Positions 1 to 64,000 of a DNA stretch of 64,000 bases are shown here, in pieces; the stretch's first letter is position 1; every line of letters starts with the position of its first letter. Both the position numbers and the translations under genes were made by a program. This stretch comes from Achromobacter sp. UMC46. Its GTDB lineage: Bacteria > Pseudomonadota > Gammaproteobacteria > Burkholderiales > Burkholderiaceae_B. Location of the stretch: the NCBI RefSeq assembly GCF_014170335.1, contig NZ_LZZS01000040.1, positions 62,001 to 126,000 on the forward strand, given 5' to 3'. Under the pieces are notes generated by a model, which was not told the origin of the DNA, ran no database searches, and saw nothing but the letters and a program-made list of their open reading frames with translations.

Positions 1-498
1 CTGCAGCACGCGCGACTGCACCGACACGCCCACGGCCGGCACCGCGATGCGGTCCTTGTCCGTGAAGTCCGCGATGCTCTTCACATTGGGGTTGTTCGTG
101 ACCAGGTAGTAGGGGAAGTTGCCCAGCGACGCCACGCCTTTCACGTTCTGCTTGCCGCGCGTGCGGTCCCAGATCGTCAACAGCGGTCCCACGCCCGCCC
201 CCGCGATATCCACAGCCCCCGACAACAGCGCGTCGTTCACCGCCGAACCGCCGGACAGCTTGGCCCACTCGACCGAGATATCCACACCCTCGGCCTTTCC
301 GTGCTTTTCGATCAGTTGCTGGTCGCGCGCCACGTTCAGCAGCAGGTACACGATGCCGTACTGCTCCGCGATGCGGATGCGGCCTTCGGCCAGGGCGGGC
401 GTGGGGGAGGCCAACGCCAGCACCGCCAGAATCAGCGCCAGGCCGGCGCCGGTGACGGTTTGGACCAGACGATCCCGGAGTGCAGAGGACAAGCGCAT
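1..498 (-). CDS. ABC transporter substrate-binding protein, TauA/SsuA type (partial, C-terminus off the left edge)
   Basis: The minus-strand reading frame opens with ATG at 498 and runs open to base 1, giving 166 codons. Residues 1 to about 38 form a signal peptide, with a basic start, a hydrophobic stretch and an Ala-Leu-Ala end. The mature part reads like a periplasmic binding protein of the nitrate/sulfonate/taurine family, with EGRIRIAEQYGIVYLLLNV near its start, an interior AKLSGGSAVNDALLSGAVDI stretch and then GAGVGPLLTIWDR. It lies 46 bases downstream of the TauD-type dioxygenase on the same strand, so it is probably the receptor of a sulfonate uptake and desulfonation operon that continues outside the window. 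The family assignment is firm; the exact ligand is inferred only from the neighbour. An exact DnaA nonamer (508-516) sits in the short gap before it. Confidence 0.75.
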   Translation of the reverse strand, partial: MRLSSALRDRLVQTVTGAGLALILAVLALASPTPALAEGRIRIAEQYGIVYLLLNVARDQQLIEKHGKAEGVDISVEWAKLSGGSAVNDALLSGAVDIAGAGVGPLLTIWDRTRGKQNVKGVASLGNFPYYLVTNNPNVKSIADFTDKDRIAVPAVGVSVQSRVLQ

Positions 499-544
499 GG
501 TGTTCCTTGTGGATAAGTGCTTTGCGTCAGAAACCGCGTGCTTT

Positions 545-1453
545 TCAGAAGGGCGTGTCGCCTTCGATCGTGGTCCGGTACAGCTTGCGCCGCAGATGGT
601 CCGGCGTGCCGCCCGCCAGATGGATCAGCGAACGGTTGTCCCAGAACACCAGGTCGTGCGGCTGCCAGCGATGGCGATAAATGTGTTCGGCGCGCACACT
701 GTGCGCGAACAGCTCGGCCAGCAGCGCACGGCTTTCGTCTTCGGGCACGTCCTGGATCCGCGTCGTGAAGCCTTCGCTCACGAACAGCGCGCGGCGGCCA
801 TTCTCCGGGTGCGTGCGCACCACGGGATGCACCACTTCCTGCACCTGTGCGATCTGCTGCGCGCTGAGCGTGGGACGCCAGTTGCCTTCCTTTTGCAGCT
901 GTCCGTATTGCGCCAGATACGAATGCACCGCGCGCTTGCCTTCGACCGCATGGCGCAGCGCGGCGGGCAGGGTGTCGTAGGCCAGGTGCATGTTGGCGAA
1001 CAAGGTGTCGCCGCCTTCGGACGGCAGCTCCTGCGCATGCAGCAGCGAGCCCAGGCTGGGCAGTTCCTTGTACGAGATGTCCGAATGCCAGTACTTGCCC
1101 GCGTCGCCCAGACCGATCGGCTTGCCGTCTTCCACGATGTTGGAGACGATCAGGATCTCGGGATGGTCCGCCAGGTGGAATTGATGCAGCACATGGATCA
1201 TCAGGCGGCCGAAGCGGCGGCTGAAATCGATATGCTGTTGCGGCGTGATGCGCTGGTCGCGGAACACCAGCAGGTGATGGTCCAGATGCGCTTCATGCAC
1301 GCGGGCGAAATCGGCCGCCGTCAATTCCCGCGACAGATCCAGGCCGATGATCTCCGCGCCCACGGGGCCGGGCAGGGGGCGCAGTTCAAAGGACTGCGCC
1401 TGGGGGACGGGGGCGGCGTCTACTTCGCGCCGCAAGGCGTTGCTCTGGGACAT
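545..1453 (-). CDS. TauD/TfdA-family Fe(II)/2-oxoglutarate dioxygenase
   Basis: The 302-residue product belongs to the TauD/TfdA family, which uses iron and 2-oxoglutarate to hydroxylate substrates such as taurine and releases sulfite. The facial triad is visible: His123 and Asp125 in WHSDISYKE, and His278 in WDNRSLIHLAGG. Arg293, 15 residues after the distal His, matches the 2-oxoglutarate-binding Arg of TauD. I chose the ATG at 1453 because GGAG lies just upstream. An in-frame ATG at 1480 would add nine residues (MPQGEPERS) but has no clear ribosome-binding site. The next gene on the strand is a TauA-like receptor, which supports a sulfonate role. Other members of the family act on herbicides or carnitine-like compounds, so the substrate is not proven. 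Confidence 0.8.
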   Translation of the reverse strand: MSQSNALRREVDAAPVPQAQSFELRPLPGPVGAEIIGLDLSRELTAADFARVHEAHLDHHLLVFRDQRITPQQHIDFSRRFGRLMIHVLHQFHLADHPEILIVSNIVEDGKPIGLGDAGKYWHSDISYKELPSLGSLLHAQELPSEGGDTLFANMHLAYDTLPAALRHAVEGKRAVHSYLAQYGQLQKEGNWRPTLSAQQIAQVQEVVHPVVRTHPENGRRALFVSEGFTTRIQDVPEDESRALLAELFAHSVRAEHIYRHRWQPHDLVFWDNRSLIHLAGGTPDHLRRKLYRTTIEGDTPF

Positions 1454-1653
1454 CGATCGCTCCGGTTCGCCTTGCGGCATGTCTGGAACGATCGATTATG
1501 GAAAGCGCGCCTTGTATCTCAAACGAAGTTATCGGCGTTTGAACAAAGCTCTACGTCATATAGACGCCGCTGCGGGGGAAACCCCGCGGCTTCATACCGG
1601 GCGCCTATAAGCAAATAGCGCATCGGTGTGAAGCGCCGGGGGCGGCGCGTCCG

Positions 1654-2853
1654 TCAGGCAGCCGGCAGATAGGCTTCCACCAGCTTCACCCAGTAGGTCG
1701 CGCCCACCGGCAGCAGGGCGTCGTTGAAGTCGTAGTTCGGGTTGTGCAGCTGGCACGGGCCCATGCCGTGATAGCTTTCCATGCGGTGGTCGCCATCGCC
1801 ATTGCCCAGGAACAGGTAGGCGCCCGGAATCGCTTCCAGGAAGAAGGAGAAATCCTCGGCGCCCATGAAGGGCGGCATGTCGCGCAGCACGTTCTCGGCG
1901 CCAAAGGCGTCTTCGGCGACCTGGGCCGCGAAGGCCGTTTCCTTTTCCCAGTTGACCAGCGGCGGATAGGCGCGCACGAAATCGAGTTCACCCGTGCCGC
2001 CGTACACCTGCGGCAGGGTCGTGGCGATACGCCGCATGTCCGCTTCGATCTTGTCCAGCGTTTCGACGGAATACGTGCGCACCGTGCCGCGCAGCACCGC
2101 TTCGCCCGGAATCACGTTGTAGGCGTCGCCCGCATGGATCTGCGTGATCGACAGCACCGCCTGGTCCAGTGGATTCTTGCTGCGCGAAATCACCGTCTGC
2201 AGGGCGTGCACCATATCGGCCGCCACGATGATCGGGTCGACGGACGCATGGGGTTGCGCCGCGTGGCCGCCCACGCCCTTGATGACGATGTCCCAGCGGT
2301 TGCTGGACGCCATCGTCGGACCTGCGCGGAACCCGAACTGGTTCACCGGCATGCCCGGCATGTTGTGGATGCCGAACACGGCGTCGCACGGGAATTTCTC
2401 GAACAGGCCGTCCTGCATCATGGCGCGCGCGCCCGCATTGCCGCCTTCTTCGGCGGGCTGGAAGATGAACACGACGGTGCCGTCGAAATTGCGGTGCGTG
2501 GAGAGGTACTGCGCCGCCCCCAGCAGCATCGCGGTATGGCCGTCATGGCCACAGCCGTGCATGCGGCCGCTGATGGTGGACTTGTGCGCGAAACGGTTGT
2601 GTTCGGGCATGGGCAGCGCATCCATGTCGGCGCGCAGGCCGACGGTGCCCTTGCCGCTGCCGGCACGCAGCACGCCCACCACGCCCGTCTTGCCCAGGCC
2701 CGTGTAGACTTCCAGGCCCCATTCGCGCAGGCGTTCGGCCACCAGGTTCGACGTGCGCGTCTCCTGGAAGGCCAGTTCGGGATGGGCATGGATATCCCGG
2801 CGCAACGCCGTCAGCTCGGGGTGCGCGCGTTCGATTTCGGCAATGGTTTTCAT
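1654..2853 (-). CDS. M20-family amidohydrolase (hippurate hydrolase/aminoacylase type)
   Basis: The 399-residue protein is a cytoplasmic metallopeptidase of family M20D, which cleaves N-acyl amino acids or small amides such as hippurate. It starts with the typical segment containing RRDIHAHPELAFQE. Metal ligands are visible in HGCGHDGHTAMLLGAA (Cys101, His103) and in QPAEEGG (Glu135, Glu136). A dimerisation-domain motif GVGGHAAQPHASVDP follows. It is the last gene of the dipeptide ABC operon, 64 bases after the dppF-like gene, so it may hydrolyse the imported N-acylated or peptide-like substrate. The name hipO would be reasonable, but the substrate cannot be told from the sequence. Confidence 0.85.
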   Translation of the reverse strand: MKTIAEIERAHPELTALRRDIHAHPELAFQETRTSNLVAERLREWGLEVYTGLGKTGVVGVLRAGSGKGTVGLRADMDALPMPEHNRFAHKSTISGRMHGCGHDGHTAMLLGAAQYLSTHRNFDGTVVFIFQPAEEGGNAGARAMMQDGLFEKFPCDAVFGIHNMPGMPVNQFGFRAGPTMASSNRWDIVIKGVGGHAAQPHASVDPIIVAADMVHALQTVISRSKNPLDQAVLSITQIHAGDAYNVIPGEAVLRGTVRTYSVETLDKIEADMRRIATTLPQVYGGTGELDFVRAYPPLVNWEKETAFAAQVAEDAFGAENVLRDMPPFMGAEDFSFFLEAIPGAYLFLGNGDGDHRMESYHGMGPCQLHNPNYDFNDALLPVGATYWVKLVEAYLPAA

Positions 2854-2917
2854 GGCGGTGGGTAAACAGTAGGAGTGATCGGGAATTCTCGCGCTTCACC
2901 CATCCGGCGTCCAGTAC

Positions 2918-3958
2918 CTAGGCGGACGGCGCCTCGCCCGCGTCGTTAAGGTGGCAAGCGCTGAACTGGCCAGGCGAGATTTCGCGAAGCAGCGGCTGTT
3001 CCGCCTTGCAGCGCGCCATCGCGTGCGGACAGCGCGGATGGAACGCGCAGCCGCTGGGCGGATCCAGCGGCGACGGCAGCTCGCCTTTGATGGGTTGATA
3101 GTTGCGGCGCCCAGGGGTCAGCGTCGGCAGCTCTTTCAGCAGCGCCTGCGTGTAGGGGTGGTTGGCGCGCTGGAAAACGGTGTCTGTCGGCGCTAGCTCC
3201 ACCACGCGGCCCAGATACATGATCGCCACGCGGTCCGAGATATGGCTGACCACGGCGAGGTTATGGCTGATGAACAGATATGTCAGGTCCAGGTCGTCGC
3301 GCAGCTGCTCGAACAGGTTCAGCACCTGGGCCTGGATGGACACGTCCAGGGCGGCCACGGCCTCGTCGCAGACAATCACCGAGGGCTTCAACGCCAGGGC
3401 CCGCGCGATGCCGATACGCTGGCGCTGCCCGCCCGAAAACTGGTGCGGATAGCGCTGCGCGAACGTCGGGTCCAGCCCGACCTGCCGCATCAGCCCCGCC
3501 ACGTACTCCGCCTTATCGCGCCCGCGGATCAGGCCATGCGCCACCGGCGCCTCACCGATGATCTCGCGCACCCGCATGCGCGGGTTAAGCGAGGCGTACG
3601 GGTCCTGGAAGATCATCTGCACGCCCAGCTCATAGGCGCGCCGCTCGGTGCCCGTCATGGCACGCACGGCTTTTCCCTGGTAGTGCACGTCGCCCGCGGA
3701 CGGCGGCAGGATGCCCGACACGATGCGGCCCAGGGTGGATTTTCCGCAGCCCGATTCGCCGACGATGCCGATCACTTCGCCGCGCCGGACTTCCAGGTCC
3801 ACGCCGCCCACGGCGTGCACCACTTGCGTCTTCAACCCTGCGCCCAGCAGGTTCGCGATGCGTCCGGCCAGGTCCACGGGCTGCACGAAGCGGAGTTCCA
3901 CGCCGCGCAGGGACAGGATGGGGGCGGGGGCGGCGGCGCCGCGTTCTACTGCGCTCAT
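2918..3958 (-). CDS. dppF: Peptide ABC transporter ATP-binding protein, DppF/OppF type
   Basis: The 346-residue ATPase energises a peptide or nickel/opine-type importer together with the preceding DppD-like subunit. Walker A is GESGCGKST (residues 67-75), the signature is FSGGQRQRIGIARAL and Walker B lies in VIVCDEAVAALDVS. The C-terminal oligopeptide/dipeptide extension carries the cysteine-bearing CAFHPRCPHA motif that marks this subfamily. The start at 3958 overlaps the stop of the upstream gene as ATGA, giving translational coupling. A longer open frame upstream to 4060 reads into the neighbour and is not needed. Together with the four genes before it this forms a complete transporter. 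Confidence 0.9.
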   Translation of the reverse strand: MSAVERGAAAPAPILSLRGVELRFVQPVDLAGRIANLLGAGLKTQVVHAVGGVDLEVRRGEVIGIVGESGCGKSTLGRIVSGILPPSAGDVHYQGKAVRAMTGTERRAYELGVQMIFQDPYASLNPRMRVREIIGEAPVAHGLIRGRDKAEYVAGLMRQVGLDPTFAQRYPHQFSGGQRQRIGIARALALKPSVIVCDEAVAALDVSIQAQVLNLFEQLRDDLDLTYLFISHNLAVVSHISDRVAIMYLGRVVELAPTDTVFQRANHPYTQALLKELPTLTPGRRNYQPIKGELPSPLDPPSGCAFHPRCPHAMARCKAEQPLLREISPGQFSACHLNDAGEAPSA

Positions 3959-4965
3959 GTGATGTCTGGGTCTCCGGCATGCCAGCAGCGCACCCATTGC
4001 GCCGGGCGGACTTCCACGGGCTGCGGTTCGATCAGACAGGCGTCGGTCGCACGCGGGCAACGCCCGCGGAACGCACAGCCCTGGGGCAGGTTCAGCAACG
4101 ACGGCGTCATGCCCGGAATCGGCACCAGCGGCCTGCCGCGCGACTCCGGCGTGGGGATGGAAGCGATCAGCCCGTGCGTGTACGGATGCATGGGATGCGT
4201 GATGACATCCCGCGTGCTGCCGGTCTCGACCACGCGGCCCGCGTACATCACCGACACCCGGTCCGCCAGGCCGGCCACTACCGCGAGGTCATGCGTGATC
4301 CAGATCAGGCCCGTTCCCGTCTCGCGGCACAGCTTCTGCACTTCGAAGAGGATCTGGCCCTGGATGGTCACGTCCAGCGCGGTCGTCGGTTCGTCCGCGA
4401 TGATCAGGCGCGGCGAATTCAACAGCGCGATCGCGATCGCCACGCGTTGGCGCATGCCGCCCGACAACTGATGCGGATAGGTGCGCAGGCGTTCCTGCGG
4501 TGAGGGGATGCCCACCATCGTCAACGTCTGCAAGGCGCGCTGGCGCGCCTGTTCACGCGAAACCTTGTGGTGCGCCTGCACCGCTTCGATCATCTGCGTA
4601 TCCACGCGCAGCACCGGATTCAGCGTCATCATCGGATCCTGGAAGATCATCGCGATCTCCTGCCCCCGCAACTGGCGCCAGCGTGCCGGCGTCGCGCCGC
4701 GCAGGTCTTCGCCGTTCAGGCGCAACTGCCCGTCCACGATGCGGCCGGGCTCGTCCAGCAAGCCCATCAGCGAAAAGCCGGTGATGCTCTTTCCGGACCC
4801 CGATTCCCCCACCAGGCCCAGGATCTCGCCTTCGGCGAGTGTCAGATCCACGCCGTCCACCGCTTTCACGATGCCGTTGCGCGTGAAGAAGTGCGTCTTC
4901 AGGCCCTGCACGTCAAGGATGCGCGGGGAGGGCGCCAGCGGCTTGTCCACAGTTTGCGTCTGCAT
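3955..4965 (-). CDS. dppD: Peptide ABC transporter ATP-binding protein, DppD/OppD type
   Basis: The 336-residue ATPase pairs with the DppF-like subunit. It shows Walker A GESGSGKSITG, a signature LSGGMRQRVAIAIAL, Walker B RLIIADEPTTALDVT and the H-loop ITHDLAVV. The C-terminal oligo/dipeptide domain contains CAFRGRCPRA. I chose the ATG at 4965 (MQTQTVDKPL) because the frame further upstream runs antisense-like into the permease gene, while this start lies 11 bases after that gene's stop. The 3' end overlaps the next gene by four bases. Confidence 0.9.
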   Translation of the reverse strand: MQTQTVDKPLAPSPRILDVQGLKTHFFTRNGIVKAVDGVDLTLAEGEILGLVGESGSGKSITGFSLMGLLDEPGRIVDGQLRLNGEDLRGATPARWRQLRGQEIAMIFQDPMMTLNPVLRVDTQMIEAVQAHHKVSREQARQRALQTLTMVGIPSPQERLRTYPHQLSGGMRQRVAIAIALLNSPRLIIADEPTTALDVTIQGQILFEVQKLCRETGTGLIWITHDLAVVAGLADRVSVMYAGRVVETGSTRDVITHPMHPYTHGLIASIPTPESRGRPLVPIPGMTPSLLNLPQGCAFRGRCPRATDACLIEPQPVEVRPAQWVRCWHAGDPDIT

Positions 4966-4976
4966 CGCGTCCGCCC

Positions 4977-5897
4977 TCAATTCGCGTGGCGCGGGTTGAG
5001 CACATCGCGCAAGTGGTCGCCCACGAGGTTGATGGCGATGATGGCCAGCGCCAGGGCGATACCGGGGAAGAACGATATCCAGTACTGGCCCGACAACAGG
5101 TACTCGAACCCGTTGTAGATCAACATGCCCAACGACGGCTCGGTCACCGGCACGCCGACGCCCAGGAACGACAGCGTGGCCTCCAGCGCGATCGCATGCG
5201 CCAGATCGATCGTGGCGATCACGATAAGCGGCGGCATGCAGTTCGGCAGCACGTGGCGGAACAGCACGCGGCCCCACGACAGGGACATGCAGCGCGCCGC
5301 TTCCACGTATTCCTTGCCGCGCTCCACCAGGGCCGCGCCGCGCGCCGCCCGGGCGAAATACGCCCATTGCACGACGATCAGCGCGATGATCACTTTATCC
5401 ACACCCTTGCCCAGGATCGCCAACAGCATCAGCGCGACAAGAATGGCGGGGAACGACAACTGGATATCCACAATGCGCATCAGCAGCGCGTCGATGCGGC
5501 CGCCGAAATACGCCGCGATCAGCCCCACGGTGGCGCCGATGCCGAAGGCCGCCAACACCGACACGGCCGCCACCAGCAGGCTGGTGCGCATGCCGTAGAG
5601 AATGGCTGAAAACAGGTCGCGCGCCTGGCCATCGGTGCCCAGCAGATAGCGCATGGAACCATCGCCACTTTCGCTGCCCGGCTTCAGCTTGGAATCCATG
5701 ATGTCCAGCGACGCCAGGTCATAAGGATTCTGCGGCGCGATCCAGGGCGCCAGCAACGCCGCCCCCACGATCACGATCAGCATCACCAGGCCCAGCGTCG
5801 CCAGCTTGCTGGCGAAGAAATCCGAGACGAACCGCCGCCAGGGCGTCTGTTCCTTGGGGGCCGCGGCAGGCGCGGCGGCGGTGGCGGGCGTGTTCAT
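4977..5897 (-). CDS. dppC: Peptide ABC transporter permease, DppC type
   Basis: The 306-residue inner-membrane permease has the architecture of DppC/OppC. There is a short cytoplasmic N-terminus rich in Ala and Pro, a first membrane segment near residues 30-52, a periplasmic loop holding LLGTDGQARDLFSAILYG, and then five membrane segments. The EAA loop that contacts the ATPase reads EYVEAARCMSLSWGRVLFRHVLPN. The start overlaps the preceding permease gene by four bases. An exact DnaA nonamer (5395-5403) lies inside the coding sequence, one of several in this window. Confidence 0.9.
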   Translation of the reverse strand: MNTPATAAAPAAAPKEQTPWRRFVSDFFASKLATLGLVMLIVIVGAALLAPWIAPQNPYDLASLDIMDSKLKPGSESGDGSMRYLLGTDGQARDLFSAILYGMRTSLLVAAVSVLAAFGIGATVGLIAAYFGGRIDALLMRIVDIQLSFPAILVALMLLAILGKGVDKVIIALIVVQWAYFARAARGAALVERGKEYVEAARCMSLSWGRVLFRHVLPNCMPPLIVIATIDLAHAIALEATLSFLGVGVPVTEPSLGMLIYNGFEYLLSGQYWISFFPGIALALAIIAINLVGDHLRDVLNPRHAN

Positions 5898-6868
5898 CGG
5901 CGGCTATCCAAACGTACGCGGGGGTCCAGCACCGTATAGATGATGTCCACCACCAGATTCAACATGACCAGGAAGAACACGATCAGGAGCAGATACGCGA
6001 CCACCACGGGGCGGTCCAGGTTGATGATGGAATCGATCAGCAGCTTGCCCATCCCCGGCCACGAAAACACGGTTTCGGTCACCACCGCGAACGCCATCAC
6101 CTGCCCGAATTCCAGCCCCGCGACCGTCACGACCGGGATCAGGATGTTCTTCAACAGATGCACGCCCAGCACGCGCTTTTCCGACAGGCCCTTGGCGCGC
6201 GCGAACTTGATGTAGTCCATGGGCAGCGCTTCGCGCGTGGCCGCCCGCGTCACGCGGATGATCATCGCGCACTTGGCGAACGCGATGGTGGCCGCTGGCA
6301 AGGCCAGGCTCAGCCAGCCGTTGAACGTCAGCACGCTCAGTTCCAGCGAGCCGATGCTGACCGTCTTGCCGCGCCCGCCGGCGGGCACCCAGCCCAGCAT
6401 CACGGCGAACACCATGATCAACATCAGGCCCACCCAGAAATTGGGCAGCGAGAAGCCCAGCACCGAGCCCGTCATGATGGCGCGCGATCCCGGCGCCTGG
6501 GGTTTAAGACCCGCCAGGATGCCCAGCGGCACGCCGATCAGCACCGACAGCAGCATGGCCACACAGGCCAGCTCCACGGTGGCCGGCATGCGCTCCAGGA
6601 TCAGGTGCATGGCCGGCTCGCCGGTCAGGAAGCTGTTGCCGAAATCGCCCCGCACCGCCTGGCCCATGAAGATCAGGTACTGCCTCCACAACGGCAGGTC
6701 CAGGCCCAGCGATGCGCTGATCGCGGCGCGCTGCGCCTCGGTCGCCTCGGGGCTGGCCAGCATCGACACCGGGTCGCCCACCATGTAGATGCCTGCAAAG
6801 ACCAACGCCGACATGACCAGCATGACGACGATGGTTTGCAGCAGTCTTCTTACGATTGTTGCCAGCAC
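5894..6868 (-). CDS. dppB: Peptide ABC transporter permease, DppB type
   Basis: The 324-residue permease is the partner of the DppC-like subunit. It starts MLATIVRRLLQTIVVMLVMS, the classical first membrane helix of DppB/OppB proteins. It carries the periplasmic loop with PEATEAQRAAISASLGLDLP and ends with the family's VVDIIYTVLDPRVRL motif. The EAA-type loop is ALPMDYIKFARAKGLSEKRV. It lies 22 bases after the binding-protein gene and overlaps the next permease by four bases, so the genes are clearly co-transcribed. Confidence 0.9.
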   Translation of the reverse strand: MLATIVRRLLQTIVVMLVMSALVFAGIYMVGDPVSMLASPEATEAQRAAISASLGLDLPLWRQYLIFMGQAVRGDFGNSFLTGEPAMHLILERMPATVELACVAMLLSVLIGVPLGILAGLKPQAPGSRAIMTGSVLGFSLPNFWVGLMLIMVFAVMLGWVPAGGRGKTVSIGSLELSVLTFNGWLSLALPAATIAFAKCAMIIRVTRAATREALPMDYIKFARAKGLSEKRVLGVHLLKNILIPVVTVAGLEFGQVMAFAVVTETVFSWPGMGKLLIDSIINLDRPVVVAYLLLIVFFLVMLNLVVDIIYTVLDPRVRLDSRR

Positions 6869-6890
6869 TGGAGACCGCCCGCGATGCGCG

Positions 6891-8477
6891 TTACTTCTTC
6901 AGGGTTGCGAACTGCGCAAGCGTGACCTGGTCGGGCCGGCCTTGATAGCGGATATCGCTCTTCATCGCCCATACCGACAATTCGAAGTGCACCGGCAGCA
7001 TCGCGAAATCGTCCATGGCGATATTGCTGGCCTTCGACAACAGTTCGGCGCGCTTGGCATCGTCCATCGTGGACGACGCTTCCTTCACCAGCTCGTCCAT
7101 CTTGGGGTTGGAGTAGCGGCTGCGGTTGGTGGTGCCCAGGCCGGCTTCGGGATTGCGCGTCACCAGCAGCGACGTCAGCGCGTTGGACATCTCGCCGCTG
7201 GTCACGGACCAGCCCGCCAGATAGGCCGAGAACGCGTAGCTGTCGCGGTTCTTGAAGAACACCGGGGGCGCCATGGCGTCCACGCTCGTCTTCACGCCAA
7301 TGCGGGTCCACATCGATGCGATGGCTTGCGCCACTTTCGAATCATTCACGTAGCGGCCCGACGGCGAACCCAGCGTGATCGAAAAGCCGTTGGGATAGCC
7401 CGCTTCCTTCAGCAGCGCCTTGGCCTTTTCCACATCGGCCTTGGGCGCCTTGGAATGCGCTTTGCTGGAACCGAACATGGGGTAGGGCAGCAGGTTGCCG
7501 GCCGGCAGCGCCACTCCGCCCATCACGCGTTCCACCAGCGCGTCGCGGTTGATGGCCAGCGACAGCGCTTCACGCACCCGCTTGTCCTTCATCGGGTTCT
7601 TGTCGGTGCCCTGGATGCCGGGGGAAGGCTCGGCGTGCTGGTCCAGCGCCACGTATACGACGCGCACCGACGGGGTTTCCTCGACGAAGAGCTTCTTGTC
7701 GCCCTTCAGCTTGGGCAAGTCGTCGGTGGGGGGATCTTCAATCATGTCCACGTCGCCGGCCAGCAGCGCGGCCACGCGCGCAGCCGCGTTGCTGATCGGG
7801 CGATAGACCACGCGATCCCACTCGGGCTTCTTGCCCCAGTAATTGTCGTTGCGGGCCAGCACGAATTCCGCGCCGCGCTTCCACGACACGAATTTGTACG
7901 GGCCGGTTCCCACCAGGCCGTCGCCACTATTCAGTTCAGTGGTGGTCTTGCCTTCCGCCGCAGGGCCGGACGCAGCCTTCTTCGACATGATGGGCAATTG
8001 GGCCAGGTTCACCAGCAGGTTCGGCGCGACTTCCTTGGTGGTGATGCGCACGGTCATGGGATCGACCGCTTCGGTCTTGGCCACCGACCCCAGATACAGC
8101 GTGAACGGCGACGGGCTGTTGGGCACCTTGGGCACGCGGTCATACGTGAACACCACGTCTTCGGCGGTGAACGGCGTGCCGTCCGAGAACTTCACGCCCG
8201 GACGCAGCTTGAACGTCCAGACCTTGCCGTCCACGGTCCACGACTCCGCCAGCCCGGGCTGCGGCTTCAATTGCGCGTCGGTGGCGACCAGCGTGTCGAA
8301 AATGGTTTGGGAGATCTGCGTATTCGGCGTCAGCGCGTGATACTGCGGATCCATCGATGAGGGCTCGGTCTTCAAGGCGATCACCAGATCGCGAGCCATT
8401 GCGGAACTGAATGTGCCAAAGGCCAACATCACCGCGGCCGAACCGCAGGCCAAGACACGCGAAAACCGAGATGCCAT
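6891..8477 (-). CDS. dppA: Peptide-type ABC transporter substrate-binding protein (family 5)
   Basis: The 528-residue periplasmic receptor has a signal peptide cut after about residue 28 (SAMA). It has the SBP family 5 layout, with EPSSMDPQYHALTPNTQISQ near the start, VWTFKLRPGVKFSDGTPFTAEDV at residues of about 80-105, and the late NRSRYSNPKMDELV motif. It leads a five-gene transporter operon that ends with an M20 amidohydrolase, which hints at short peptides or acylated amino acids as ligands. The ribosome-binding site GGGAG is strong and ideally placed, but part of it lies in an inverted repeat (8486-8517) that could hide it in the mRNA. Confidence 0.88.
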   Translation of the reverse strand: MASRFSRVLACGSAAVMLAFGTFSSAMARDLVIALKTEPSSMDPQYHALTPNTQISQTIFDTLVATDAQLKPQPGLAESWTVDGKVWTFKLRPGVKFSDGTPFTAEDVVFTYDRVPKVPNSPSPFTLYLGSVAKTEAVDPMTVRITTKEVAPNLLVNLAQLPIMSKKAASGPAAEGKTTTELNSGDGLVGTGPYKFVSWKRGAEFVLARNDNYWGKKPEWDRVVYRPISNAAARVAALLAGDVDMIEDPPTDDLPKLKGDKKLFVEETPSVRVVYVALDQHAEPSPGIQGTDKNPMKDKRVREALSLAINRDALVERVMGGVALPAGNLLPYPMFGSSKAHSKAPKADVEKAKALLKEAGYPNGFSITLGSPSGRYVNDSKVAQAIASMWTRIGVKTSVDAMAPPVFFKNRDSYAFSAYLAGWSVTSGEMSNALTSLLVTRNPEAGLGTTNRSRYSNPKMDELVKEASSTMDDAKRAELLSKASNIAMDDFAMLPVHFELSVWAMKSDIRYQGRPDQVTLAQFATLKK

Positions 8478-8485
8478 CGTGATCT

Positions 8486-8517
8486 CCCAGAGTTGTTTCG
8501 GGTTTTGAACCTCTGGG
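8486..8517 (-). promoter_or_regulatory. Leader hairpin covering the dppA ribosome-binding site
   Basis: The arms CCCAGAG and CTCTGGG are separated by 18 bases. On the dppA transcript the 3' arm contains the first three G of the GGGAG ribosome-binding site, nine bases before the ATG at 8477. A seven-pair stem of this kind could lower translation. The pairing is seen in the sequence; a regulatory role is inference. Confidence 0.4.
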
Positions 8518-8592
8518 GCACATTAACCAGCAAACAAGGGGCCGCGCAACAGTTATATTCCCCTATTGTCCTTGCCTTGTCCCCGTTCAGAT

Positions 8593-9945
8593 ATGTCCGC
8601 CTACGCCCCCATTGCCGCCATTGCCACCGCCCCCGGAAGAGGCGGCATCGGTGTCGTGCGCGTTTCTGGTGCGGACTTGTCCGAATTGGTGCGCCGCCTG
8701 TTCCAGCGCGAACTCACGCCGCGCCATGCGCACTACCTGCCGTTCAAATCGGTGGAAGGGGAACTGCTGGACGAAGGCATCGCGATCTATTTCCGCGCCC
8801 CCCATTCCTATACCGGCGAAGACGTGCTGGAACTTCAAGGCCACGGCGGCCCCGCCGTGCTGCGCCGCGTGCTGGACAGCTGCATCGCCGCCGGCCGAGA
8901 CCTTGGCCTGCGGCTGGCGGAGCCCGGCGAATTCACGCGCCGCGCCTTCTTGAACGATCGCATGGACCTGGCCCAGGCCGAAGCCGTGGCCGACCTGATC
9001 GAAGCCTCGTCGGTGGCTGCTGCGCGCGGCGCGGTCGCATCGCTGTCGGGCGAATTCTCGGCCCGCGTCAACGACCTGTCCGACCGCATCATCCACCTGC
9101 GGATGCTGGTTGAAGCGACGCTGGATTTCCCCGAAGAAGAGATCGACTTCCTTGAGAAATACCAGGCTCGGCCCACGCTCGATGCGCTGACCACAGACCT
9201 GTCCAACCTGATTGCGCAAGCGCGCCAGGGCGTCATCCTGCGCGAAGGCCTGCACGTGGTGCTGGCCGGCCAGCCCAACGTCGGAAAATCCAGCCTGCTG
9301 AATGCGTTGGCGGGCGACGATATCGCCATCGTCACCCCGATCGCGGGCACGACGCGCGACAAAGTGGTGCAGGAAATCCATATCGACGGCGTGCCGCTGC
9401 ATATCGTGGATACCGCCGGCCTGCGGGAAACCGAGGACACCGTCGAAAGCATCGGCATTGCCCGCACCTGGCAGGAAATCGAACGCGCGGACGTCATCCT
9501 GCACTTGCAGGACGCCACCCAGCCCGGCGACGAGCTGGACGCGCAGATCACCGCGCGCCTGCCGCCGCGCACGCCGGTGCTGAAGGTGTTCAACAAGGTG
9601 GACCTGTTATCCACAGGTTTCGCGCCGGCGCCGGGCGAATTGGGCATTTCCGCCAAACGCGGCGCGGGCCTGGACGCGCTGCGCGCCGAGCTGCTGAACA
9701 TCGCAGGCTGGAACCCCGGCGCCGAATCTCCCTGGCTGGCGCGCGAACGCCACCTGCATGCGCTGCAGGACGCCGCGGAACATCTGGCGCTTGCGGGCGA
9801 ACACGCGGGTCAGGACGACCGGGTGCTGGACCTGTTCGCGGAAGAGCTTCGGCTGGCGCACGACAGCCTGTCGAGCATTACCGGAAAATTCACCAGCGAC
9901 GACTTGCTGGGCGAGATTTTCTCCAGCTTCTGCATCGGAAAATGA
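8593..9945 (+). CDS. mnmE: tRNA modification GTPase MnmE (TrmE)
   Basis: The 450-residue protein works with MnmG to install the 5-carboxymethylaminomethyl group on U34 of tRNAs. The N-terminal folate-binding domain begins [25 protein letters not shown] ([18 protein letters not shown]). A helical domain and an inserted GTPase domain follow, with G1 GQPNVGKSS at about residue 225, G2/G3 IAGTTRD and DTAGLRE, and G4 NKVD. The C-terminal FCIGK carries the conserved Cys. I chose the ATG at 8593 rather than an in-frame upstream TTG or GTG because it matches the family's N-terminus. mnmG lies 13 kb away beside the origin. A perfect DnaA box occurs inside the gene at 9607-9615. Confidence 0.95.
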
Positions 9946-9946
9946 C

Positions 9947-10290
9947 GTGATAAGACTTGCCGCGGCTGACGACATACCGGTCATCGAGCAGATCGTCGCC
10001 GAGGCCTACTTCCCGTATATCGCGCGCATCGGCGCCACGCCGGGCCCGACTGCCTGCTGTTGGACAACATCGCGGTATCTCCGGCCGCGCAGGGCAAAGG
10101 GCATGGGCGCGTGCTGATGCGCCACGCCGAGGCTGTCGCGCGAGACCACGGCTATTCGGTCATCCGCTTGTACACGCAAGAGAAAATGACAGAGAACATT
10201 GCCATCTATCTGCAATATGACTACGTGGAAACGCATCGCGCGCAAGAGTCTGGGCTGCATCGCGTCTTCATGAAGAAGCGCCTGGGTTAA
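9947..10290 (+). pseudogene. Broken GNAT-family acetyltransferase (internal deletion with frameshift)
   Basis: Two halves of one acetyltransferase lie in different frames. The first half starts at a GTG two bases after mnmE and reads VIRLAAADDIPVIEQIV, then EAYFPYIARIGATPGP, and ends around 10045. The second half reads CLLLDNIAVSPAAQGKGHG, then YTQEKMTENIAIYLQYDYVE, and ends VFMKKRLG at 10290. In intact family members about 30 residues separate the IARIG segment from LLLDNIAV. Here they abut near 10041-10051 and the frame shifts. The acetyl-CoA loop (QGKGHG) survives, but the middle strands are gone. I therefore call it a pseudogene rather than a short gene. A 76-residue remnant could be translated from a TTG at 10060, but is unlikely to fold. 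Confidence 0.75.
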
Positions 10291-10309
10291 TCACTCCATT
10301 TTCAAATAT

Positions 10310-10329
10310 GCGAGTCTTTACTCGCTTTT
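10310..10329 (+). terminator. Possible short intrinsic terminator after the GNAT remnant
   Basis: GCGAGT and ACTCGC form a six-pair stem with a four-base loop, followed by TTTT. It overlaps the stop codon of the convergent chloride channel gene. The stem is short, so termination is only plausible. Confidence 0.4.
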
Positions 10330-11694
10330 ATCCGAACCCTTTTTTACTACCGCCCGCTGCGCGCGGCGGTTGTTCGCCAGCGACTTCGCATACACCGATT
10401 CCGGCCGTATCCGATGCGCGACGACGTAGCCGGTGATGCACGCCAGCATCAGGGGCAGCATCACTTCATAGCTCAGCGTCATCTCGAAAATCATCAGAAT
10501 GGACATCAGCGGCGCGTAAGTCGTCGCGGCCAGCAATGCGCCCATGCCGACGACGGCATAACTGGACACCGCCGACACGTCGCCAGCGGGCAACAGGGCC
10601 TGCAGACCGCTTGCGTACAGCGCGCCCAGTGCCGCTCCCACGAACAGCGTCGGCGTGAAAACGCCCCCCACCGCGCCCGATCCCACGCTGGCGCCGGTGG
10701 CCAATATCTTCATCAATAGAATGGCCGCCACCGCCTGCCAGGCCCATTGCGTGTGCAGCATACTGTTGACCACACTGTAGCCGTTGCCCCACACCTCGGG
10801 ATTCAGCACGGAAAGTGCGCCTACCACGAGCCCGCCCAACGCCATCCGAATCCAAAGCGGGAAAGGCATGCGGGAAAATGCGGCGCGCGTCAGGTCCAGG
10901 AAACGCAGGAATTGCGGCGCGACCAGGCCGGCGATCGCACCGAGCACCAGGTAGTTGATCACCTCCCAACCCGACACGAATTCGAAGTGCGGCATGTGGA
11001 ACACCGCGTCGTAGTGCAGCATCTGCCGCGTGACGATGTTTGCGACCACCGATGACACCACCAGCGGCACCAAAGTATCGGACGAAATTACGCCGAAAAC
11101 GATTTCCGAGATGAACAAGGCGCCGGCAATCGGCGCGTTATAGGCCGACGTGATGCCCGCCGTGGCCCCGCAAGCGACCAACAGGCGCAAATGCCGGGGG
11201 GGCAGCAGCAGGAATCGCCCCGTCAGGGACGAAAACATGGCCGCCAACTGCACCATGGGGCCTTCCCGGCCGATAGAGGCGCCGGATCCGATCGAAAAGA
11301 TGGACGACACGCTCCGAGCCAGCGTCTGGCGCAGGCCAATGACGCCCCGGCCGATGGAAATCGCCTCCATATAGTCGGCCGCTCCCCGTTTCGGCAGCCA
11401 TCGGGCGGCCATTTGCAGGATGGCGCCGGCAATCGCCCCGCCCGCAGCGGGCATCAAGAAGCGTTGCCAAGGGTCCAACCCGCGGGCCAGCGACACCATC
11501 CCGTGGGGCACGTCTTCACCGGCCAGCAACATCTGCAGCCATCCCAGCAATTCCCGGAACACCACCGTCGCCAGCGCGCCGAACAGCCCCATCACGGCCG
11601 CCGCGCACAACGTCGCGGGCAATCTGTCGGCCAATAAACGGGCCCGGAGCGCGTTTGCCCAGCCCAATTTCCTGATTCTGATTTCTTTCGCCAT
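10318..11694 (-). CDS. ClC-family chloride channel/transporter
   Basis: The 458-residue membrane protein has the ClC fold. Selectivity-filter motifs are visible: GSGASIGREGP, which includes the gating Glu, and GAVGGVFTPTLFVGAALG, which holds the GxFxP motif. It lacks cytoplasmic CBS domains and is close in length to bacterial ClcA and ClcB. The N-terminus MAKEIRIRKLGW is cytoplasmic and the first membrane helix begins near residue 25. It is a lone minus-strand gene between the GNAT remnant and a two-component system. The presence of the gating Glu suggests H+/Cl- exchange, but the tyrosine and second Glu that decide this were not verified. Confidence 0.9.
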   Translation of the reverse strand: MAKEIRIRKLGWANALRARLLADRLPATLCAAAVMGLFGALATVVFRELLGWLQMLLAGEDVPHGMVSLARGLDPWQRFLMPAAGGAIAGAILQMAARWLPKRGAADYMEAISIGRGVIGLRQTLARSVSSIFSIGSGASIGREGPMVQLAAMFSSLTGRFLLLPPRHLRLLVACGATAGITSAYNAPIAGALFISEIVFGVISSDTLVPLVVSSVVANIVTRQMLHYDAVFHMPHFEFVSGWEVINYLVLGAIAGLVAPQFLRFLDLTRAAFSRMPFPLWIRMALGGLVVGALSVLNPEVWGNGYSVVNSMLHTQWAWQAVAAILLMKILATGASVGSGAVGGVFTPTLFVGAALGALYASGLQALLPAGDVSAVSSYAVVGMGALLAATTYAPLMSILMIFEMTLSYEVMLPLMLACITGYVVAHRIRPESVYAKSLANNRRAQRAVVKKGSDKSE

Positions 11695-12183
11695 GGCGGA
11701 ATTCTACGGCGGAAGTTGCTCACTTTTTGTTCAGTCCCCTGTCAACAAAAGGAGGGGTCCCGGCCTGGAATCCCCACTTTCGCGAACGCCTCTGAGGGCG
11801 TTTAAAGGCCTCTGCAAGGGCGAAAAACCGGGTAGGCAACAGGCGGTTTTTCGGGGTAAAAGTGCCCGTCTTCAACCCCGTTTCCAAAAATCGCCCTGTG
11901 GATAACTCCTAAGTAGCCAGGTTGTGCACATTGTGTGGAGGCAAGTTGAACAAGCCGGGGTTTTTGGGGGTGGCCGAAATGTTGTCCAACTTCAACTTTT
12001 TTCCCACACAGAGTTCTTGCACAGGCAAAAACGGCTGCAAGCTGATGAAAAGAATGAGGTTTTCAAGGTTAAGGTAGTTATCCACAGGCCTTATTAATCA
12101 TTAGTCTTTATATAAAGAGAAATAAAGGAAAAGCCAAACATGCTTTCCCATTCCGTCCAGCCACTCCCCCCCGGACTCCGTCC
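11695..12183. other. 489-base intergenic region with two exact DnaA boxes and hairpins
   Basis: No credible gene is seen. It contains an inverted repeat CGAAAAACCG/CGGTTTTTCG (11821-11853) and a smaller one AACGCC/GGCGTT near 11780-11800. Exact DnaA nonamers lie at 11897-11905 (minus) and 12078-12086 (plus). An AT-rich tract follows from about 12090 to 12135. The region separates divergently transcribed clc and the response-regulator gene, so it must also hold their promoters. DnaA boxes beside an AT-rich tract resemble an origin unit, but the parS-rich region at 20-23 kb is the stronger origin candidate. Confidence 0.6.
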
Positions 12184-12861
12184 ATGCGCATCCTCCTGAT
12201 AGAAGACGAAGCCGAACTTGCCCGTTGGCTTTCCAGAAGCCTGGCCAGACATGCCGGCTTTGTCGTTGAGTGGGCTGACGACGGATTGGTCGCCGAAAGA
12301 AGGTTGGCAATCGAAGAATTCGATGCCGTCATCCTCGATTTGGGACTTCCCGGCATGGATGGCCATGCTTTGCTGGCGAAGATCCGCGCGCGGGACGACC
12401 GTACGCCGGTGCTGGTCTTGACCGCGCGCGATTCGCTAGCCGAAAAAATCGGGACCCTTCACCAGGGAGCAGACGATTTCCTGCCGAAACCCTTTGTTGT
12501 GGAAGAGTTGGAAGCGCGTTTGATCGCACTGATCCGGCGCAGCCGTGGACGAGAACATCCGCGTTTGGCTCTAGGAAACCTGGTTTTCGAGTCTGCAGCG
12601 CAGAAATTCACGGTCTCTGGACAGGCTTTGCAGTTATCCCCACGTGAACACGCTGTTCTTCGGGTGTTGATCCAGAAAAGCGGAGAACCCATCAACAAGC
12701 AGCAGATCCTGGACCGCATCCTGACGGACGATGCCGACATCAACCTGGAGGCCATCGAGGTCCTGGTTCACCGTTTGCGAAAAAAATTGGCGGAAACAGG
12801 CGTCCAGATCGTCACCATGCGAGGCATGGGCTACTGCCTGGAGAACCTTGTTGACAACTAG
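12184..12861 (+). CDS. OmpR-family response regulator, TctD/BctD type
   Basis: The 225-residue regulator has a receiver domain (residues 1-115) with acidic pocket Glu7/Asp8, phospho-acceptor Asp52 in VILDLGLPGMDG, Thr80 and Lys102. A winged-helix DNA-binding domain follows (about 130-222), ending VHRLRKKL...VTMRGMGYCL. It is followed, with an 11-14 base overlap, by a TctE-type histidine kinase and then by tctCBA. I infer that it activates tricarboxylate uptake when citrate or a related acid is sensed, as TctD in Salmonella and BctD in Bordetella do. Confidence 0.88.
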   Translation: MRILLIEDEAELARWLSRSLARHAGFVVEWADDGLVAERRLAIEEFDAVILDLGLPGMDGHALLAKIRARDDRTPVLVLTARDSLAEKIGTLHQGADDFLPKPFVVEELEARLIALIRRSRGREHPRLALGNLVFESAAQKFTVSGQALQLSPREHAVLRVLIQKSGEPINKQQILDRILTDDADINLEAIEVLVHRLRKKLAETGVQIVTMRGMGYCLENLVDN

Positions 12862-14335
12862 AAGTCCGAAAAAAATCGTTTTTTTCGCCGCAAAAAAACG
12901 TAATCGCACGCTGAAGACGCAGTTGCTCTGGTGGCTGATCCCGACCCTGGTCTTTGTGATGATGGGCGCGCTATGGCTGTCGAATCACCAGCTGCGCAAC
13001 CAGGTCGACATTGCCTACGATCGTTCACTTTCCGGAGCGCTCCGCGCGATCGACCACAACATATCCACAGCCAGCGGTGGATTAGCCATGGAGCAGCCCT
13101 ACCTGATGCTGGAATTTTTCGAGCTGACGGCCAATGGAAGCGTCTTCTACCGAGTAGCGACAGAGGACGGGCTGGCAGAAATCGGGCATCCGGGGCTACC
13201 GCTACCGGACCAGCCCCTGGAATCTGGCGAACCGCGCTTTTTCTACGCGGACTACCAGGGCACCCCCGTCAGGGTTGCGGCGCTGGCGCGCCCCATGGAT
13301 CCGCCTCTGTACGCGAACAAAGGGGGACGGGTTATCGTACAAGTCGCCGAAGGCCTGGAAAGCCGCCAGGCGTTCCTGCATAAGGTGCTGGTGCGCTCGG
13401 TGGAACGGGATCTGGCCGTGATCCTCATCAGCGTTCTGGTGATCATCCTGGGCGTTTTCATGGCGCTGCGCCCCCTTGTCAGGCTCCGGCAAGAAGTGGA
13501 AGGGCGGTCTGGAGACGATTTAAGCCCCGTCAGCGCGTCCGAGATGCCTGGTGAGGTCCTGCCCCTAGTTGCGGCTGTAAACCTCCACATGGCCCGTTTT
13601 GCGGCTCAGGCGAGGGTCCAGAGCCAGTTCCTGGACGACGCTTCGCACCAACTCCGCACTCCGTTATCGGTTTTACGGACCCAGACGGCCTATGCCTTGC
13701 GCGAAACAGACCCCCAGGAGGTCCGTACAGCCCTTCTGGCGATGCAAGAGGGGTTGGACAGGGCTGTGCGCACCACCAACCAGATGCTCGCTCTGGCGCG
13801 CGCTAAGGACGCTTCCCTGGCCGAAGGCGGTTTCACGGCCGAAACGATCGATCTGGTGGACTTGGCCGACGGCGTCATCCGGGGGCTGCTGCCGACCGCC
13901 CGTGCCCGCCAGCTGGACATCGGCCTGGAGGCCGCCATCCGTCCGGTCCTGGTGAGCGGCACCGAGTGGCTGCTCCGCGAAGCGGCCACCAACCTGGTCG
14001 ACAACGCCATCCGCTACGCGTCGCCGGCGGGCGAAGTCACGGTGACCGTGCAGGCCGGCGACGGTCTGGCACGCCTGATCGTCGAAGACGACGGTCCGGG
14101 CATGTCGGCCGAGGACATCGCCCGGGCCTGCGTACGGTTTCGCCGGGGGGCAGCGGGCAAGAACAAGTCCGGGGCCGGATTGGGGCTGGCCATCGTGGGC
14201 ACCATCGCCGATATCCTCGGTGCCCGGCTGGTCCTGGAGAACCGGGCGCCGTTGCCTGGCTTGCGCGCCGCCCTGGTGTTTACCCTGGAGTCCGCGTCGG
14301 ATGCTGCGCCGCATCACGAAAACGGCGGATTTTGA
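12851..14335 (+). CDS. Sensor histidine kinase, TctE/BctE type
   Basis: The protein has about 494 residues. Its first membrane segment is near residues 25-45 (LLWWLIPTLVFVM), a periplasmic sensor domain (2CSK_N type, about 45-180) comes next, and the second membrane segment is near 185-205. The HisKA box reads FLDDASHQLRTPLSVLRTQ, the N box NLVDNAIRYAS, and G boxes are EDDGPGMS and GAGLGLAIV. No ATG precedes the first membrane helix, so translation must begin at TTG 12851 or 12848, both well placed after GGAG at 12840. The first 17 codons contain three seven-base homopolymer runs, an unusual start. It pairs with the upstream regulator and is followed by tctC. Confidence 0.85.
   Translation: MTTRSPKKIVFFAAKKRNRTLKTQLLWWLIPTLVFVMMGALWLSNHQLRNQVDIAYDRSLSGALRAIDHNISTASGGLAMEQPYLMLEFFELTANGSVFYRVATEDGLAEIGHPGLPLPDQPLESGEPRFFYADYQGTPVRVAALARPMDPPLYANKGGRVIVQVAEGLESRQAFLHKVLVRSVERDLAVILISVLVIILGVFMALRPLVRLRQEVEGRSGDDLSPVSASEMPGEVLPLVAAVNLHMARFAAQARVQSQFLDDASHQLRTPLSVLRTQTAYALRETDPQEVRTALLAMQEGLDRAVRTTNQMLALARAKDASLAEGGFTAETIDLVDLADGVIRGLLPTARARQLDIGLEAAIRPVLVSGTEWLLREAATNLVDNAIRYASPAGEVTVTVQAGDGLARLIVEDDGPGMSAEDIARACVRFRRGAAGKNKSGAGLGLAIVGTIADILGARLVLENRAPLPGLRAALVFTLESASDAAPHHENGGF
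12867..12887 (+). repeat. A7/T7/A7 homopolymer cluster and AT hairpin at the kinase start
   Basis: Runs of seven A (12869-12875), seven T (12879-12885) and seven A (12892-12898) lie within 30 bases. The first two form a perfect nine-pair stem CGAAAAAAA/TTTTTTTCG with a three-base loop. The position is within the first codons of the histidine kinase gene. Confidence 0.7.
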
Positions 14336-14450
14336 AAGGTATTGGAAAGCTTCGGTTTTGTACGGTAGCGTCCGCTGGGTCCGATCAGGCGCAAGCACGC
14401 CGGGCGGCCATCCAGCCATACCAAGACCTATAAAACACGGAGACGCAAGA

Positions 14451-15449
14451 ATGCAGACCAGCCTGAAGCTGCGCACGGCCGCCTTGGCGGCGCTTGGCGC
14501 GATTACCCTTTCCCTGGGCGCCGCCCACGCGGCCGACGAGCCGCGCCGCCCGGAATGCATCGCGCCGGCCCAGCCGGGCGGCGGTTTCGACCTGACCTGC
14601 CGTCTGGCCACCGAAGGCCTGAAGCAAAGCGGCGCGCTCAAGAGCGCCATGCGCATCGTCTACATGCCGGGCGGCATCGGCGCCGTGGCCTACAACAACA
14701 TCGTGGCCCAGCACCCCAACGAACCCGGCACCATCGTCGCGTTTTCGGGCGGTTCGCTGCTGAACCTGGCCCAGGGCAAGTTCGGCAAGTACAACGTCGA
14801 CGACGTGCGCTGGCTGGCCGCCATCGGCACCGACTACGGCGTGGCCGTGGTGCGCAACGATTCCCCCTATACCGACCTGAAGGGGCTGATGGACGCCTTC
14901 AAGCAGGACCCGACCAAGCTCGTGCTGGGCGCCGGCGGCACGGTGGGCAGCCAGGACTGGATGAAGGCCGCGCTGACCGCCAAGGCCGCCGGCGTGGATT
15001 TCAAGAAGATGCGTTTCGTGGCGTTTGAAGGCGGCGGCGAAGCGGTCACCGCCTTGCGCGGCGGCCATATCCAGGCCTACATGGGCGACGCGGCCGAAGC
15101 CTTCACCATGCTGGAAGGCGGCGCGCCCATCCGGGTGCTGGCGGTGTTCAACGACCAGCGCCTGCCGGGCAAGCTAGGCACCGTGCCCACCGCCAAGGAG
15201 CAGGGCTACGACATCGTCTGGCCGATCATCCGCGGCTTCTACGTCGGCCCGAAGGTGTCGGACAGCGATTACCAGTTCTGGGTCAACGCCTTCAATACCG
15301 CGACCGCGTCGCCCGAGTTCGACAAGCTGCGCCAGCAGCAGGGCTTGTTCCCGTTCAACAAGACGGGGCCCGAGCTGGACGCTTATGTGAAGAACCAGGT
15401 CAAGGTCTATGGCGAACTGGCCGATTCCTTCGGCCTGTTGAAGAAGTAA
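14451..15449 (+). CDS. tctC: Tripartite tricarboxylate transporter receptor TctC (Bug family)
   Basis: The 332-residue periplasmic receptor begins MQTSLKLRTAALAALGAI, a signal peptide cut after Ala-His-Ala-Ala near residue 24. The ligand-binding signature includes CIAPAQPGGGFDLTCRLA and a MPGGIGAVAYNNIV segment typical of TctC proteins. The ATG at 14451 is preceded by GGAG nine bases upstream; frames open further upstream belong to the kinase. It heads tctC-tctB-tctA and follows a TctDE-like sensor pair. In Bordetella the homologous receptor also signals to the kinase. Citrate is the likely ligand, by analogy. Confidence 0.9.
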   Translation: MQTSLKLRTAALAALGAITLSLGAAHAADEPRRPECIAPAQPGGGFDLTCRLATEGLKQSGALKSAMRIVYMPGGIGAVAYNNIVAQHPNEPGTIVAFSGGSLLNLAQGKFGKYNVDDVRWLAAIGTDYGVAVVRNDSPYTDLKGLMDAFKQDPTKLVLGAGGTVGSQDWMKAALTAKAAGVDFKKMRFVAFEGGGEAVTALRGGHIQAYMGDAAEAFTMLEGGAPIRVLAVFNDQRLPGKLGTVPTAKEQGYDIVWPIIRGFYVGPKVSDSDYQFWVNAFNTATASPEFDKLRQQQGLFPFNKTGPELDAYVKNQVKVYGELADSFGLLKK

Positions 15450-15572
15450 GCCGGCCGCAAGGCTTTCCCTCCTGATCGCGCCCGGTTGTTCGGGCCCCCT
15501 CGCCGCCGGGCAGTTTCGGCGGTGGCGGGGACGGCTGCGCCGCGCGGTCCCACCACAACGGAAAACTGGATC

Positions 15573-16010
15573 ATGAATGATCGAATCCTAGGTGTCGGCG
15601 CCCTGGCGCTGGCCGCCTTCATGACGGCGGCCGGATGGGGCATCGAAGCCCCGTTCGCCTACGAACCCGTGGGCCCGCGCGCCTTCCCCCTGCTACTGGC
15701 CGGCATCATCGGCCTGTGCGGCCTGTGGCTGGTCTACAAAGGGGGCAATACGGTCCAAGCCAATCCGCCCGGCGCCAACGGACGCATCGCATTGATGATG
15801 GCGTTCACCGTGGCCTACGCCTTCCTGTTCCAGTGGCTGGGCTTCGTAGTGGCCACGTCGCTGATGACGGTGTTCGTGGGCCGCTTGTTCGGCGGCGGTT
15901 GGGTGAAGTGCGCGGTCGGCGGCGTCGTCATGAGCCTTTTCTTTTTCGTGCTGTTCGACAAGGTGCTGGACGTCGTCCTGCCGGGCGGACTGCTGGAGAC
16001 CCTGATATGA
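15573..16010 (+). CDS. tctB: Tripartite tricarboxylate transporter small membrane subunit TctB
   Basis: The 145-residue protein has four predicted membrane segments and the TctB pattern, with EAPFAYEPVGPRAFPLLLAG following the first helix. It is the small membrane partner of TctA. I chose the ATG at 15573 (MNDRILGVGALAL) because it begins the first membrane helix at the expected distance. The stop overlaps the TctA start by four bases (ATGA), so the two are translationally coupled. Confidence 0.88.
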   Translation: MNDRILGVGALALAAFMTAAGWGIEAPFAYEPVGPRAFPLLLAGIIGLCGLWLVYKGGNTVQANPPGANGRIALMMAFTVAYAFLFQWLGFVVATSLMTVFVGRLFGGGWVKCAVGGVVMSLFFFVLFDKVLDVVLPGGLLETLI

Positions 16011-17533
16011 GCGGCATTCTTGATCATCTGTCGATCGGCTTTGGCGTTGCCTTTTCGCTGACGAATATCCTGGTGGCCATGATCGGCTCGTTCATCGGCA
16101 CGATGGTCGGCGTGCTGCCGGGCCTGGGGCCGGTGAACGGCGTGGCGATGCTGATACCGATCGCGTTCGCGATGAACCTTCCGCCTGAAACGGCGCTGAT
16201 CCTGCTGGCGGCGGTCTACGTGGGCGCCGAGTACGGCGGCCGCATCACGGCCATCCTGCTGAACGTGCCGGGCGAGGCCAGCGCCATCATGACGACGCTG
16301 GACGGCTATCCGCTGGCGCGCCAGGGCATGGCGAACGTGGCCTTGTCGCTATCGGCGTGGTCGGCGTTCTTCGGCGCGATCGTGTCGGTGGTGGGCATCA
16401 TCCTGCTTGCCCCGATGCTGGCGAAATGGGCGCTGGCCTTCGGCCCCGCCGAGTACTTCGTGCTGATGATCTTCGCGTTCTGCTGCCTGACCAGCCTGTT
16501 GGGCAAGCAGCCCATCAAGGGCGTGCTGGCGGCCATGATCGGCCTGTCGATATCGGTGGTGGGCGTGGACGCGAATTCAGGCGTATACCGCTATACCTTC
16601 GAATCGGTGCACCTGGCCGACGGCATTGATTTCGTGGTGGTGGTGATCGCGCTGTTCGCGGTCAGCGAAATGCTGGAGATGCTGGAAAAGGTGATGGCCG
16701 GCCATAGCGTCGAAGTCACGCCCAGCGGCCGTAAGCTCTTCAACCTGAAAGAGATGGCGTTCACATGGTGGAGCGTGGTGCGCAGCGCGCTGGTGGGCTT
16801 TGGGGTGGGCGTGCTGCCGGGCGCCGGCGCCAGCGTGGCGGCGGCGGTGGCGTATTCGCAGGAAAAGCGCATCATCGAAGCCAAGGACCCGGACGCCAAG
16901 TTCGGCAAGGGCGACATGCGCGGGCTGGTCGCGCCGGAAGCTGCCGCCACCGCGTCCGCCATCGGTTCGTTCGTGCCGATGCTGACGCTGGGCGTGCCGG
17001 GTTCAGGCACTACCGCGGTCATGATGGGTGCGCTGACGCTCTACAACATCACGCCTGGCCCGGTGCTGTTCGAGACGAAGCCGGAGCTGGTGTGGGGCCT
17101 GATCGCGTCGCTCTTCGTCGCCAACGTGCTGCTGTTCATCATGAACGTGCCGCTGGTCCGCTTGTTCTCGAAAGTGCTGTCGGTGCCGGGTTGGCTGATG
17201 GTGCCGGGCATCCTGTGCATCAGCTACATCGGCGTGTACGCCATCAACGCGGGCACGTTCGACCTCTTGCTGGTGGCCGGCATCGGCGCGCTGGGCTACT
17301 TCCTGCGCAAGTTCGGCGTGCCGATGGCGCCGTTGGTGCTGGGTGTTGTGCTGGGCAACATGATGGAGCAGAACCTGCGCCGCGCGCTGTCGATGACGGA
17401 TGGCGATGTTCGGGTGCTGTTCGCGAGCCCGGTGTCGATTTCGATGTGGGTGGGCGCCATCGCCGTCGTGGTGGTGCCGCAATTGATGCGCCGCATGCGC
17501 CGCGCAAGAAAGGTTGCCGCTGGACCGGCTTGA
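16007..17533 (+). CDS. tctA: Tripartite tricarboxylate transporter large membrane subunit TctA
   Basis: The 508-residue permease shows the TctA repeats. The glycine/proline-rich motif appears twice, as GTMVGVLPGLGPVNGVAMLIP in the first half and as GFGVGVLPGAGASVAAAVAY in the second. About 12 membrane segments are present. The ATG at 16007 overlaps the tctB stop. The gene ends 62 bases before a strong intrinsic terminator, closing the bctDE-tctCBA-like locus. Confidence 0.93.
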   Translation: MSGILDHLSIGFGVAFSLTNILVAMIGSFIGTMVGVLPGLGPVNGVAMLIPIAFAMNLPPETALILLAAVYVGAEYGGRITAILLNVPGEASAIMTTLDGYPLARQGMANVALSLSAWSAFFGAIVSVVGIILLAPMLAKWALAFGPAEYFVLMIFAFCCLTSLLGKQPIKGVLAAMIGLSISVVGVDANSGVYRYTFESVHLADGIDFVVVVIALFAVSEMLEMLEKVMAGHSVEVTPSGRKLFNLKEMAFTWWSVVRSALVGFGVGVLPGAGASVAAAVAYSQEKRIIEAKDPDAKFGKGDMRGLVAPEAAATASAIGSFVPMLTLGVPGSGTTAVMMGALTLYNITPGPVLFETKPELVWGLIASLFVANVLLFIMNVPLVRLFSKVLSVPGWLMVPGILCISYIGVYAINAGTFDLLLVAGIGALGYFLRKFGVPMAPLVLGVVLGNMMEQNLRRALSMTDGDVRVLFASPVSISMWVGAIAVVVVPQLMRRMRRARKVAAGPA

Positions 17534-17593
17534 TGCTTGGTGCGGGGCGGGCCGTATGGCGCGGCCCTCGCGCTGGCAGTCGCCGGATGTTGC

Positions 17594-17622
17594 AAGGGGC
17601 GCCTCGCGGCGCCCCTTTTTTT
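17594..17622 (+). terminator. Intrinsic terminator of the tct operon
   Basis: GGGGCGCC and GGCGCCCC form a perfect eight-pair GC stem with loop TCGC, followed directly by seven T. Confidence 0.9.
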
Positions 17623-17629
17623 CGGTACA

Positions 17630-17651
17630 AATATGAGTGAATACTCATATT
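17630..17651. terminator. AT-rich inverted repeat between convergent genes
   Basis: AATATGAGT and ACTCATATT are perfect complements around a four-base loop, 12 bases from the end of the aminotransferase gene. It may stop transcription from that strand, although the U tract is weak. Confidence 0.4.
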
Positions 17652-17663
17652 CTGTTTTAGACG

Positions 17664-18830
17664 TCAGACGCGTGCCAGGCGTTCCAGCGCCGCATCCAGC
17701 GTGGAGTCCTTCTTGGCGAAGCAGAAGCGCACGATGCGGTGGTTGGATTCCGCGGCGTCGGGTTGGCGGTAGAAGGCCGACACGGGAATCACCGTGACGC
17801 CATGGTTCACCGTCAGGTCGCGGGCGAAGTCGGCTTCGTTCTGTTTGGAAATCTGGCTGTAGTCGGCCAGCAGGAAGAACGTGCCGGGGCTGGGCAGGGG
17901 GCGGAAACGCGTCTTGGCCAGGCCGTGGGACAGGCGGTCGCGCTTGGCTTGATAGAACGCCGGCAGGTCCAGGTAGGGTTTGGGGTCGCGCATGAATTCC
18001 GCCAACGCGAATTGCATCGGAGAGGGCACGGTGAACACCATGAACTGGTGCACCTTGCGCAGCTCGGCGCTGAGCTGGCGGGGGGCGCAGCAGTAGCCGA
18101 TCTTCCAGCCGGTGGTGTGGTAGGTCTTGCCGAACGACGAGATCACGAACGCATGTTCGGCCAGCAAGGGGCGGCGCGCCACGCTGGCGTGCGGTTTGCC
18201 GTCGAAGACGATGTGTTCATAGACTTCATCGGACACCAGCAGCACGCCGGTATCGCGCACGATGGCCTCCAACGCGTCCAGGTCGCTGTCTTCCAGCACG
18301 GCGCCGGTGGGGTTGTGCGGGAAGTTCAGCATCAGCAGGCGCGTCTTGGACGTGATGGCGTCGCGCACGCGCTGCCAGTCGATGCGGTAGTAGGGGTCGG
18401 CCTCGGTAGGCGCGCGCAGCGGCACAGGCACGGCCGTGCCGCCTGCCAGGCGGATCGCCGGCAGATAGGAGTCGTAGCAGGGTTCGATGACGACGACTTC
18501 GTCGCCGCTGTTCACCGCCGCCAGCACGGTGGCCATCAGGGCCTCGGTGGCGCCGCTGGTGATGGTGATTTCGGTTTCCGGATCGTAGGCGTGGCCATAG
18601 AGTTCGCGCGTCTTGGCGGCGATGGCTTCGCGCAACGGCGCGACGCCCGGCATGTACGGGTACTGGTTATGGCCCTCGGCCATCGCACGGGTCACTAGCG
18701 CGCACAGCGCCGGATCCGGATCGAAGTCCGGAAAGCCCTGGCCCAGGTTGATGGCCTTGTGTTCGATGGCGAGGCGGCTCATCACGGTGAAGATGGTGGT
18801 GCCGACGTCGGGAAGTTTGGATCGGATCAT
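17664..18830 (-). CDS. PLP-dependent aminotransferase class I/II, YbdL-like (methionine aminotransferase type)
   Basis: The 388-residue enzyme is a fold-type I aminotransferase. The schiff-base lysine is Lys235 in SSFGKTYHTTGWKIGY. The cofactor-contact motif NFPHNPTGAVL and the aspartate-bearing LLVSDEVYEHIVFDG are present. Its N-terminus (KLPDVGTTIFTVMSRLA) and length match Escherichia coli YbdL, which transaminates methionine, histidine and phenylalanine. The ATG at 18830 is chosen over an upstream in-frame ATG at 18884 because it fits the family start. It is divergent from the AbrB-type gene and convergent with tctA. Confidence 0.88.
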   Translation of the reverse strand: MIRSKLPDVGTTIFTVMSRLAIEHKAINLGQGFPDFDPDPALCALVTRAMAEGHNQYPYMPGVAPLREAIAAKTRELYGHAYDPETEITITSGATEALMATVLAAVNSGDEVVVIEPCYDSYLPAIRLAGGTAVPVPLRAPTEADPYYRIDWQRVRDAITSKTRLLMLNFPHNPTGAVLEDSDLDALEAIVRDTGVLLVSDEVYEHIVFDGKPHASVARRPLLAEHAFVISSFGKTYHTTGWKIGYCCAPRQLSAELRKVHQFMVFTVPSPMQFALAEFMRDPKPYLDLPAFYQAKRDRLSHGLAKTRFRPLPSPGTFFLLADYSQISKQNEADFARDLTVNHGVTVIPVSAFYRQPDAAESNHRIVRFCFAKKDSTLDAALERLARV

Positions 18831-18913
18831 AGTGGACGCGAGATGAACGCTGGTAGGCAAAGAAAGTTTTCGTAAGTATCCCACTAACTCATAATTCGTT
18901 TTTCGTATTAGCT

Positions 18914-19978
18914 ATGCACGTGGATGGGATCGTGGGTCAGAACATGTTGTTGAGGGTGCTGGGCGGATTGGCGATCGCGCTGGCAGGCGCGGCGCTGGCG
19001 GTGTGGGCGCACTTGCCCCTGCCTTGGATGCTGGGGGCGTTGCTCGCGACGGCGGCGACGCGGATCGCCGGGTTGGGTACCGCATGTCCGCGGCCGGCGC
19101 GCAACGGCGGGCAGTGGGTCATCGGCACGTCGCTGGGGCTGTACTTCACGCCGCAGGTGCTTGGCCATATCGGCGCCAACGCGGGGCCCATCATCGTGGG
19201 GATGCTGTTCGCGCTGGCGCTGGCGTTCATGGGCACGGCGATGCTGCGCCGGTTTACGGATGCGGACTTCAAGACCGCCTGGTTCTCGTCCGCGATCGGC
19301 GGCGCCAGCGAAATGGCCAGCCTGGCGGAGCGCCACGGCGCGCGGATCGACCGCGTGGCGACGGCGCACAGCGTGCGCGTGCTGCTGGTGGTGGTGACGG
19401 TGCCGTTCATCTTCCAGTGGTGGGGCGTGGCGGGGCTGGATCCCACCGTGCCGGGCCCCAAGACCGTGCACGGCGCGGGGCTGGCCGCGCTGGTGGCGTT
19501 GACCTGCATCGGGGGGCTGCTCTTCATGAAGCTGCGGCTGCCGAATCCGTGGGTGCTGGGGCCCATGCTGGTGGCGATGTTGCTGACCTCGTCCGGTGTG
19601 GAATTGTCGGCCTTGCCGGACTTCGTGCCGAAGATCGGCCAGTTGTTCATCGGGTGGTCTTTGGGCGACCGCTACCGGCCGGATTTCTTCCGCGCGGCGC
19701 CGCGCTTCATCGCGGTCGTGGCCGCGTTCACTGTCGGTGCGCTGGCGCTGGCTTTCGGGTTGGGCGCGCTGCTGTCGTACTGGTCTGCGGCACCCGTTCC
19801 GACCCTGATCCTGGGCACCACACCGGGGGGCATCGCCGAGATGGCGATCACCGCCAAGGTGCTGCAACTGGGCGTGCCGGTCGTCACCGCGTTTCACGTC
19901 ACGCGCATGGTGTTCGTGGTGATCGTGACGGGCCCCGTCTACGCCTTTCTTGCGCGCCGGCAAGGAAATTCCGCCTAG
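18914..19978 (+). CDS. AbrB-family membrane protein (putative transporter/regulator of monooxygenase type)
   Basis: The 354-residue protein has about ten membrane segments arranged as two repeats, each with PWMLGALLAT- or NPWVLGPMLVAM-like motifs and a GGIAEMA or GGASEMASLAERHGA segment. This matches the AbrB family of integral membrane proteins (not the AbrB transcription factor), sometimes annotated as ammonia monooxygenase. Its transport substrate is unknown. It is divergent from the YbdL-like gene with an 83-base gap. An in-frame ATG at 18944 could also serve as start. Confidence 0.8.
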   Translation: MHVDGIVGQNMLLRVLGGLAIALAGAALAVWAHLPLPWMLGALLATAATRIAGLGTACPRPARNGGQWVIGTSLGLYFTPQVLGHIGANAGPIIVGMLFALALAFMGTAMLRRFTDADFKTAWFSSAIGGASEMASLAERHGARIDRVATAHSVRVLLVVVTVPFIFQWWGVAGLDPTVPGPKTVHGAGLAALVALTCIGGLLFMKLRLPNPWVLGPMLVAMLLTSSGVELSALPDFVPKIGQLFIGWSLGDRYRPDFFRAAPRFIAVVAAFTVGALALAFGLGALLSYWSAAPVPTLILGTTPGGIAEMAITAKVLQLGVPVVTAFHVTRMVFVVIVTGPVYAFLARRQGNSA

Positions 19979-20210
19979 CGGTAGTTCGCTTCCAGTCAGA
20001 AAAAAGCGACATTGGGGTAAACAACAATATGAGCCGGTAATGCGCGATGGGTATGCTGATTCCGCAGTTGATTCAAGCAGCGCGGACTCGTTCTGTTGCT
20101 TGGCGACGAGCGGGAACGCAGCAACAACGCAGGTATTTCTACCGGTCGTTCAGTTCTCACGGCGTCCTTGATTCATTGCAATTCGATTCAATTACAGGAC
20201 GCTAGAAAAA
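19979..20210 (+). promoter_or_regulatory. Leader region of the cold-shock gene
   Basis: The 232 bases before cspA contain no gene. Cold-shock genes usually have long structured leaders, and the AT-rich stretch at about 20160-20210 just before the ATG is consistent with that. The ribosome-binding site is weak (AGGA 13 bases upstream). I could not fix the promoter. Confidence 0.35.
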
Positions 20211-20417
20211 ATGGCTCAGAAGGGCAAAGTTAAGTGGTTCAACGCTGACAAGGGTTACGGTTTCATTACGCCGGACGTTGGTGGCACCGAAGTTTTCGCA
20301 CACTTTTCCGCCATCCAGGGCCGCGGCTATCGCAGCCTGAACGAGGGGCAGGAAGTCGAATTCGAAGTTAAGGATGGTCCGAAAGGACCTCAAGCGGCCG
20401 AAATTCGCCCGCTCTAA
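20211..20417 (+). CDS. cspA: Cold-shock protein, CspA family
   Basis: The 68-residue single-domain nucleic-acid chaperone shows RNP1 KGYGFI (residues 14-19) and RNP2 VFAHFSAI (28-35) in a typical cold-shock domain ([11 protein letters not shown] near the start, [10 protein letters not shown] at the end). It binds single-stranded RNA and DNA and melts mRNA structure. It is a single-gene unit closed by a hairpin terminator, and is the last gene before the origin region. Confidence 0.95.
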
Positions 20418-20461
20418 ATCGGGAAATCCCACTTTCCCGTCCGCCAGGTCCGTCCTGGCTA

Positions 20462-20498
20462 CAACGCCCCAAGACTTCCGAGTCTGGGGCGTTGTTTC
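20462..20498 (+). terminator. Intrinsic terminator after cspA
   Basis: ACGCCCC(A)AGACT pairs with AGTCTGGGGCGT around a short loop with one bulged base, followed by TGTTTCGTTT. It begins 45 bases after the stop codon. Confidence 0.8.
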
Positions 20499-20559
20499 GT
20501 TTGGGACTGGAAACTTTTGGTGCTTCCCGCCTTCGGTTTATCCCTGCGGCAGCGTGAAA

Positions 20560-20575
20560 GTTAGTGTTCACTAAC
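20560..20575. repeat. Inverted repeat GTTAGTG-TT-CACTAAC
   Basis: A perfect seven-pair palindrome with a two-base centre lies 24 bases before the first exact DnaA box. It may be a protein-binding site in the origin; no factor is recognised. Confidence 0.5.
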
Positions 20576-20599
20576 ATATCCTCTTCCGTTGGATAAGTC

Positions 20600-20608
20600 T
20601 GTGGATAA
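20600..20608 (-). promoter_or_regulatory. DnaA box (exact)
   Basis: TGTGGATAA, the complement of the consensus TTATCCACA, in an AT-rich setting. Confidence 0.8.
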
Positions 20609-20930
20609 TTATTTTCGGCTGCACGGATTTTAGTGCGCAGTAATGAAGCACAGGCATCACCGAAAGCAAGGTTTTGCACAGTTTTTCGGTTTTGCCGATA
20701 TGCGATTAAAACGGCTGGATTTGGATGAGAGCCGTCTGGCCTTGTGATGATTGCTCAACGTGAAACGGGCCGTTTGCCCAGGGAATACGGGCATTTAGAG
20801 CTGTTTTTAGGCCTAAGGCGCCGTCTGAAGCCATCCCTTGAAGATTATCCGGCAGCCTGGCGAATGCCCGGTTTTTCGCGAACTGAAGACGGTTGTTCAC
20901 AAAGATATCCCCATCCCGGTTATGCACAGA

Positions 20931-20964
20931 AAGGCCCCCCGAATTGCACAAATCGGGGGGCCTT
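20931..20964. repeat. Perfect 12-pair GC hairpin inside the origin region
   Basis: AAGGCCCCCCGA and TCGGGGGGCCTT are exact complements around a ten-base loop, followed by TTTGCC. No gene ends nearby. It resembles a terminator stem, but its position between DnaA-box candidates is unusual. Confidence 0.7.
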
Positions 20965-21299
20965 TGCCTGTGGATAGAAATGGGGATAGCGATTATCTAG
21001 CCGTCTGTTTTTTCTGTTTTCGAGGCCCGGATCGGGGTACGCCGATGACGAAGCCGACCCCTGGCCGCATGAGCGATTTTGCGATTTGGAATCGCGGTTG
21101 AATTTGCTCTCGAAAAATGGATTTCGAGTTTTCCACAGCGATTCACATGAAATCGGTGCAACTCAACCAAATGGATGATGGCGCGCCGTTCCCGGCTCCT
21201 GCAAGATAGTTGTAGCGTCAATGATCCCATCGCGGCATGGGCAGACGCTGCGGCAAATCCGCGGGATGGATATGTGCTTGGCGAAACGGTGGGTAACCG

Positions 21300-21308
21300 T
21301 GTGGATAA
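21300..21308 (-). promoter_or_regulatory. DnaA box (exact)
   Basis: TGTGGATAA on the plus strand, an exact consensus on the minus strand. Confidence 0.8.
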
Positions 21309-21419
21309 ATCGTTGGATCTGATTATCGGCGGTTGGACTGATTCGGGGCAGGGGAGTTCCCTTGGACATTCGAGTGCTCGGCCGATTTATGAATGGCTTA
21401 TGGACGCGATAGCTGAATC

Positions 21420-21428
21420 TTATCCACA
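21420..21428 (+). promoter_or_regulatory. DnaA box (exact)
   Basis: TTATCCACA, exact consensus, followed four bases later by a weaker TTGTCCACG. Confidence 0.8.
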
Positions 21429-21695
21429 AAGTTGTCCACGCTTTTTCGCACCAGTTTGCGTGCCAGAAAACCGGTGCTTATTTCCGCGGATGGCATGGGC
21501 AAGGAAACTGATCCGCGCGCCATTCTCCTATGAAGCTCGTTGGATATTTGTGGCATTTCGAACATCTGGGCGGTTTGCCTGAACATACCCATCACGCTCG
21601 TTTCTGGTTTCCGTTCTAACTTGCCACAGCAAGTTATCCCCAAAGTTGTTCCATGTGGAATTCCAAATTTACAGCGCCGCAACGGTGCTCTGGAA

Positions 21696-21704
21696 TGTGG
21701 ATAA
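21696..21704 (-). promoter_or_regulatory. DnaA box (exact)
   Basis: TGTGGATAA. It is the last exact box before the parS cluster. A degenerate parS-like 16-mer (21647-21662) lies just upstream. Confidence 0.8.
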
Positions 21705-21898
21705 ATCGCGTTCTTCTACCGGCAGTATTTCGCGCAAATTCCGGATAGTGGAGATATCCACTGCCGGGTGTGAATAAGCACGGCCATGAGTCTGGTGAGG
21801 ATTTTGTGAAAACTCCCAGAGCAAGTTCGATTTGATCTCTTCCGGTCGTCATGTCAATCGTGCCATTGGCTTCGTTTTCGTTGATTGGCCGAAGGTAG

Positions 21899-21914
21899 TG
21901 TTTCACGTGAAACG
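21899..21914. promoter_or_regulatory. parS: parS site 1 (15 of 16 bases)
   Basis: TGTTTCACGTGAAACG differs from the palindromic consensus TGTTTCACGTGAAACA only at the last base. Confidence 0.9.
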
Positions 21915-22120
21915 CGAAAAAATGGCGATATTTCCGGCAAGGGGTAGGGTAGGGGTGGAAAAATCGTTTTTTTCTTCCATCATGCAGTCTGGTTTTCCAG
22001 GCTCTCAGCAATGGCAGTTTTCACTTTCTCCTGATTGCGCCGACGTAGTCGATCCTGTTTTGGTCGGAATGCTTGCGTTGTCGTCGTGGGAACACACCTT
22101 CCGCGTCCCTAAATTTGATG

Positions 22121-22136
22121 TGTTTCACGTGAAACA
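22121..22136. promoter_or_regulatory. parS: parS site 2 (perfect palindrome)
   Basis: TGTTTCACGTGAAACA, exact ParB-binding consensus. Confidence 0.95.
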
Positions 22137-22183
22137 GGGAAGAGTTTTGTCTGGACTTTTCCGATAAGGTTGCACGGGGGCTA

Positions 22184-22199
22184 TGTTTCACGTGGAACA
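22184..22199 (+). promoter_or_regulatory. parS: parS site 3 (asymmetric form)
   Basis: TGTTTCACGTGGAACA joins one TTTC half and one GGAA half. Same orientation as site 4. Confidence 0.9.
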
Positions 22200-22257
22200 T
22201 GCTCTCCAAACTGATTGGGCGATTCCGTGTGCGATGTCCGGCTTAATGAGAAACCCA

Positions 22258-22273
22258 TGTTTCACGTGGAACA
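22258..22273 (+). promoter_or_regulatory. parS: parS site 4 (asymmetric form)
   Basis: TGTTTCACGTGGAACA, identical to site 3 and 74 bases from it. Confidence 0.9.
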
Positions 22274-22315
22274 TTATTCGTTAGCAAACACTAGGCGCTG
22301 TGCTCCACCGGGGAA

Positions 22316-22331
22316 TGTTCCACGTGAAACA
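22316..22331 (-). promoter_or_regulatory. parS: parS site 5 (asymmetric form, inverted)
   Basis: TGTTCCACGTGAAACA is the exact reverse complement of sites 3 and 4. Confidence 0.9.
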
Positions 22332-22398
22332 TAGGAATCTTGGATACAGGCTCGCTTCGTTGCGCCGTTTTGTCGGATAGCCGCCTCTGCCGCCATGA

Positions 22399-22414
22399 TG
22401 TTCCACGTGAAACA
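22399..22414 (-). promoter_or_regulatory. parS: parS site 6 (asymmetric form, inverted)
   Basis: TGTTCCACGTGAAACA, same as site 5 and 83 bases from it. Confidence 0.9.
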
Positions 22415-22520
22415 TTGGGAACGATGTACTCCGATGAGGAGGTGCAGGGAATCGTAGAGACGCAACCCCGCAGTAAGAGCCCAATAGCCCACCGCCGGAA
22501 GCCGGGTCATATAGCTGCGA

Positions 22521-22536
22521 TGTTTCACGTGAAACA
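22521..22536. promoter_or_regulatory. parS: parS site 7 (perfect palindrome)
   Basis: TGTTTCACGTGAAACA, exact consensus. Confidence 0.95.
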
Positions 22537-22592
22537 CCAGCGAGCCGCGAGCGTGTCCTAGTTTGTAGGATATCGTCAGCCCGCGCTGGTCC

Positions 22593-22608
22593 TGTTCCAA
22601 GTGGAACA
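22593..22608. promoter_or_regulatory. parS: parS site 8 (degenerate)
   Basis: TGTTCCAAGTGGAACA keeps both GGAACA/TGTTCC halves but has a changed centre (AAGT instead of ACGT), so binding may be weak. Confidence 0.6.
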
Positions 22609-22719
22609 TTGCGGGCAAAACAGAGGCACGTGCCGACATATTCAGCAGGCGGCGCTAGCGCCGTTGTCAAATCCCGACGCGAAGCGGGCAGGGCAGAGGC
22701 GTAAACGGACCCCGTTCTA

Positions 22720-22735
22720 TGTTTCACGTGAAACA
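22720..22735. promoter_or_regulatory. parS: parS site 9 (perfect palindrome, overlaps mnmG promoter)
   Basis: TGTTTCACGTGAAACA, exact consensus. Its right half covers the place where the -35 element of the mnmG promoter should lie. Confidence 0.95.
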
Positions 22736-22756
22736 TGCCAACCCTGCCTCTATAAT
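22728..22756 (+). promoter_or_regulatory. Likely mnmG promoter
   Basis: A perfect TATAAT (22751-22756) lies 36 bases before the mnmG ATG. The -35 position, 17 bases upstream, falls within parS site 9 and has no good TTGACA. The leader (CTTCTTATCTTTCCCTCCCC) is pyrimidine-rich and has no Shine-Dalgarno sequence. Confidence 0.6.
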
Positions 22757-22792
22757 GAGCACCGAACGCCTTCTTATCTTTCCCTCCCCATC

Positions 22793-24708
<1,916 letters not shown>

Positions 24709-24712
<4 letters not shown>

Positions 24713-25422
24713 CCGCTCATACCGATCAGGCCGGCGCAGACATGGCCGGCCGCCTCTCTCGCGCATGCGAGCAACTGAGGCTGCCTGTCGACGCCGCGGC
24801 GCATGGCAAGCTGCTGAACTACCTGTCCCAGATGCAACGCTGGAACCGGACGTACAACCTCACCGCCATCCGCGATCCCCAGCAGATGCTGATCCAGCAT
24901 CTGTTCGACAGCCTGGCCGCCGTGGGTCCGTTCAGCGAGGCGCTGGGCGCCGCTGACGCCCCCGCCAAGGTCTACGACGTTGGATCAGGAGGCGGCCTGC
25001 CTGGCGTCGTTCTGGCGATCATGCGGCCCCTGTGGTCCGTGACCTGCATCGACGCCGTTGAAAAGAAAACCGCGTTCGTCCGCCAGATGAGCGGCGCGCT
25101 GACGCTGCCGAACCTGCAGGCGCGCCACGCGCGCATCGAAACGCTGGACCCGGCCGAGTGCGACATCGTCACCTCGCGGGCTTTCGCTTCGCTGGACGAT
25201 TTTGCGCAGCTCGCGGGTCGCCACGTGCGCATCGATGGTACCCTCGTCGCCATGAAGGGCAAGGTCCCCGATGAAGAAATTCAGGCGCTGCACGCGCGCG
25301 GGGAATGGCAAGTCGACCATATTCAGCCGCTCCGGGTACCGGAGCTGCAAGCAGAGCGCTGCCTGATCTGGATGCGCCGCGGCGAAGAGCGCGGTGAAGG
25401 ACGCAGTCAAGGAACCCTATGA
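24709..25422 (+). CDS. rsmG: 16S rRNA (guanine-527-N7) methyltransferase RsmG (GidB)
   Basis: The 237-residue methyltransferase shows the RsmG layout. [21 protein letters not shown] stands before the SAM-binding [17 protein letters not shown] (about residues 84-100), with [11 protein letters not shown] and [10 protein letters not shown] further on. It methylates G527 of 16S rRNA using S-adenosylmethionine. Its start overlaps the mnmG stop and its stop overlaps the parA start, so mnmG, rsmG and parA form one coupled transcript. The N-terminal 20 residues are slightly longer than in E. coli. Confidence 0.96.
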
Positions 25423-26219
25423 AGAACTTACCCCCCAGCACAACCGCCCGCGTCTTCTGCATCGCCAATCAAAAGGGCGGTGTGGGCAAGACGACCACCG
25501 CCATCAATCTGGCGGCGGGCCTTGCCACGCACAATCAGCGCGTGCTGCTGGTGGACCTGGACCCTCAAGGCAATGCCACGATGGGCAGCGGTATTGATAA
25601 GAACGCGCTTGAATCGAACCTGTACCAGGTGCTGATCGGCGAGGCCACCATCGAGCAGGCCCGCGTGAAGTCGGAATCCGGCGGCTATGACGTCCTGCCG
25701 GCCAACCGCGAACTGTCCGGCGCCGAGATCGACCTGGTGCAGATGGACGAACGCGAACGCCAGTTGAAGGCCGCGCTGGACACGGTCACCGGCCAGTACG
25801 ATTTCGTGCTGATCGATTGCCCGCCGACGCTGTCTTTGCTGACGCTCAACGGATTGGCCGCCGCCCATGGCGTCATCATCCCGATGCAGTGCGAATACTT
25901 CGCGCTGGAAGGCTTGTCCGACCTGGTCAACACCATCAAGCGCGTCCACCGCAACATCAATGACGACTTGCGCGTCATCGGCCTGCTGCGCGTGATGTTC
26001 GACCCGCGCATGACGTTGCAACAACAAGTGTCCGCCCAGCTCGAGGCCCACTTCGGCGACAAGGTCTTCAAGACGGTCGTCCCCCGCAATGTGCGCCTTG
26101 CCGAAGCACCCAGTTACGGCATGCCCGGCGTGGTGTATGACCGCGCGTCACGCGGCGCGCAAGCCTACATCTCGTTTGGCGCCGAAATGATCGAGCGCGT
26201 CAGGAAAGACTTGAAGTAA
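25419..26219 (+). CDS. parA: Chromosome partitioning ATPase ParA (Soj)
   Basis: The 266-residue protein has the deviant Walker A motif ANQKGGVGKTTTAINLA near residues 14-30. The A' motif VLLVDLDPQGNAT and the B motif FVLIDCPPTLSLLTLN follow. It is the short chromosomal ParA form without an N-terminal helix-turn-helix. With ParB and the parS sites just upstream of mnmG it segregates the origin region. It overlaps rsmG by four bases. One acetyltransferase gene separates it from parB, an uncommon but not unique arrangement. Confidence 0.97.
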   Translation: MKNLPPSTTARVFCIANQKGGVGKTTTAINLAAGLATHNQRVLLVDLDPQGNATMGSGIDKNALESNLYQVLIGEATIEQARVKSESGGYDVLPANRELSGAEIDLVQMDERERQLKAALDTVTGQYDFVLIDCPPTLSLLTLNGLAAAHGVIIPMQCEYFALEGLSDLVNTIKRVHRNINDDLRVIGLLRVMFDPRMTLQQQVSAQLEAHFGDKVFKTVVPRNVRLAEAPSYGMPGVVYDRASRGAQAYISFGAEMIERVRKDLK

Positions 26220-26227
26220 GCCTTGCC

Positions 26228-27052
26228 ATGTCTGTCGCCGCGCTCTTTTCCCCGACCGTCCCGCCTGTCTCCCGTACGCCGCCCGCCGACGTGCGCGACG
26301 CCTTGCGCGCGCGTCTGGAAGAGGCCGCGCTGAACGCGACTGCGGTCGGCGCGCAGGTGCTCTATGAGGGTTGGCTGGTGCGCTTTGCACACTCGGAGGC
26401 CAAGCGCGTGCGTAGCGTGAATGTGCTGGGGTTATCCACACGTCCGCTGGACGAACGGCTGGCGTATTGTTCTTCGTTGTATGCGCGCCATGGCTTGCCC
26501 ATGGTGCTGCGCATTACCTCCATCGGCCCCGATTTCTCGCTGGACGCCGAGCTGGAGGCCAGAGGCTATACCTTTACCGGTGAGACCCGAGTCATGAGCA
26601 TGTCGCTCGCCCCCAGGCCTAGCGTCCGGGGCGGCCTGCATTTCAGGAAAGTCGACACCGACCGCTTCGCGCAGGCCGTCGGGGCCATGCGCGGCTCGGC
26701 GCCCGGGCACACCGCTGAACATCAAGCGCGTCTGCAAGGACTGGCTGTGGATAAGCAGCCGGTGCTGGCGTATGACGCGGCAGGACAGTGCGTTGCCGCG
26801 GGCTTGGCCGTCCGCGACGATGACCTGCTGGGCCTGTTCGACATCGTCACGGACCCGGGGCAACGGCGTAAAGGCTACGCCGATGCCCTGGTGGATTACC
26901 TAATGACTGAAGGCGCCGCCAACGGCGCGGCAACGGCGTACCTGCAGGTCGAGCCGGAGAACGTCGCCGCGCGAGCCTTGTATGGCCGCTACGGTTTCAA
27001 AGACTGTTACGCGTATTGGTACCGTCTGCCCGCCGAGCAGACGGACGCCTGA
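26228..27052 (+). CDS. GNAT-family N-acetyltransferase between parA and parB
   Basis: The 274-residue protein has a GNAT domain in its C-terminal half, with the acetyl-CoA loop in VTDPGQRRKGYADALVDYLM and the late AYLQVEPENVAARALYGRYGF motif. The N-terminal half (about residues 20-135) looks like a second, degenerate GNAT fold. It starts eight bases after parA and lies 43 bases before parB, so it is probably co-transcribed. The substrate is unknown. Two exact DnaA nonamers (26432-26440 and 26746-26754) lie inside the gene. Confidence 0.8.
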   Translation: MSVAALFSPTVPPVSRTPPADVRDALRARLEEAALNATAVGAQVLYEGWLVRFAHSEAKRVRSVNVLGLSTRPLDERLAYCSSLYARHGLPMVLRITSIGPDFSLDAELEARGYTFTGETRVMSMSLAPRPSVRGGLHFRKVDTDRFAQAVGAMRGSAPGHTAEHQARLQGLAVDKQPVLAYDAAGQCVAAGLAVRDDDLLGLFDIVTDPGQRRKGYADALVDYLMTEGAANGAATAYLQVEPENVAARALYGRYGFKDCYAYWYRLPAEQTDA

Positions 27053-27095
27053 GCCTGGCTCGGGATACAAAAACAGAAGGAAAGAGGATTTAACT

Positions 27096-28019
27096 ATGGC
27101 CACCAAGAAACCCAAGGGATTGGGTCGCGGACTGGACGCCTTGCTGGGCGCGGACGCGCCGGCGATCGACAACATCGGCAAGGCCGTCGCGGCCAAGCCC
27201 GAGGGTCCGCCATCCACCTTGCTCATCTCGAAGATGCGCGCCGGCAAGTATCAGCCGCGCACGCGCATGGACGAGGGCGCCTTGGGCGAGCTGGCCGAAT
27301 CGATCCGCACGCAAGGCATCATGCAACCCATTCTTGTGCGCGCGCTGGGCGAAACGGCGCCCGGCCATTACGAGATCATCGCGGGCGAACGCCGCTTCCG
27401 AGCCGCCCAATTGGCTGGCTTGAAGGAAGTACCGGTGCTGGTCCGCGACGTGGCCGATGAAAACGCGGCCGTCATGGCGCTGATCGAAAACATCCAGCGC
27501 GAAGACCTGAACCCGCTGGAAGAGGCGCACGGCGTGCGCCGCCTGCTGGACGAGTTCGGCCTGACGCACGAACAGGCCGCGCAGGCGATCGGGCGCTCGC
27601 GCTCGGCCACCAGCAACCTGCTGCGCCTGCTGAACCTGGCGGCGCCCGTGCAGACGATGCTGCTGGCCGGAGACGTGGACATGGGCCACGCCCGTGCGCT
27701 GCTGGCGGTGGATGCCGCGACCCAGATCCAGCTGGCCAACCAGATCATCGCGCGCCGCCTGTCGGTGCGCGAGGCCGAAAAGCTGGTGACCAAGACCGCC
27801 AAGGAAACCGAATCGGCTTCCTCGCCGCGCAAGAAAGCCAACGGCGTCTCGCGCGATCTGACGCGTCTGGAAGAAGCCCTGTCCGATCATCTGGGCACGC
27901 GGGTCGCCCTGAAGGTGGGCGCCAAGGAAAAGGGCCAGATCGTCATCGACTTCCACGGCTGGGAACATCTGAATTCGCTGCTGGAACGCCAGGGCCTGTC
28001 CGGAGTCGTGGATGCCTGA
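27096..28019 (+). CDS. parB: Chromosome partitioning protein ParB (Spo0J)
   Basis: The 307-residue DNA-binding CTPase starts MATKKPKGLGRGLDALLGAD, the conserved ParA-contact N-terminus. The CTP-binding motif GERRFR is at residues 97-102 and the ENIQREDLNPLEEA motif follows. A helix-turn-helix (LTHEQAAQAIGRSRSATSN) recognises parS. The C-terminal dimerisation domain ends VIDFHGWEHLNSLLERQGL. The ATG at 27096 has AGAGG upstream. Its targets are probably the nine parS sites at 21.9-22.7 kb. Confidence 0.97.
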   Translation: MATKKPKGLGRGLDALLGADAPAIDNIGKAVAAKPEGPPSTLLISKMRAGKYQPRTRMDEGALGELAESIRTQGIMQPILVRALGETAPGHYEIIAGERRFRAAQLAGLKEVPVLVRDVADENAAVMALIENIQREDLNPLEEAHGVRRLLDEFGLTHEQAAQAIGRSRSATSNLLRLLNLAAPVQTMLLAGDVDMGHARALLAVDAATQIQLANQIIARRLSVREAEKLVTKTAKETESASSPRKKANGVSRDLTRLEEALSDHLGTRVALKVGAKEKGQIVIDFHGWEHLNSLLERQGLSGVVDA

Positions 28020-29016
28020 GCACGCGCTGCCGGTCGTCGCGGTGCTGGCCACAGGCGGCACCATCGCGGGCGCGCAGGCTGACGCTACGTCGGCGGGTTA
28101 CAAGGCCGGGACGTTTTCCGTCAACGATTTGCTGGCGGCAGTGCCGCAGCTGGCAGGCATCGCCGAGATCCGCGCCGAACAGGTGGCGAACGTCGGCAGC
28201 CAGAACATGACGCACGAGGTCTGGCGCGCGCTGGCCGAACGGGTGGACACGCTGTGCCAGGACGCCTCGGTTGCCGGCATCGTCATCACGCACGGCACGG
28301 ACACGCTTGAAGAAACCGCGTACTTCCTGAGCCTGGTGATCCGGCACGACAAGCCCGTCGTGCTAGTGGGCGCGATGCGTCCCGCCACGGCGCTTGGCGC
28401 CGAAGGCCCGGCCAACCTGTACAACGCGGTGGCGCTGGCGCGCCATCCCGACGCGCGCGGGCGCGGGCCGCTGGTCGTCATGAACGAAGACGTGCATTAC
28501 GCGCGCGAGATCCAGAAGATCGCCTGTGCGGGCCTGTGCGCCTTCGCCTCGCCCAATCGCGGCCGCGCGGGCGTCATGCATGGCGGGGCGCCATGCTTCT
28601 ATTCGCGCAACACCACCACCCACACCACGCAAAGCGAGTTTTCACTCGCATTGCTGCAGCAAGCCGGATGGCCCCGCGTGGACATCGTCTACGCGCACGC
28701 CAACCTGCAAGCCGACCTGATCGACTTCCTGGCCGACGTGGCGGAAGGCGTCGTGCTGGCAGGCGTGGGCGACGGCAACGCCACCGACCTGGGCATCGAC
28801 GCCTTGATCCGCGCGGTCGCAGGCGGCACGGCCGTCGTGCGTTCCAGCCGCACCGGCAGCGGGTTCGTGGCGCGCGACGTAGAACTGGACGACGTTGCCC
28901 TGGGTTTCATCGCCGCCGGCGACCTGAACCCGCAGAAGGCGCGCATCCTGCTGATGCTGGGCCTGTCGGTCACCCGCGACCCGTCCGCCCTGCAGGCGAT
29001 CTTCGACCGCTATTGA
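28012..29016 (+). CDS. L-asparaginase (type II family)
   Basis: The 334-residue enzyme has both active-site signatures of the asparaginase/glutaminase family: LATGGTIAGAQADATSAGY near the N-terminus, and IVITHGTDTLEETAYFL. The start overlaps the parB stop by eight bases, so translation is coupled. No clear signal peptide is present, which suggests a cytoplasmic protein, although the sequence type is closer to AnsB than AnsA. It overlaps the convergent LysR gene by seven bases. Confidence 0.92.
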   Translation: MPEHALPVVAVLATGGTIAGAQADATSAGYKAGTFSVNDLLAAVPQLAGIAEIRAEQVANVGSQNMTHEVWRALAERVDTLCQDASVAGIVITHGTDTLEETAYFLSLVIRHDKPVVLVGAMRPATALGAEGPANLYNAVALARHPDARGRGPLVVMNEDVHYAREIQKIACAGLCAFASPNRGRAGVMHGGAPCFYSRNTTTHTTQSEFSLALLQQAGWPRVDIVYAHANLQADLIDFLADVAEGVVLAGVGDGNATDLGIDALIRAVAGGTAVVRSSRTGSGFVARDVELDDVALGFIAAGDLNPQKARILLMLGLSVTRDPSALQAIFDRY

Positions 29017-29903
29017 TCGCGCGGCGGCCCGCCGCCCGCGTCGCCTTGCTGGGCCAGTCCCAGGTTGGCGCGCAGCATGTCGTAGACCTGCCGCGTCAGC
29101 GGATTGATCAGATCCCGCCTTATCCACAGGAAGTAGGTTACGTCCGGCAAGGGCGGCAGCCCTTCCTTTTCCCCCAAGACGCGCATTTCCGGCCCCAGCA
29201 GTTCCACGCTGCGGGCCGTCACGCCCAGTCCGGCGCGCAGCGCGGCTTTGATCCCCACCAGATTCGGCGCTACATAGTTGGTGTGCCAACGCACGCGCGC
29301 CTGCTCCAGCGCGTTCAGGGCCAGCCGGCGGAAGATGCTGGGTTCGTCCGCCAGCACCAGCGGCACCGGTGCGTGCACGTCATGCACATAGTCGGCTGAG
29401 GCCAGCCAGACGGTGGGGGACGTGCGCAGCGCCACGCCCTCGAAGTCCTGGTCGAAGCGCGTGGATATCGTCAGGTCGATTTCACCGGCACGCAGGGCAT
29501 CCATCAGGAACGGGCTGCGGTCCACGCGGATCTCCAGCTTCACGCGGGGCGCTGATCGTGCGATGTGCGTCAGCAGCGTGGGCAGGATGGTGTCGGCCAC
29601 GTCCAGCGGCGCGCCCAGCCGCAAGTCGCCCTCCAGCGGACCGTCCTGCAGCGCGCGCAGCGCCTCGTCGTTGATGGCCAGCATGTGGCGCGCGTATTCG
29701 ACCAGCCGGCGCCCGTGCGACGACAGCACCTTGTTGCGCCCCTGCTTTTCGAACAAGGGCAGGCCGATGGTGGATTCCAGCCGCTGCATTTGCTGCGTGA
29801 TGGCCGACTGGGTCTTATGCAGCCGGTGGGCGGCTTCCGAAAAGGTGTCGTGCTGGGCGATGGCCGTCAGCGTGCGAAGCAGGTCCAGATCCAAATTGCG
29901 CAT
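29010..29903 (-). CDS. LysR-family transcriptional regulator
   Basis: The 297-residue regulator has an N-terminal winged helix-turn-helix (residues 5-62, FSEAAHRLHKTQSAITQQMQ) and an effector-binding domain from about residue 90. It is divergent from the thiol dioxygenase operon, and a LysR-type palindrome lies between them. It therefore probably controls that operon in response to a sulfur compound. An exact DnaA nonamer is inside the gene (29120-29128). Confidence 0.9.
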   Translation of the reverse strand: MRNLDLDLLRTLTAIAQHDTFSEAAHRLHKTQSAITQQMQRLESTIGLPLFEKQGRNKVLSSHGRRLVEYARHMLAINDEALRALQDGPLEGDLRLGAPLDVADTILPTLLTHIARSAPRVKLEIRVDRSPFLMDALRAGEIDLTISTRFDQDFEGVALRTSPTVWLASADYVHDVHAPVPLVLADEPSIFRRLALNALEQARVRWHTNYVAPNLVGIKAALRAGLGVTARSVELLGPEMRVLGEKEGLPPLPDVTYFLWIRRDLINPLTRQVYDMLRANLGLAQQGDAGGGPPRDQ

Positions 29904-29918
29904 GGCGGGCTCTAAAGT

Positions 29919-29933
29919 ATTAGCGTTGCTAAT
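29919..29933. promoter_or_regulatory. LysR-type operator
   Basis: ATTAGC-GTT-GCTAAT is a perfect palindrome with the T-N11-A pattern. It lies 16 bases before the LysR start in the divergent intergenic region. Confidence 0.65.
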
Positions 29934-29945
29934 GGAATGTTAAGG

Positions 29946-29957
29946 CAATTTAAATTG
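29946..29957. repeat. Palindrome CAATTTAAATTG
   Basis: A perfect 12-base palindrome in the same intergenic region, possibly part of the regulator's activation site. Confidence 0.4.
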
Positions 29958-30020
29958 TTGGCGCCGGATGCGGGGGATACAGTAAACGCAATAACTCATG
30001 AAACAAGAGGAAAAGCCAAA

Positions 30021-30608
30021 GTGAGCACTGCGCATCCCCATCAGGCCGGCATCGATACCGCCATCGGAAATATTAAAAAAACTGTAGGAAATAAGGGGCT
30101 GAACCGCGACAGCCTGGATGAGGTGCTGCACGAGCTGGTGGGCCTGGCCAGCCACACGGACTGGTGGACGGGCGAACGCTACGCGGCGCCGGAAGACGGC
30201 GAGCGCCAGGCGCGCTATCTGATCGCCGAAGATGACGACAAGCGCTATGCGCTATACCTGAACGTCATGCGCCCCGGCAACAAGATCGTGCCGCACAACC
30301 ACACCACCTGGGCCTGTATCGCGGCCGTGGAAGGCGTGGAATACAACTACGTCTATGACCGCACCGACGACGGGTCGGTGCCGGGCGTGGGCCGCCTGGA
30401 GAAGACCGGAACCGTCGTGGTCGGCCCGGGCGCCGGCATCGCCTTGATGCCCGACGACATCCACGCCGTCGAGATCCAGGGCGACAGCGTCATCCGCCAC
30501 CTGCATATGTACGGTCGCGCGCTGGAAACACTGAACGAACGCCTGGGTTTCGACCTGGACGCCGGCACGTGCAAGGTCATGCCCATCGGCGTGAAGACCC
30601 GCCGCTGA
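30021..30608 (+). CDS. Cysteine dioxygenase-family thiol dioxygenase
   Basis: The 195-residue cupin enzyme carries the iron ligands His92 and His94 in [11 protein letters not shown] and His148 in [10 protein letters not shown]. It oxidises a thiol such as cysteine or 3-mercaptopropionate to the sulfinate. Cys99, five residues after the second His, sits where mammalian cysteine dioxygenase has its cross-linked Cys93, and Tyr164 is near the partner position. The start is taken as GTG 30021 with AGAGG upstream; the frame opens further upstream at 29937, but that part overlaps the operator. It leads a plus-strand run with a PLP lyase and a rhodanese protein. Confidence 0.82.
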
Positions 30609-30610
30609 TC

Positions 30611-31801
30611 ATGAGCAAGCCCTACCGGTCCGCCACGCGCCTGCTGCGGGCGGGGCGTCCCCATCAAGGATGGGTCAACACCCCGGTCACGCGCGCCAGC
30701 ACCTACGTCTTCGATAGCGTCGCCGCCTGGCGCGACACGCGCGAACGCCGCGAGCAAGAGCGTCTGCCGTCCTACGGCGCACGCGGCACCGACAGCACGC
30801 ATGCGCTGGAAGACGCGCTGGTCGAGCTGGAACAGGGTTACCGCGCCGCGCTCTATCCCACCGGCCAGGCTGCGATCGCGACCGTGCTGCTGGCCTATCT
30901 GCGGACCGGAGACCATGTGCTGGTGACCGACGCCGTGTACGAACCGGTGCGCCGCTTCTGCGCCGAGCACCTGACGCGGCTGGGAATCGAAACCACGTTC
31001 TACCGGCCCGACGGCGCCGGCATCGATGCGCTGATCCGGCCCAACACCCGCATGATCTATGCGGAGTCGCCCGGGTCGCTGACTTACGAGATGCCGGACC
31101 TCACCGAGTTATCCACAGTTGCGCGAAAACACGATTGCTGGCTGGCTGTGGATAACACATGGGCGTCGGGTTTGATATACAAACCGCTGATGCTGGGCGC
31201 CGATATCTCGCTCTTGGCGGCCACCAAATACCTGGGCGGTCACGCCGATGTGATGATGGGCGCGGCCGTCGTGAACCGCCGCGCCTGGCGCGCACTGGAG
31301 CGCGCCTCCATCGACTTCGGCCAGACGGTCGGCGCTGATGACGCCTTCCTGGTGCTGCGCGGCATGCGTTCGCTGCCCCTGCGCATGGCGCAGCACGCCA
31401 GGAACGCATTGCGCGTCGCCCAATGGCTGCAGGGCCGCGCTGAGGTGGCGTGCGTGCTGTGTCCGGCGCTGCCCGGCGACCCGTCGCACGCGATCTGGCG
31501 ACGCGATTGCACCGGCGCCAACGGACTGCTGACGGTCGAACTGGACGAGGCGTTCGACAGGGCGGACGCCGAGCGGCTGATCGACAGCCTTCGCCTGTTC
31601 GGCATCGGCGCGTCGTGGGGCGGCTTCGAAAGCCTCGTGATCCCCGTGCAGCTGAACTCGCGTGCATTGCCGGACCCGACGCCGCGCGGCGCCATGCTGC
31701 GCCTGCATATCGGCCTGGAAGACCCCGAAGACTTGATCGGCGACCTTGAACAAGGCTTGTCCGCGCTTACCCAATCTCCCCGTTCCCTACGAATCTCATG
31801 A
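30611..31801 (+). CDS. Cystathionine beta-lyase-like PLP enzyme (MetC/PatB group)
   Basis: The 396-residue enzyme belongs to the Cys/Met-metabolism PLP family. The cofactor lysine lies in LAATKYLGGHADVMMG. The phosphate-contact motif YPTGQAAIATVLL and the aspartate motif WLAVDNTWASGLIY are present. It likely performs a beta-elimination on cystathionine, cysteine conjugates or a related thioether, giving a thiol, pyruvate and ammonia. The ATG at 30611 is two bases after the dioxygenase stop and the end overlaps the rhodanese gene by four bases. Two exact DnaA nonamers occur close together inside it (31109-31117, 31147-31155). Confidence 0.88.
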   Translation: MSKPYRSATRLLRAGRPHQGWVNTPVTRASTYVFDSVAAWRDTRERREQERLPSYGARGTDSTHALEDALVELEQGYRAALYPTGQAAIATVLLAYLRTGDHVLVTDAVYEPVRRFCAEHLTRLGIETTFYRPDGAGIDALIRPNTRMIYAESPGSLTYEMPDLTELSTVARKHDCWLAVDNTWASGLIYKPLMLGADISLLAATKYLGGHADVMMGAAVVNRRAWRALERASIDFGQTVGADDAFLVLRGMRSLPLRMAQHARNALRVAQWLQGRAEVACVLCPALPGDPSHAIWRRDCTGANGLLTVELDEAFDRADAERLIDSLRLFGIGASWGGFESLVIPVQLNSRALPDPTPRGAMLRLHIGLEDPEDLIGDLEQGLSALTQSPRSLRIS

Positions 31802-33396
31802 TGCATCCCACTTCCGCCCCTTGCGCCGCAGACATCGACTCGCACACGCTCAAGCAATGGCTGCACGACGGCCGCGAGATCGCCCTGCTGGATGTGCGCG
31901 AACACGGCCAGTATGGCGAGTCGCACCTGTTCTACGCGGCGCCGGTGCCGTACAGCCGGCTTGAGATCGATATCGTCCGTCTGGCCCCGCGCCGCGATGT
32001 GCGGGTCGTGGTGTATGACGACGGCGGCGGCGACCGCAGCGCCGAGCGCGCTGCCCGCGCATTGGCAAAGCTGGGCTACGGCCAAGTGCACCGCCTGGCA
32101 GGCGGCATCGCGCAGTGGCAACGGGACGGCTATGCCGCCTTCGCCGGCGTCAACGTGCCCAGCAAGACCTTCGGCGAACTCGCCGAGGAAGTCTTTCATA
32201 CCCCCCGTATCGGCGCCCGCGAATTGGCCGAGCGCCAACGCCGCGGCGACGACCTGATCGTGCTCGACGGCAGGCCGTTCGCCGAATACCAGAAGATGAG
32301 CATACCCGGCGGCATCTGTTGCCCGAACGGCGAACTGGCGCTGCGCGCCCACACGCTGGCCAAAGATCCCGGCACCACCATCGTCATCAATTGCGCGGGC
32401 CGCACGCGCAGCATCATCGGCGCGCAGACCCTCATCAACCTCGGCGTCCCGAACCCCGTCTACGCGCTGGAGAACGGCACGCAGGGCTGGTATCTGGAAG
32501 ACCTGCAGTTGGAACACGGCGCCAGCCGCCGCTACGACGACGGCGTCGCAGCCGCCGAACTGCCGGCGCTTGCCGCGCGCTCGGCGCGGTTGGCGGACCG
32601 CCATGGCGTCCCAATGGTCGACGCCGCCACCGTGCAGGCATGGCTGCAAGACTCCGCGCGCAGCACCTTTCTGTGCGATGTGCGCAGCGCGGAGGAATTC
32701 GCGCAGGGTTCCTTGCCCGGCGCGCAGCACACGCCGGGCGGGCAGCTGGTGCAGGCCACCGACCAGTACCTGGCCGTGCGCGGCGCCCGCATCGTCGTGT
32801 TCGATGCCGAAGGCGTGCGCGCACCCGTCGTGGCCAGCTGGCTGCGGCAAATGGGGTGGGATGCCTGCGTGCTGCAAGAGGGCGTGCGCGCCGCGCTGAA
32901 GAACGACGCGCCGGCCGTGGACACGCCCATTGTCCCGGCGCTGTCCGATGCCGGTCTGGCGGCCGCGTTGGCGCAAGGCGCCCAGGCCGTCGACCTGCGC
33001 CCGGGCATGCGATACCGCGCCAGCCATGTCGCGGGGGCCCGATGGTCGATCCGTCCGCGCCTGGACCGTCTGGACCTGGAGCCCGGCCGCCCCGTCATCC
33101 TGTTGGCCGAAGACGCCGCCATCGCGGCGTGGGCGATGGAAGACCTGGCGGCCCTGGGCGTGACCGACATCAAGGTGAACACCGGCACGCCGGCCAGCTG
33201 GAAGGCGGCGGGCATCGCGTTGGAGTCCACGCCGGCCGTTCCCACCGACAGCGAGTGCGTCGACTACCTGTTCTTCGTGCATGACCGCCACGACGGCAAC
33301 AAGGCCGCGGCACGCCAGTACCTGTCTTGGGAGACCAACCTCGTCAAGCAGATCGATGAACGCGAATTGGCGGGCTACCGGTTTCCCGCTGGCTGA
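31798..33396 (+). CDS. Four-domain rhodanese-like sulfurtransferase
   Basis: The 532-residue protein consists of four successive rhodanese-like domains, roughly residues 10-115, 133-240, 268-375 and 385-485. Only the second has an active-site cysteine, Cys199 in VINCAGRTRS. The first reads VVYDDGGGDR at the same place, the third VVFDAEGVR and the fourth LLAEDAAIA, so these are inactive. It would move sulfane sulfur to an acceptor such as sulfite or cyanide. It overlaps the PLP lyase by four bases and follows a thiol dioxygenase, placing it in sulfur catabolism. The C-terminal tail ends with a conserved-looking YLSWETNLVKQIDERELAGY segment. Confidence 0.85.
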   Translation: MMHPTSAPCAADIDSHTLKQWLHDGREIALLDVREHGQYGESHLFYAAPVPYSRLEIDIVRLAPRRDVRVVVYDDGGGDRSAERAARALAKLGYGQVHRLAGGIAQWQRDGYAAFAGVNVPSKTFGELAEEVFHTPRIGARELAERQRRGDDLIVLDGRPFAEYQKMSIPGGICCPNGELALRAHTLAKDPGTTIVINCAGRTRSIIGAQTLINLGVPNPVYALENGTQGWYLEDLQLEHGASRRYDDGVAAAELPALAARSARLADRHGVPMVDAATVQAWLQDSARSTFLCDVRSAEEFAQGSLPGAQHTPGGQLVQATDQYLAVRGARIVVFDAEGVRAPVVASWLRQMGWDACVLQEGVRAALKNDAPAVDTPIVPALSDAGLAAALAQGAQAVDLRPGMRYRASHVAGARWSIRPRLDRLDLEPGRPVILLAEDAAIAAWAMEDLAALGVTDIKVNTGTPASWKAAGIALESTPAVPTDSECVDYLFFVHDRHDGNKAAARQYLSWETNLVKQIDERELAGYRFPAG

Positions 33397-33591
33397 CGCC
33401 GCGCATTGACGCCGCCCGTACAGGGCGCAAGCGCCAGAGCGGCCCGCAGAGGCCGCGTGGCGCGACAACAGATGCATCAACCCGATCAATACGCCCCGGC
33501 GGTCTCTGCTGGCGGGGTGCGGACGGTTCATGGCGAACCGGAATGCAAAGGACGGCCGAGTATCCGGCCGCCGACTCAAGGGGAAATCCAG

Positions 33592-34605
33592 ATGAAGCAC
33601 CATGCATTGCACGCTTGCGGGACAGCCGCCCTGGCGATGGCCGGCCTGATGTGGGGCGCCAGCGCCCAAGCCCAAGCCCAGGCCCAGGCGCTGAAAGCGC
33701 CTGCCGATTATCCCAAGCAGGCCATCACCGTGGTTTCGCCGTTTCCACCAGGAGGCGGCAACGACAATGTGGCGCGCCTGATCGCCCAGGAGCTGGGCGC
33801 CATCATCGGCCAGAGCGTCGTGGTGGAAAACCGCTCGGGGGCGGGCGGCAACGTCGGCACGGCGCAGGTGTCGCGCGCCAAGCCCGACGGCTACACCCTG
33901 GTGATGTCGCAGACCAGCGTCATGGCCGTCAACCCGCGCCTGTACAAGAACGTGGGGTTCGATCCTGTCAAGGATTTCACGCCGATCTCGCAGATCACGT
34001 CGGCGCCGCTGGTGCTGGTGGCGCGTACCGAAAGCCCGTACAAAACGCTGGGCGACTATCTGGATGCCGCGCGCAAGCAGCCGGGCATCATCACGTACGC
34101 GACGCCCGGCAACGGCACCATGAGCCATCTGATGGGCGCGCTGGTGTCGAAGAAAGCGGGCGTTAACCTGGTGCATGTGCCATACCGCGGTGCGGCGCCC
34201 GCCATCACCGACCTGATGGGCGGCACGGTGGACATGCTGATCACGTCGCCCGCGTCGGCCGAACCGATGGTGACGGCGGGCAAGCTGCGCATCCTGGCCC
34301 TGAGCCACGAAAACAGCATCGGTGTATTCAAAGACGCGCCGACGCTCAAGCAAAGCGGCCTGGACGGCATTACCGCCGACGACTGGTACGGCTTGTTTGC
34401 GCCTGCCGGCACGCCGCCCGAACGCGTCACCTATCTGGCGGCCGCCGTGGCGCAGGCGATGAAGTCGCCCAATGTGATCGCCAAGATCAACAGCGGTGGC
34501 AGTTGGCCGGTGGGCAGCCAGCCCGACGCTTTCAAGACGCGCCTGCAGGAAGACACAGTCTATTGGGCCGACATGGTGAAGACGGCGGGGGTATCGCTGG
34601 ATTGA
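33592..34605 (+). CDS. Bug-family periplasmic solute receptor
   Basis: The 337-residue receptor has a signal peptide with a Gln-Ala repeat near its cut site (about residue 30). Family motifs are present: ITVVSPFPPGGGNDNVARLI, VVVENRSGAGGNVGTA and HVPYRGAAPAITDLMGG. The ATG at 33592 has AGGGG upstream. It lies 195 bases after the rhodanese gene on the same strand and may be the uptake receptor for the sulfur compound degraded by that operon. No TctA/TctB partner is nearby, so it must use a shared permease or act as a sensor. Confidence 0.88.
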   Translation: MKHHALHACGTAALAMAGLMWGASAQAQAQAQALKAPADYPKQAITVVSPFPPGGGNDNVARLIAQELGAIIGQSVVVENRSGAGGNVGTAQVSRAKPDGYTLVMSQTSVMAVNPRLYKNVGFDPVKDFTPISQITSAPLVLVARTESPYKTLGDYLDAARKQPGIITYATPGNGTMSHLMGALVSKKAGVNLVHVPYRGAAPAITDLMGGTVDMLITSPASAEPMVTAGKLRILALSHENSIGVFKDAPTLKQSGLDGITADDWYGLFAPAGTPPERVTYLAAAVAQAMKSPNVIAKINSGGSWPVGSQPDAFKTRLQEDTVYWADMVKTAGVSLD

Positions 34606-34635
34606 TGCGGCGCAGGCCGGCGCGCCTGCGCCGGC

Positions 34636-35397
34636 CTACACCGCCAGCACGTTGCCTACCGCGGCCTTCAGCGCCGCATAGGCGGGCAACTTCTGTGCAC
34701 TGGTGTTGGTGACCAGATGGTCGATGCGGTCCGCGCCGCAGAACGACACGCGGCTGCACAGGCCGATCTTGCTGAAGTCGGCCAACAGCACCAGTTGCTT
34801 GGCATTGGCCGTCATCGCGCGGGCGACTTCGGCCTCGCGCAGGTCGTAATTGGTGGCGCCGCACTCCGCGTCGACGCCTACCGGCGACAGCATCGCCAGG
34901 TCGGCGCGGTAGCGGTGGATCTCGGCGATGGTGATGTCGCCGGCGGTGGCGCAGACTGGACCGCCGACCGCGCCGCCCAGCATGATCAGCTGATTGGCGC
35001 CGTTGCCGGCCGCGCCCACTTTCAACGCCACGTCGAACGAGTTGGTGATGATGGTCAGGCCGGACAGCTTGGCCAGTTCGTCGGCCAATACGCTTGTGGT
35101 GCTGCCCGCGTCCAGGAACAAGGTCTGGCCGCTGGAAACGAGACCCGCCGCGGCGCGCGCGATGGCGCGCTTGAACTTCACGCGCGTGTGCACGCGTTCG
35201 GCGATCGGGGGTTCGCTGTGCACCGGCACGGCCCCGCCGTGCACGCGACGCAATTCGCCCATGGCCTCCAGTTCAAGCAGATCTCGCCTGACGGTTTCGC
35301 GCGACACGCCGAGCTCGCCCACGATGCGGTCGGTCGATACCTGCTGCAATGACGACAGCAGGGCGCGGATTCTCTGATACCGCTCTTCTTGCCACAT
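34636..35397 (-). CDS. DeoR-family transcriptional regulator
   Basis: The 253-residue regulator has the DeoR helix-turn-helix (residues 6-60, LSSLQQVSTDRIVGELGVS followed by RETVRRDLLELE) and the sugar-phosphate-isomerase-like sensor domain (DAGSTTSVLADEL and LGGAVGG). Members of the family usually sense phosphorylated metabolites. It is the last gene of the minus-strand transporter operon, 17 bases after the permease, and probably represses both arms of the divergent locus. Confidence 0.9.
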   Translation of the reverse strand: MWQEERYQRIRALLSSLQQVSTDRIVGELGVSRETVRRDLLELEAMGELRRVHGGAVPVHSEPPIAERVHTRVKFKRAIARAAAGLVSSGQTLFLDAGSTTSVLADELAKLSGLTIITNSFDVALKVGAAGNGANQLIMLGGAVGGPVCATAGDITIAEIHRYRADLAMLSPVGVDAECGATNYDLREAEVARAMTANAKQLVLLADFSKIGLCSRVSFCGADRIDHLVTNTSAQKLPAYAALKAAVGNVLAV

Positions 35398-35414
35398 ATC
35401 CGATGCTTCCTAAT

Positions 35415-37100
35415 CTATCTCCGCCGCCGCGCCGCCCCGGCGATCAACGCGCGCATGGCCAGCAGAGAACCTCCAACGACCAGCATGATAAGCGTGGAAT
35501 ACGCCGCCGCCTGCGAAACGAACCCGGCCTCGTCCAGCCGCAGCACGGACACCGGCGCCACGCTGACGGTCGGCGTCACCAGGAAGATCACCGCCGACAG
35601 CGTCACCATCGACCGCATGAACAGGAAAAAGAACACGCCCAGCACGGTGGGCCCGATCAGCGGCAGCACCGCATCGCGCAGCACTTGCACCGTGCCGCCG
35701 CCCAGGCAGCTGACCGCTTCCTCCAGGGCCTGCGGCACGGCGCGCATTCCCGTCATCATCGTCAGGAACCCTTGCGTGTGATAGTGGTAGAAATTGCACA
35801 GCGCGATCAGCGCCGCACTGCCGTACAGCGCGTACAGGGGCGTGCCGGGCGCATTGAACGCGAAGATGTAGGACAGCCCCAGCACCAGGCCGGGCACCCC
35901 CACGGGCAGCACGGACAGCAGGTACACGATCTTGGCCCAGCCGCGCCCGATGCGGCAAACGCCGAAGCACAGGAAAAACAGCAGCAGCACGCCGCCGCCG
36001 GCCGCTGCCAGCGACAGGTACAGCGACGTCCACAGGGGGGCGTAGCCGCCGCTGACGGTGATGTCGTAGTGCTTCAGCGTCCATTCCATGCGGTACGGCC
36101 AAAGCCGCATGAAGCTGGCGAAGACCACCGTCGCCACCGTCAGGATGATCGTGCCGCAGGCCAGCAGCACGCCGATGCCGAACACCGCGTCGCGGACGGG
36201 GGCGCGCTGCGGCGCCACCCGCAAGCCGCTGGGCGACGCCGACCCGAACTGGCGTTGTGAGGCCACGCGTTCGATCTGCACGGAGATCAGCGACGGCAGC
36301 AGCAGCAGGATGCCCACCACCGACCCCATGCCGAAATTCATCTGGCCCGACACCTGGCTGTAGATCTCCGTGGCCAGCACGCGGTAATTGCCGCCGATCA
36401 CCGCCGCGTTGCCGAAGTCGGTGATGGTGATGACGAACACCACGAAGGCGGCGCTCAGCAGGCCGAACTTGCAATTGGGCAGGGTGATGTCGAAGAACTG
36501 CCGCCCGCTGGATGCGCCCATGACTTCGGCCGCGTCGTAGTAGCGGGCGTCCGTGTTGCGCAAGGCCGCCTGCAGGATCAGCACCGCCTGGGGCAGGGCG
36601 TAGAACACGTTCGAAATCAGCAGGCCCCAGAAGCCGTAGATGTCGACCTCCCAACCCGTCCACCTGTGCACCAGCCCGTTGCGCCCCAGGATGAATATCA
36701 GCCCCAGGCCCTGCACCAGCGATGGCGCCAGCAGCGGCAGCACCAGCGCCAGCCGCACGATCGCCTTGCCGCGCATGCAGCTGCGGTCCAGGCCATAGGC
36801 GATGGCGAAGCCCAGCGTGATGCTCACGGCAGTGGTGGCCGCGCTCATCACGAGGCTGTTGACGGTGGCGGTCAGGATGCCGCGGGTGGCAAAGACCTCG
36901 GCATAGTTGCCCAGCCCGATCGAGCCGTCCTTTTCCACCAGGCTGCGCCATGCCACGGTGGCCAGCGGGTACAGGAAGAACAGCGCCAGGCCCGCCAGCG
37001 GAATCGCCACGCAGGTCCACAGCAGCAGCCGGTCCGCCGACCAGGGGGCGCGTCCGGCCGGCGCCGCGATGTCCGCGCCGACGTGCAGTGTGCTCATCAA
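35415..37100 (-). CDS. ABC transporter permease, fused double-domain, aminoethylphosphonate/iron type
   Basis: The 561-residue permease fuses two permease domains of about 270 residues with roughly 12 membrane segments in all. Each half carries an EAA loop: YYDAAEVMGASSGRQFFDIT and QALEEAVSCLGGGTVQVLRD. This layout occurs in FbpB-type iron and in putative 2-aminoethylphosphonate permeases. The adjacent receptor and ATPase resemble the aminoethylphosphonate group more than the iron group. It begins 19 bases after the ATPase gene. An internal Met at codon 2 is an alternative start. Confidence 0.85.
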   Translation of the reverse strand: MMSTLHVGADIAAPAGRAPWSADRLLLWTCVAIPLAGLALFFLYPLATVAWRSLVEKDGSIGLGNYAEVFATRGILTATVNSLVMSAATTAVSITLGFAIAYGLDRSCMRGKAIVRLALVLPLLAPSLVQGLGLIFILGRNGLVHRWTGWEVDIYGFWGLLISNVFYALPQAVLILQAALRNTDARYYDAAEVMGASSGRQFFDITLPNCKFGLLSAAFVVFVITITDFGNAAVIGGNYRVLATEIYSQVSGQMNFGMGSVVGILLLLPSLISVQIERVASQRQFGSASPSGLRVAPQRAPVRDAVFGIGVLLACGTIILTVATVVFASFMRLWPYRMEWTLKHYDITVSGGYAPLWTSLYLSLAAAGGGVLLLFFLCFGVCRIGRGWAKIVYLLSVLPVGVPGLVLGLSYIFAFNAPGTPLYALYGSAALIALCNFYHYHTQGFLTMMTGMRAVPQALEEAVSCLGGGTVQVLRDAVLPLIGPTVLGVFFFLFMRSMVTLSAVIFLVTPTVSVAPVSVLRLDEAGFVSQAAAYSTLIMLVVGGSLLAMRALIAGAARRRR

Positions 37101-37119
37101 TGGCCCCCGCTCGGCGGCG

Positions 37120-38127
37120 TCATGTGCTGACCCAGGCGCATTCGCCGGGCGCCATGTCCAGCCGCACGGACGCGCCGCGCGACAGGCCTGCCGCCCCGTG
37201 CTGCTCGACCACCAGTTCGCGCCCCATCCACGCCACGCGCAAGCGCGTCAGGTTGCCCATGAAGGTCATGTCCTGCACGCGGCCGGGCCCCTGTTCGTCA
37301 GCGGCGATGCGCAGGTTTTCCGGGCGCAGGCAGGCCTCATAACGCTCGCTGGCGCCTTCCGGGCGCGTCGCCAGCAGGTGGGGCATCGCGTCGCGCACCC
37401 AATCGGTGGGCAGCAGATTGCTCAGGCCCACGAAATTGGCCACGAACCGCGTGCGCGGCCGCAAATAAAGGTCGGACGGGGACCCTACCTGCTCGATGCG
37501 CCCGTCGTTCATGCAGACGATCTTGTCGGCCAGCGTCAGCGCTTCTTCCTGGTCATGCGTGACCATGATCGTGGGGATCTTCAATCTGCGCTGCACGTCG
37601 TGGATCTCGGCGCGCATGTCGGTGCGCACGCGGGCATCCAGCGCTGACAGCGGCTCGTCCAGCAGGATCAGCGCCGGGTCCACGGCCAGGGCGCGCGCCA
37701 GCGCCACGCGCTGTTGCTGTCCGCCCGACAGCTGGTGCGGATAGCGCGGCGCGTAGTCGGGCAGCTTGATCAACGTCAGCAGTTCGCCCACCCGCGCGGC
37801 GATCCGGTCGCGCGGTTCGCCTCGGATGCGCAGGCCGTAGCCCACGTTCTCGGCTACCGTCATGTTGGGAAACAGCGAGTACGACTGGAACACGATGCCG
37901 AATCCGCGCTTGCGCGCAGGCAGTCCGCTCAGGTCGCGGCCGCCCAGGGTGATGGTGCCCCCGTCGAAAGGCAGCAGGCCCGCCACGATGCGCAGCAAGG
38001 TCGTCTTGCCGCAACCGCTGGGGCCCAGCAGGCAGACGAATTCATGTTCGCCGACGGAAAGGTCGATGCCCTCCAGCGCCACCGACGCGTCGAAGGTTTT
38101 CCGTATGCCGCGCAGTTCCAGATACAT
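37120..38127 (-). CDS. ABC transporter ATP-binding protein, PotA/PhnT-like
   Basis: The 335-residue ATPase shows Walker A GPSGCGKTT, Q-loop GIVFQSYSLFPNMTVAENV, signature LSGGQQQRVALARAL, Walker B LILLDEPLSALDARV and the H-loop VTHDQEEAL. A TOBE-like regulatory domain lies at about 235-335. The core strongly resembles putative aminoethylphosphonate transporter ATPases (FPNMTVAENVGYGLRIRG). It lies between the receptor and permease genes. Confidence 0.88.
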   Translation of the reverse strand: MYLELRGIRKTFDASVALEGIDLSVGEHEFVCLLGPSGCGKTTLLRIVAGLLPFDGGTITLGGRDLSGLPARKRGFGIVFQSYSLFPNMTVAENVGYGLRIRGEPRDRIAARVGELLTLIKLPDYAPRYPHQLSGGQQQRVALARALAVDPALILLDEPLSALDARVRTDMRAEIHDVQRRLKIPTIMVTHDQEEALTLADKIVCMNDGRIEQVGSPSDLYLRPRTRFVANFVGLSNLLPTDWVRDAMPHLLATRPEGASERYEACLRPENLRIAADEQGPGRVQDMTFMGNLTRLRVAWMGRELVVEQHGAAGLSRGASVRLDMAPGECAWVST

Positions 38128-38175
38128 GGCGTCTCCCGGACGCTAGGGCGGCGGGCCGGGCCCGCCGCGCCAGCC

Positions 38176-39186
38176 TCAACGCTTGATGGTGTCTTGCCAG
38201 GTCTTGATCGTGGCGTCGCGCTCGGCGGCGGACTTCTGGAAGTCCACCGGATACAGCACCGCAGTCAGGTCCTTGGGCAGGCCTGCCGCTTCGGCCGCCT
38301 TGTTGGGGGCGGCGCCAGGAATGGTGACGAGTTCCTTGTACTTGCTATACAGGCCGCCCGCCTGCGCCGACAGCGTCCAGTCCAGGAAGCGCTTGGCGTC
38401 CGCGGGGTTCTTCGCCGTCTTCATCAGGCCGGACGCCTCCAGCTCGTAGCCGACCCATTGCTTGGGGATCACCATCTTCACCGGGTAGCCTTCTTCGATG
38501 GATTGCATGGCGGGGAACGCGAACGACACGCCGATCGCGTATTCGCCGGCGCGCGCCATCTTGCAGGGGCGCGATCCCGATGGCGTGTACTGCGCCACGT
38601 TCTTGTCCAGGTCCTTCAGCAGTGCCCAGCCCTTTTCCTTGCCCAGGCCTTGCAGCAACGCGACGATCTGCAGGTAGCCCGTGCCTGAAGCGGCCGGGCT
38701 GGGGATGACGATCTCGCCTTTGTAGGCGGGGTTGGCCAGGTCCTCCCACGACGCGGGCATGGGCAGGTTCTTGGATTTCAGCCGATCGGTGTTGACACAG
38801 AAGGCGGCGACGTAGCCGGTGGCGGCGAACCACTTGTTGTCGGCGCTCTTGTATTGGGCGGGCAGGGCGTCGATGCCCTTGGCCGCATAGGGTTCCAGCA
38901 GGTTCTGCAGGCGCGGGTCCAGCATGTTGCTGACGGCAAAACCCCAGATCACGTCCTGCTGCGGGTTTGCGGCTTCGGCGATCAGCCGGGCGCCCAGGTC
39001 GCCGGTAGACAGGCGCAACACGTTGACCTTCACGTCCGGCATGGCTGCGTTGGCCGCCTTCAGATAGGCCGCGATCTCGTCTTCCTCCAGCGCGGTGTAC
39101 ACGGTGATCGGCCCGGCCGTGGCCGCGTGGGCATAGCTTAGGGAAATTACTGCAACCACAACGCTAAGCTTCTTCATACATTGCAT
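38176..39186 (-). CDS. ABC transporter substrate-binding protein, aminoethylphosphonate (PhnS2/AepX-like) type
   Basis: The 336-residue receptor has a signal peptide (MQCMKKLSVVVAVISLSYA, cut near Ala-Thr-Ala). The mature part ITVYTALEEDEIAAYLKAAN, the ANPQQDVIWG segment and the late QYTPSGSRPCKMARAGEY motif match the group of putative 2-aminoethylphosphonate receptors. I chose the ATG at 39186 because GGAG lies seven bases upstream; longer (39216) and shorter (39177) starts are possible. It leads the transporter operon, divergent from the phosphatase gene. Confidence 0.85.
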   Translation of the reverse strand: MQCMKKLSVVVAVISLSYAHAATAGPITVYTALEEDEIAAYLKAANAAMPDVKVNVLRLSTGDLGARLIAEAANPQQDVIWGFAVSNMLDPRLQNLLEPYAAKGIDALPAQYKSADNKWFAATGYVAAFCVNTDRLKSKNLPMPASWEDLANPAYKGEIVIPSPAASGTGYLQIVALLQGLGKEKGWALLKDLDKNVAQYTPSGSRPCKMARAGEYAIGVSFAFPAMQSIEEGYPVKMVIPKQWVGYELEASGLMKTAKNPADAKRFLDWTLSAQAGGLYSKYKELVTIPGAAPNKAAEAAGLPKDLTAVLYPVDFQKSAAERDATIKTWQDTIKR

Positions 39187-39336
39187 GATGGGACTCCGGT
39201 GGGGAATACACGGCAACGGTGTGAGCTACTGATGCGGACGGCGACCTGCCCTGAACAGGGTTAGGTTGCAGTTTTAGGTATATTTGCAAATTTGGGGCAA
39301 CGTGTCTAGACTGGAAAAACCCCTGGGAGCACAGTG
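39187..39336. promoter_or_regulatory. Divergent promoter region with three palindromes
   Basis: The 150 bases between the transporter and enzyme operons hold CCCTG-AA-CAGGG (39249-39260), ATTTGCAAAT (39282-39291) and GTCTAGAC (39304-39311). Any of these could be the DeoR operator. I could not fix the promoters. Confidence 0.5.
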
Positions 39337-40143
39337 ATGCAAACCTCCGCCGCACTGCCGGCGCAGCAATTGGCCGAATATTCCTCGTTCGCGCAAACCC
39401 TCGCGGACCGGGTCCGGCCCTTGTCCTGCAAGGGGTTCCGGCACCCGCTGTCCGTCGATACCAAGGCGGACGAAAGCCCCGTTACGCAGGCCGACCGCGA
39501 AGTCGAGGCCGCGCTGCGCGAGGCCATCGCGCAGCACTACCCCCAACACGGCATCTTCGGTGAAGAGTTCGGCGCCCTGCATGCCGAGGCCGATCTCGTG
39601 TGGTCGCTGGACCCCATCGACGGCACGCGCGCCTTCATTTCGGGCAATCCCTTGTGGGGCACCCTGTTGGCGCTGCTGCACCGGGGCCGCCCGGTGCTCG
39701 GCCTGATCGATATCCCCATGCTGCAGGAACGCTGGATCGGCGCGGCAGGTTCGCCGGCGCGCTTGAATGGCGCCCTCTGCCACGCCAGCGCCTGTACCGA
39801 ACTGCGCGACGCGATCCTGTACGCCACCTCCCCCGACATCTTCGAGGGCGCCGAACTGGCGGCCTTTGACGCCTTGACCCGCGCCGCGCGCATGCGGCGC
39901 TACGGGGGCGACTGCTACAGCTACGGGCTGCTGGCCAGCGGCCATGTCGACCTGGTGGTCGAAGCCGGCCTGCAACCCTATGACTATCTGGCGCTGATGC
40001 CCGTGATCGAAGGCGCGGGCGGCGTCATCACCGATTGGGCCGGGCAGCCGCTCAGTCTCGAATCGCAGGGCCGCGTCGTCGCGGCCGCCACGCCGCAGCT
40101 GCATCGCCAGGCGATGCGGGTGCTGGGGGCGGCCATGACCTGA
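39337..40143 (+). CDS. Inositol-monophosphatase-superfamily phosphatase, HisN (histidinol-phosphatase) type
   Basis: The 268-residue enzyme has the metal-binding motifs of the superfamily: GEEFG (Glu76/Glu77), LDPIDGTRAF (Asp92, Asp95) and Asp216 in QPYDYLAL. The WSLDPIDGTRAFISG core followed by PLWGTLLAL, with a late RRYGGDCYSYG segment, is characteristic of HisN-type histidinol phosphatases, which act on a phosphorylated amino alcohol. It leads the enzyme operon, away from any histidine genes, so a different amino-alcohol phosphate is likely. GGGAG precedes the ATG at 39337; a GTG directly before it is an alternative. Confidence 0.85.
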   Translation: MQTSAALPAQQLAEYSSFAQTLADRVRPLSCKGFRHPLSVDTKADESPVTQADREVEAALREAIAQHYPQHGIFGEEFGALHAEADLVWSLDPIDGTRAFISGNPLWGTLLALLHRGRPVLGLIDIPMLQERWIGAAGSPARLNGALCHASACTELRDAILYATSPDIFEGAELAAFDALTRAARMRRYGGDCYSYGLLASGHVDLVVEAGLQPYDYLALMPVIEGAGGVITDWAGQPLSLESQGRVVAAATPQLHRQAMRVLGAAMT

Positions 40144-40201
40144 ACGCCGCGCCGCCCGCCCGCAGGTCAACGCAACGCTTCAGCCACAAAGGTGAACGAG
40201 C

Positions 40202-41587
40202 ATGCATGCACTAGGGGTAGCAACGGTGGAAGACGCGGAGCGGCTGGTGCAAGCCAGCCCGCTCTCGCATATCAAGGTGGGCTTGTCGGACGTCGACGGC
40301 GTCATGCTGGGCAAGTACTTGCGACGCGACAAGTTCCTGGGCGCGCTGCGCTCCGGCCTGGCGTTCTGCGACGTGGTGCTCGGCTGGGACCTGGACGACC
40401 AGCTCTACGACAACACCCAGTACACCGGCTGGCACACCGCCTACCCCGACGCCAAGCTGCGCATCGTGCCGCAGACCGGGCGCAGGCTGCCGCTTGAGCA
40501 AGGGCCGGGCGGCGAAGACATGCTGCTGTTCCTGGCCGAATTCGAAGGGGAGGCGGCGGCCATCTGCCCGCGCCGGCTGCTGCACCGCACGCTGGATCGG
40601 GCGGCAGGCATGGGCTACGAGGTCTACGCCGCGCTGGAATACGAGTTCTTCATGTTCCGCGAAACCCCCCATTCGGTCCGCGCGAAGAACTACCGCAACA
40701 TGGAAAACTGGACGCCGGGCAACTTCGGCTACTCCGTGCTGCGCAGCACCGTCGAGGGCGAGTTCTACCGCAAGCTGCTGGACATGTGCGAACGCATGGA
40801 CATGCCGATCGAAGGCCTGCACACCGAAACGGGGCCGGGCGTGCTGGAGGCGGCCATCGCGGTGGACCAGGCGGCGGCGGCGGGCGACAAGGCGTTCCTG
40901 TTCAAGACCTTCACGAAAGCGCTGGCGCAGCAGAACGGGCTGATGGCGACCTTCATGGCCAAGTGGTCGCATGACCATCCGGGCCAAAGCGGCCACATCC
41001 ATTTGTCGCTGCGCGACAGGAAGAGCGGCCATTCGGCGTTCTACGACGAATCGCAGCCGCACGGCATGAGCGCCACGCAGGTCGCGTTCATGGCGGGCGT
41101 GCAGCGCTACCTGCCGGAATTCATGGCGCTGTACGCGCAGACGATCAACAGCTATTCGCGCCTGGTGCCGGGCTACTGGGCGCCGCTGGACGCGACCTGG
41201 GGCATGGAGAACCGCACCACCGCGCTGCGCCTCATTCCCGGCAGCGACAAGTCGCAGCGCGTCGAAGTGCGCATTGGCTCGGCGGACGCCAATCCCTACC
41301 TGGCGCTGTCCGCCGCGCTGGCTTCCGGCCTATATGGCATCGAGCAAGGGCTCAAGCCCGAACCCATGGTCCAAGGCAATGCCTACACCCAGCAATTCCC
41401 GGCCCACCTGCATCTGCCGACGACCTTGTGGGAGGCGGCGCAACGGCTGCGCGGATCCGAAGCGGCCCGCCATCTGTTCGGCGACCCGTTCGTCGAGCAC
41501 TACGCCGCGACGCGCGAGTGGGAAGAACGGCAGTTCCGGCGCCACGTGACCGACTGGGAGCTGGCGCGCTACTTCGAAATCATCTGA
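40202..41587 (+). CDS. Glutamine-synthetase-like gamma-glutamyl amine ligase
   Basis: The 461-residue protein has the glutamine synthetase fold, with metal and glutamate sites Glu146/Glu148 (ALEYEFF), Glu209/Glu216 (TETGPGVLEAAI), His265/His267 (SGHIHLSL) and the NSYSRLVPGYWAP and RVEVRIGSADANPYLALSA motifs. Sequence type and setting point to the PuuA/GlnT-like group, which joins glutamate to amines, rather than housekeeping GlnA. With alcohol and aldehyde dehydrogenases next to it, an amino alcohol could be gamma-glutamylated and then oxidised. The N-terminus (SDVDGVMLGKYLRRDKF) is the usual one for this group. Confidence 0.85.
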   Translation: MHALGVATVEDAERLVQASPLSHIKVGLSDVDGVMLGKYLRRDKFLGALRSGLAFCDVVLGWDLDDQLYDNTQYTGWHTAYPDAKLRIVPQTGRRLPLEQGPGGEDMLLFLAEFEGEAAAICPRRLLHRTLDRAAGMGYEVYAALEYEFFMFRETPHSVRAKNYRNMENWTPGNFGYSVLRSTVEGEFYRKLLDMCERMDMPIEGLHTETGPGVLEAAIAVDQAAAAGDKAFLFKTFTKALAQQNGLMATFMAKWSHDHPGQSGHIHLSLRDRKSGHSAFYDESQPHGMSATQVAFMAGVQRYLPEFMALYAQTINSYSRLVPGYWAPLDATWGMENRTTALRLIPGSDKSQRVEVRIGSADANPYLALSAALASGLYGIEQGLKPEPMVQGNAYTQQFPAHLHLPTTLWEAAQRLRGSEAARHLFGDPFVEHYAATREWEERQFRRHVTDWELARYFEII

Positions 41588-41616
41588 TCCCGTCCAACCG
41601 CACGCATAGGGCCACC

Positions 41617-43005
41617 ATGACCCAGGAACTCATCACCATTAGTCCCATCGACGGGCGCGAGGTCGTGCGCCGCGCCTATGCCAATGAGGCGCAGATCGCG
41701 CAGGCGCTGGCGCAAGCCCAGTCCGCGCAAGTGGCGTGGCACACGCTTGGTGTGGCGGAGCGGGGGCGCATCGTGTCCGCCGCGGTCGACCGCTTCGTGG
41801 CCGCCAAGGACGAGATCGCGCGGGCGATCACGATCCAGATGGGGCGCCCGTTGCGCTACACGCCGGGCGAGGTCGCCGGGTTCGAAGCCCGCGCGCGCCA
41901 CATGATTTCCATCGCCGACGTGGCGCTGGCGCCGCTCCGCATGCCAGAGCAGGCCGGCTTCACGCGCTTCGTCAGCCGTGAACCCATCGGCGTCGCCCTG
42001 ACCATCGCGCCGTGGAACTATCCCTTGCTGACGGCGGTGAACAGCATCGTCCCGGCATTGATGGCCGGCAACACCGTCATCCTGAAGCATTCCGACCAGA
42101 CGCCCCTGTGCGCCGAATTGATGGAGCGCGCGTTCCGCGACGCCGGCGTGCCCAAGGGCGTGTTCCAGACCCTGCATGCCAACCACGACACCGTCCAGCG
42201 GCTGATCCGCGCGCCCGAGATCGGCTACGTGTCGTTCACGGGGTCGGTGCGCGGTGGACGCATCGTCGAGGAAAGCGCAGCGGGGCGCTTCATCGGCGTC
42301 GGCCTGGAACTGGGCGGCAACGATCCGGCCTATGTGCGCGCGGACGCCAAGTTGGACCACGCGGTCGAGACCCTGGTCGACGGCGCATTCTTCAATTCAG
42401 GACAGTCCTGCTGCGGCATCCAGCGCATCTACGTCGCGCGGGCACGGTACGACGAGTTCGTCGAACGGGCGGTCGAGCTGACAAACGGTTACGTACTGGG
42501 CAATCCGCTGCACGCCGATACGACGCTGGGGCCCGTCGTTCGCACCCGCGCCGCGGCCGAGATCCGCGAAGTCGTGGCCGAAGCGCTGTCGGCCGGCGCC
42601 CAAAACATGATCGATCCTTCGCATTTCAATAATGCGAGTGAAGGCTCGCCTTATGTCGCGCCCGCGTTGCTGACGCGAGTAAACCATCGCATGCGCATCA
42701 TGAACGATGAATGCTTCGGCCCCGTCGTCGGCATCATGCCTGTCGATACGGACGAAGCGGCCGTCGCGTTGATGAACGACAGCCCTTATGGGCTGACGGC
42801 CGCGGTGTTCACGCAGGACGAAGACGCCGCGCTTGCGCTGGGCCGGCAAGTGCGCACGGGCACCTTCTTCATGAACCGCTGCGACTATCTGGACCCGGCA
42901 CTCGCGTGGACCGGCGTCAAGAATACGGGCCGCGGCGTGTCGTTGTCCGCCATCGGCTACGAGCAACTCACCCAAGCCAAATCCTTTCATCTGCGAAGCG
43001 TCTGA
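41617..43005 (+). CDS. NAD(P)-dependent aldehyde dehydrogenase
   Basis: The 462-residue enzyme has the aldehyde dehydrogenase fold. Cofactor contacts are IAPWNYPLLTAVNSIVPAL and VSFTGSVRGGR. The general base Glu is in LELGGNDPAYV (about residue 232) and the catalytic Cys is in NSGQSCCGIQR (about residue 265, with a second Cys beside it). The ATG at 41617 is 29 bases after the ligase gene. It likely oxidises the aldehyde produced by the downstream alcohol dehydrogenase. The sequence does not reveal the exact substrate. Confidence 0.9.
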   Translation: MTQELITISPIDGREVVRRAYANEAQIAQALAQAQSAQVAWHTLGVAERGRIVSAAVDRFVAAKDEIARAITIQMGRPLRYTPGEVAGFEARARHMISIADVALAPLRMPEQAGFTRFVSREPIGVALTIAPWNYPLLTAVNSIVPALMAGNTVILKHSDQTPLCAELMERAFRDAGVPKGVFQTLHANHDTVQRLIRAPEIGYVSFTGSVRGGRIVEESAAGRFIGVGLELGGNDPAYVRADAKLDHAVETLVDGAFFNSGQSCCGIQRIYVARARYDEFVERAVELTNGYVLGNPLHADTTLGPVVRTRAAAEIREVVAEALSAGAQNMIDPSHFNNASEGSPYVAPALLTRVNHRMRIMNDECFGPVVGIMPVDTDEAAVALMNDSPYGLTAAVFTQDEDAALALGRQVRTGTFFMNRCDYLDPALAWTGVKNTGRGVSLSAIGYEQLTQAKSFHLRSV

Positions 43006-43030
43006 TCGAGGCGCCTTCAGGAACCGAACC

Positions 43031-44194
43031 ATGACTGTGCCCAGCGTTAATTGGAACTACCCCACCGCAATCAAAGCGGGCCCCGGCCGCATCAAGGAAC
43101 TGGCCGATTGGTGCGCGGAACTAGGCATGAGGCGGCCCTTGCTTGTCACGGACCCGGGCCTTGCCGCATTGCCGATGGTGGGCGACGCCGTGCGCGCCTG
43201 CCGCCAGGCGGGCCTGGAGTGCGGCCTGTTCCACGAGGTCAAGGGCAACCCCACGGGCCGCAATGTCGATGACGGCGTGGCGGCCTACCGGCAAGGCAGG
43301 CATGACGGCGTCATCGCTTTCGGGGGCGGCTCCGCGCTGGACGCCGCCAAAGCCATTGCCCTGATGGCGGGCCAGAAGCGGCCCCTGTGGGATTTCGAGG
43401 ACATCGGCGACAACTATCTGCGTGTGAACGTGGCCGGGATGGCGCCCGTGGTGGCGGTGCCCACCACCGCAGGAACCGGGTCCGAAGTGGGGCGCGCATC
43501 CGTCATCACGGACGAGGCCGCGCAGGTCAAGCGCATCATCTTCCATGCGCGCATGTTGCCCGCCGTCGTCATCCTGGACCCGGTCCTGACGGTGGGGCTG
43601 CCGCCCAAGATCACGGCGGCGACCGGCATGGACGCGCTGTCGCACAATCTTGAGGCCTACTGTTCACCGTTCTTCCATCCGATGGCGGCGGGCATTGCCA
43701 TCGAAGGCATGCGCCTGGTCAAGGAATACCTGCCCCAGGCAGTGGCCGACGGCACCGACCTTCAAGCCCGCCAGCAGATGCTGGTGGCCTCCAGCATGGG
43801 CGCCACCGCCTTCCAGCGCGGCCTGGGTGCCATGCACGCGCTGGCGCACCCGCTTGGCGCGCTATACGACGCACATCACGGCATGTTGAACGCGATCCTG
43901 ATGCCCTATGTGCTGAAAGCCAACCAGCATGCGGTGGCGCCGCGGCTGGAGGCGCTGGCTCGCTACCTGGATTTGCCCGCGACGGGCCCGGGTGCGGTGC
44001 TGGACTGGGTGCTGCGCCTGCGCGAAACCGTGGGCATTCCCCATACGCTGGCCGAGATCGGCATCGACGAGGGCGAGGCCGACCGGGTAGGGCGCATGGC
44101 AAGCGAGGATCCCTCAGGCGGAACCAACCCCATTATTTTCACCGCCGACGAGTATTCTCAACTTTTGCGTGCATCAATTCGCGGAAACCTGTAA
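43031..44194 (+). CDS. Iron-type (group III) alcohol dehydrogenase
   Basis: The 387-residue enzyme has the NAD(P)-binding GGGSALDAAKAIALM motif, TTAGTGSEVGRASVI, and the metal-site region GMDALSHNLEAYCS through MHALAHPLGALYDAHHG. It most likely oxidises the hydroxyl group of the operon's substrate to an aldehyde. It starts 25 bases after the aldehyde dehydrogenase and ends the operon. 113 bases separate it from the tRNA cluster. Confidence 0.9.
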   Translation: MTVPSVNWNYPTAIKAGPGRIKELADWCAELGMRRPLLVTDPGLAALPMVGDAVRACRQAGLECGLFHEVKGNPTGRNVDDGVAAYRQGRHDGVIAFGGGSALDAAKAIALMAGQKRPLWDFEDIGDNYLRVNVAGMAPVVAVPTTAGTGSEVGRASVITDEAAQVKRIIFHARMLPAVVILDPVLTVGLPPKITAATGMDALSHNLEAYCSPFFHPMAAGIAIEGMRLVKEYLPQAVADGTDLQARQQMLVASSMGATAFQRGLGAMHALAHPLGALYDAHHGMLNAILMPYVLKANQHAVAPRLEALARYLDLPATGPGAVLDWVLRLRETVGIPHTLAEIGIDEGEADRVGRMASEDPSGGTNPIIFTADEYSQLLRASIRGNL

Positions 44195-44263
44195 GCTTCG
44201 CCCCCTCTGCGCGGAAACGCGGGTGGCTGAACGAAAGTTTTTGAAGATTTTCATCCGAATGGT

Positions 44264-44292
44264 TTGACACCGGATTTGAAAGTGTTCATAAT
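44264..44292 (+). promoter_or_regulatory. Promoter of the tRNA-tuf operon
   Basis: TTGACA (44264-44269) and CATAAT (44287-44292) are separated by 17 bases, and the tRNA-Tyr begins 16 bases downstream. Confidence 0.85.
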
Positions 44293-44307
44293 CTCAAGTT
44301 CTCCGCT

Positions 44308-44394
44308 GGAGGGGTGCCCGAGTGGTTAAAGGGGGCAGACTGTAAATCTGTTGGCCTTGCGCCTACATTGGTTCGAATCCAATCTCCTCCACCA
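44308..44394 (+). tRNA. tRNA-Tyr (anticodon GTA)
   Basis: The 87-base class II tRNA has an encoded CCA, the anticodon loop CTGTAAATC, a long variable arm and the T-loop GGTTCGAATCC. The acceptor stem GGAGGGG pairs with CTCCTCC, with one G-T pair. Confidence 0.95.
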
Positions 44395-44538
44395 GAGACC
44401 CAACTCTGAATCCAGGCGATGTCTGCCTGGATTTTAAAATTAGGCCTAGGGAACTGGGCGACCTTCGCAAAGAAGGTTGTAAGGTTCTCCGGGCCTTGAT
44501 TTTGAGGGTTTGGGAAAGAGAAGGTGAATGGGTATGCC

Positions 44539-44612
44539 GCGGGTGTAGCTCAATGGTAGAGCAGAAGCCTTCCAAGCTTACGACGAGGGTTCGATTCCCT
44601 TCACCCGCTCCA
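44539..44612 (+). tRNA. tRNA-Gly (anticodon TCC)
   Basis: The 74-base tRNA has acceptor GCGGGTG/CACCCGC, anticodon loop CTTCCAA and an encoded CCA. Confidence 0.95.
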
Positions 44613-44624
44613 AGATTTTTAAAT

Positions 44625-44699
<75 letters not shown>

Positions 44700-44755
44700 C
44701 AAATTTCCAAGTTCTTTTCTTCAGTCTGAAGCGCAATCCAGGTCAGGAGTCAGCC

Positions 44756-45946
<1,191 letters not shown>

Positions 45947-45959
45947 GCAATACCCAAGT

Positions 45960-45995
45960 GGGTAGAGAGGACGAAAAGTCCCTCTACCCATTTTT
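45960..45995 (+). terminator. Intrinsic terminator after tuf
   Basis: GGGTAGAG(A)GGAC pairs with GTCCCTCTACCC around GAAAA, with one bulged A, followed by ATTTTT. Confidence 0.88.
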
Positions 45996-46008
45996 GCCGT
46001 AAAAGTGT

Positions 46009-46014
46009 TATGAT
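46009..46014 (+). promoter_or_regulatory. Possible -10 element of the tRNA-Trp-secE-nusG operon
   Basis: TATGAT lies about 100 bases before tRNA-Trp and after the tuf terminator. No good -35 sequence is seen. Confidence 0.35.
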
Positions 46015-46111
46015 GTTTGGCTCCGCGATCGTTTGCGCCTAATTTCCTGAAAAGGTAGGGTGGCAGGCCCGGAAAGTCAGTGAATGTAGTAGTGCAAGCC
46101 AGTAGTGTTTT

Positions 46112-46187
46112 AGGGGCATAGCTCAATTGGCAGAGCGTCGGTCTCCAAAACCGAAGGTTGTAGGTTCGATTCCTACTGCCCCTGCCA
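46112..46187 (+). tRNA. tRNA-Trp (anticodon CCA)
   Basis: The 76-base tRNA has acceptor AGGGGCA/TGCCCCT, anticodon loop CTCCAAA and an encoded CCA. It is followed by secE, a common betaproteobacterial order. Confidence 0.95.
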
Positions 46188-46251
46188 CCGCCAGGATAAA
46201 CCCGCGGGAGATCATCGCGAGTTACGCATTCACGGCGGCTCGCGTCGCAAT

Positions 46252-46632
46252 ATGTCTAATACCAGCGTAGAAACCGTAACCAGTACCGCCGACCGGGTCA
46301 AGCTTGGGCTGGCGGTTCTCGTCGTTATTGCTGGCATCGTCGGGTTTTCCGTGCTTAGCGCACAGCCGATGCCTGCCCGTGTCGGCGTGTTTGTCGGCGG
46401 CCTTGTGATCGCAGCCGTGATCGCCTGGTTCAGCGAACCCGGCCGCCGCACCCTGAGCTTTGCCAACGAGTCCTACAACGAAGTCAAGCGTGTCGCATGG
46501 CCCACCCGCAAGGAAACGACCCAGATGACGGGTATCGTTTTTGCGTTCGTGGCAGTCATGGGCATTTTCATGTGGGTGCTCGACAAGGGCATCGAATGGA
46601 TTCTTTACGGCCTGCTGTTGGGCTGGAAATAA
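46252..46632 (+). CDS. secE: Preprotein translocase subunit SecE
   Basis: The 126-residue protein has three membrane segments, like E. coli SecE. The conserved cytoplasmic EVKRVAWPTRKETTQM motif stands before the last one. It stabilises SecY in the protein-conducting channel. It is followed nine bases later by nusG. Confidence 0.95.
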   Translation: MSNTSVETVTSTADRVKLGLAVLVVIAGIVGFSVLSAQPMPARVGVFVGGLVIAAVIAWFSEPGRRTLSFANESYNEVKRVAWPTRKETTQMTGIVFAFVAVMGIFMWVLDKGIEWILYGLLLGWK

Positions 46633-46641
46633 GGACGGCGA

Positions 46642-47175
46642 ATGAGTAAGCGTTGGTATGTCGTCCATGTGTATTCCGGCATGGAAAAGAGTGTTCACAA
46701 GGCCCTGATCGAGCGCATCGAGCGCGCGGCCTTGCAAACCTCTTTCGGCCGAATCCTTGTGCCCTCCGAAGAAGTCGTCGAGGTCAAGGGTGGACAGAAG
46801 TCGATCACCGAACGCCGCATTTTTCCTGGTTATGTCCTGGTTGAAATGGACCTGACCGACGAAACGTGGCATTTGGTCAAGAATACGAACCGCGTCACCG
46901 GCTTTTTGGGTGGCTCGGGCAACCGTCCGACCCCGATTTCCGAAAAGGAAGTCGAGAAGATCCTCTCCCAGATGGAAGAGGGTGTCGAGAAGCCCCGCCC
47001 CAAGATTCTGTTCGAAGTGGGCGAGATGGTTCGGGTCAAGGAAGGTCCGTTTGCGGACTTCAACGGCAACGTCGAAGAAGTCAATTACGAAAAGAGCAAG
47101 GTGCGCGTGTCGGTCACCATTTTTGGTCGCGCCACACCCGTCGAACTCGATTTCAGCCAGGTCGAAAAGACCTGA
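46642..47175 (+). CDS. nusG: Transcription termination/antitermination protein NusG
   Basis: The 177-residue protein has the NGN domain ([20 protein letters not shown] to about residue 120) and the KOW domain ([17 protein letters not shown] to the end). It links RNA polymerase with the ribosome or Rho. It is co-transcribed with secE and the rplKA genes. Confidence 0.97.
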
Positions 47176-47238
47176 TTTCAACCCCCGGGGAGCCCAGGCC
47201 AATAAGGCTCGGGCGATATAACCCGCAAGGAGCAAAGC

Positions 47239-47670
47239 ATGGCGAAGAAGATCGTCGGCTTTATCAAGCTGCAAGTACCGGCTGGTAAGGCTAACCCCTC
47301 CCCCCCGATTGGCCCGGCATTGGGTCAACGCGGCCTGAACATCATGGAATTCTGCAAGGCGTTCAACGCCAAGACCCAAGGCATGGAGCCTGGTCTGCCG
47401 ATTCCGGTGGTGATCACCGCTTTCGCGGACAAGAGCTTCACCTTCATCATGAAGACCCCGCCCGCGACGGTCCTCATCAAGAAGGCTGCTGGTGTGCAAA
47501 AGGGTTCGGCCAAGCCGCATACCGACAAGGTCGGCACGCTGACCCGCGCCCAAGCTGAAGAAATCGCCAAGGCCAAGGGCCCCGATCTGACCGCCGCTGA
47601 TCTGGACGCCGCTGTGCGCACGATCGCTGGCAGCGCCCGCAGCATGGGCATCACGGTTGAGGGGATCTAA
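47239..47670 (+). CDS. rplK: 50S ribosomal protein L11
   Basis: The 143-residue protein has the N-terminal [20 protein letters not shown] motif and the C-terminal RNA-binding domain ([20 protein letters not shown]). It binds the GTPase-associated centre of 23S rRNA. It is two bases before rplA. Confidence 0.98.
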
Positions 47671-47672
47671 TC

Positions 47673-48374
47673 ATGGCAAAACTGTCCAAGCGCGCCGCCG
47701 CTATTGCACAAAAGATCGACCGCACCAAGCTGTACCCGGTCGCTGAAGCCCTGACGCTGGTCAAGGAAACCGCTGTCGCCAAGTTCAATGAATCCATTGA
47801 CGTGGCTGTGCAGCTCGGCATCGACCCGAAGAAGTCGGACCAACTGGTTCGCGGTTCGGTCGTTCTGCCCGCCGGTACCGGCAAGTCGGTCCGCGTGGCC
47901 GTGTTCGCCCAAGGCGAAAAGGCCGAGGCCGCCAAGGCTGCCGGCGCTGACATCGTTGGCCTGGACGACCTGGCTGACCAGATCAAGGCCGGTCAAATGG
48001 ACTTTGACGTCGTCATCGCTTCGCCCGACACGATGCGTGTCGTGGGTGCCCTGGGCCAGATCCTGGGTCCCCGTGGCCTGATGCCGAACCCGAAGGTCGG
48101 CACCGTGACGCCTGACGTCGCCACCGCTGTCAAGAACGCCAAGGCCGGTCAGGTTCAGTACCGTACCGACAAGGCTGGCATCATCCACGCAACGATCGGC
48201 CGCGCGTCGTTCGGCGTGGAACAGCTGCAAACCAACCTGGCCGCTCTGGTCGACGCCCTGCAAAAGGCTCGTCCCGCAGCTGCCAAGGGCATTTACCTGC
48301 GCAAGCTGGCCGTTTCGTCCACGATGGGCGGCGGTGCTCGCGTTGAAATTGCCTCGCTGTCGGCTTCCAACTAA
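47673..48374 (+). CDS. rplA: 50S ribosomal protein L1
   Basis: The 233-residue protein has the L1 signature [19 protein letters not shown] and the ending [19 protein letters not shown]. It forms the L1 stalk and, in E. coli, represses its own operon. rplK and rplA are separated from rplJ by a structured leader. Confidence 0.98.
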
Positions 48375-48644
48375 GCCAACAGCAGTAAACGTACTTTGGG
48401 CTGCATCCGGATTCCTCCGGATGTTGCTGTCAAAGACCGCTGGAGCAGGGTAGTGGAAGGGTCCTCCCTTCTATGAAAGCAGGTTCCCCGTTGCCCCGCT
48501 TAATCCCGAAGCTCACATAGTTCGGATCCAGCGTAGACGGCGTCCCCAGGAAGATTTCTTTACACGAAGAACTCGACCAGGCGCCGCATTCGGTTGACGC
48601 GCAAGGCTCAGGCCCCAGGCGTCTTTTGATGGAGTGTTCAAACC
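48375..48644 (+). promoter_or_regulatory. rplJ leader region (likely L10 autoregulatory leader)
   Basis: The 270 bases between rplA and rplJ hold a perfect eight-pair hairpin CATCCGGA/TCCGGATG (48404-48423). A purine-rich stretch GGAGCAGGGTAGTGGAAGGG (about 48441-48461) and further potential stems follow. In E. coli this position carries the RNA bound by L10-L12 to control rplJL. I infer the same role from place and length only. Confidence 0.55.
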
Positions 48645-49169
48645 GTGAGTCTCAATCGTCAAGAGAAAGCGGTGGTAATCGAGGAAGTCTCGGCCGAAGT
48701 GGCCAAGGCGCAATCGATTGTTATCGCTGAGTACCGTGGTCTGGACGTCGCCTCTGTCACCGTACTGCGCAAAACTGCGCGTGAATCGGGCGTGTATCTG
48801 CGTGTTCTGAAGAACTCGCTGGCCCGTCGTGCTGTTGCCGGCACGGCTTTCGAGCCGTTGGCTGAGCAACTGACCGGTCCGCTGATCTATGGTATCAGCA
48901 CTGATCCGGTTTCGGCGGCCAAGGTCATCGCAGGTTTCGCGAAAAGCAACGACAAGCTGGTCATCAAGGCGGGCGCATTGCCCAACAGCCTGCTGACCGA
49001 AGAAGGTGTGAAGGCTTTGGCCACCATGCCCTCCCGCGAAGAGTTGCTGTCGAAACTGCTTGGCACCATGCAAGCCCCCATCGCGCAATTCGTGCGTACG
49101 CTCAACGAAGTTCCGACCAAGTTCGCCCGTGGCCTCGCGGCTGTGCGCGATCAAAAGGCAGCGGCCTAA
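48645..49169 (+). CDS. rplJ: 50S ribosomal protein L10
   Basis: The 174-residue protein starts at GTG (48645) with GGAG ten bases upstream. It reads [18 protein letters not shown], with the L10 motif [15 protein letters not shown] and the C-terminal helix that binds L12 dimers. The non-ATG start may help keep its level in step with L12. Confidence 0.97.
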
Positions 49170-49250
49170 TCGCCCTGCTGTCCGGAATTCGCTGAACGAC
49201 GAAGCGACACCCAAACCCTGGCATTACCAAAATATTTGGAGTTCTGAAAA

Positions 49251-49631
49251 ATGGCACTTAACAAAGCTGAAATCCTTGACGCCATCGCTGGCATGACCGT
49301 GCTCGAGCTGTCCGAGCTGATCAAGGAAATGGAAGAGAAGTTCGGCGTGTCGGCTGCTGCCGCTGCTGTCGCTGTCGCTGCTCCCGCTGCTGGTGGCGCT
49401 GCCGCCGCTGCTGAAGAGCAAACCGAGTTCACCGTCGTCCTGCTGGAAGCCGGCGCGAACAAGGTTAGCGTCATCAAGGCCGTGCGCGAGCTGACCGGTC
49501 TGGGTCTGAAGGAAGCCAAGGACCTGGTTGACGGCGCTCCGAAGCCCGTCAAGGAAGCTGTGGCCAAGGCTGACGCCGAAGCCGCCAAGAAGAAGCTGGA
49601 AGAAGCTGGCGCCAAGGTCGAAGTCAAGTAA
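49251..49631 (+). CDS. rplL: 50S ribosomal protein L7/L12
   Basis: The 126-residue protein has the N-terminal dimerisation region ([19 protein letters not shown]), an Ala-rich hinge at about residues 36-55 and the C-terminal factor-binding domain ([19 protein letters not shown]). It forms the ribosomal stalk. Confidence 0.98.
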
Positions 49632-49645
49632 GACCTGCGTCAACT

Positions 49646-49682
49646 GCCCGGGGACAGCACAGTTTGCAGTCCCCGGGCTTTT
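49646..49682 (+). terminator. Attenuator between rplL and rpoB
   Basis: GCCCGGGGAC and GTCCCCGGGC form a perfect ten-pair stem with a 13-base loop and TTTT. A partial terminator is known at this place in E. coli; rpoBC must be read through it. Confidence 0.88.
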
Positions 49683-49792
49683 GCGTTTCCAGGAAACCCC
49701 TACTGGGGTCATGCCTTTTCAGAGGGGTTTCCTGGAGTCGTATCACCTGGGGCCGTGGTTGACGGCCCATGCAACCTCGAGTCGGAGTGCTC

Positions 49793-53904
<4,112 letters not shown>

Positions 53905-53905
<1 letters not shown>

Positions 53906-56900
53906 TGAAAGCGCTACTCGACCTATTTAAGCAAGTCTCGCAAGACGAGCAATTCGATGCCATCAAGATCGGCATCGCCTCGCCCGAGAAGATCCGTTCG
54001 TGGTCTTACGGCGAAGTTCGCAAGCCCGAGACCATCAACTACCGCACGTTCAAGCCTGAGCGCGACGGCCTGTTCTGCTCGAAGATCTTTGGTCCGATCA
54101 AAGACTACGAGTGCTTGTGCGGCAAGTACAAGCGCTTGAAGCACCGTGGCGTGATCTGCGAGAAGTGCGGCGTTGAAGTCACCGTCGCCAAGGTTCGCCG
54201 TGAACGCATGGGCCACATCGAGCTGGCCAGCCCCGTCGCGCACATCTGGTTCCTGAAGAGCCTGCCGTCGCGTCTGGGCATGGTGCTCGACATGACCCTG
54301 CGCGACATCGAACGCGTCCTGTACTTCGAAGCCTGGTGCGTGATCGAACCTGGCATGACGCCGCTCAAGCGCGGCCAGATCATGTCGGATGACGATTTCC
54401 TCGCCAAGACCGAAGAGTACGGCGACGACTTCCGCGCTCTGATGGGCGCGGAAGCCGTGCGCGAACTGCTGCGCACCATCGACATCGACCGCGAAGTGGA
54501 AACGCTGCGCGGCGAACTGAAGGCCACCAGCTCGGAAGCCAAGATCAAGAAGATCTCGAAGCGCCTGAAGGTGCTGGAAGGCTTCCAGAAGTCGGGCATC
54601 AAGGCCGAGTGGATGGTCATGGAAGTGCTGCCCGTGCTGCCGCCGGACCTGCGTCCGCTGGTGCCGCTGGACGGCGGCCGCTTCGCGACCTCCGACCTGA
54701 ACGACCTGTACCGCCGCGTCATCAACCGCAACAACCGCTTGAAGCGCCTCCTGGAGCTCAAGGCGCCGGAAATCATCCTGCGCAACGAAAAGCGGATGCT
54801 GCAGGAAGCCGTTGACTCGCTGCTGGACAACGGTCGCCGCGGCAAGGCCATGACGGGCGCCAACAAGCGCCAGCTGAAGTCCCTGGCCGACATGATCAAG
54901 GGCAAGAGCGGTCGTTTCCGCCAGAACTTGCTGGGCAAGCGCGTCGACTACTCGGGCCGTTCGGTCATCGTGGTGGGTCCGCAGCTCAAGCTGCACCAGT
55001 GCGGCCTGCCCAAGCTGATGGCCCTGGAACTGTTCAAGCCGTTCATCTTCAATCGTCTGGAGATGATGGGCCTGGCCACGACCATCAAGGCTGCCAAGAA
55101 GCTGGTGGAAAGCCAGGAACCGGTGGTCTGGGACATCCTGGAAGAAGTCATCCGCGAACACCCGGTCATGCTGAACCGTGCGCCTACGCTGCACCGTTTG
55201 GGCATCCAGGCGTTCGAGCCGGTCCTGATCGAAGGCAAGGCCATCCAGCTGCACCCGCTGGTTTGCGCGGCGTTCAACGCCGACTTCGACGGTGACCAGA
55301 TGGCTGTCCACGTGCCGCTGTCGCTGGAAGCCCAGCTGGAAGCGCGCACGCTGATGCTGGCGTCGAACAACGTGCTGTTCCCGGCCAACGGCGAACCGTC
55401 GATCGTGCCGTCCCAGGATATCGTGCTGGGTCTGTACTACACGACGCGCGAGCGCATCAACGGCCGCGGCGAAGGCATCTTCTTCACCGACGTCGCTGAA
55501 GTGCAACGCGCTTACGACAACGGCGAAGTCGAGCTGCAATCCCGCGTGACCGTGCGTCTGAAAGAGCACGAGCGCGACGAGGCTGGCGAATGGCAACCGG
55601 TAATCCGCCGTCACGAGACGACGGTCGGCCGCGCGCTGCTGTCCGAGATCCTGCCGAAGGGCCTGCCCTTCACGGTGCTGAACAAGGCACTGAAGAAGAA
55701 GGAAATCTCGCGCCTGATCAACCAGTCGTTCCGCCGTTGCGGCCTGCGCGACACGGTGATCTTCGCCGATAAGCTGATGCAGTCCGGCTTCAAGCTGGCC
55801 ACGCGCGGCGGTATCTCGATCGCCATGGGCGACATGCTGATCCCGACCGCCAAGGAAGGCATCCTGGCTGAAGCCAGCCGCGAAGTGAAGGAAATCGACA
55901 AGCAGTACTCGTCGGGTCTGGTCACGTCCCAAGAACGCTACAACAACGTGGTGGACATCTGGGGCAAGGCTGGCGACAAGGTCGGCAAGGCGATGATGGA
56001 ACAACTGGCCACCGAGCCGGTCGTCAACCGTCACGGCGAAGAAGTGCGCCAGGAATCGTTCAACTCGATCTACATGATGGCTGACTCGGGCGCCCGCGGT
56101 TCGGCCGCCCAGATTCGCCAGCTGGCCGGTATGCGCGGCCTGATGGCCAAGCCGGACGGCTCGATTATCGAAACGCCCATTACCGCGAACTTCCGTGAAG
56201 GTCTGAACGTGCTTCAGTACTTCATCTCGACTCACGGCGCGCGTAAGGGTCTGGCTGATACGGCACTGAAGACCGCGAACTCGGGTTACCTGACCCGTCG
56301 TCTGGTCGACGTGACGCAAGACTTGGTGATCACCGAGGACGATTGCGGTACGTCGCTGGGCTACAACATGAAGGCCCTGGTGGAAGGCGGTGAAGTCATC
56401 GAACCGCTGCGCGATCGCATCCTGGGTCGTGTTGCCGCCGTGGACATCATCAACCCGGACACGCAGGAAACGGCCATCGTCGCCGGCACCCTGCTGGACG
56501 AAGATCTGGTCGACACCATCGACCGCATCGGCGTGGACGAAGTCAAGGTCCGCACCCCGCTGACGTGCGAAACGCGTCACGGCCTGTGCGCAAGCTGCTA
56601 CGGCCGCGATCTGGGTCGCGGTTCGCCGGTCAACCAGGGCGAGGCAGTCGGCGTTATCGCTGCCCAGTCCATCGGTGAACCGGGCACGCAGCTCACGATG
56701 CGTACGTTCCACATCGGTGGCGCGGCGTCGCGTTCGGCTCTGGCCAGCGCGGTGGAAACCAAGTCCAGCGGTCTGGTCGGTTTTGCCAGCACGATGCGCT
56801 ATGTCACGAACGCCAAGGGCGAACGCGTGGCGATCTCGCGCTCCGGCGAACTGGCGATCTTCGACGACAACGGCCGCGAACGCGAACGCCACAAGATCCC

Positions 56901-58149
56901 GTACGGCGCGACCGTGCTGGTGGGCGATGGCGAGGCCGTGAAGGCGGGCGCACGTCTGGCGACGTGGGATCCGCTGACCCGTCCGATCGTGTCGGAATAC
57001 GGCGGTGCCGTCCGCTTCGAGAACATCGAAGAAGGCGTGACCGTTGCCAAGCAGGTGGACGAAGTCACCGGCCTGTCGACGCTCGTCGTCATCACGCCGA
57101 AGACCCGTGGCGGCAAGATCGTCATGCGTCCGCAGATCAAGCTGGTCAACGAGAACGGCGAAGACGTCAAGATCGCCGGCACCGATCACTCGGTGAACAT
57201 CTCGTTCCCGGTGGGCGCACTGATTACCGTGCGTGACGGCCTGCAGGTTGCCGTGGGCGAAGTCCTGGCGCGTATTCCGCAAGAATCGCAAAAGACCCGC
57301 GACATTACTGGCGGTCTGCCGCGCGTGGCCGAGCTGTTCGAAGCCCGTTCGCCGAAGGATGCCGGCATGCTCGCCGACGTCACCGGTACGGTTTCGTTCG
57401 GTAAGGACACGAAGGGCAAGCAGCGTCTGGTCATCACCGACCTGGAAGGCGTGAGCCACGAGTTCCTGATTCCGAAGGAAAAGCAGGTTCTGGTGCACGA
57501 CGGCCAAGTGGTGAACAAGGGCGAAATGATCGTGGACGGCCCGGCCGATCCCCACGACATCCTGCGCCTGCAAGGCATCGAGAAGCTGGCGACGTACATC
57601 GTCGACGAAGTTCAGGACGTTTACCGTCTGCAGGGCGTGAAGATCAACGACAAGCACATCGAAGTGATTGTTCGTCAGATGCTGCGCCGTGTGAACATCG
57701 TTGACGCGGGCGACACCGAGTTCATCCCGGGCGAGCAAGTCGAGCGCTCCGAACTGCTGAACGCCAACGACCGCATGACAGCCGAAGAGCGTATCCCGGC
57801 AACGTACGACAACGTGCTGTTGGGTATCACGAAGGCCTCGCTGTCGACCGACTCGTTCATCTCGGCCGCTTCGTTCCAGGAAACCACCCGGGTCCTGACC
57901 GAAGCCGCCATCATGGGCAAGCGCGACGACCTGCGCGGCTTGAAGGAAAACGTCATCGTTGGCCGCCTCATCCCGGCGGGTACCGGCCTGGCTTACCACC
58001 ACGCACGCCGCGACAAGGAAGAGCTGGAGGCGGCGGAACGCGAAGCCGCGCGCCAGCAGGCCAACCCGTTCGAAGACTCGCCGGTCACGGTGGGTGCGGA
58101 CGCGGAAGCGCCTGTCTCCGACGCCGGCACCGAGGACGCCGCCGAATAG
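53905..58149 (+). CDS. rpoC: RNA polymerase beta' subunit
   Basis: The 1414-residue subunit has the N-terminal zinc-binding cysteines ([20 protein letters not shown], about residues 71-90). The catalytic [12 protein letters not shown], which holds the magnesium-binding aspartates (about 459-465), and the trigger-loop region [11 protein letters not shown] follow. The length is close to that of E. coli (1407). It ends with an acidic tail rich in Ala, Glu and Asp. It is the last gene of the operon. Confidence 0.99.
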
Positions 58150-58163
58150 GCGGAGCCTCGGTC

Positions 58164-58236
58164 AGCCCCCCGCGCGCCGTCCTGGCGCGGGGGCTGAATG
58201 CAAAAAAGGCCGCTGATGCGAATCAGCGGCCTTTTT
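58164..58236 (+). terminator. Double terminator after rpoC
   Basis: Two hairpins follow the stop codon. AGCCCCCCGCGC pairs with GCGCGGGGGCT (58164-58195, one bulged base). AAAAAGGCCGCTGAT and ATCAGCGGCCTTTTT (58203-58236) form a perfect 15-pair stem with loop GCGA. The second has A and T flanks and can work in both directions, serving also the convergent lipoprotein gene. Confidence 0.93.
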
Positions 58237-58287
58237 CATTGTCAGTGGCGCCTTATCTTGCGGCCTGCCGCGGGATGCGGCGCGCGG

Positions 58288-58683
58288 CTATTTCCCGGCT
58301 TGTGCCCGGGCGCGTTGGAACGCAGGTCCCCAGGACGGATGTCCGGCTTCGTTGGGGGCAAGGTCAAAAGTGGGGTCCAGCGCCAGGATACGGGCGAAGC
58401 TGTCTTCGCACAGTTGGGCGTACCGCGTGACGCAATAGCTGAAGGCCTGCAGCTTGTAGGCCTCGACGCGCACGGCGCGGGGGGAGGAGGCCAGGGCGTC
58501 GGAGGTGGCGACGCTGCGGATGACCTCGCCGTAGCGGCCGGCGCCGTAAGCGTCGCGGACTTGTTGCAATTGCGCCAACGCCTCGGGCGTGGCGGGGGCT
58601 TCGGCTTGCCGGGAGGGGATCCCGGCGCAGCCCGCCAGCATCAACGACGCGCCGAGCAAACTGCTCAGAAAGCGAATTTTCAT
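58288..58683 (-). CDS. Small lipoprotein with TPR-like helices
   Basis: The 131-residue protein has a lipoprotein signal with lipobox LAGC (Cys19). The mature part is helical, with repeat-like stretches (LAQLQQVRDAYGAGRYGEVI and YAQLCEDSFARILALDPTFD) that resemble a TPR pair. It may help assemble an envelope complex. It is divergent from the kinase-like gene and convergent with rpoC. I do not recognise a specific family; lipoproteins associated with type VI secretion look broadly similar, but none of those genes is nearby. Confidence 0.7.
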   Translation of the reverse strand: MKIRFLSSLLGASLMLAGCAGIPSRQAEAPATPEALAQLQQVRDAYGAGRYGEVIRSVATSDALASSPRAVRVEAYKLQAFSYCVTRYAQLCEDSFARILALDPTFDLAPNEAGHPSWGPAFQRARAQAGK

Positions 58684-58819
58684 AGCTTCAAAAGGGAAGT
58701 AGGGAGAATGGGCGGTACGCTATCGTGCCACAGCCTGATGCGCTCGGACATTTTCGGCAATGTCCTGATGTTGCGGATTGGATAATATTCAGGCTATTCA
58801 ACCTTTGCACACTACGCGC

Positions 58820-60097
58820 ATGAGCGCAATTCCGATAATGCCTTCGTCCACCGGCCTCCTGACGCCGCGTGGCCCCTTCTCCGGCGCCGCGCCGCTTGCC
58901 CTGCGTCCCTTGAGCGCGATCGCCGCCAGTACGGCGGGAGGCGTGCCGGAAACACGCATCAAGCGGCTTCTGTCGGATCTGCTGCCGTCGCTGATCGCCC
59001 TGCACGCGCAGGGAGAGATCTGTGGCGATATCTCGCTGGAAACCGTAGGGATGGACGAGGGCGCGCGCGCGCACCTGCTGCCCGAACTCGTCGTGGCGCG
59101 CTCGCGCCGCGCCAGCCGGAGCCCGGCGCCAGGTTTCGCGCCGTTCGAGCTCTATTCCGACTCCATGGAATGGCCGCGGGGCCCCTGGAGCGATGTCTAC
59201 GCCCTGTGCGCCGTGATGCATGCGCTCGTGACCGGCCATCGCCCGCCGCCCGCGCCGGAGCGCCGCGCGACGGACAACTACGAGCCGTTGGCCTCGCAAG
59301 GCCTCTCCAAGTACAACCCCGACTTCCTGATCGTCATTGACGCCGGCCTGTCCATGGCGCCGGCTGACCGGCCGCAGACGCTGGCCGAACTGGCCGCCTT
59401 GCTGGGCGTGGCGGCATACATCGAACCGGCGCCGGCTGAAGCGGACGTCGCGGCGGGGGCCGCCTATGCGCCGCCGCCCGCGGCCCCCGCGGCCAAGCCC
59501 GCCGGCGGCCGACGCCCCTTGTTGGGACTGCTGTGCGTTGCGGCATTGATCGGCATGGGCACCTATGCCTGGTTCCATTGGGGCATGGGAACGCCCAATG
59601 TCCTGATCACAAGCTCGGAACTGGTTCAACCCAACCCGCCCGCCGTCTATCCCGCCCCGCAGGTGACATTGCCGCCCGTTGCGCCGGCGGCGCCGTTGCC
59701 GACCGCGCAATGGCAGCCCTCCGCACCCGTGCCGTCCCAGCCGGAACCGGCGCCTGCCACCAAGGACTCAAGCGCGGCGGAATCCCCTCCCGCGCTCTCG
59801 GCGGAAACCTCGGACCCTGCCGCTCAAGCGCCGGCGGCCGCGGCGCCTGCCGCTGCTGACGAGGCGCCCAAGCCCAAGCCGCTGGCGGTTCCCGTGACGG
59901 TGCGGCTGGACATCCGTCCTTGGGGCGAGGTGTGGATCAACGGCATCGCACGTGGCATCAGCCCGCCCGTCAAAGAGTTGCGGCTGATCCCCGGGAAATA
60001 CCAGGTGGTGCTGCGCAACGCGGACTTGCCGCCGTACCGGGGCACTCTCGAGATCAAGGCTGGCAAGCCCGGCGTGATCTCGCACACATTCCAGTAG
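58820..60097 (+). CDS. Membrane protein with truncated kinase-like domain and PEGA-like C-terminus
   Basis: The 425-residue protein begins with about 45 low-complexity residues. A segment like the C-lobe of a Ser/Thr kinase follows: LHAQGEICGDISLET (residues 61-75, in place of the catalytic loop), APFELYSD, and WSDVYALCAVMHALVTGHRP (123-142). The N-lobe with its glycine loop and lysine is absent and there is no DFG motif, so it should be inactive. A membrane helix lies near 235-258, then a Pro/Ala-rich linker to about 360. A PEGA-like beta domain ends the protein (PWGEVWINGIARGISPPVK). The ATG at 58820 is the best start; a TTG at 58778 is possible. It is convergent with the CHASE2 kinase. Confidence 0.75.
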   Translation: MSAIPIMPSSTGLLTPRGPFSGAAPLALRPLSAIAASTAGGVPETRIKRLLSDLLPSLIALHAQGEICGDISLETVGMDEGARAHLLPELVVARSRRASRSPAPGFAPFELYSDSMEWPRGPWSDVYALCAVMHALVTGHRPPPAPERRATDNYEPLASQGLSKYNPDFLIVIDAGLSMAPADRPQTLAELAALLGVAAYIEPAPAEADVAAGAAYAPPPAAPAAKPAGGRRPLLGLLCVAALIGMGTYAWFHWGMGTPNVLITSSELVQPNPPAVYPAPQVTLPPVAPAAPLPTAQWQPSAPVPSQPEPAPATKDSSAAESPPALSAETSDPAAQAPAAAAPAAADEAPKPKPLAVPVTVRLDIRPWGEVWINGIARGISPPVKELRLIPGKYQVVLRNADLPPYRGTLEIKAGKPGVISHTFQ

Positions 60098-60105
60098 GGC
60101 TGGCG

Positions 60106-62430
60106 CTACGGTGCGTCGGGTGCTTCGGGCGCTGCAGGCAGGCGTAACGTGAATACCGAGCCGACGCCCAGTTCGCTGCTGACTTCGACCGACCCGCCAT
60201 GGCGCTCGGCCACCGTGCGCACGAACGCCAGGCCCAGGCCGGCGCCGCCCACATCGCCGCGGGTTTCGACGCCCACCCGCGAGAAGGGTTCGAACAGACG
60301 AGCAATGTCCGCTTCGGCGATGCCTTGGCCCTGGTCGCGGATATCCACCCGCCAGAAGCCGGGCTCTTCGTCGATGCCGCATTCGATGCGCGTGTGGGCG
60401 GGGCTGTACTTGATGGCGTTGTCGATCAGGTTGCACAGCGCGCGCATCAGCAGCGTCTGGTCGCCGCGCGTATAGGCGGCGGGCAGCGGCATGCGCAGAT
60501 CCAGCGCAATGCCGCGCTTTTGGGCGGACGCCCAGAACTCGTCCACCCCGTCCTGCAGCAGGCTGCCCAGGTCCAGTTCCACGGCGCAGATCGTCATGGA
60601 CTCGGCCCGCGTCAGATGCACGAAGTCGTCCACCAGATGCAGGGTGCGGTTGGCCAGCGTGGCGATGCGGGCAAGGGTATCGCCTTGGCCGTCTTGCATG
60701 CCGGCTTCCTGCTTCATTTCCACCAGCGCCAGGATGGAGCTTTGCGGCGCGCGCATGTCGTGCGAGATGAAGCGCAGCGTTTCTTCACGCTGGCGTTCGG
60801 CCTGGCGGATGCGCGAGATATCGGTCAACGTGGCGACGGTGCCGGCGAAGTTTCCTTCAGCGGTGTGGATGGGCGCGCACTTCAGGATGAGGTCGCGGCC
60901 GGCGTAGTCGCGCACTTCCAGGTCGGCGCTCCAGGGCGACGTGGCGTCCACGGCGCGTTGCCCGGCTAGTGCCTCGGCTACGCGTTGCCGCGTGGCGTCG
61001 TCGGAAATGGTCTTTTCAAGCAGATGGGTGGCGGGATGGCCCACGCGGGGCGGACGCATGCCCAGGCGCTGGAAGTACATGACGGCGGCCTGGTTGCGGA
61101 ATTGCATGCGGCCGTCCTGGTCGAAGACCAGCGTGGCGTCGGGCATGCCGTCGAGCCCGTCGGCCAGGAAGCGCCGCAGGTTTCGCACGCGGGCCAGCGC
61201 GCGCCGCAACTCGCCCACCCGGCTTTCAAGCGACGCGTTGGGGCCGGTGAGCTGGGCGCGGGCCTCGTTCAGCACGGGCGGGTACTCGCGCTGCAGCCGG
61301 CGCAATTCGTTGTCCATGTAGCGCAAGGCGGCTTCCTGGCTGCGCCAGCTCCACAGCGGATAGCACAGCGCCACACCGACCAGGGCGGCGGTGGGGGCGA
61401 ACCACAGGTTGTTTTGAGCCAGCAGCATCCAGGACGCCAGCAGGATGGCCGCGATCAAGGCGACGCTGACCAGCAGGGCGCGCTTGGGCGATAACCGCCA
61501 TAACGCCAGGCAGGCCAGCAGTACGGGCAGGGCGGAGAACATCGCGTTCCAGGCGGCGGCCGGCCGCTGGTACGAAATACCGTCGCGCGCCGCTTGCAAC
61601 AGATTGGCGATGATCTCCACGCCGGACATGCCGCTCAAGTCATGCGAGACGGGCGTGGGGTAGGCGTCGCCCAGGCCCGTGGCCCAGGCGCCGACCAACA
61701 CATATTTGCCGCGCAATTCGTCGGGCGGCACGTCGCCGCGCAGCACCGACAGGTACGAGGCGGTGCGCATGTGGGCCGCGGAGCCGGTGTAGGGGATCAG
61801 GATGCTGCCGTCGGGACCTGTCCGTTGCAGCAGCTGTTGCGCCTTGTCGGATTGGCCGCCGACCTCAAGCATGGACAGGGCAAGGTGGAACCGGCGTTCG
61901 CCTGCGAACTCCGCCGCGGGCGTCGCTTCGCGCACGACTCCGTCGGAATCGACGCGGGCGTTGATGAAGCCGGTCGACGCCGCCGCTTGCGCCAGCATGG
62001 GGATGGGGGCGGCCAGGGACGACGGGTTGGTCAAATGGTCCAGCACGACAGGCAGGACGGTGCGGCCATTGCGCCGGATGCTGTCGGCCAGGATCCGGTC
62101 GTCGTTGGGATTGACGGTGTCGCTTTCCGCGAAGATCAGGTCCAGCCCGACGGCGCGGGCGCCTTGCAGGCGGTCCAGCAGCGCGGCATGGATCGCGCGC
62201 CGCCATGGCCAGCGCCCCAGCGTATCGATGCTGGCGTCGTCGATGGCGACGATCAGGATGTCGGGATCCGCGGCGCGGCCCGTCAAGGCCGCGACACGGT
62301 CATAGAGGATCTGGTCGACCCGGCCCAGGCCATTGAGAGAACCCAGCACCGCCGCCAGCACTGCCAGCACTATCGTCAACCACAGCCCTGAGCGCGAGGT
62401 CCGGTCAACGGTGTCGGCGGCGTCGGCCAT
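60106..62430 (-). CDS. CHASE2-domain sensor histidine kinase
   Basis: The 774-residue kinase has an N-terminal membrane helix and a large periplasmic CHASE2 domain (about residues 30-290; DILIVAIDDASIDTLGRWPW and GKYVLVGAWATGLGDAYPTP). Three membrane helices follow (about 300-375), then a coiled segment and a PAS domain (about 430-545; ATLVFDQDGRMQFRNQ). The HisKA box is RFISHDMRAPQSSILAL and the HATPase boxes are NLIDNAIKYS, DQGQGIAE and GAGLGLAFV. It is 10 bases after a LysM-FecR gene and follows an OmpR-type regulator gene, so these three probably form one signalling operon. Confidence 0.9.
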   Translation of the reverse strand: MADAADTVDRTSRSGLWLTIVLAVLAAVLGSLNGLGRVDQILYDRVAALTGRAADPDILIVAIDDASIDTLGRWPWRRAIHAALLDRLQGARAVGLDLIFAESDTVNPNDDRILADSIRRNGRTVLPVVLDHLTNPSSLAAPIPMLAQAAASTGFINARVDSDGVVREATPAAEFAGERRFHLALSMLEVGGQSDKAQQLLQRTGPDGSILIPYTGSAAHMRTASYLSVLRGDVPPDELRGKYVLVGAWATGLGDAYPTPVSHDLSGMSGVEIIANLLQAARDGISYQRPAAAWNAMFSALPVLLACLALWRLSPKRALLVSVALIAAILLASWMLLAQNNLWFAPTAALVGVALCYPLWSWRSQEAALRYMDNELRRLQREYPPVLNEARAQLTGPNASLESRVGELRRALARVRNLRRFLADGLDGMPDATLVFDQDGRMQFRNQAAVMYFQRLGMRPPRVGHPATHLLEKTISDDATRQRVAEALAGQRAVDATSPWSADLEVRDYAGRDLILKCAPIHTAEGNFAGTVATLTDISRIRQAERQREETLRFISHDMRAPQSSILALVEMKQEAGMQDGQGDTLARIATLANRTLHLVDDFVHLTRAESMTICAVELDLGSLLQDGVDEFWASAQKRGIALDLRMPLPAAYTRGDQTLLMRALCNLIDNAIKYSPAHTRIECGIDEEPGFWRVDIRDQGQGIAEADIARLFEPFSRVGVETRGDVGGAGLGLAFVRTVAERHGGSVEVSSELGVGSVFTLRLPAAPEAPDAP

Positions 62431-62440
62431 GAGGCGGCCC

Positions 62441-63547
62441 CTAGTACTCGGTCAATATGATGGGCACGCCCGAACCGCTGGCCACACCCAGGCCATAGGA
62501 AGTCATCAGCTGGTTGGCGCCCTCGAACGTGGCCACCGCATCCTGGCCGCTCAGGCCAAGCTCATCGATGGCGCGCACCGACACGTAATACGTGCCGGGT
62601 CCGGGCGCGGTGAAGCGGATGTCGTTCGTCGGGAAGGCGACCGACGACACAGGCATGGCGCCGTCGGCGTCGTGCGAAACGCGCACCAGGTAGCTTTGCG
62701 CGCCGGCCACGGGGGCGAAGGCGCTGGTCCAGCCGCCGCCGCCAGAGCGTTCGGGAGTGGATAGCTGCGGCGCGGCCAGCAGTTCGCGCACGCCTGACAC
62801 GCTGCCGTCGTTGCGCACGGCGGCGCCATAGCCGCGCGCCACGGCGACCGGCTTGGCGGGCGCGGTTCCCGGCGCGTGCGGTTGCAAGCGCACACTGCCT
62901 TCCAGCACTTCGCTTTGCACGCCGCCCGCGCCGCTTTGCACGCGGAAACGCGTGCCGCGCACGCCGGTGACGGCGACGGGGGTGCGCACTTCAAAGCGGC
63001 CGACGCCTTGCCCGGTGGGCGCGACGGACGATTCAACGCTGCCGCGCTGCACATGGATGACGGAGTCCGTCAGTTCGGTGCCTTCGAATTGGCGCAGGCG
63101 CGCCAGCTCGACCGAACCACCGGCGGGCAGGGTGAGCTTGGATCCATCTGCCAGCTCCAGCGTGACAAAGCCGTTGGGCGAGGTCACCACGGTGCTGCCT
63201 TCCGACAGGCTCTGGCCCGGTTGCAAGGGCTTGCCGTTCATACTGGCCTGGCCGCTGACGTGCATCACGCGCGCCTGGGCGGCACGTTCGGGAATCATCG
63301 CCAGGGGAATGCGCAGTTCCTGCCCGATGGGCAGCCGCTCTGGCGCGTCCACCTTGTTCAACGTCTGCAGCGGCGCCCAGTTGGCCTGGTTGCGCGTGTA
63401 TTGCGTGGCCAAGTTAATCAGGGTGTCGCCCTGGCGGACGCGATAGATGAAGTCGTCGCCCAGGGCGCCCGCAGGCTGGCCATGGACAGGGGCCGTCAGC
63501 GCACAAGAAAGCAAGGCAAGCAAAGAAAGCGCGCGGCAGCGGCTCAT
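62441..63547 (-). CDS. Periplasmic LysM-FecR domain protein
   Basis: The 368-residue protein has a signal peptide (MSRCRALSLLALLSCALTA, about 23 residues). A LysM peptidoglycan-binding domain (about 34-81, YRVRQGDTLINLATQYTRN) and a FecR domain (about 105-205, VVTSPNGFVTLELADGSKL, VRTPVAVTGVRGTRF) follow. A fibronectin-type-III-like C-terminus covers about 265-350. No sigma factor or TonB receptor is near, so it does not act in the FecIR way. It is encoded between the regulator and the CHASE2 kinase and may be the cell-wall sensor of that system. Confidence 0.85.
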   Translation of the reverse strand: MSRCRALSLLALLSCALTAPVHGQPAGALGDDFIYRVRQGDTLINLATQYTRNQANWAPLQTLNKVDAPERLPIGQELRIPLAMIPERAAQARVMHVSGQASMNGKPLQPGQSLSEGSTVVTSPNGFVTLELADGSKLTLPAGGSVELARLRQFEGTELTDSVIHVQRGSVESSVAPTGQGVGRFEVRTPVAVTGVRGTRFRVQSGAGGVQSEVLEGSVRLQPHAPGTAPAKPVAVARGYGAAVRNDGSVSGVRELLAAPQLSTPERSGGGGWTSAFAPVAGAQSYLVRVSHDADGAMPVSSVAFPTNDIRFTAPGPGTYYVSVRAIDELGLSGQDAVATFEGANQLMTSYGLGVASGSGVPIILTEY

Positions 63548-63582
63548 AGCGATCGGTTCTCCAGAGAGGCGCGCAAAGGCGT

Positions 63583-64000
63583 CTACGGCAGGCTCGCCGG
63601 GTTGTCTTCCGACGCGCCGGTCAGTTCGAGCCGGTAGCCCAGGGCGTAGGACGAGGTCAGGCGCACACCGTTCTCAGGGCGTAGCTGAAGCTTTTGCCGG
63701 ATGTTCGACAAGTGCGTATCCAGCGTGCGCGAGGTCGCGGGGATTTCCCGGTTCCAGACGCATTCCGCCAGGACATCGCGCGACATGAGGCGGCCCAGGT
63801 TGCGGAAGAACAATAGCGCCAGCTCGAATTCCTTCGGCGCCAGGCTTACCGCGGCGCCGTTCAACGAGATGACGCGCGCCGCGGGTTCGACGCGGTAATG
63901 GGCGACATCGAAGGAATCGTTGGCGGGTTCGGCGGGCTGGGTGCGTCGCAGCAAGGCCGCCACGCGGGCCAGCAATTCCAGTGGCCGCAAAGGCTTGACG
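63583..64000 (-). CDS. OmpR-family response regulator (partial, N-terminus off the right edge)
   Basis: The frame is open to the right edge. Its first residues, VKPLRPLELLARVAALLRR, are the end of a receiver domain with the conserved Lys-Pro pair. The winged-helix DNA-binding domain follows (FELALLFFRNLGRLMSRDVL, then the LDTHLSNIRQKL recognition helix and SYALGYRLEL). A TTG at 63990 is not the true start. It lies 35 bases before the LysM-FecR gene and is the probable partner of the CHASE2 kinase. Confidence 0.85.
   Translation of the reverse strand, partial: VKPLRPLELLARVAALLRRTQPAEPANDSFDVAHYRVEPAARVISLNGAAVSLAPKEFELALLFFRNLGRLMSRDVLAECVWNREIPATSRTLDTHLSNIRQKLQLRPENGVRLTSSYALGYRLELTGASEDNPASLP

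Follow-up and report, generated by a model that had tools for sequence, protein, structure and literature searches.

A very common phospholipid of bacteria carries phosphoethanolamine as its headgroup, a compound that offers phosphorus, nitrogen and carbon together. Several described systems resemble parts of the locus reported here. They include the putative 2-aminoethylphosphonate transporter PhnS2/PhnT2/PhnU2 (TIGR03261, TIGR03265 and TIGR03262), beside which AepXVW presumably stands as another known system; the histidinol-phosphatase HisN (TIGR02067); the ligases PuuA (NF045547) and GlnA4 of Streptomyces, which have the glutamine-synthetase catalytic domain in common with the ligase of this locus; and two ethanolamine routes, one through the ammonia-lyase EutBC and one through an ethanolamine kinase and a phospho-lyase.

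The window, a stretch of 64,000 nucleotides from Achromobacter sp. UMC46, carries at 34636-44194 a divergent pair of operons with eight intact genes, as judged from open reading frames and family profile matches. The minus strand encodes a DeoR/GlpR-type regulator (34636..35397; PF00455 136.7 bits, PF08220 53.5 bits), the fused permease of a putative phosphoethanolamine importer (35415..37100; TIGR03262 484 bits, cut-off 593.25), the importer ATPase (37120..38127; TIGR03265 406.5 bits, cut-off 457.7; PF00005) and the receptor, a substrate-binding protein (38176..39216; TIGR03261 343.4 bits, cut-off 392.75), which by eye probably starts at an ATG near 39186. The plus strand encodes a HisN-like protein of the inositol monophosphatase family, the putative phosphoethanolamine phosphatase (39334..40143; TIGR02067 295.9 bits, cut-off 275.15; PF00459 186 bits), a glutamine-synthetase-like protein, the putative glutamate-ethanolamine ligase (40202..41587; PF00120 322 bits), an aldehyde dehydrogenase (about 41617..43005, from a predicted start; PF00171 415 bits) and an Fe-type alcohol dehydrogenase (43031..44194; PF00465 173 bits, PF25137 144 bits). 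The first-pass annotation had described just such a pair of operons, with no phnW- or phnX-like gene, and both the reading frames and the profile searches of the eight genes agreed with it.

We consider it likely that this locus of a soil-type bacterium imports intact phosphoethanolamine as a supply of phosphate, nitrogen and carbon, each substrate and reaction being putative. The receptor, ATPase and fused permease would bring phosphoethanolamine into the cytosol, where the HisN-like phosphatase would split it into ethanolamine and phosphate. The ligase would then join ethanolamine to the gamma-carboxyl of glutamate, making gamma-glutamylethanolamide, and the alcohol dehydrogenase followed by the aldehyde dehydrogenase would oxidise the hydroxyl end to give gamma-glutamylglycine. 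A hydrolase encoded elsewhere would release glutamate and glycine. This order of phosphate ester import, dephosphorylation, gamma-glutamylation and two oxidations had been proposed in the first-pass annotation and appears to be the best fit to the comparative evidence. That annotation named phosphoethanolamine as one possible substrate; gene context now narrows it to the most likely one, because relatives of the importer or of its phosphatase are paired with EutBC or a phospho-lyase homologue and the ligase and its two dehydrogenases (the triad) with an ethanolamine permease.

The importer had been assigned to the putative aminoethylphosphonate type. The kinship is right, as seen in the order of receptor, ATPase and fused permease and in receptors about 40% identical to those of PhnS2/PhnT2/PhnU2; membership in that type is not supported, since all three parts score under the curated cut-offs. 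A tree built from receptor and permease, leaving out the ATPase, also placed the importer in a clade separate from PhnS2/PhnT2/PhnU2. Besides the window, its Achromobacter rows were L003, L007 and L016, taken from 13 loci with a receptor; L005 (broken receptor match), L127 (permease not found) and L165 (a near copy of L164) were omitted. In the core importer clade (support 100), all 15 rows had either a HisN-like gene (13) or a phospho-lyase homologue (2), and the two phospho-lyase rows sat at two separate places. Of the six importer rows that fell outside this core, two had a HAD-type hydrolase and four lacked any match to the enzyme queries, and L115, with a receptor 57% identical, lay in what was judged by eye to be a TonB/ExbB setting. 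Relatives of the DeoR regulator accompany the importer in most core loci. Receptor matches at 51-70% were found in 16 plasmid records, eight of which were inspected for context. As part of the proposed reading, the entry module would shuttle among chromosomes and plasmids, including conjugative plasmids.

It is very improbable that the importer takes 2-aminoethylphosphonate like its named relatives while the other operon does something else. The putative aminoethylphosphonate models are its top NCBIfam matches, and the phosphoethanolamine ester and the phosphonate have nearly the same shape. The SGTG and SGSxPC stretches are common to the receptor and the aminoethylphosphonate-type relatives, so that receptors for an ester and for a phosphonate would look alike in sequence. 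However, besides the scores under cut-off, the partners of the importer are a phosphatase, EutBC, a phospho-lyase or the ligase triad. PhnW, PhnA, PhnX-like, FAD oxidoreductase and PhnM queries had no match in 20 importer loci, and PhnY matched in five of these at only 27-31% identity, in four of the five through the aldehyde dehydrogenase of the triad itself. In contrast, PhnW, PhnA or PhnY was found at 47% identity or more in 7 of 18 paralogue loci (two of the loci, L171 and L172, supplied the queries), and none of the 18 had a hisN, EutBC or phospho-lyase match. The window genome itself has a separate paralogue (C35), adjoining an FAD oxidoreductase relative.

The nearest PDB chains of the receptor were 6wce, 4r72 and 8x1a (146-138 bits; next chain 58). 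The title of 6wce names a pyridoxal-5-phosphate-binding protein, and those of 4r72 and 8x1a name iron transport, although we take 4r72 to be a sugar phosphate binder. The closest solved relatives are thus the AfuA and P5PA receptors (4r72 and 6wce, 145-146 bits), phosphate ester binders by title in the case of 6wce, whose ligands are sugar phosphates or pyridoxal phosphate, unlike the putative phosphoethanolamine. Iron or a polyamine was also considered as the ligand and was rejected for the core clade, given these PDB relatives and enzyme neighbours unsuited to iron.

The partners exchanged for one another around the importer and phosphatase point to ethanolamine. EutBC adjoins the entry module on an Azospirillum plasmid (L163; EutB 701 bits over 554, EutC 310 over 230) and on a chromosome (L114, genome G388; EutB 732 over 554, EutC 326 over 230), and G388 has no close ligase. 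In the window genome EutBC is absent, with no PF06751 match for EutB, and the triad would take its place. No ethanolamine permease over the cut-off was found in that genome either (best TIGR00908 match 98.8 bits against 381.75). Therefore, import followed by dephosphorylation seems to replace entry by a permease, and the triad seems to replace EutBC. In place of the phosphatase, two Klebsiella plasmids (L164 and L165) and genome G447 carry a homologue of ethanolamine-phosphate phospho-lyase. The best PDB matches of the L164 enzyme and its L165 counterpart were the ethanolamine-phosphate phospho-lyase 6tor (344.5 bits) and the phospholyase 5g4i (319.3 bits), the next scoring 184.7; the G447 relative is 74% identical. 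The kinase and phospho-lyase route would share phosphoethanolamine with this locus as an intermediate. In that route, as in a locus combining a permease, a phosphotransferase and a phospho-lyase (L218), ethanolamine enters by the permease and is then phosphorylated, whereas the kinase and permease queries had no match in the 20 importer loci.

On rhizobial plasmids, a HisN-like gene stands directly before eutB-eutC, often after kinase-like genes. This arrangement was found in four (L212, L213, L215 and L221) of the seven plasmid loci fetched through a HisN-like match, of which L212 and L213 had been chosen partly because EutB or an ethanolamine kinase was already listed under the match. These seven were the contexts inspected among 147 records with a HisN-like match, and three were inspected among 365 with a phospho-lyase match. 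At L214, a HisN-like gene is clustered with a phosphodiesterase and with an ABC importer unlike this one, of the sugar type. This cluster would suit an importer of glycerophosphoethanolamine, the diester then being split by another enzyme, but the profile searches found no diesterase among the eight genes and a phospho-lyase partner needs a monoester, which makes such a substrate extremely improbable.

The phosphatase shares the PF00459 inositol monophosphatase fold family with HisN, exceeds the curated cut-off of TIGR02067 and is the top match to that model in its own genome. Its context, however, is the importer and ethanolamine breakdown and not histidine synthesis. A close copy is lacking in genome G237 of the same genus (best 32%); therefore, the protein is hardly a housekeeping enzyme. 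The name "histidinol-phosphatase" probably misstates its function, and the genomic context and G237 make histidinol phosphate a less likely substrate.

The ligase is 26% identical to the GlnA of its own genome and falls short of the cut-offs for both glutamine synthetase (TIGR00653; 216.3 against 429.15) and PuuA (174.2 bits against 650). In the ligase and in all five aligned relatives, the Glu of the YEAP motif, which we assume to have a role in GlnA, is replaced by Trp, while the GlnA of the genome keeps it. Of 80 loci, 69 had one of the two dehydrogenases close to the ligase and 74 had the other. Two linked dehydrogenases beside a ligase presumably follow the logic of the Puu system; GlnA4 of Streptomyces is another gamma-glutamyl amine ligase. 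Unlike PuuA-type ligases, however, the relatives of the window ligase are linked to an ethanolamine permease, a match to which occurred near the triad in 17 of 66 non-Achromobacter loci; 10 of 11 permeases scanned exceeded the cut-off of TIGR00908. The triad thus has what marks a gamma-glutamyl ethanolamine route, namely ethanolamine transport linked to a ligase and to dehydrogenases for the alcohol and the aldehyde. For the last step, 30 of the 66 loci had an amidotransferase-like gene close to the ligase, and 11 had an MlrC-like M81 gene there. The window genome has MlrC-like candidates (up to 48%), amidotransferase candidates (up to 29%, or partial) and six matches over the low cut-off of PF07722 (all partial, best 41 bits), none of them linked to the locus.

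The importer may instead carry another amino-alcohol phosphate, such as 1-amino-2-propanol phosphate or 3-aminopropanol phosphate, with the same enzyme order acting on that amine. The enzymes come from broad families, in which gamma-glutamyl ligases and Fe-type alcohol dehydrogenases accept various amines and alcohols. The best NCBIfam names of the dehydrogenases, succinate-semialdehyde and 4-hydroxybutyrate dehydrogenase, do not refer to ethanolamine, and all are under cut-off. However, ethanolamine or its phosphate is what EutBC, the phospho-lyase homologue and the ethanolamine permease have in common, and we regard this alternative as unlikely.

The eight genes form two separable modules: importer, phosphatase and regulator on the one hand, ligase and two dehydrogenases on the other. 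Conserved co-occurrence, as first proposed, held within the genus, where receptor, phosphatase and ligase stood together in 13 of the 14 Achromobacter loci fetched (the exception, L014, has the triad alone). It did not hold outside, where only 2 of 66 ligase loci (L025 and L029) joined both modules, and the proposal that the set is conserved together is to that extent weakened. Each module nevertheless recurs in other classes, which together with the Achromobacter loci shows that the grouping is not due to chance. The manner in which the modules recombine still favours phosphoethanolamine as the substrate. Two unrelated operons lying back to back, one for an organophosphate importer and the other for a different amine or 4-hydroxybutyrate, with HisN serving histidine synthesis, would account for the rarity of joined modules, for names such as succinic semialdehyde dehydrogenase and 4-hydroxybutyrate dehydrogenase (343.6 bits, cut-off 500), and for the rank of HisN in its genome. 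However, each module separately points to ethanolamine, in L021 and L023 the ligase is accompanied by hisN without the importer, and G237 manages without a close HisN-like copy; thus we find such a coincidence very unlikely. In genome G138 hisN is kept with the triad and the importer is absent, which, like the lone triad of L014, speaks against the reading favoured here.

The DeoR protein would control the divergent promoters, probably through a phosphorylated metabolite. The promoter region (39187..39333) holds a stretch that is alike across the Achromobacter loci compared and contains a candidate regulator site. In a test of repeat spacing over 12 promoter regions, with a pattern picked post hoc, at most 8 of 200 shuffles scored as high as the real sequence in six regions and at least 42 of 200 did so in the other six, the region of the window among them (73).

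More broadly, it seems reasonably probable that bacteria possess an importer devoted to phosphoethanolamine, as a sister of the aminoethylphosphonate transporter, together with a phosphoethanolamine phosphatase that goes by the name of histidinol-phosphatase, the two forming a mobile entry module that feeds at least three routes: gamma-glutamylation, EutBC and phospho-lyase. For bench tests of the phosphoethanolamine claim, the exchanged partners supply a set of proteins. If the reading is true, two annotations would be corrected, those of aminoethylphosphonate-like receptors and of phosphatases named as histidinol-phosphatases, and the importer with its cytosolic phosphatase would constitute a route distinct from extracellular hydrolysis followed by ethanolamine uptake.

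The eight genes named in the first-pass annotation are all present in the window, intact as open reading frames and in a divergent arrangement. A DeoR regulator (34636-35397), a fused permease (35415-37100), an ATPase (37120-38127) and a receptor (38176-39216) lie on the minus strand, and a HisN-like phosphatase (39334-40143), a glutamine-synthetase-like ligase (40202-41587), an aldehyde dehydrogenase (about 41617-43005) and an iron-type alcohol dehydrogenase (43031-44194) on the plus strand. The family labels agreed with family searches, but none of the receptor, ATPase and permease reached the curated cut-off of its putative aminoethylphosphonate model. A stretch within 39187-39333 is alike among the Achromobacter loci compared; our view of the regulation is a guess. 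Upstream of the locus lies a single TctC-type receptor gene (33472-34602; PF03401, 244 bits), with no transporter partners seen adjoining.

Searched against reference genomes, the ligase had 591 confirmed candidates, of which we compared the best 80, from records titled beta- and gammaproteobacteria, Desulfocapsa, Desulfopila and Myxococcales. Among the matches listed, the 14 nearest genes (93-97% identity) all belong to Achromobacter records, and the next stand at 80%, which marks the genome of the window (G000:C40:62001-126000) as Achromobacter-like. In 69 of these 80 loci a match to the window's aldehyde dehydrogenase, and in 74 one to its alcohol dehydrogenase, falls no more than 6.5 kb from the ligase; some of the contigs end inside the stretch. 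The expectation that the whole set stays together held within Achromobacter, where 13 of 14 ligase loci have the receptor gene, but seldom outside it (2 of 66 among the best 80 of 591 candidates: L025 and L029). Since the dehydrogenases follow the ligase so widely and the receptor does so rarely, the set divides into two modules: the ligase with its two dehydrogenases (the triad), and the importer plus hisN and deoR. In L021 and L023 a HisN-like gene is the only part of the second module before the ligase. Two Achromobacter-type loci lack the importer and have an adjoining tctC-like gene, one keeping hisN with the triad (G138, L205:662-5650) and the other the triad alone (L014:8732-12828).

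The ligase has a gene matching the L060 permease nearby in 17 of the 66 non-Achromobacter loci (best 80 of 591). Ten of 11 such permeases scanned exceeded the curated cut-off of the ethanolamine permease model TIGR00908 by at least 160 bits, and only that of L077 fell below it (358 against 381.75 bits). An EutR-like regulator adjoins the triad in L029 (227 bits, below its cut-off of 319) and has relatives in L025, L034 and L017 (the last at 38%). In glutamine synthetase, the Glu of the YEAP motif takes a proton from ammonium; its replacement by Trp in the window ligase and all five relatives aligned makes an amine a plausible substrate. Among the same 66 loci, a class I amidotransferase-like gene lies near the ligase in 30 and an MlrC-like M81 gene in 11 (e.g. 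L018:14013-15488), and the product of either could carry out the final step, in which a gamma-glutamyl compound is hydrolysed. The M81 peptidase gene occupies the vicinity of the triad where other loci have the amidotransferase-like gene, and the two enzymes may be alternative hydrolases of gamma-glutamylglycine. Two Legionella-type records carry genes of RiPP maturation families near the triad, an MNIO bufferin maturase over its cut-off (L041:3935-4798) and an HvfC-like gene under it (L035:9070-9852).

The importer has other partners elsewhere. In G207 (L113), hisN is divergent from receptor, ATPase, permease and deoR, and the triad lies elsewhere in the genome. In G388 (L114) the same module is followed by eutB and eutC, for ethanolamine ammonia-lyase, and the genome's best ligase match stands at 30%; in Azospirillum (L163), eutC-eutB-hisN is divergent from the importer. 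In Klebsiella (L164, L165), importer and deoR face away from the gene for a class III pyridoxal-phosphate enzyme; its two top matches among solved structures, an ethanolamine-phosphate phospho-lyase and a phospholyase, score about 135 bits above the next. In G447 (L177), importer and deoR accompany an enzyme that shares 74% identity with that of Klebsiella. The Klebsiella genes (L164:7259-13444, L165:7261-13444) are on plasmids typed conjugative. The importer occurs with a HisN-like gene in Roseinatronobacter (L166), Sagittula (L167), Shinella (L170; the product here is just 42% identical to that of the window) and G774 (L180). In Sulfitobacter (L168) and Martelella (L169) the importer's partner is a HAD-type hydrolase that passed the cut-off of no specific family. 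The importer loci of G286, G317, G645 and G693 had no match to the enzyme queries used. The locus L115:2662-10140 has an ATPase, a permease and a receptor at 57% identity to that of the window; neighbouring genes resemble, by eye, those for TonB, ExbB/ExbD and an outer membrane receptor, and the ligand may differ.

Receptor matches at E 1e-60 or better were found in 51 of 399 genomes of the order, with 57-100% identity in five and at most 43% in every other match. At 1e-90, the phylum sample (398 genomes) had matches in four and the class sample (369 genomes) in three; the window's genome is part of every sample, and G447 of two of the three. Among 40 rows listed of 134 plasmid records, 16 showed 51-70% identity and the best of the rest 44%; we opened the contexts of eight of the 16.

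A tree was built on receptor and permease for 21 importer loci with 17 paralogues; its core importer clade (support 100) comprised 15 rows, of which 13 have a HisN-like gene and two a phospho-lyase homologue. These two stand apart: L164 joins L114, a row with hisN and EutBC, at support 100, and L177 joins L166 and L170 at 90. Six rows with a HAD enzyme or none fell between the core clade and the paralogues, and L115 was placed with support 77. Phosphonate gene queries, taken from L171 and L172, themselves among the 18 paralogue loci searched, found PhnW, PhnA or PhnY with at least 47% identity in seven, only an FAD oxidoreductase relative (34-36%) in four further loci, and nothing in five; L171 has its own phosphonate genes and L121 a PhnM relative 7.6 kb away. 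None of the 18 matched hisN, EutBC or phospho-lyase. Conversely, none of 20 importer loci matched PhnW, PhnA, PhnX-like, PhnM or the FAD oxidoreductase, and PhnY matches in five (27-31%) were in four cases the triad's own aldehyde dehydrogenase. The sister receptors have the SGTG and SGSxPC stretches in common, and a phosphate ester and a phosphonate have nearly the same shape, so ligand choice is not readable from sequence. A second such importer in the window's genome (L117, G000:C35:58886-78380; receptor 42-43% identical) adjoins an FAD oxidoreductase relative and perhaps serves aminoethylphosphonate.

The window's HisN-like protein is the best TIGR02067 (histidinol-phosphatase) match in its own genome, the second scoring 252 bits. 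It is hardly the housekeeping enzyme, since G237, of the same genus, has no close copy (best 32%). A plasmid search with this protein gave 147 records, of which seven loci were fetched. The HisN-like gene lies immediately 5' of eutB-eutC in four of the seven (L212, L213, L215, L221), a share biased by the choice of L212 and L213, whose listing already showed EutB or choline/ethanolamine kinase. Two phosphotransferase genes precede it in L212, L213 and L215, and in the first two one of the pair carries the annotation choline or choline/ethanolamine kinase; in L217 such genes lie further down, and the stretches fetched for L214 and L216 hold neither eutB-eutC nor phosphotransferase genes. This evidence from the HisN-eutBC plasmid loci does not depend on the importer. 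Three rhizobial clusters (L212:4077-10960, L213:4016-11001, L215:4019-10959) combine a DeoR regulator, a Zn-dependent hydrolase, two phosphotransferases, the HisN-like gene, eutB and eutC, and possibly break down an ethanolamine amide via a phosphorylated intermediate.

Three loci were fetched with a phospho-lyase homologue and no such importer: L218 pairs it with a phosphotransferase and a gene annotated as ethanolamine permease, L219 with a phosphotransferase, and L220 with a different ABC importer. Kinase and permease queries had no match in the 20 importer loci. EutB had no match in the window's genome, where the best TIGR00908 score was 98.8 bits. The simplest reading is import of phosphoethanolamine, which the importer would bring into the cell ready made. 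The comparative contexts thus support the original proposal of a phosphate ester imported, dephosphorylated, gamma-glutamylated and oxidised, all reactions that we infer, and narrow its most likely substrate to phosphoethanolamine. The locus combines known parts into a proposed modular entry route, and two annotation corrections are likely: for receptors filed as aminoethylphosphonate-like and for phosphatases filed as histidinol-phosphatase.
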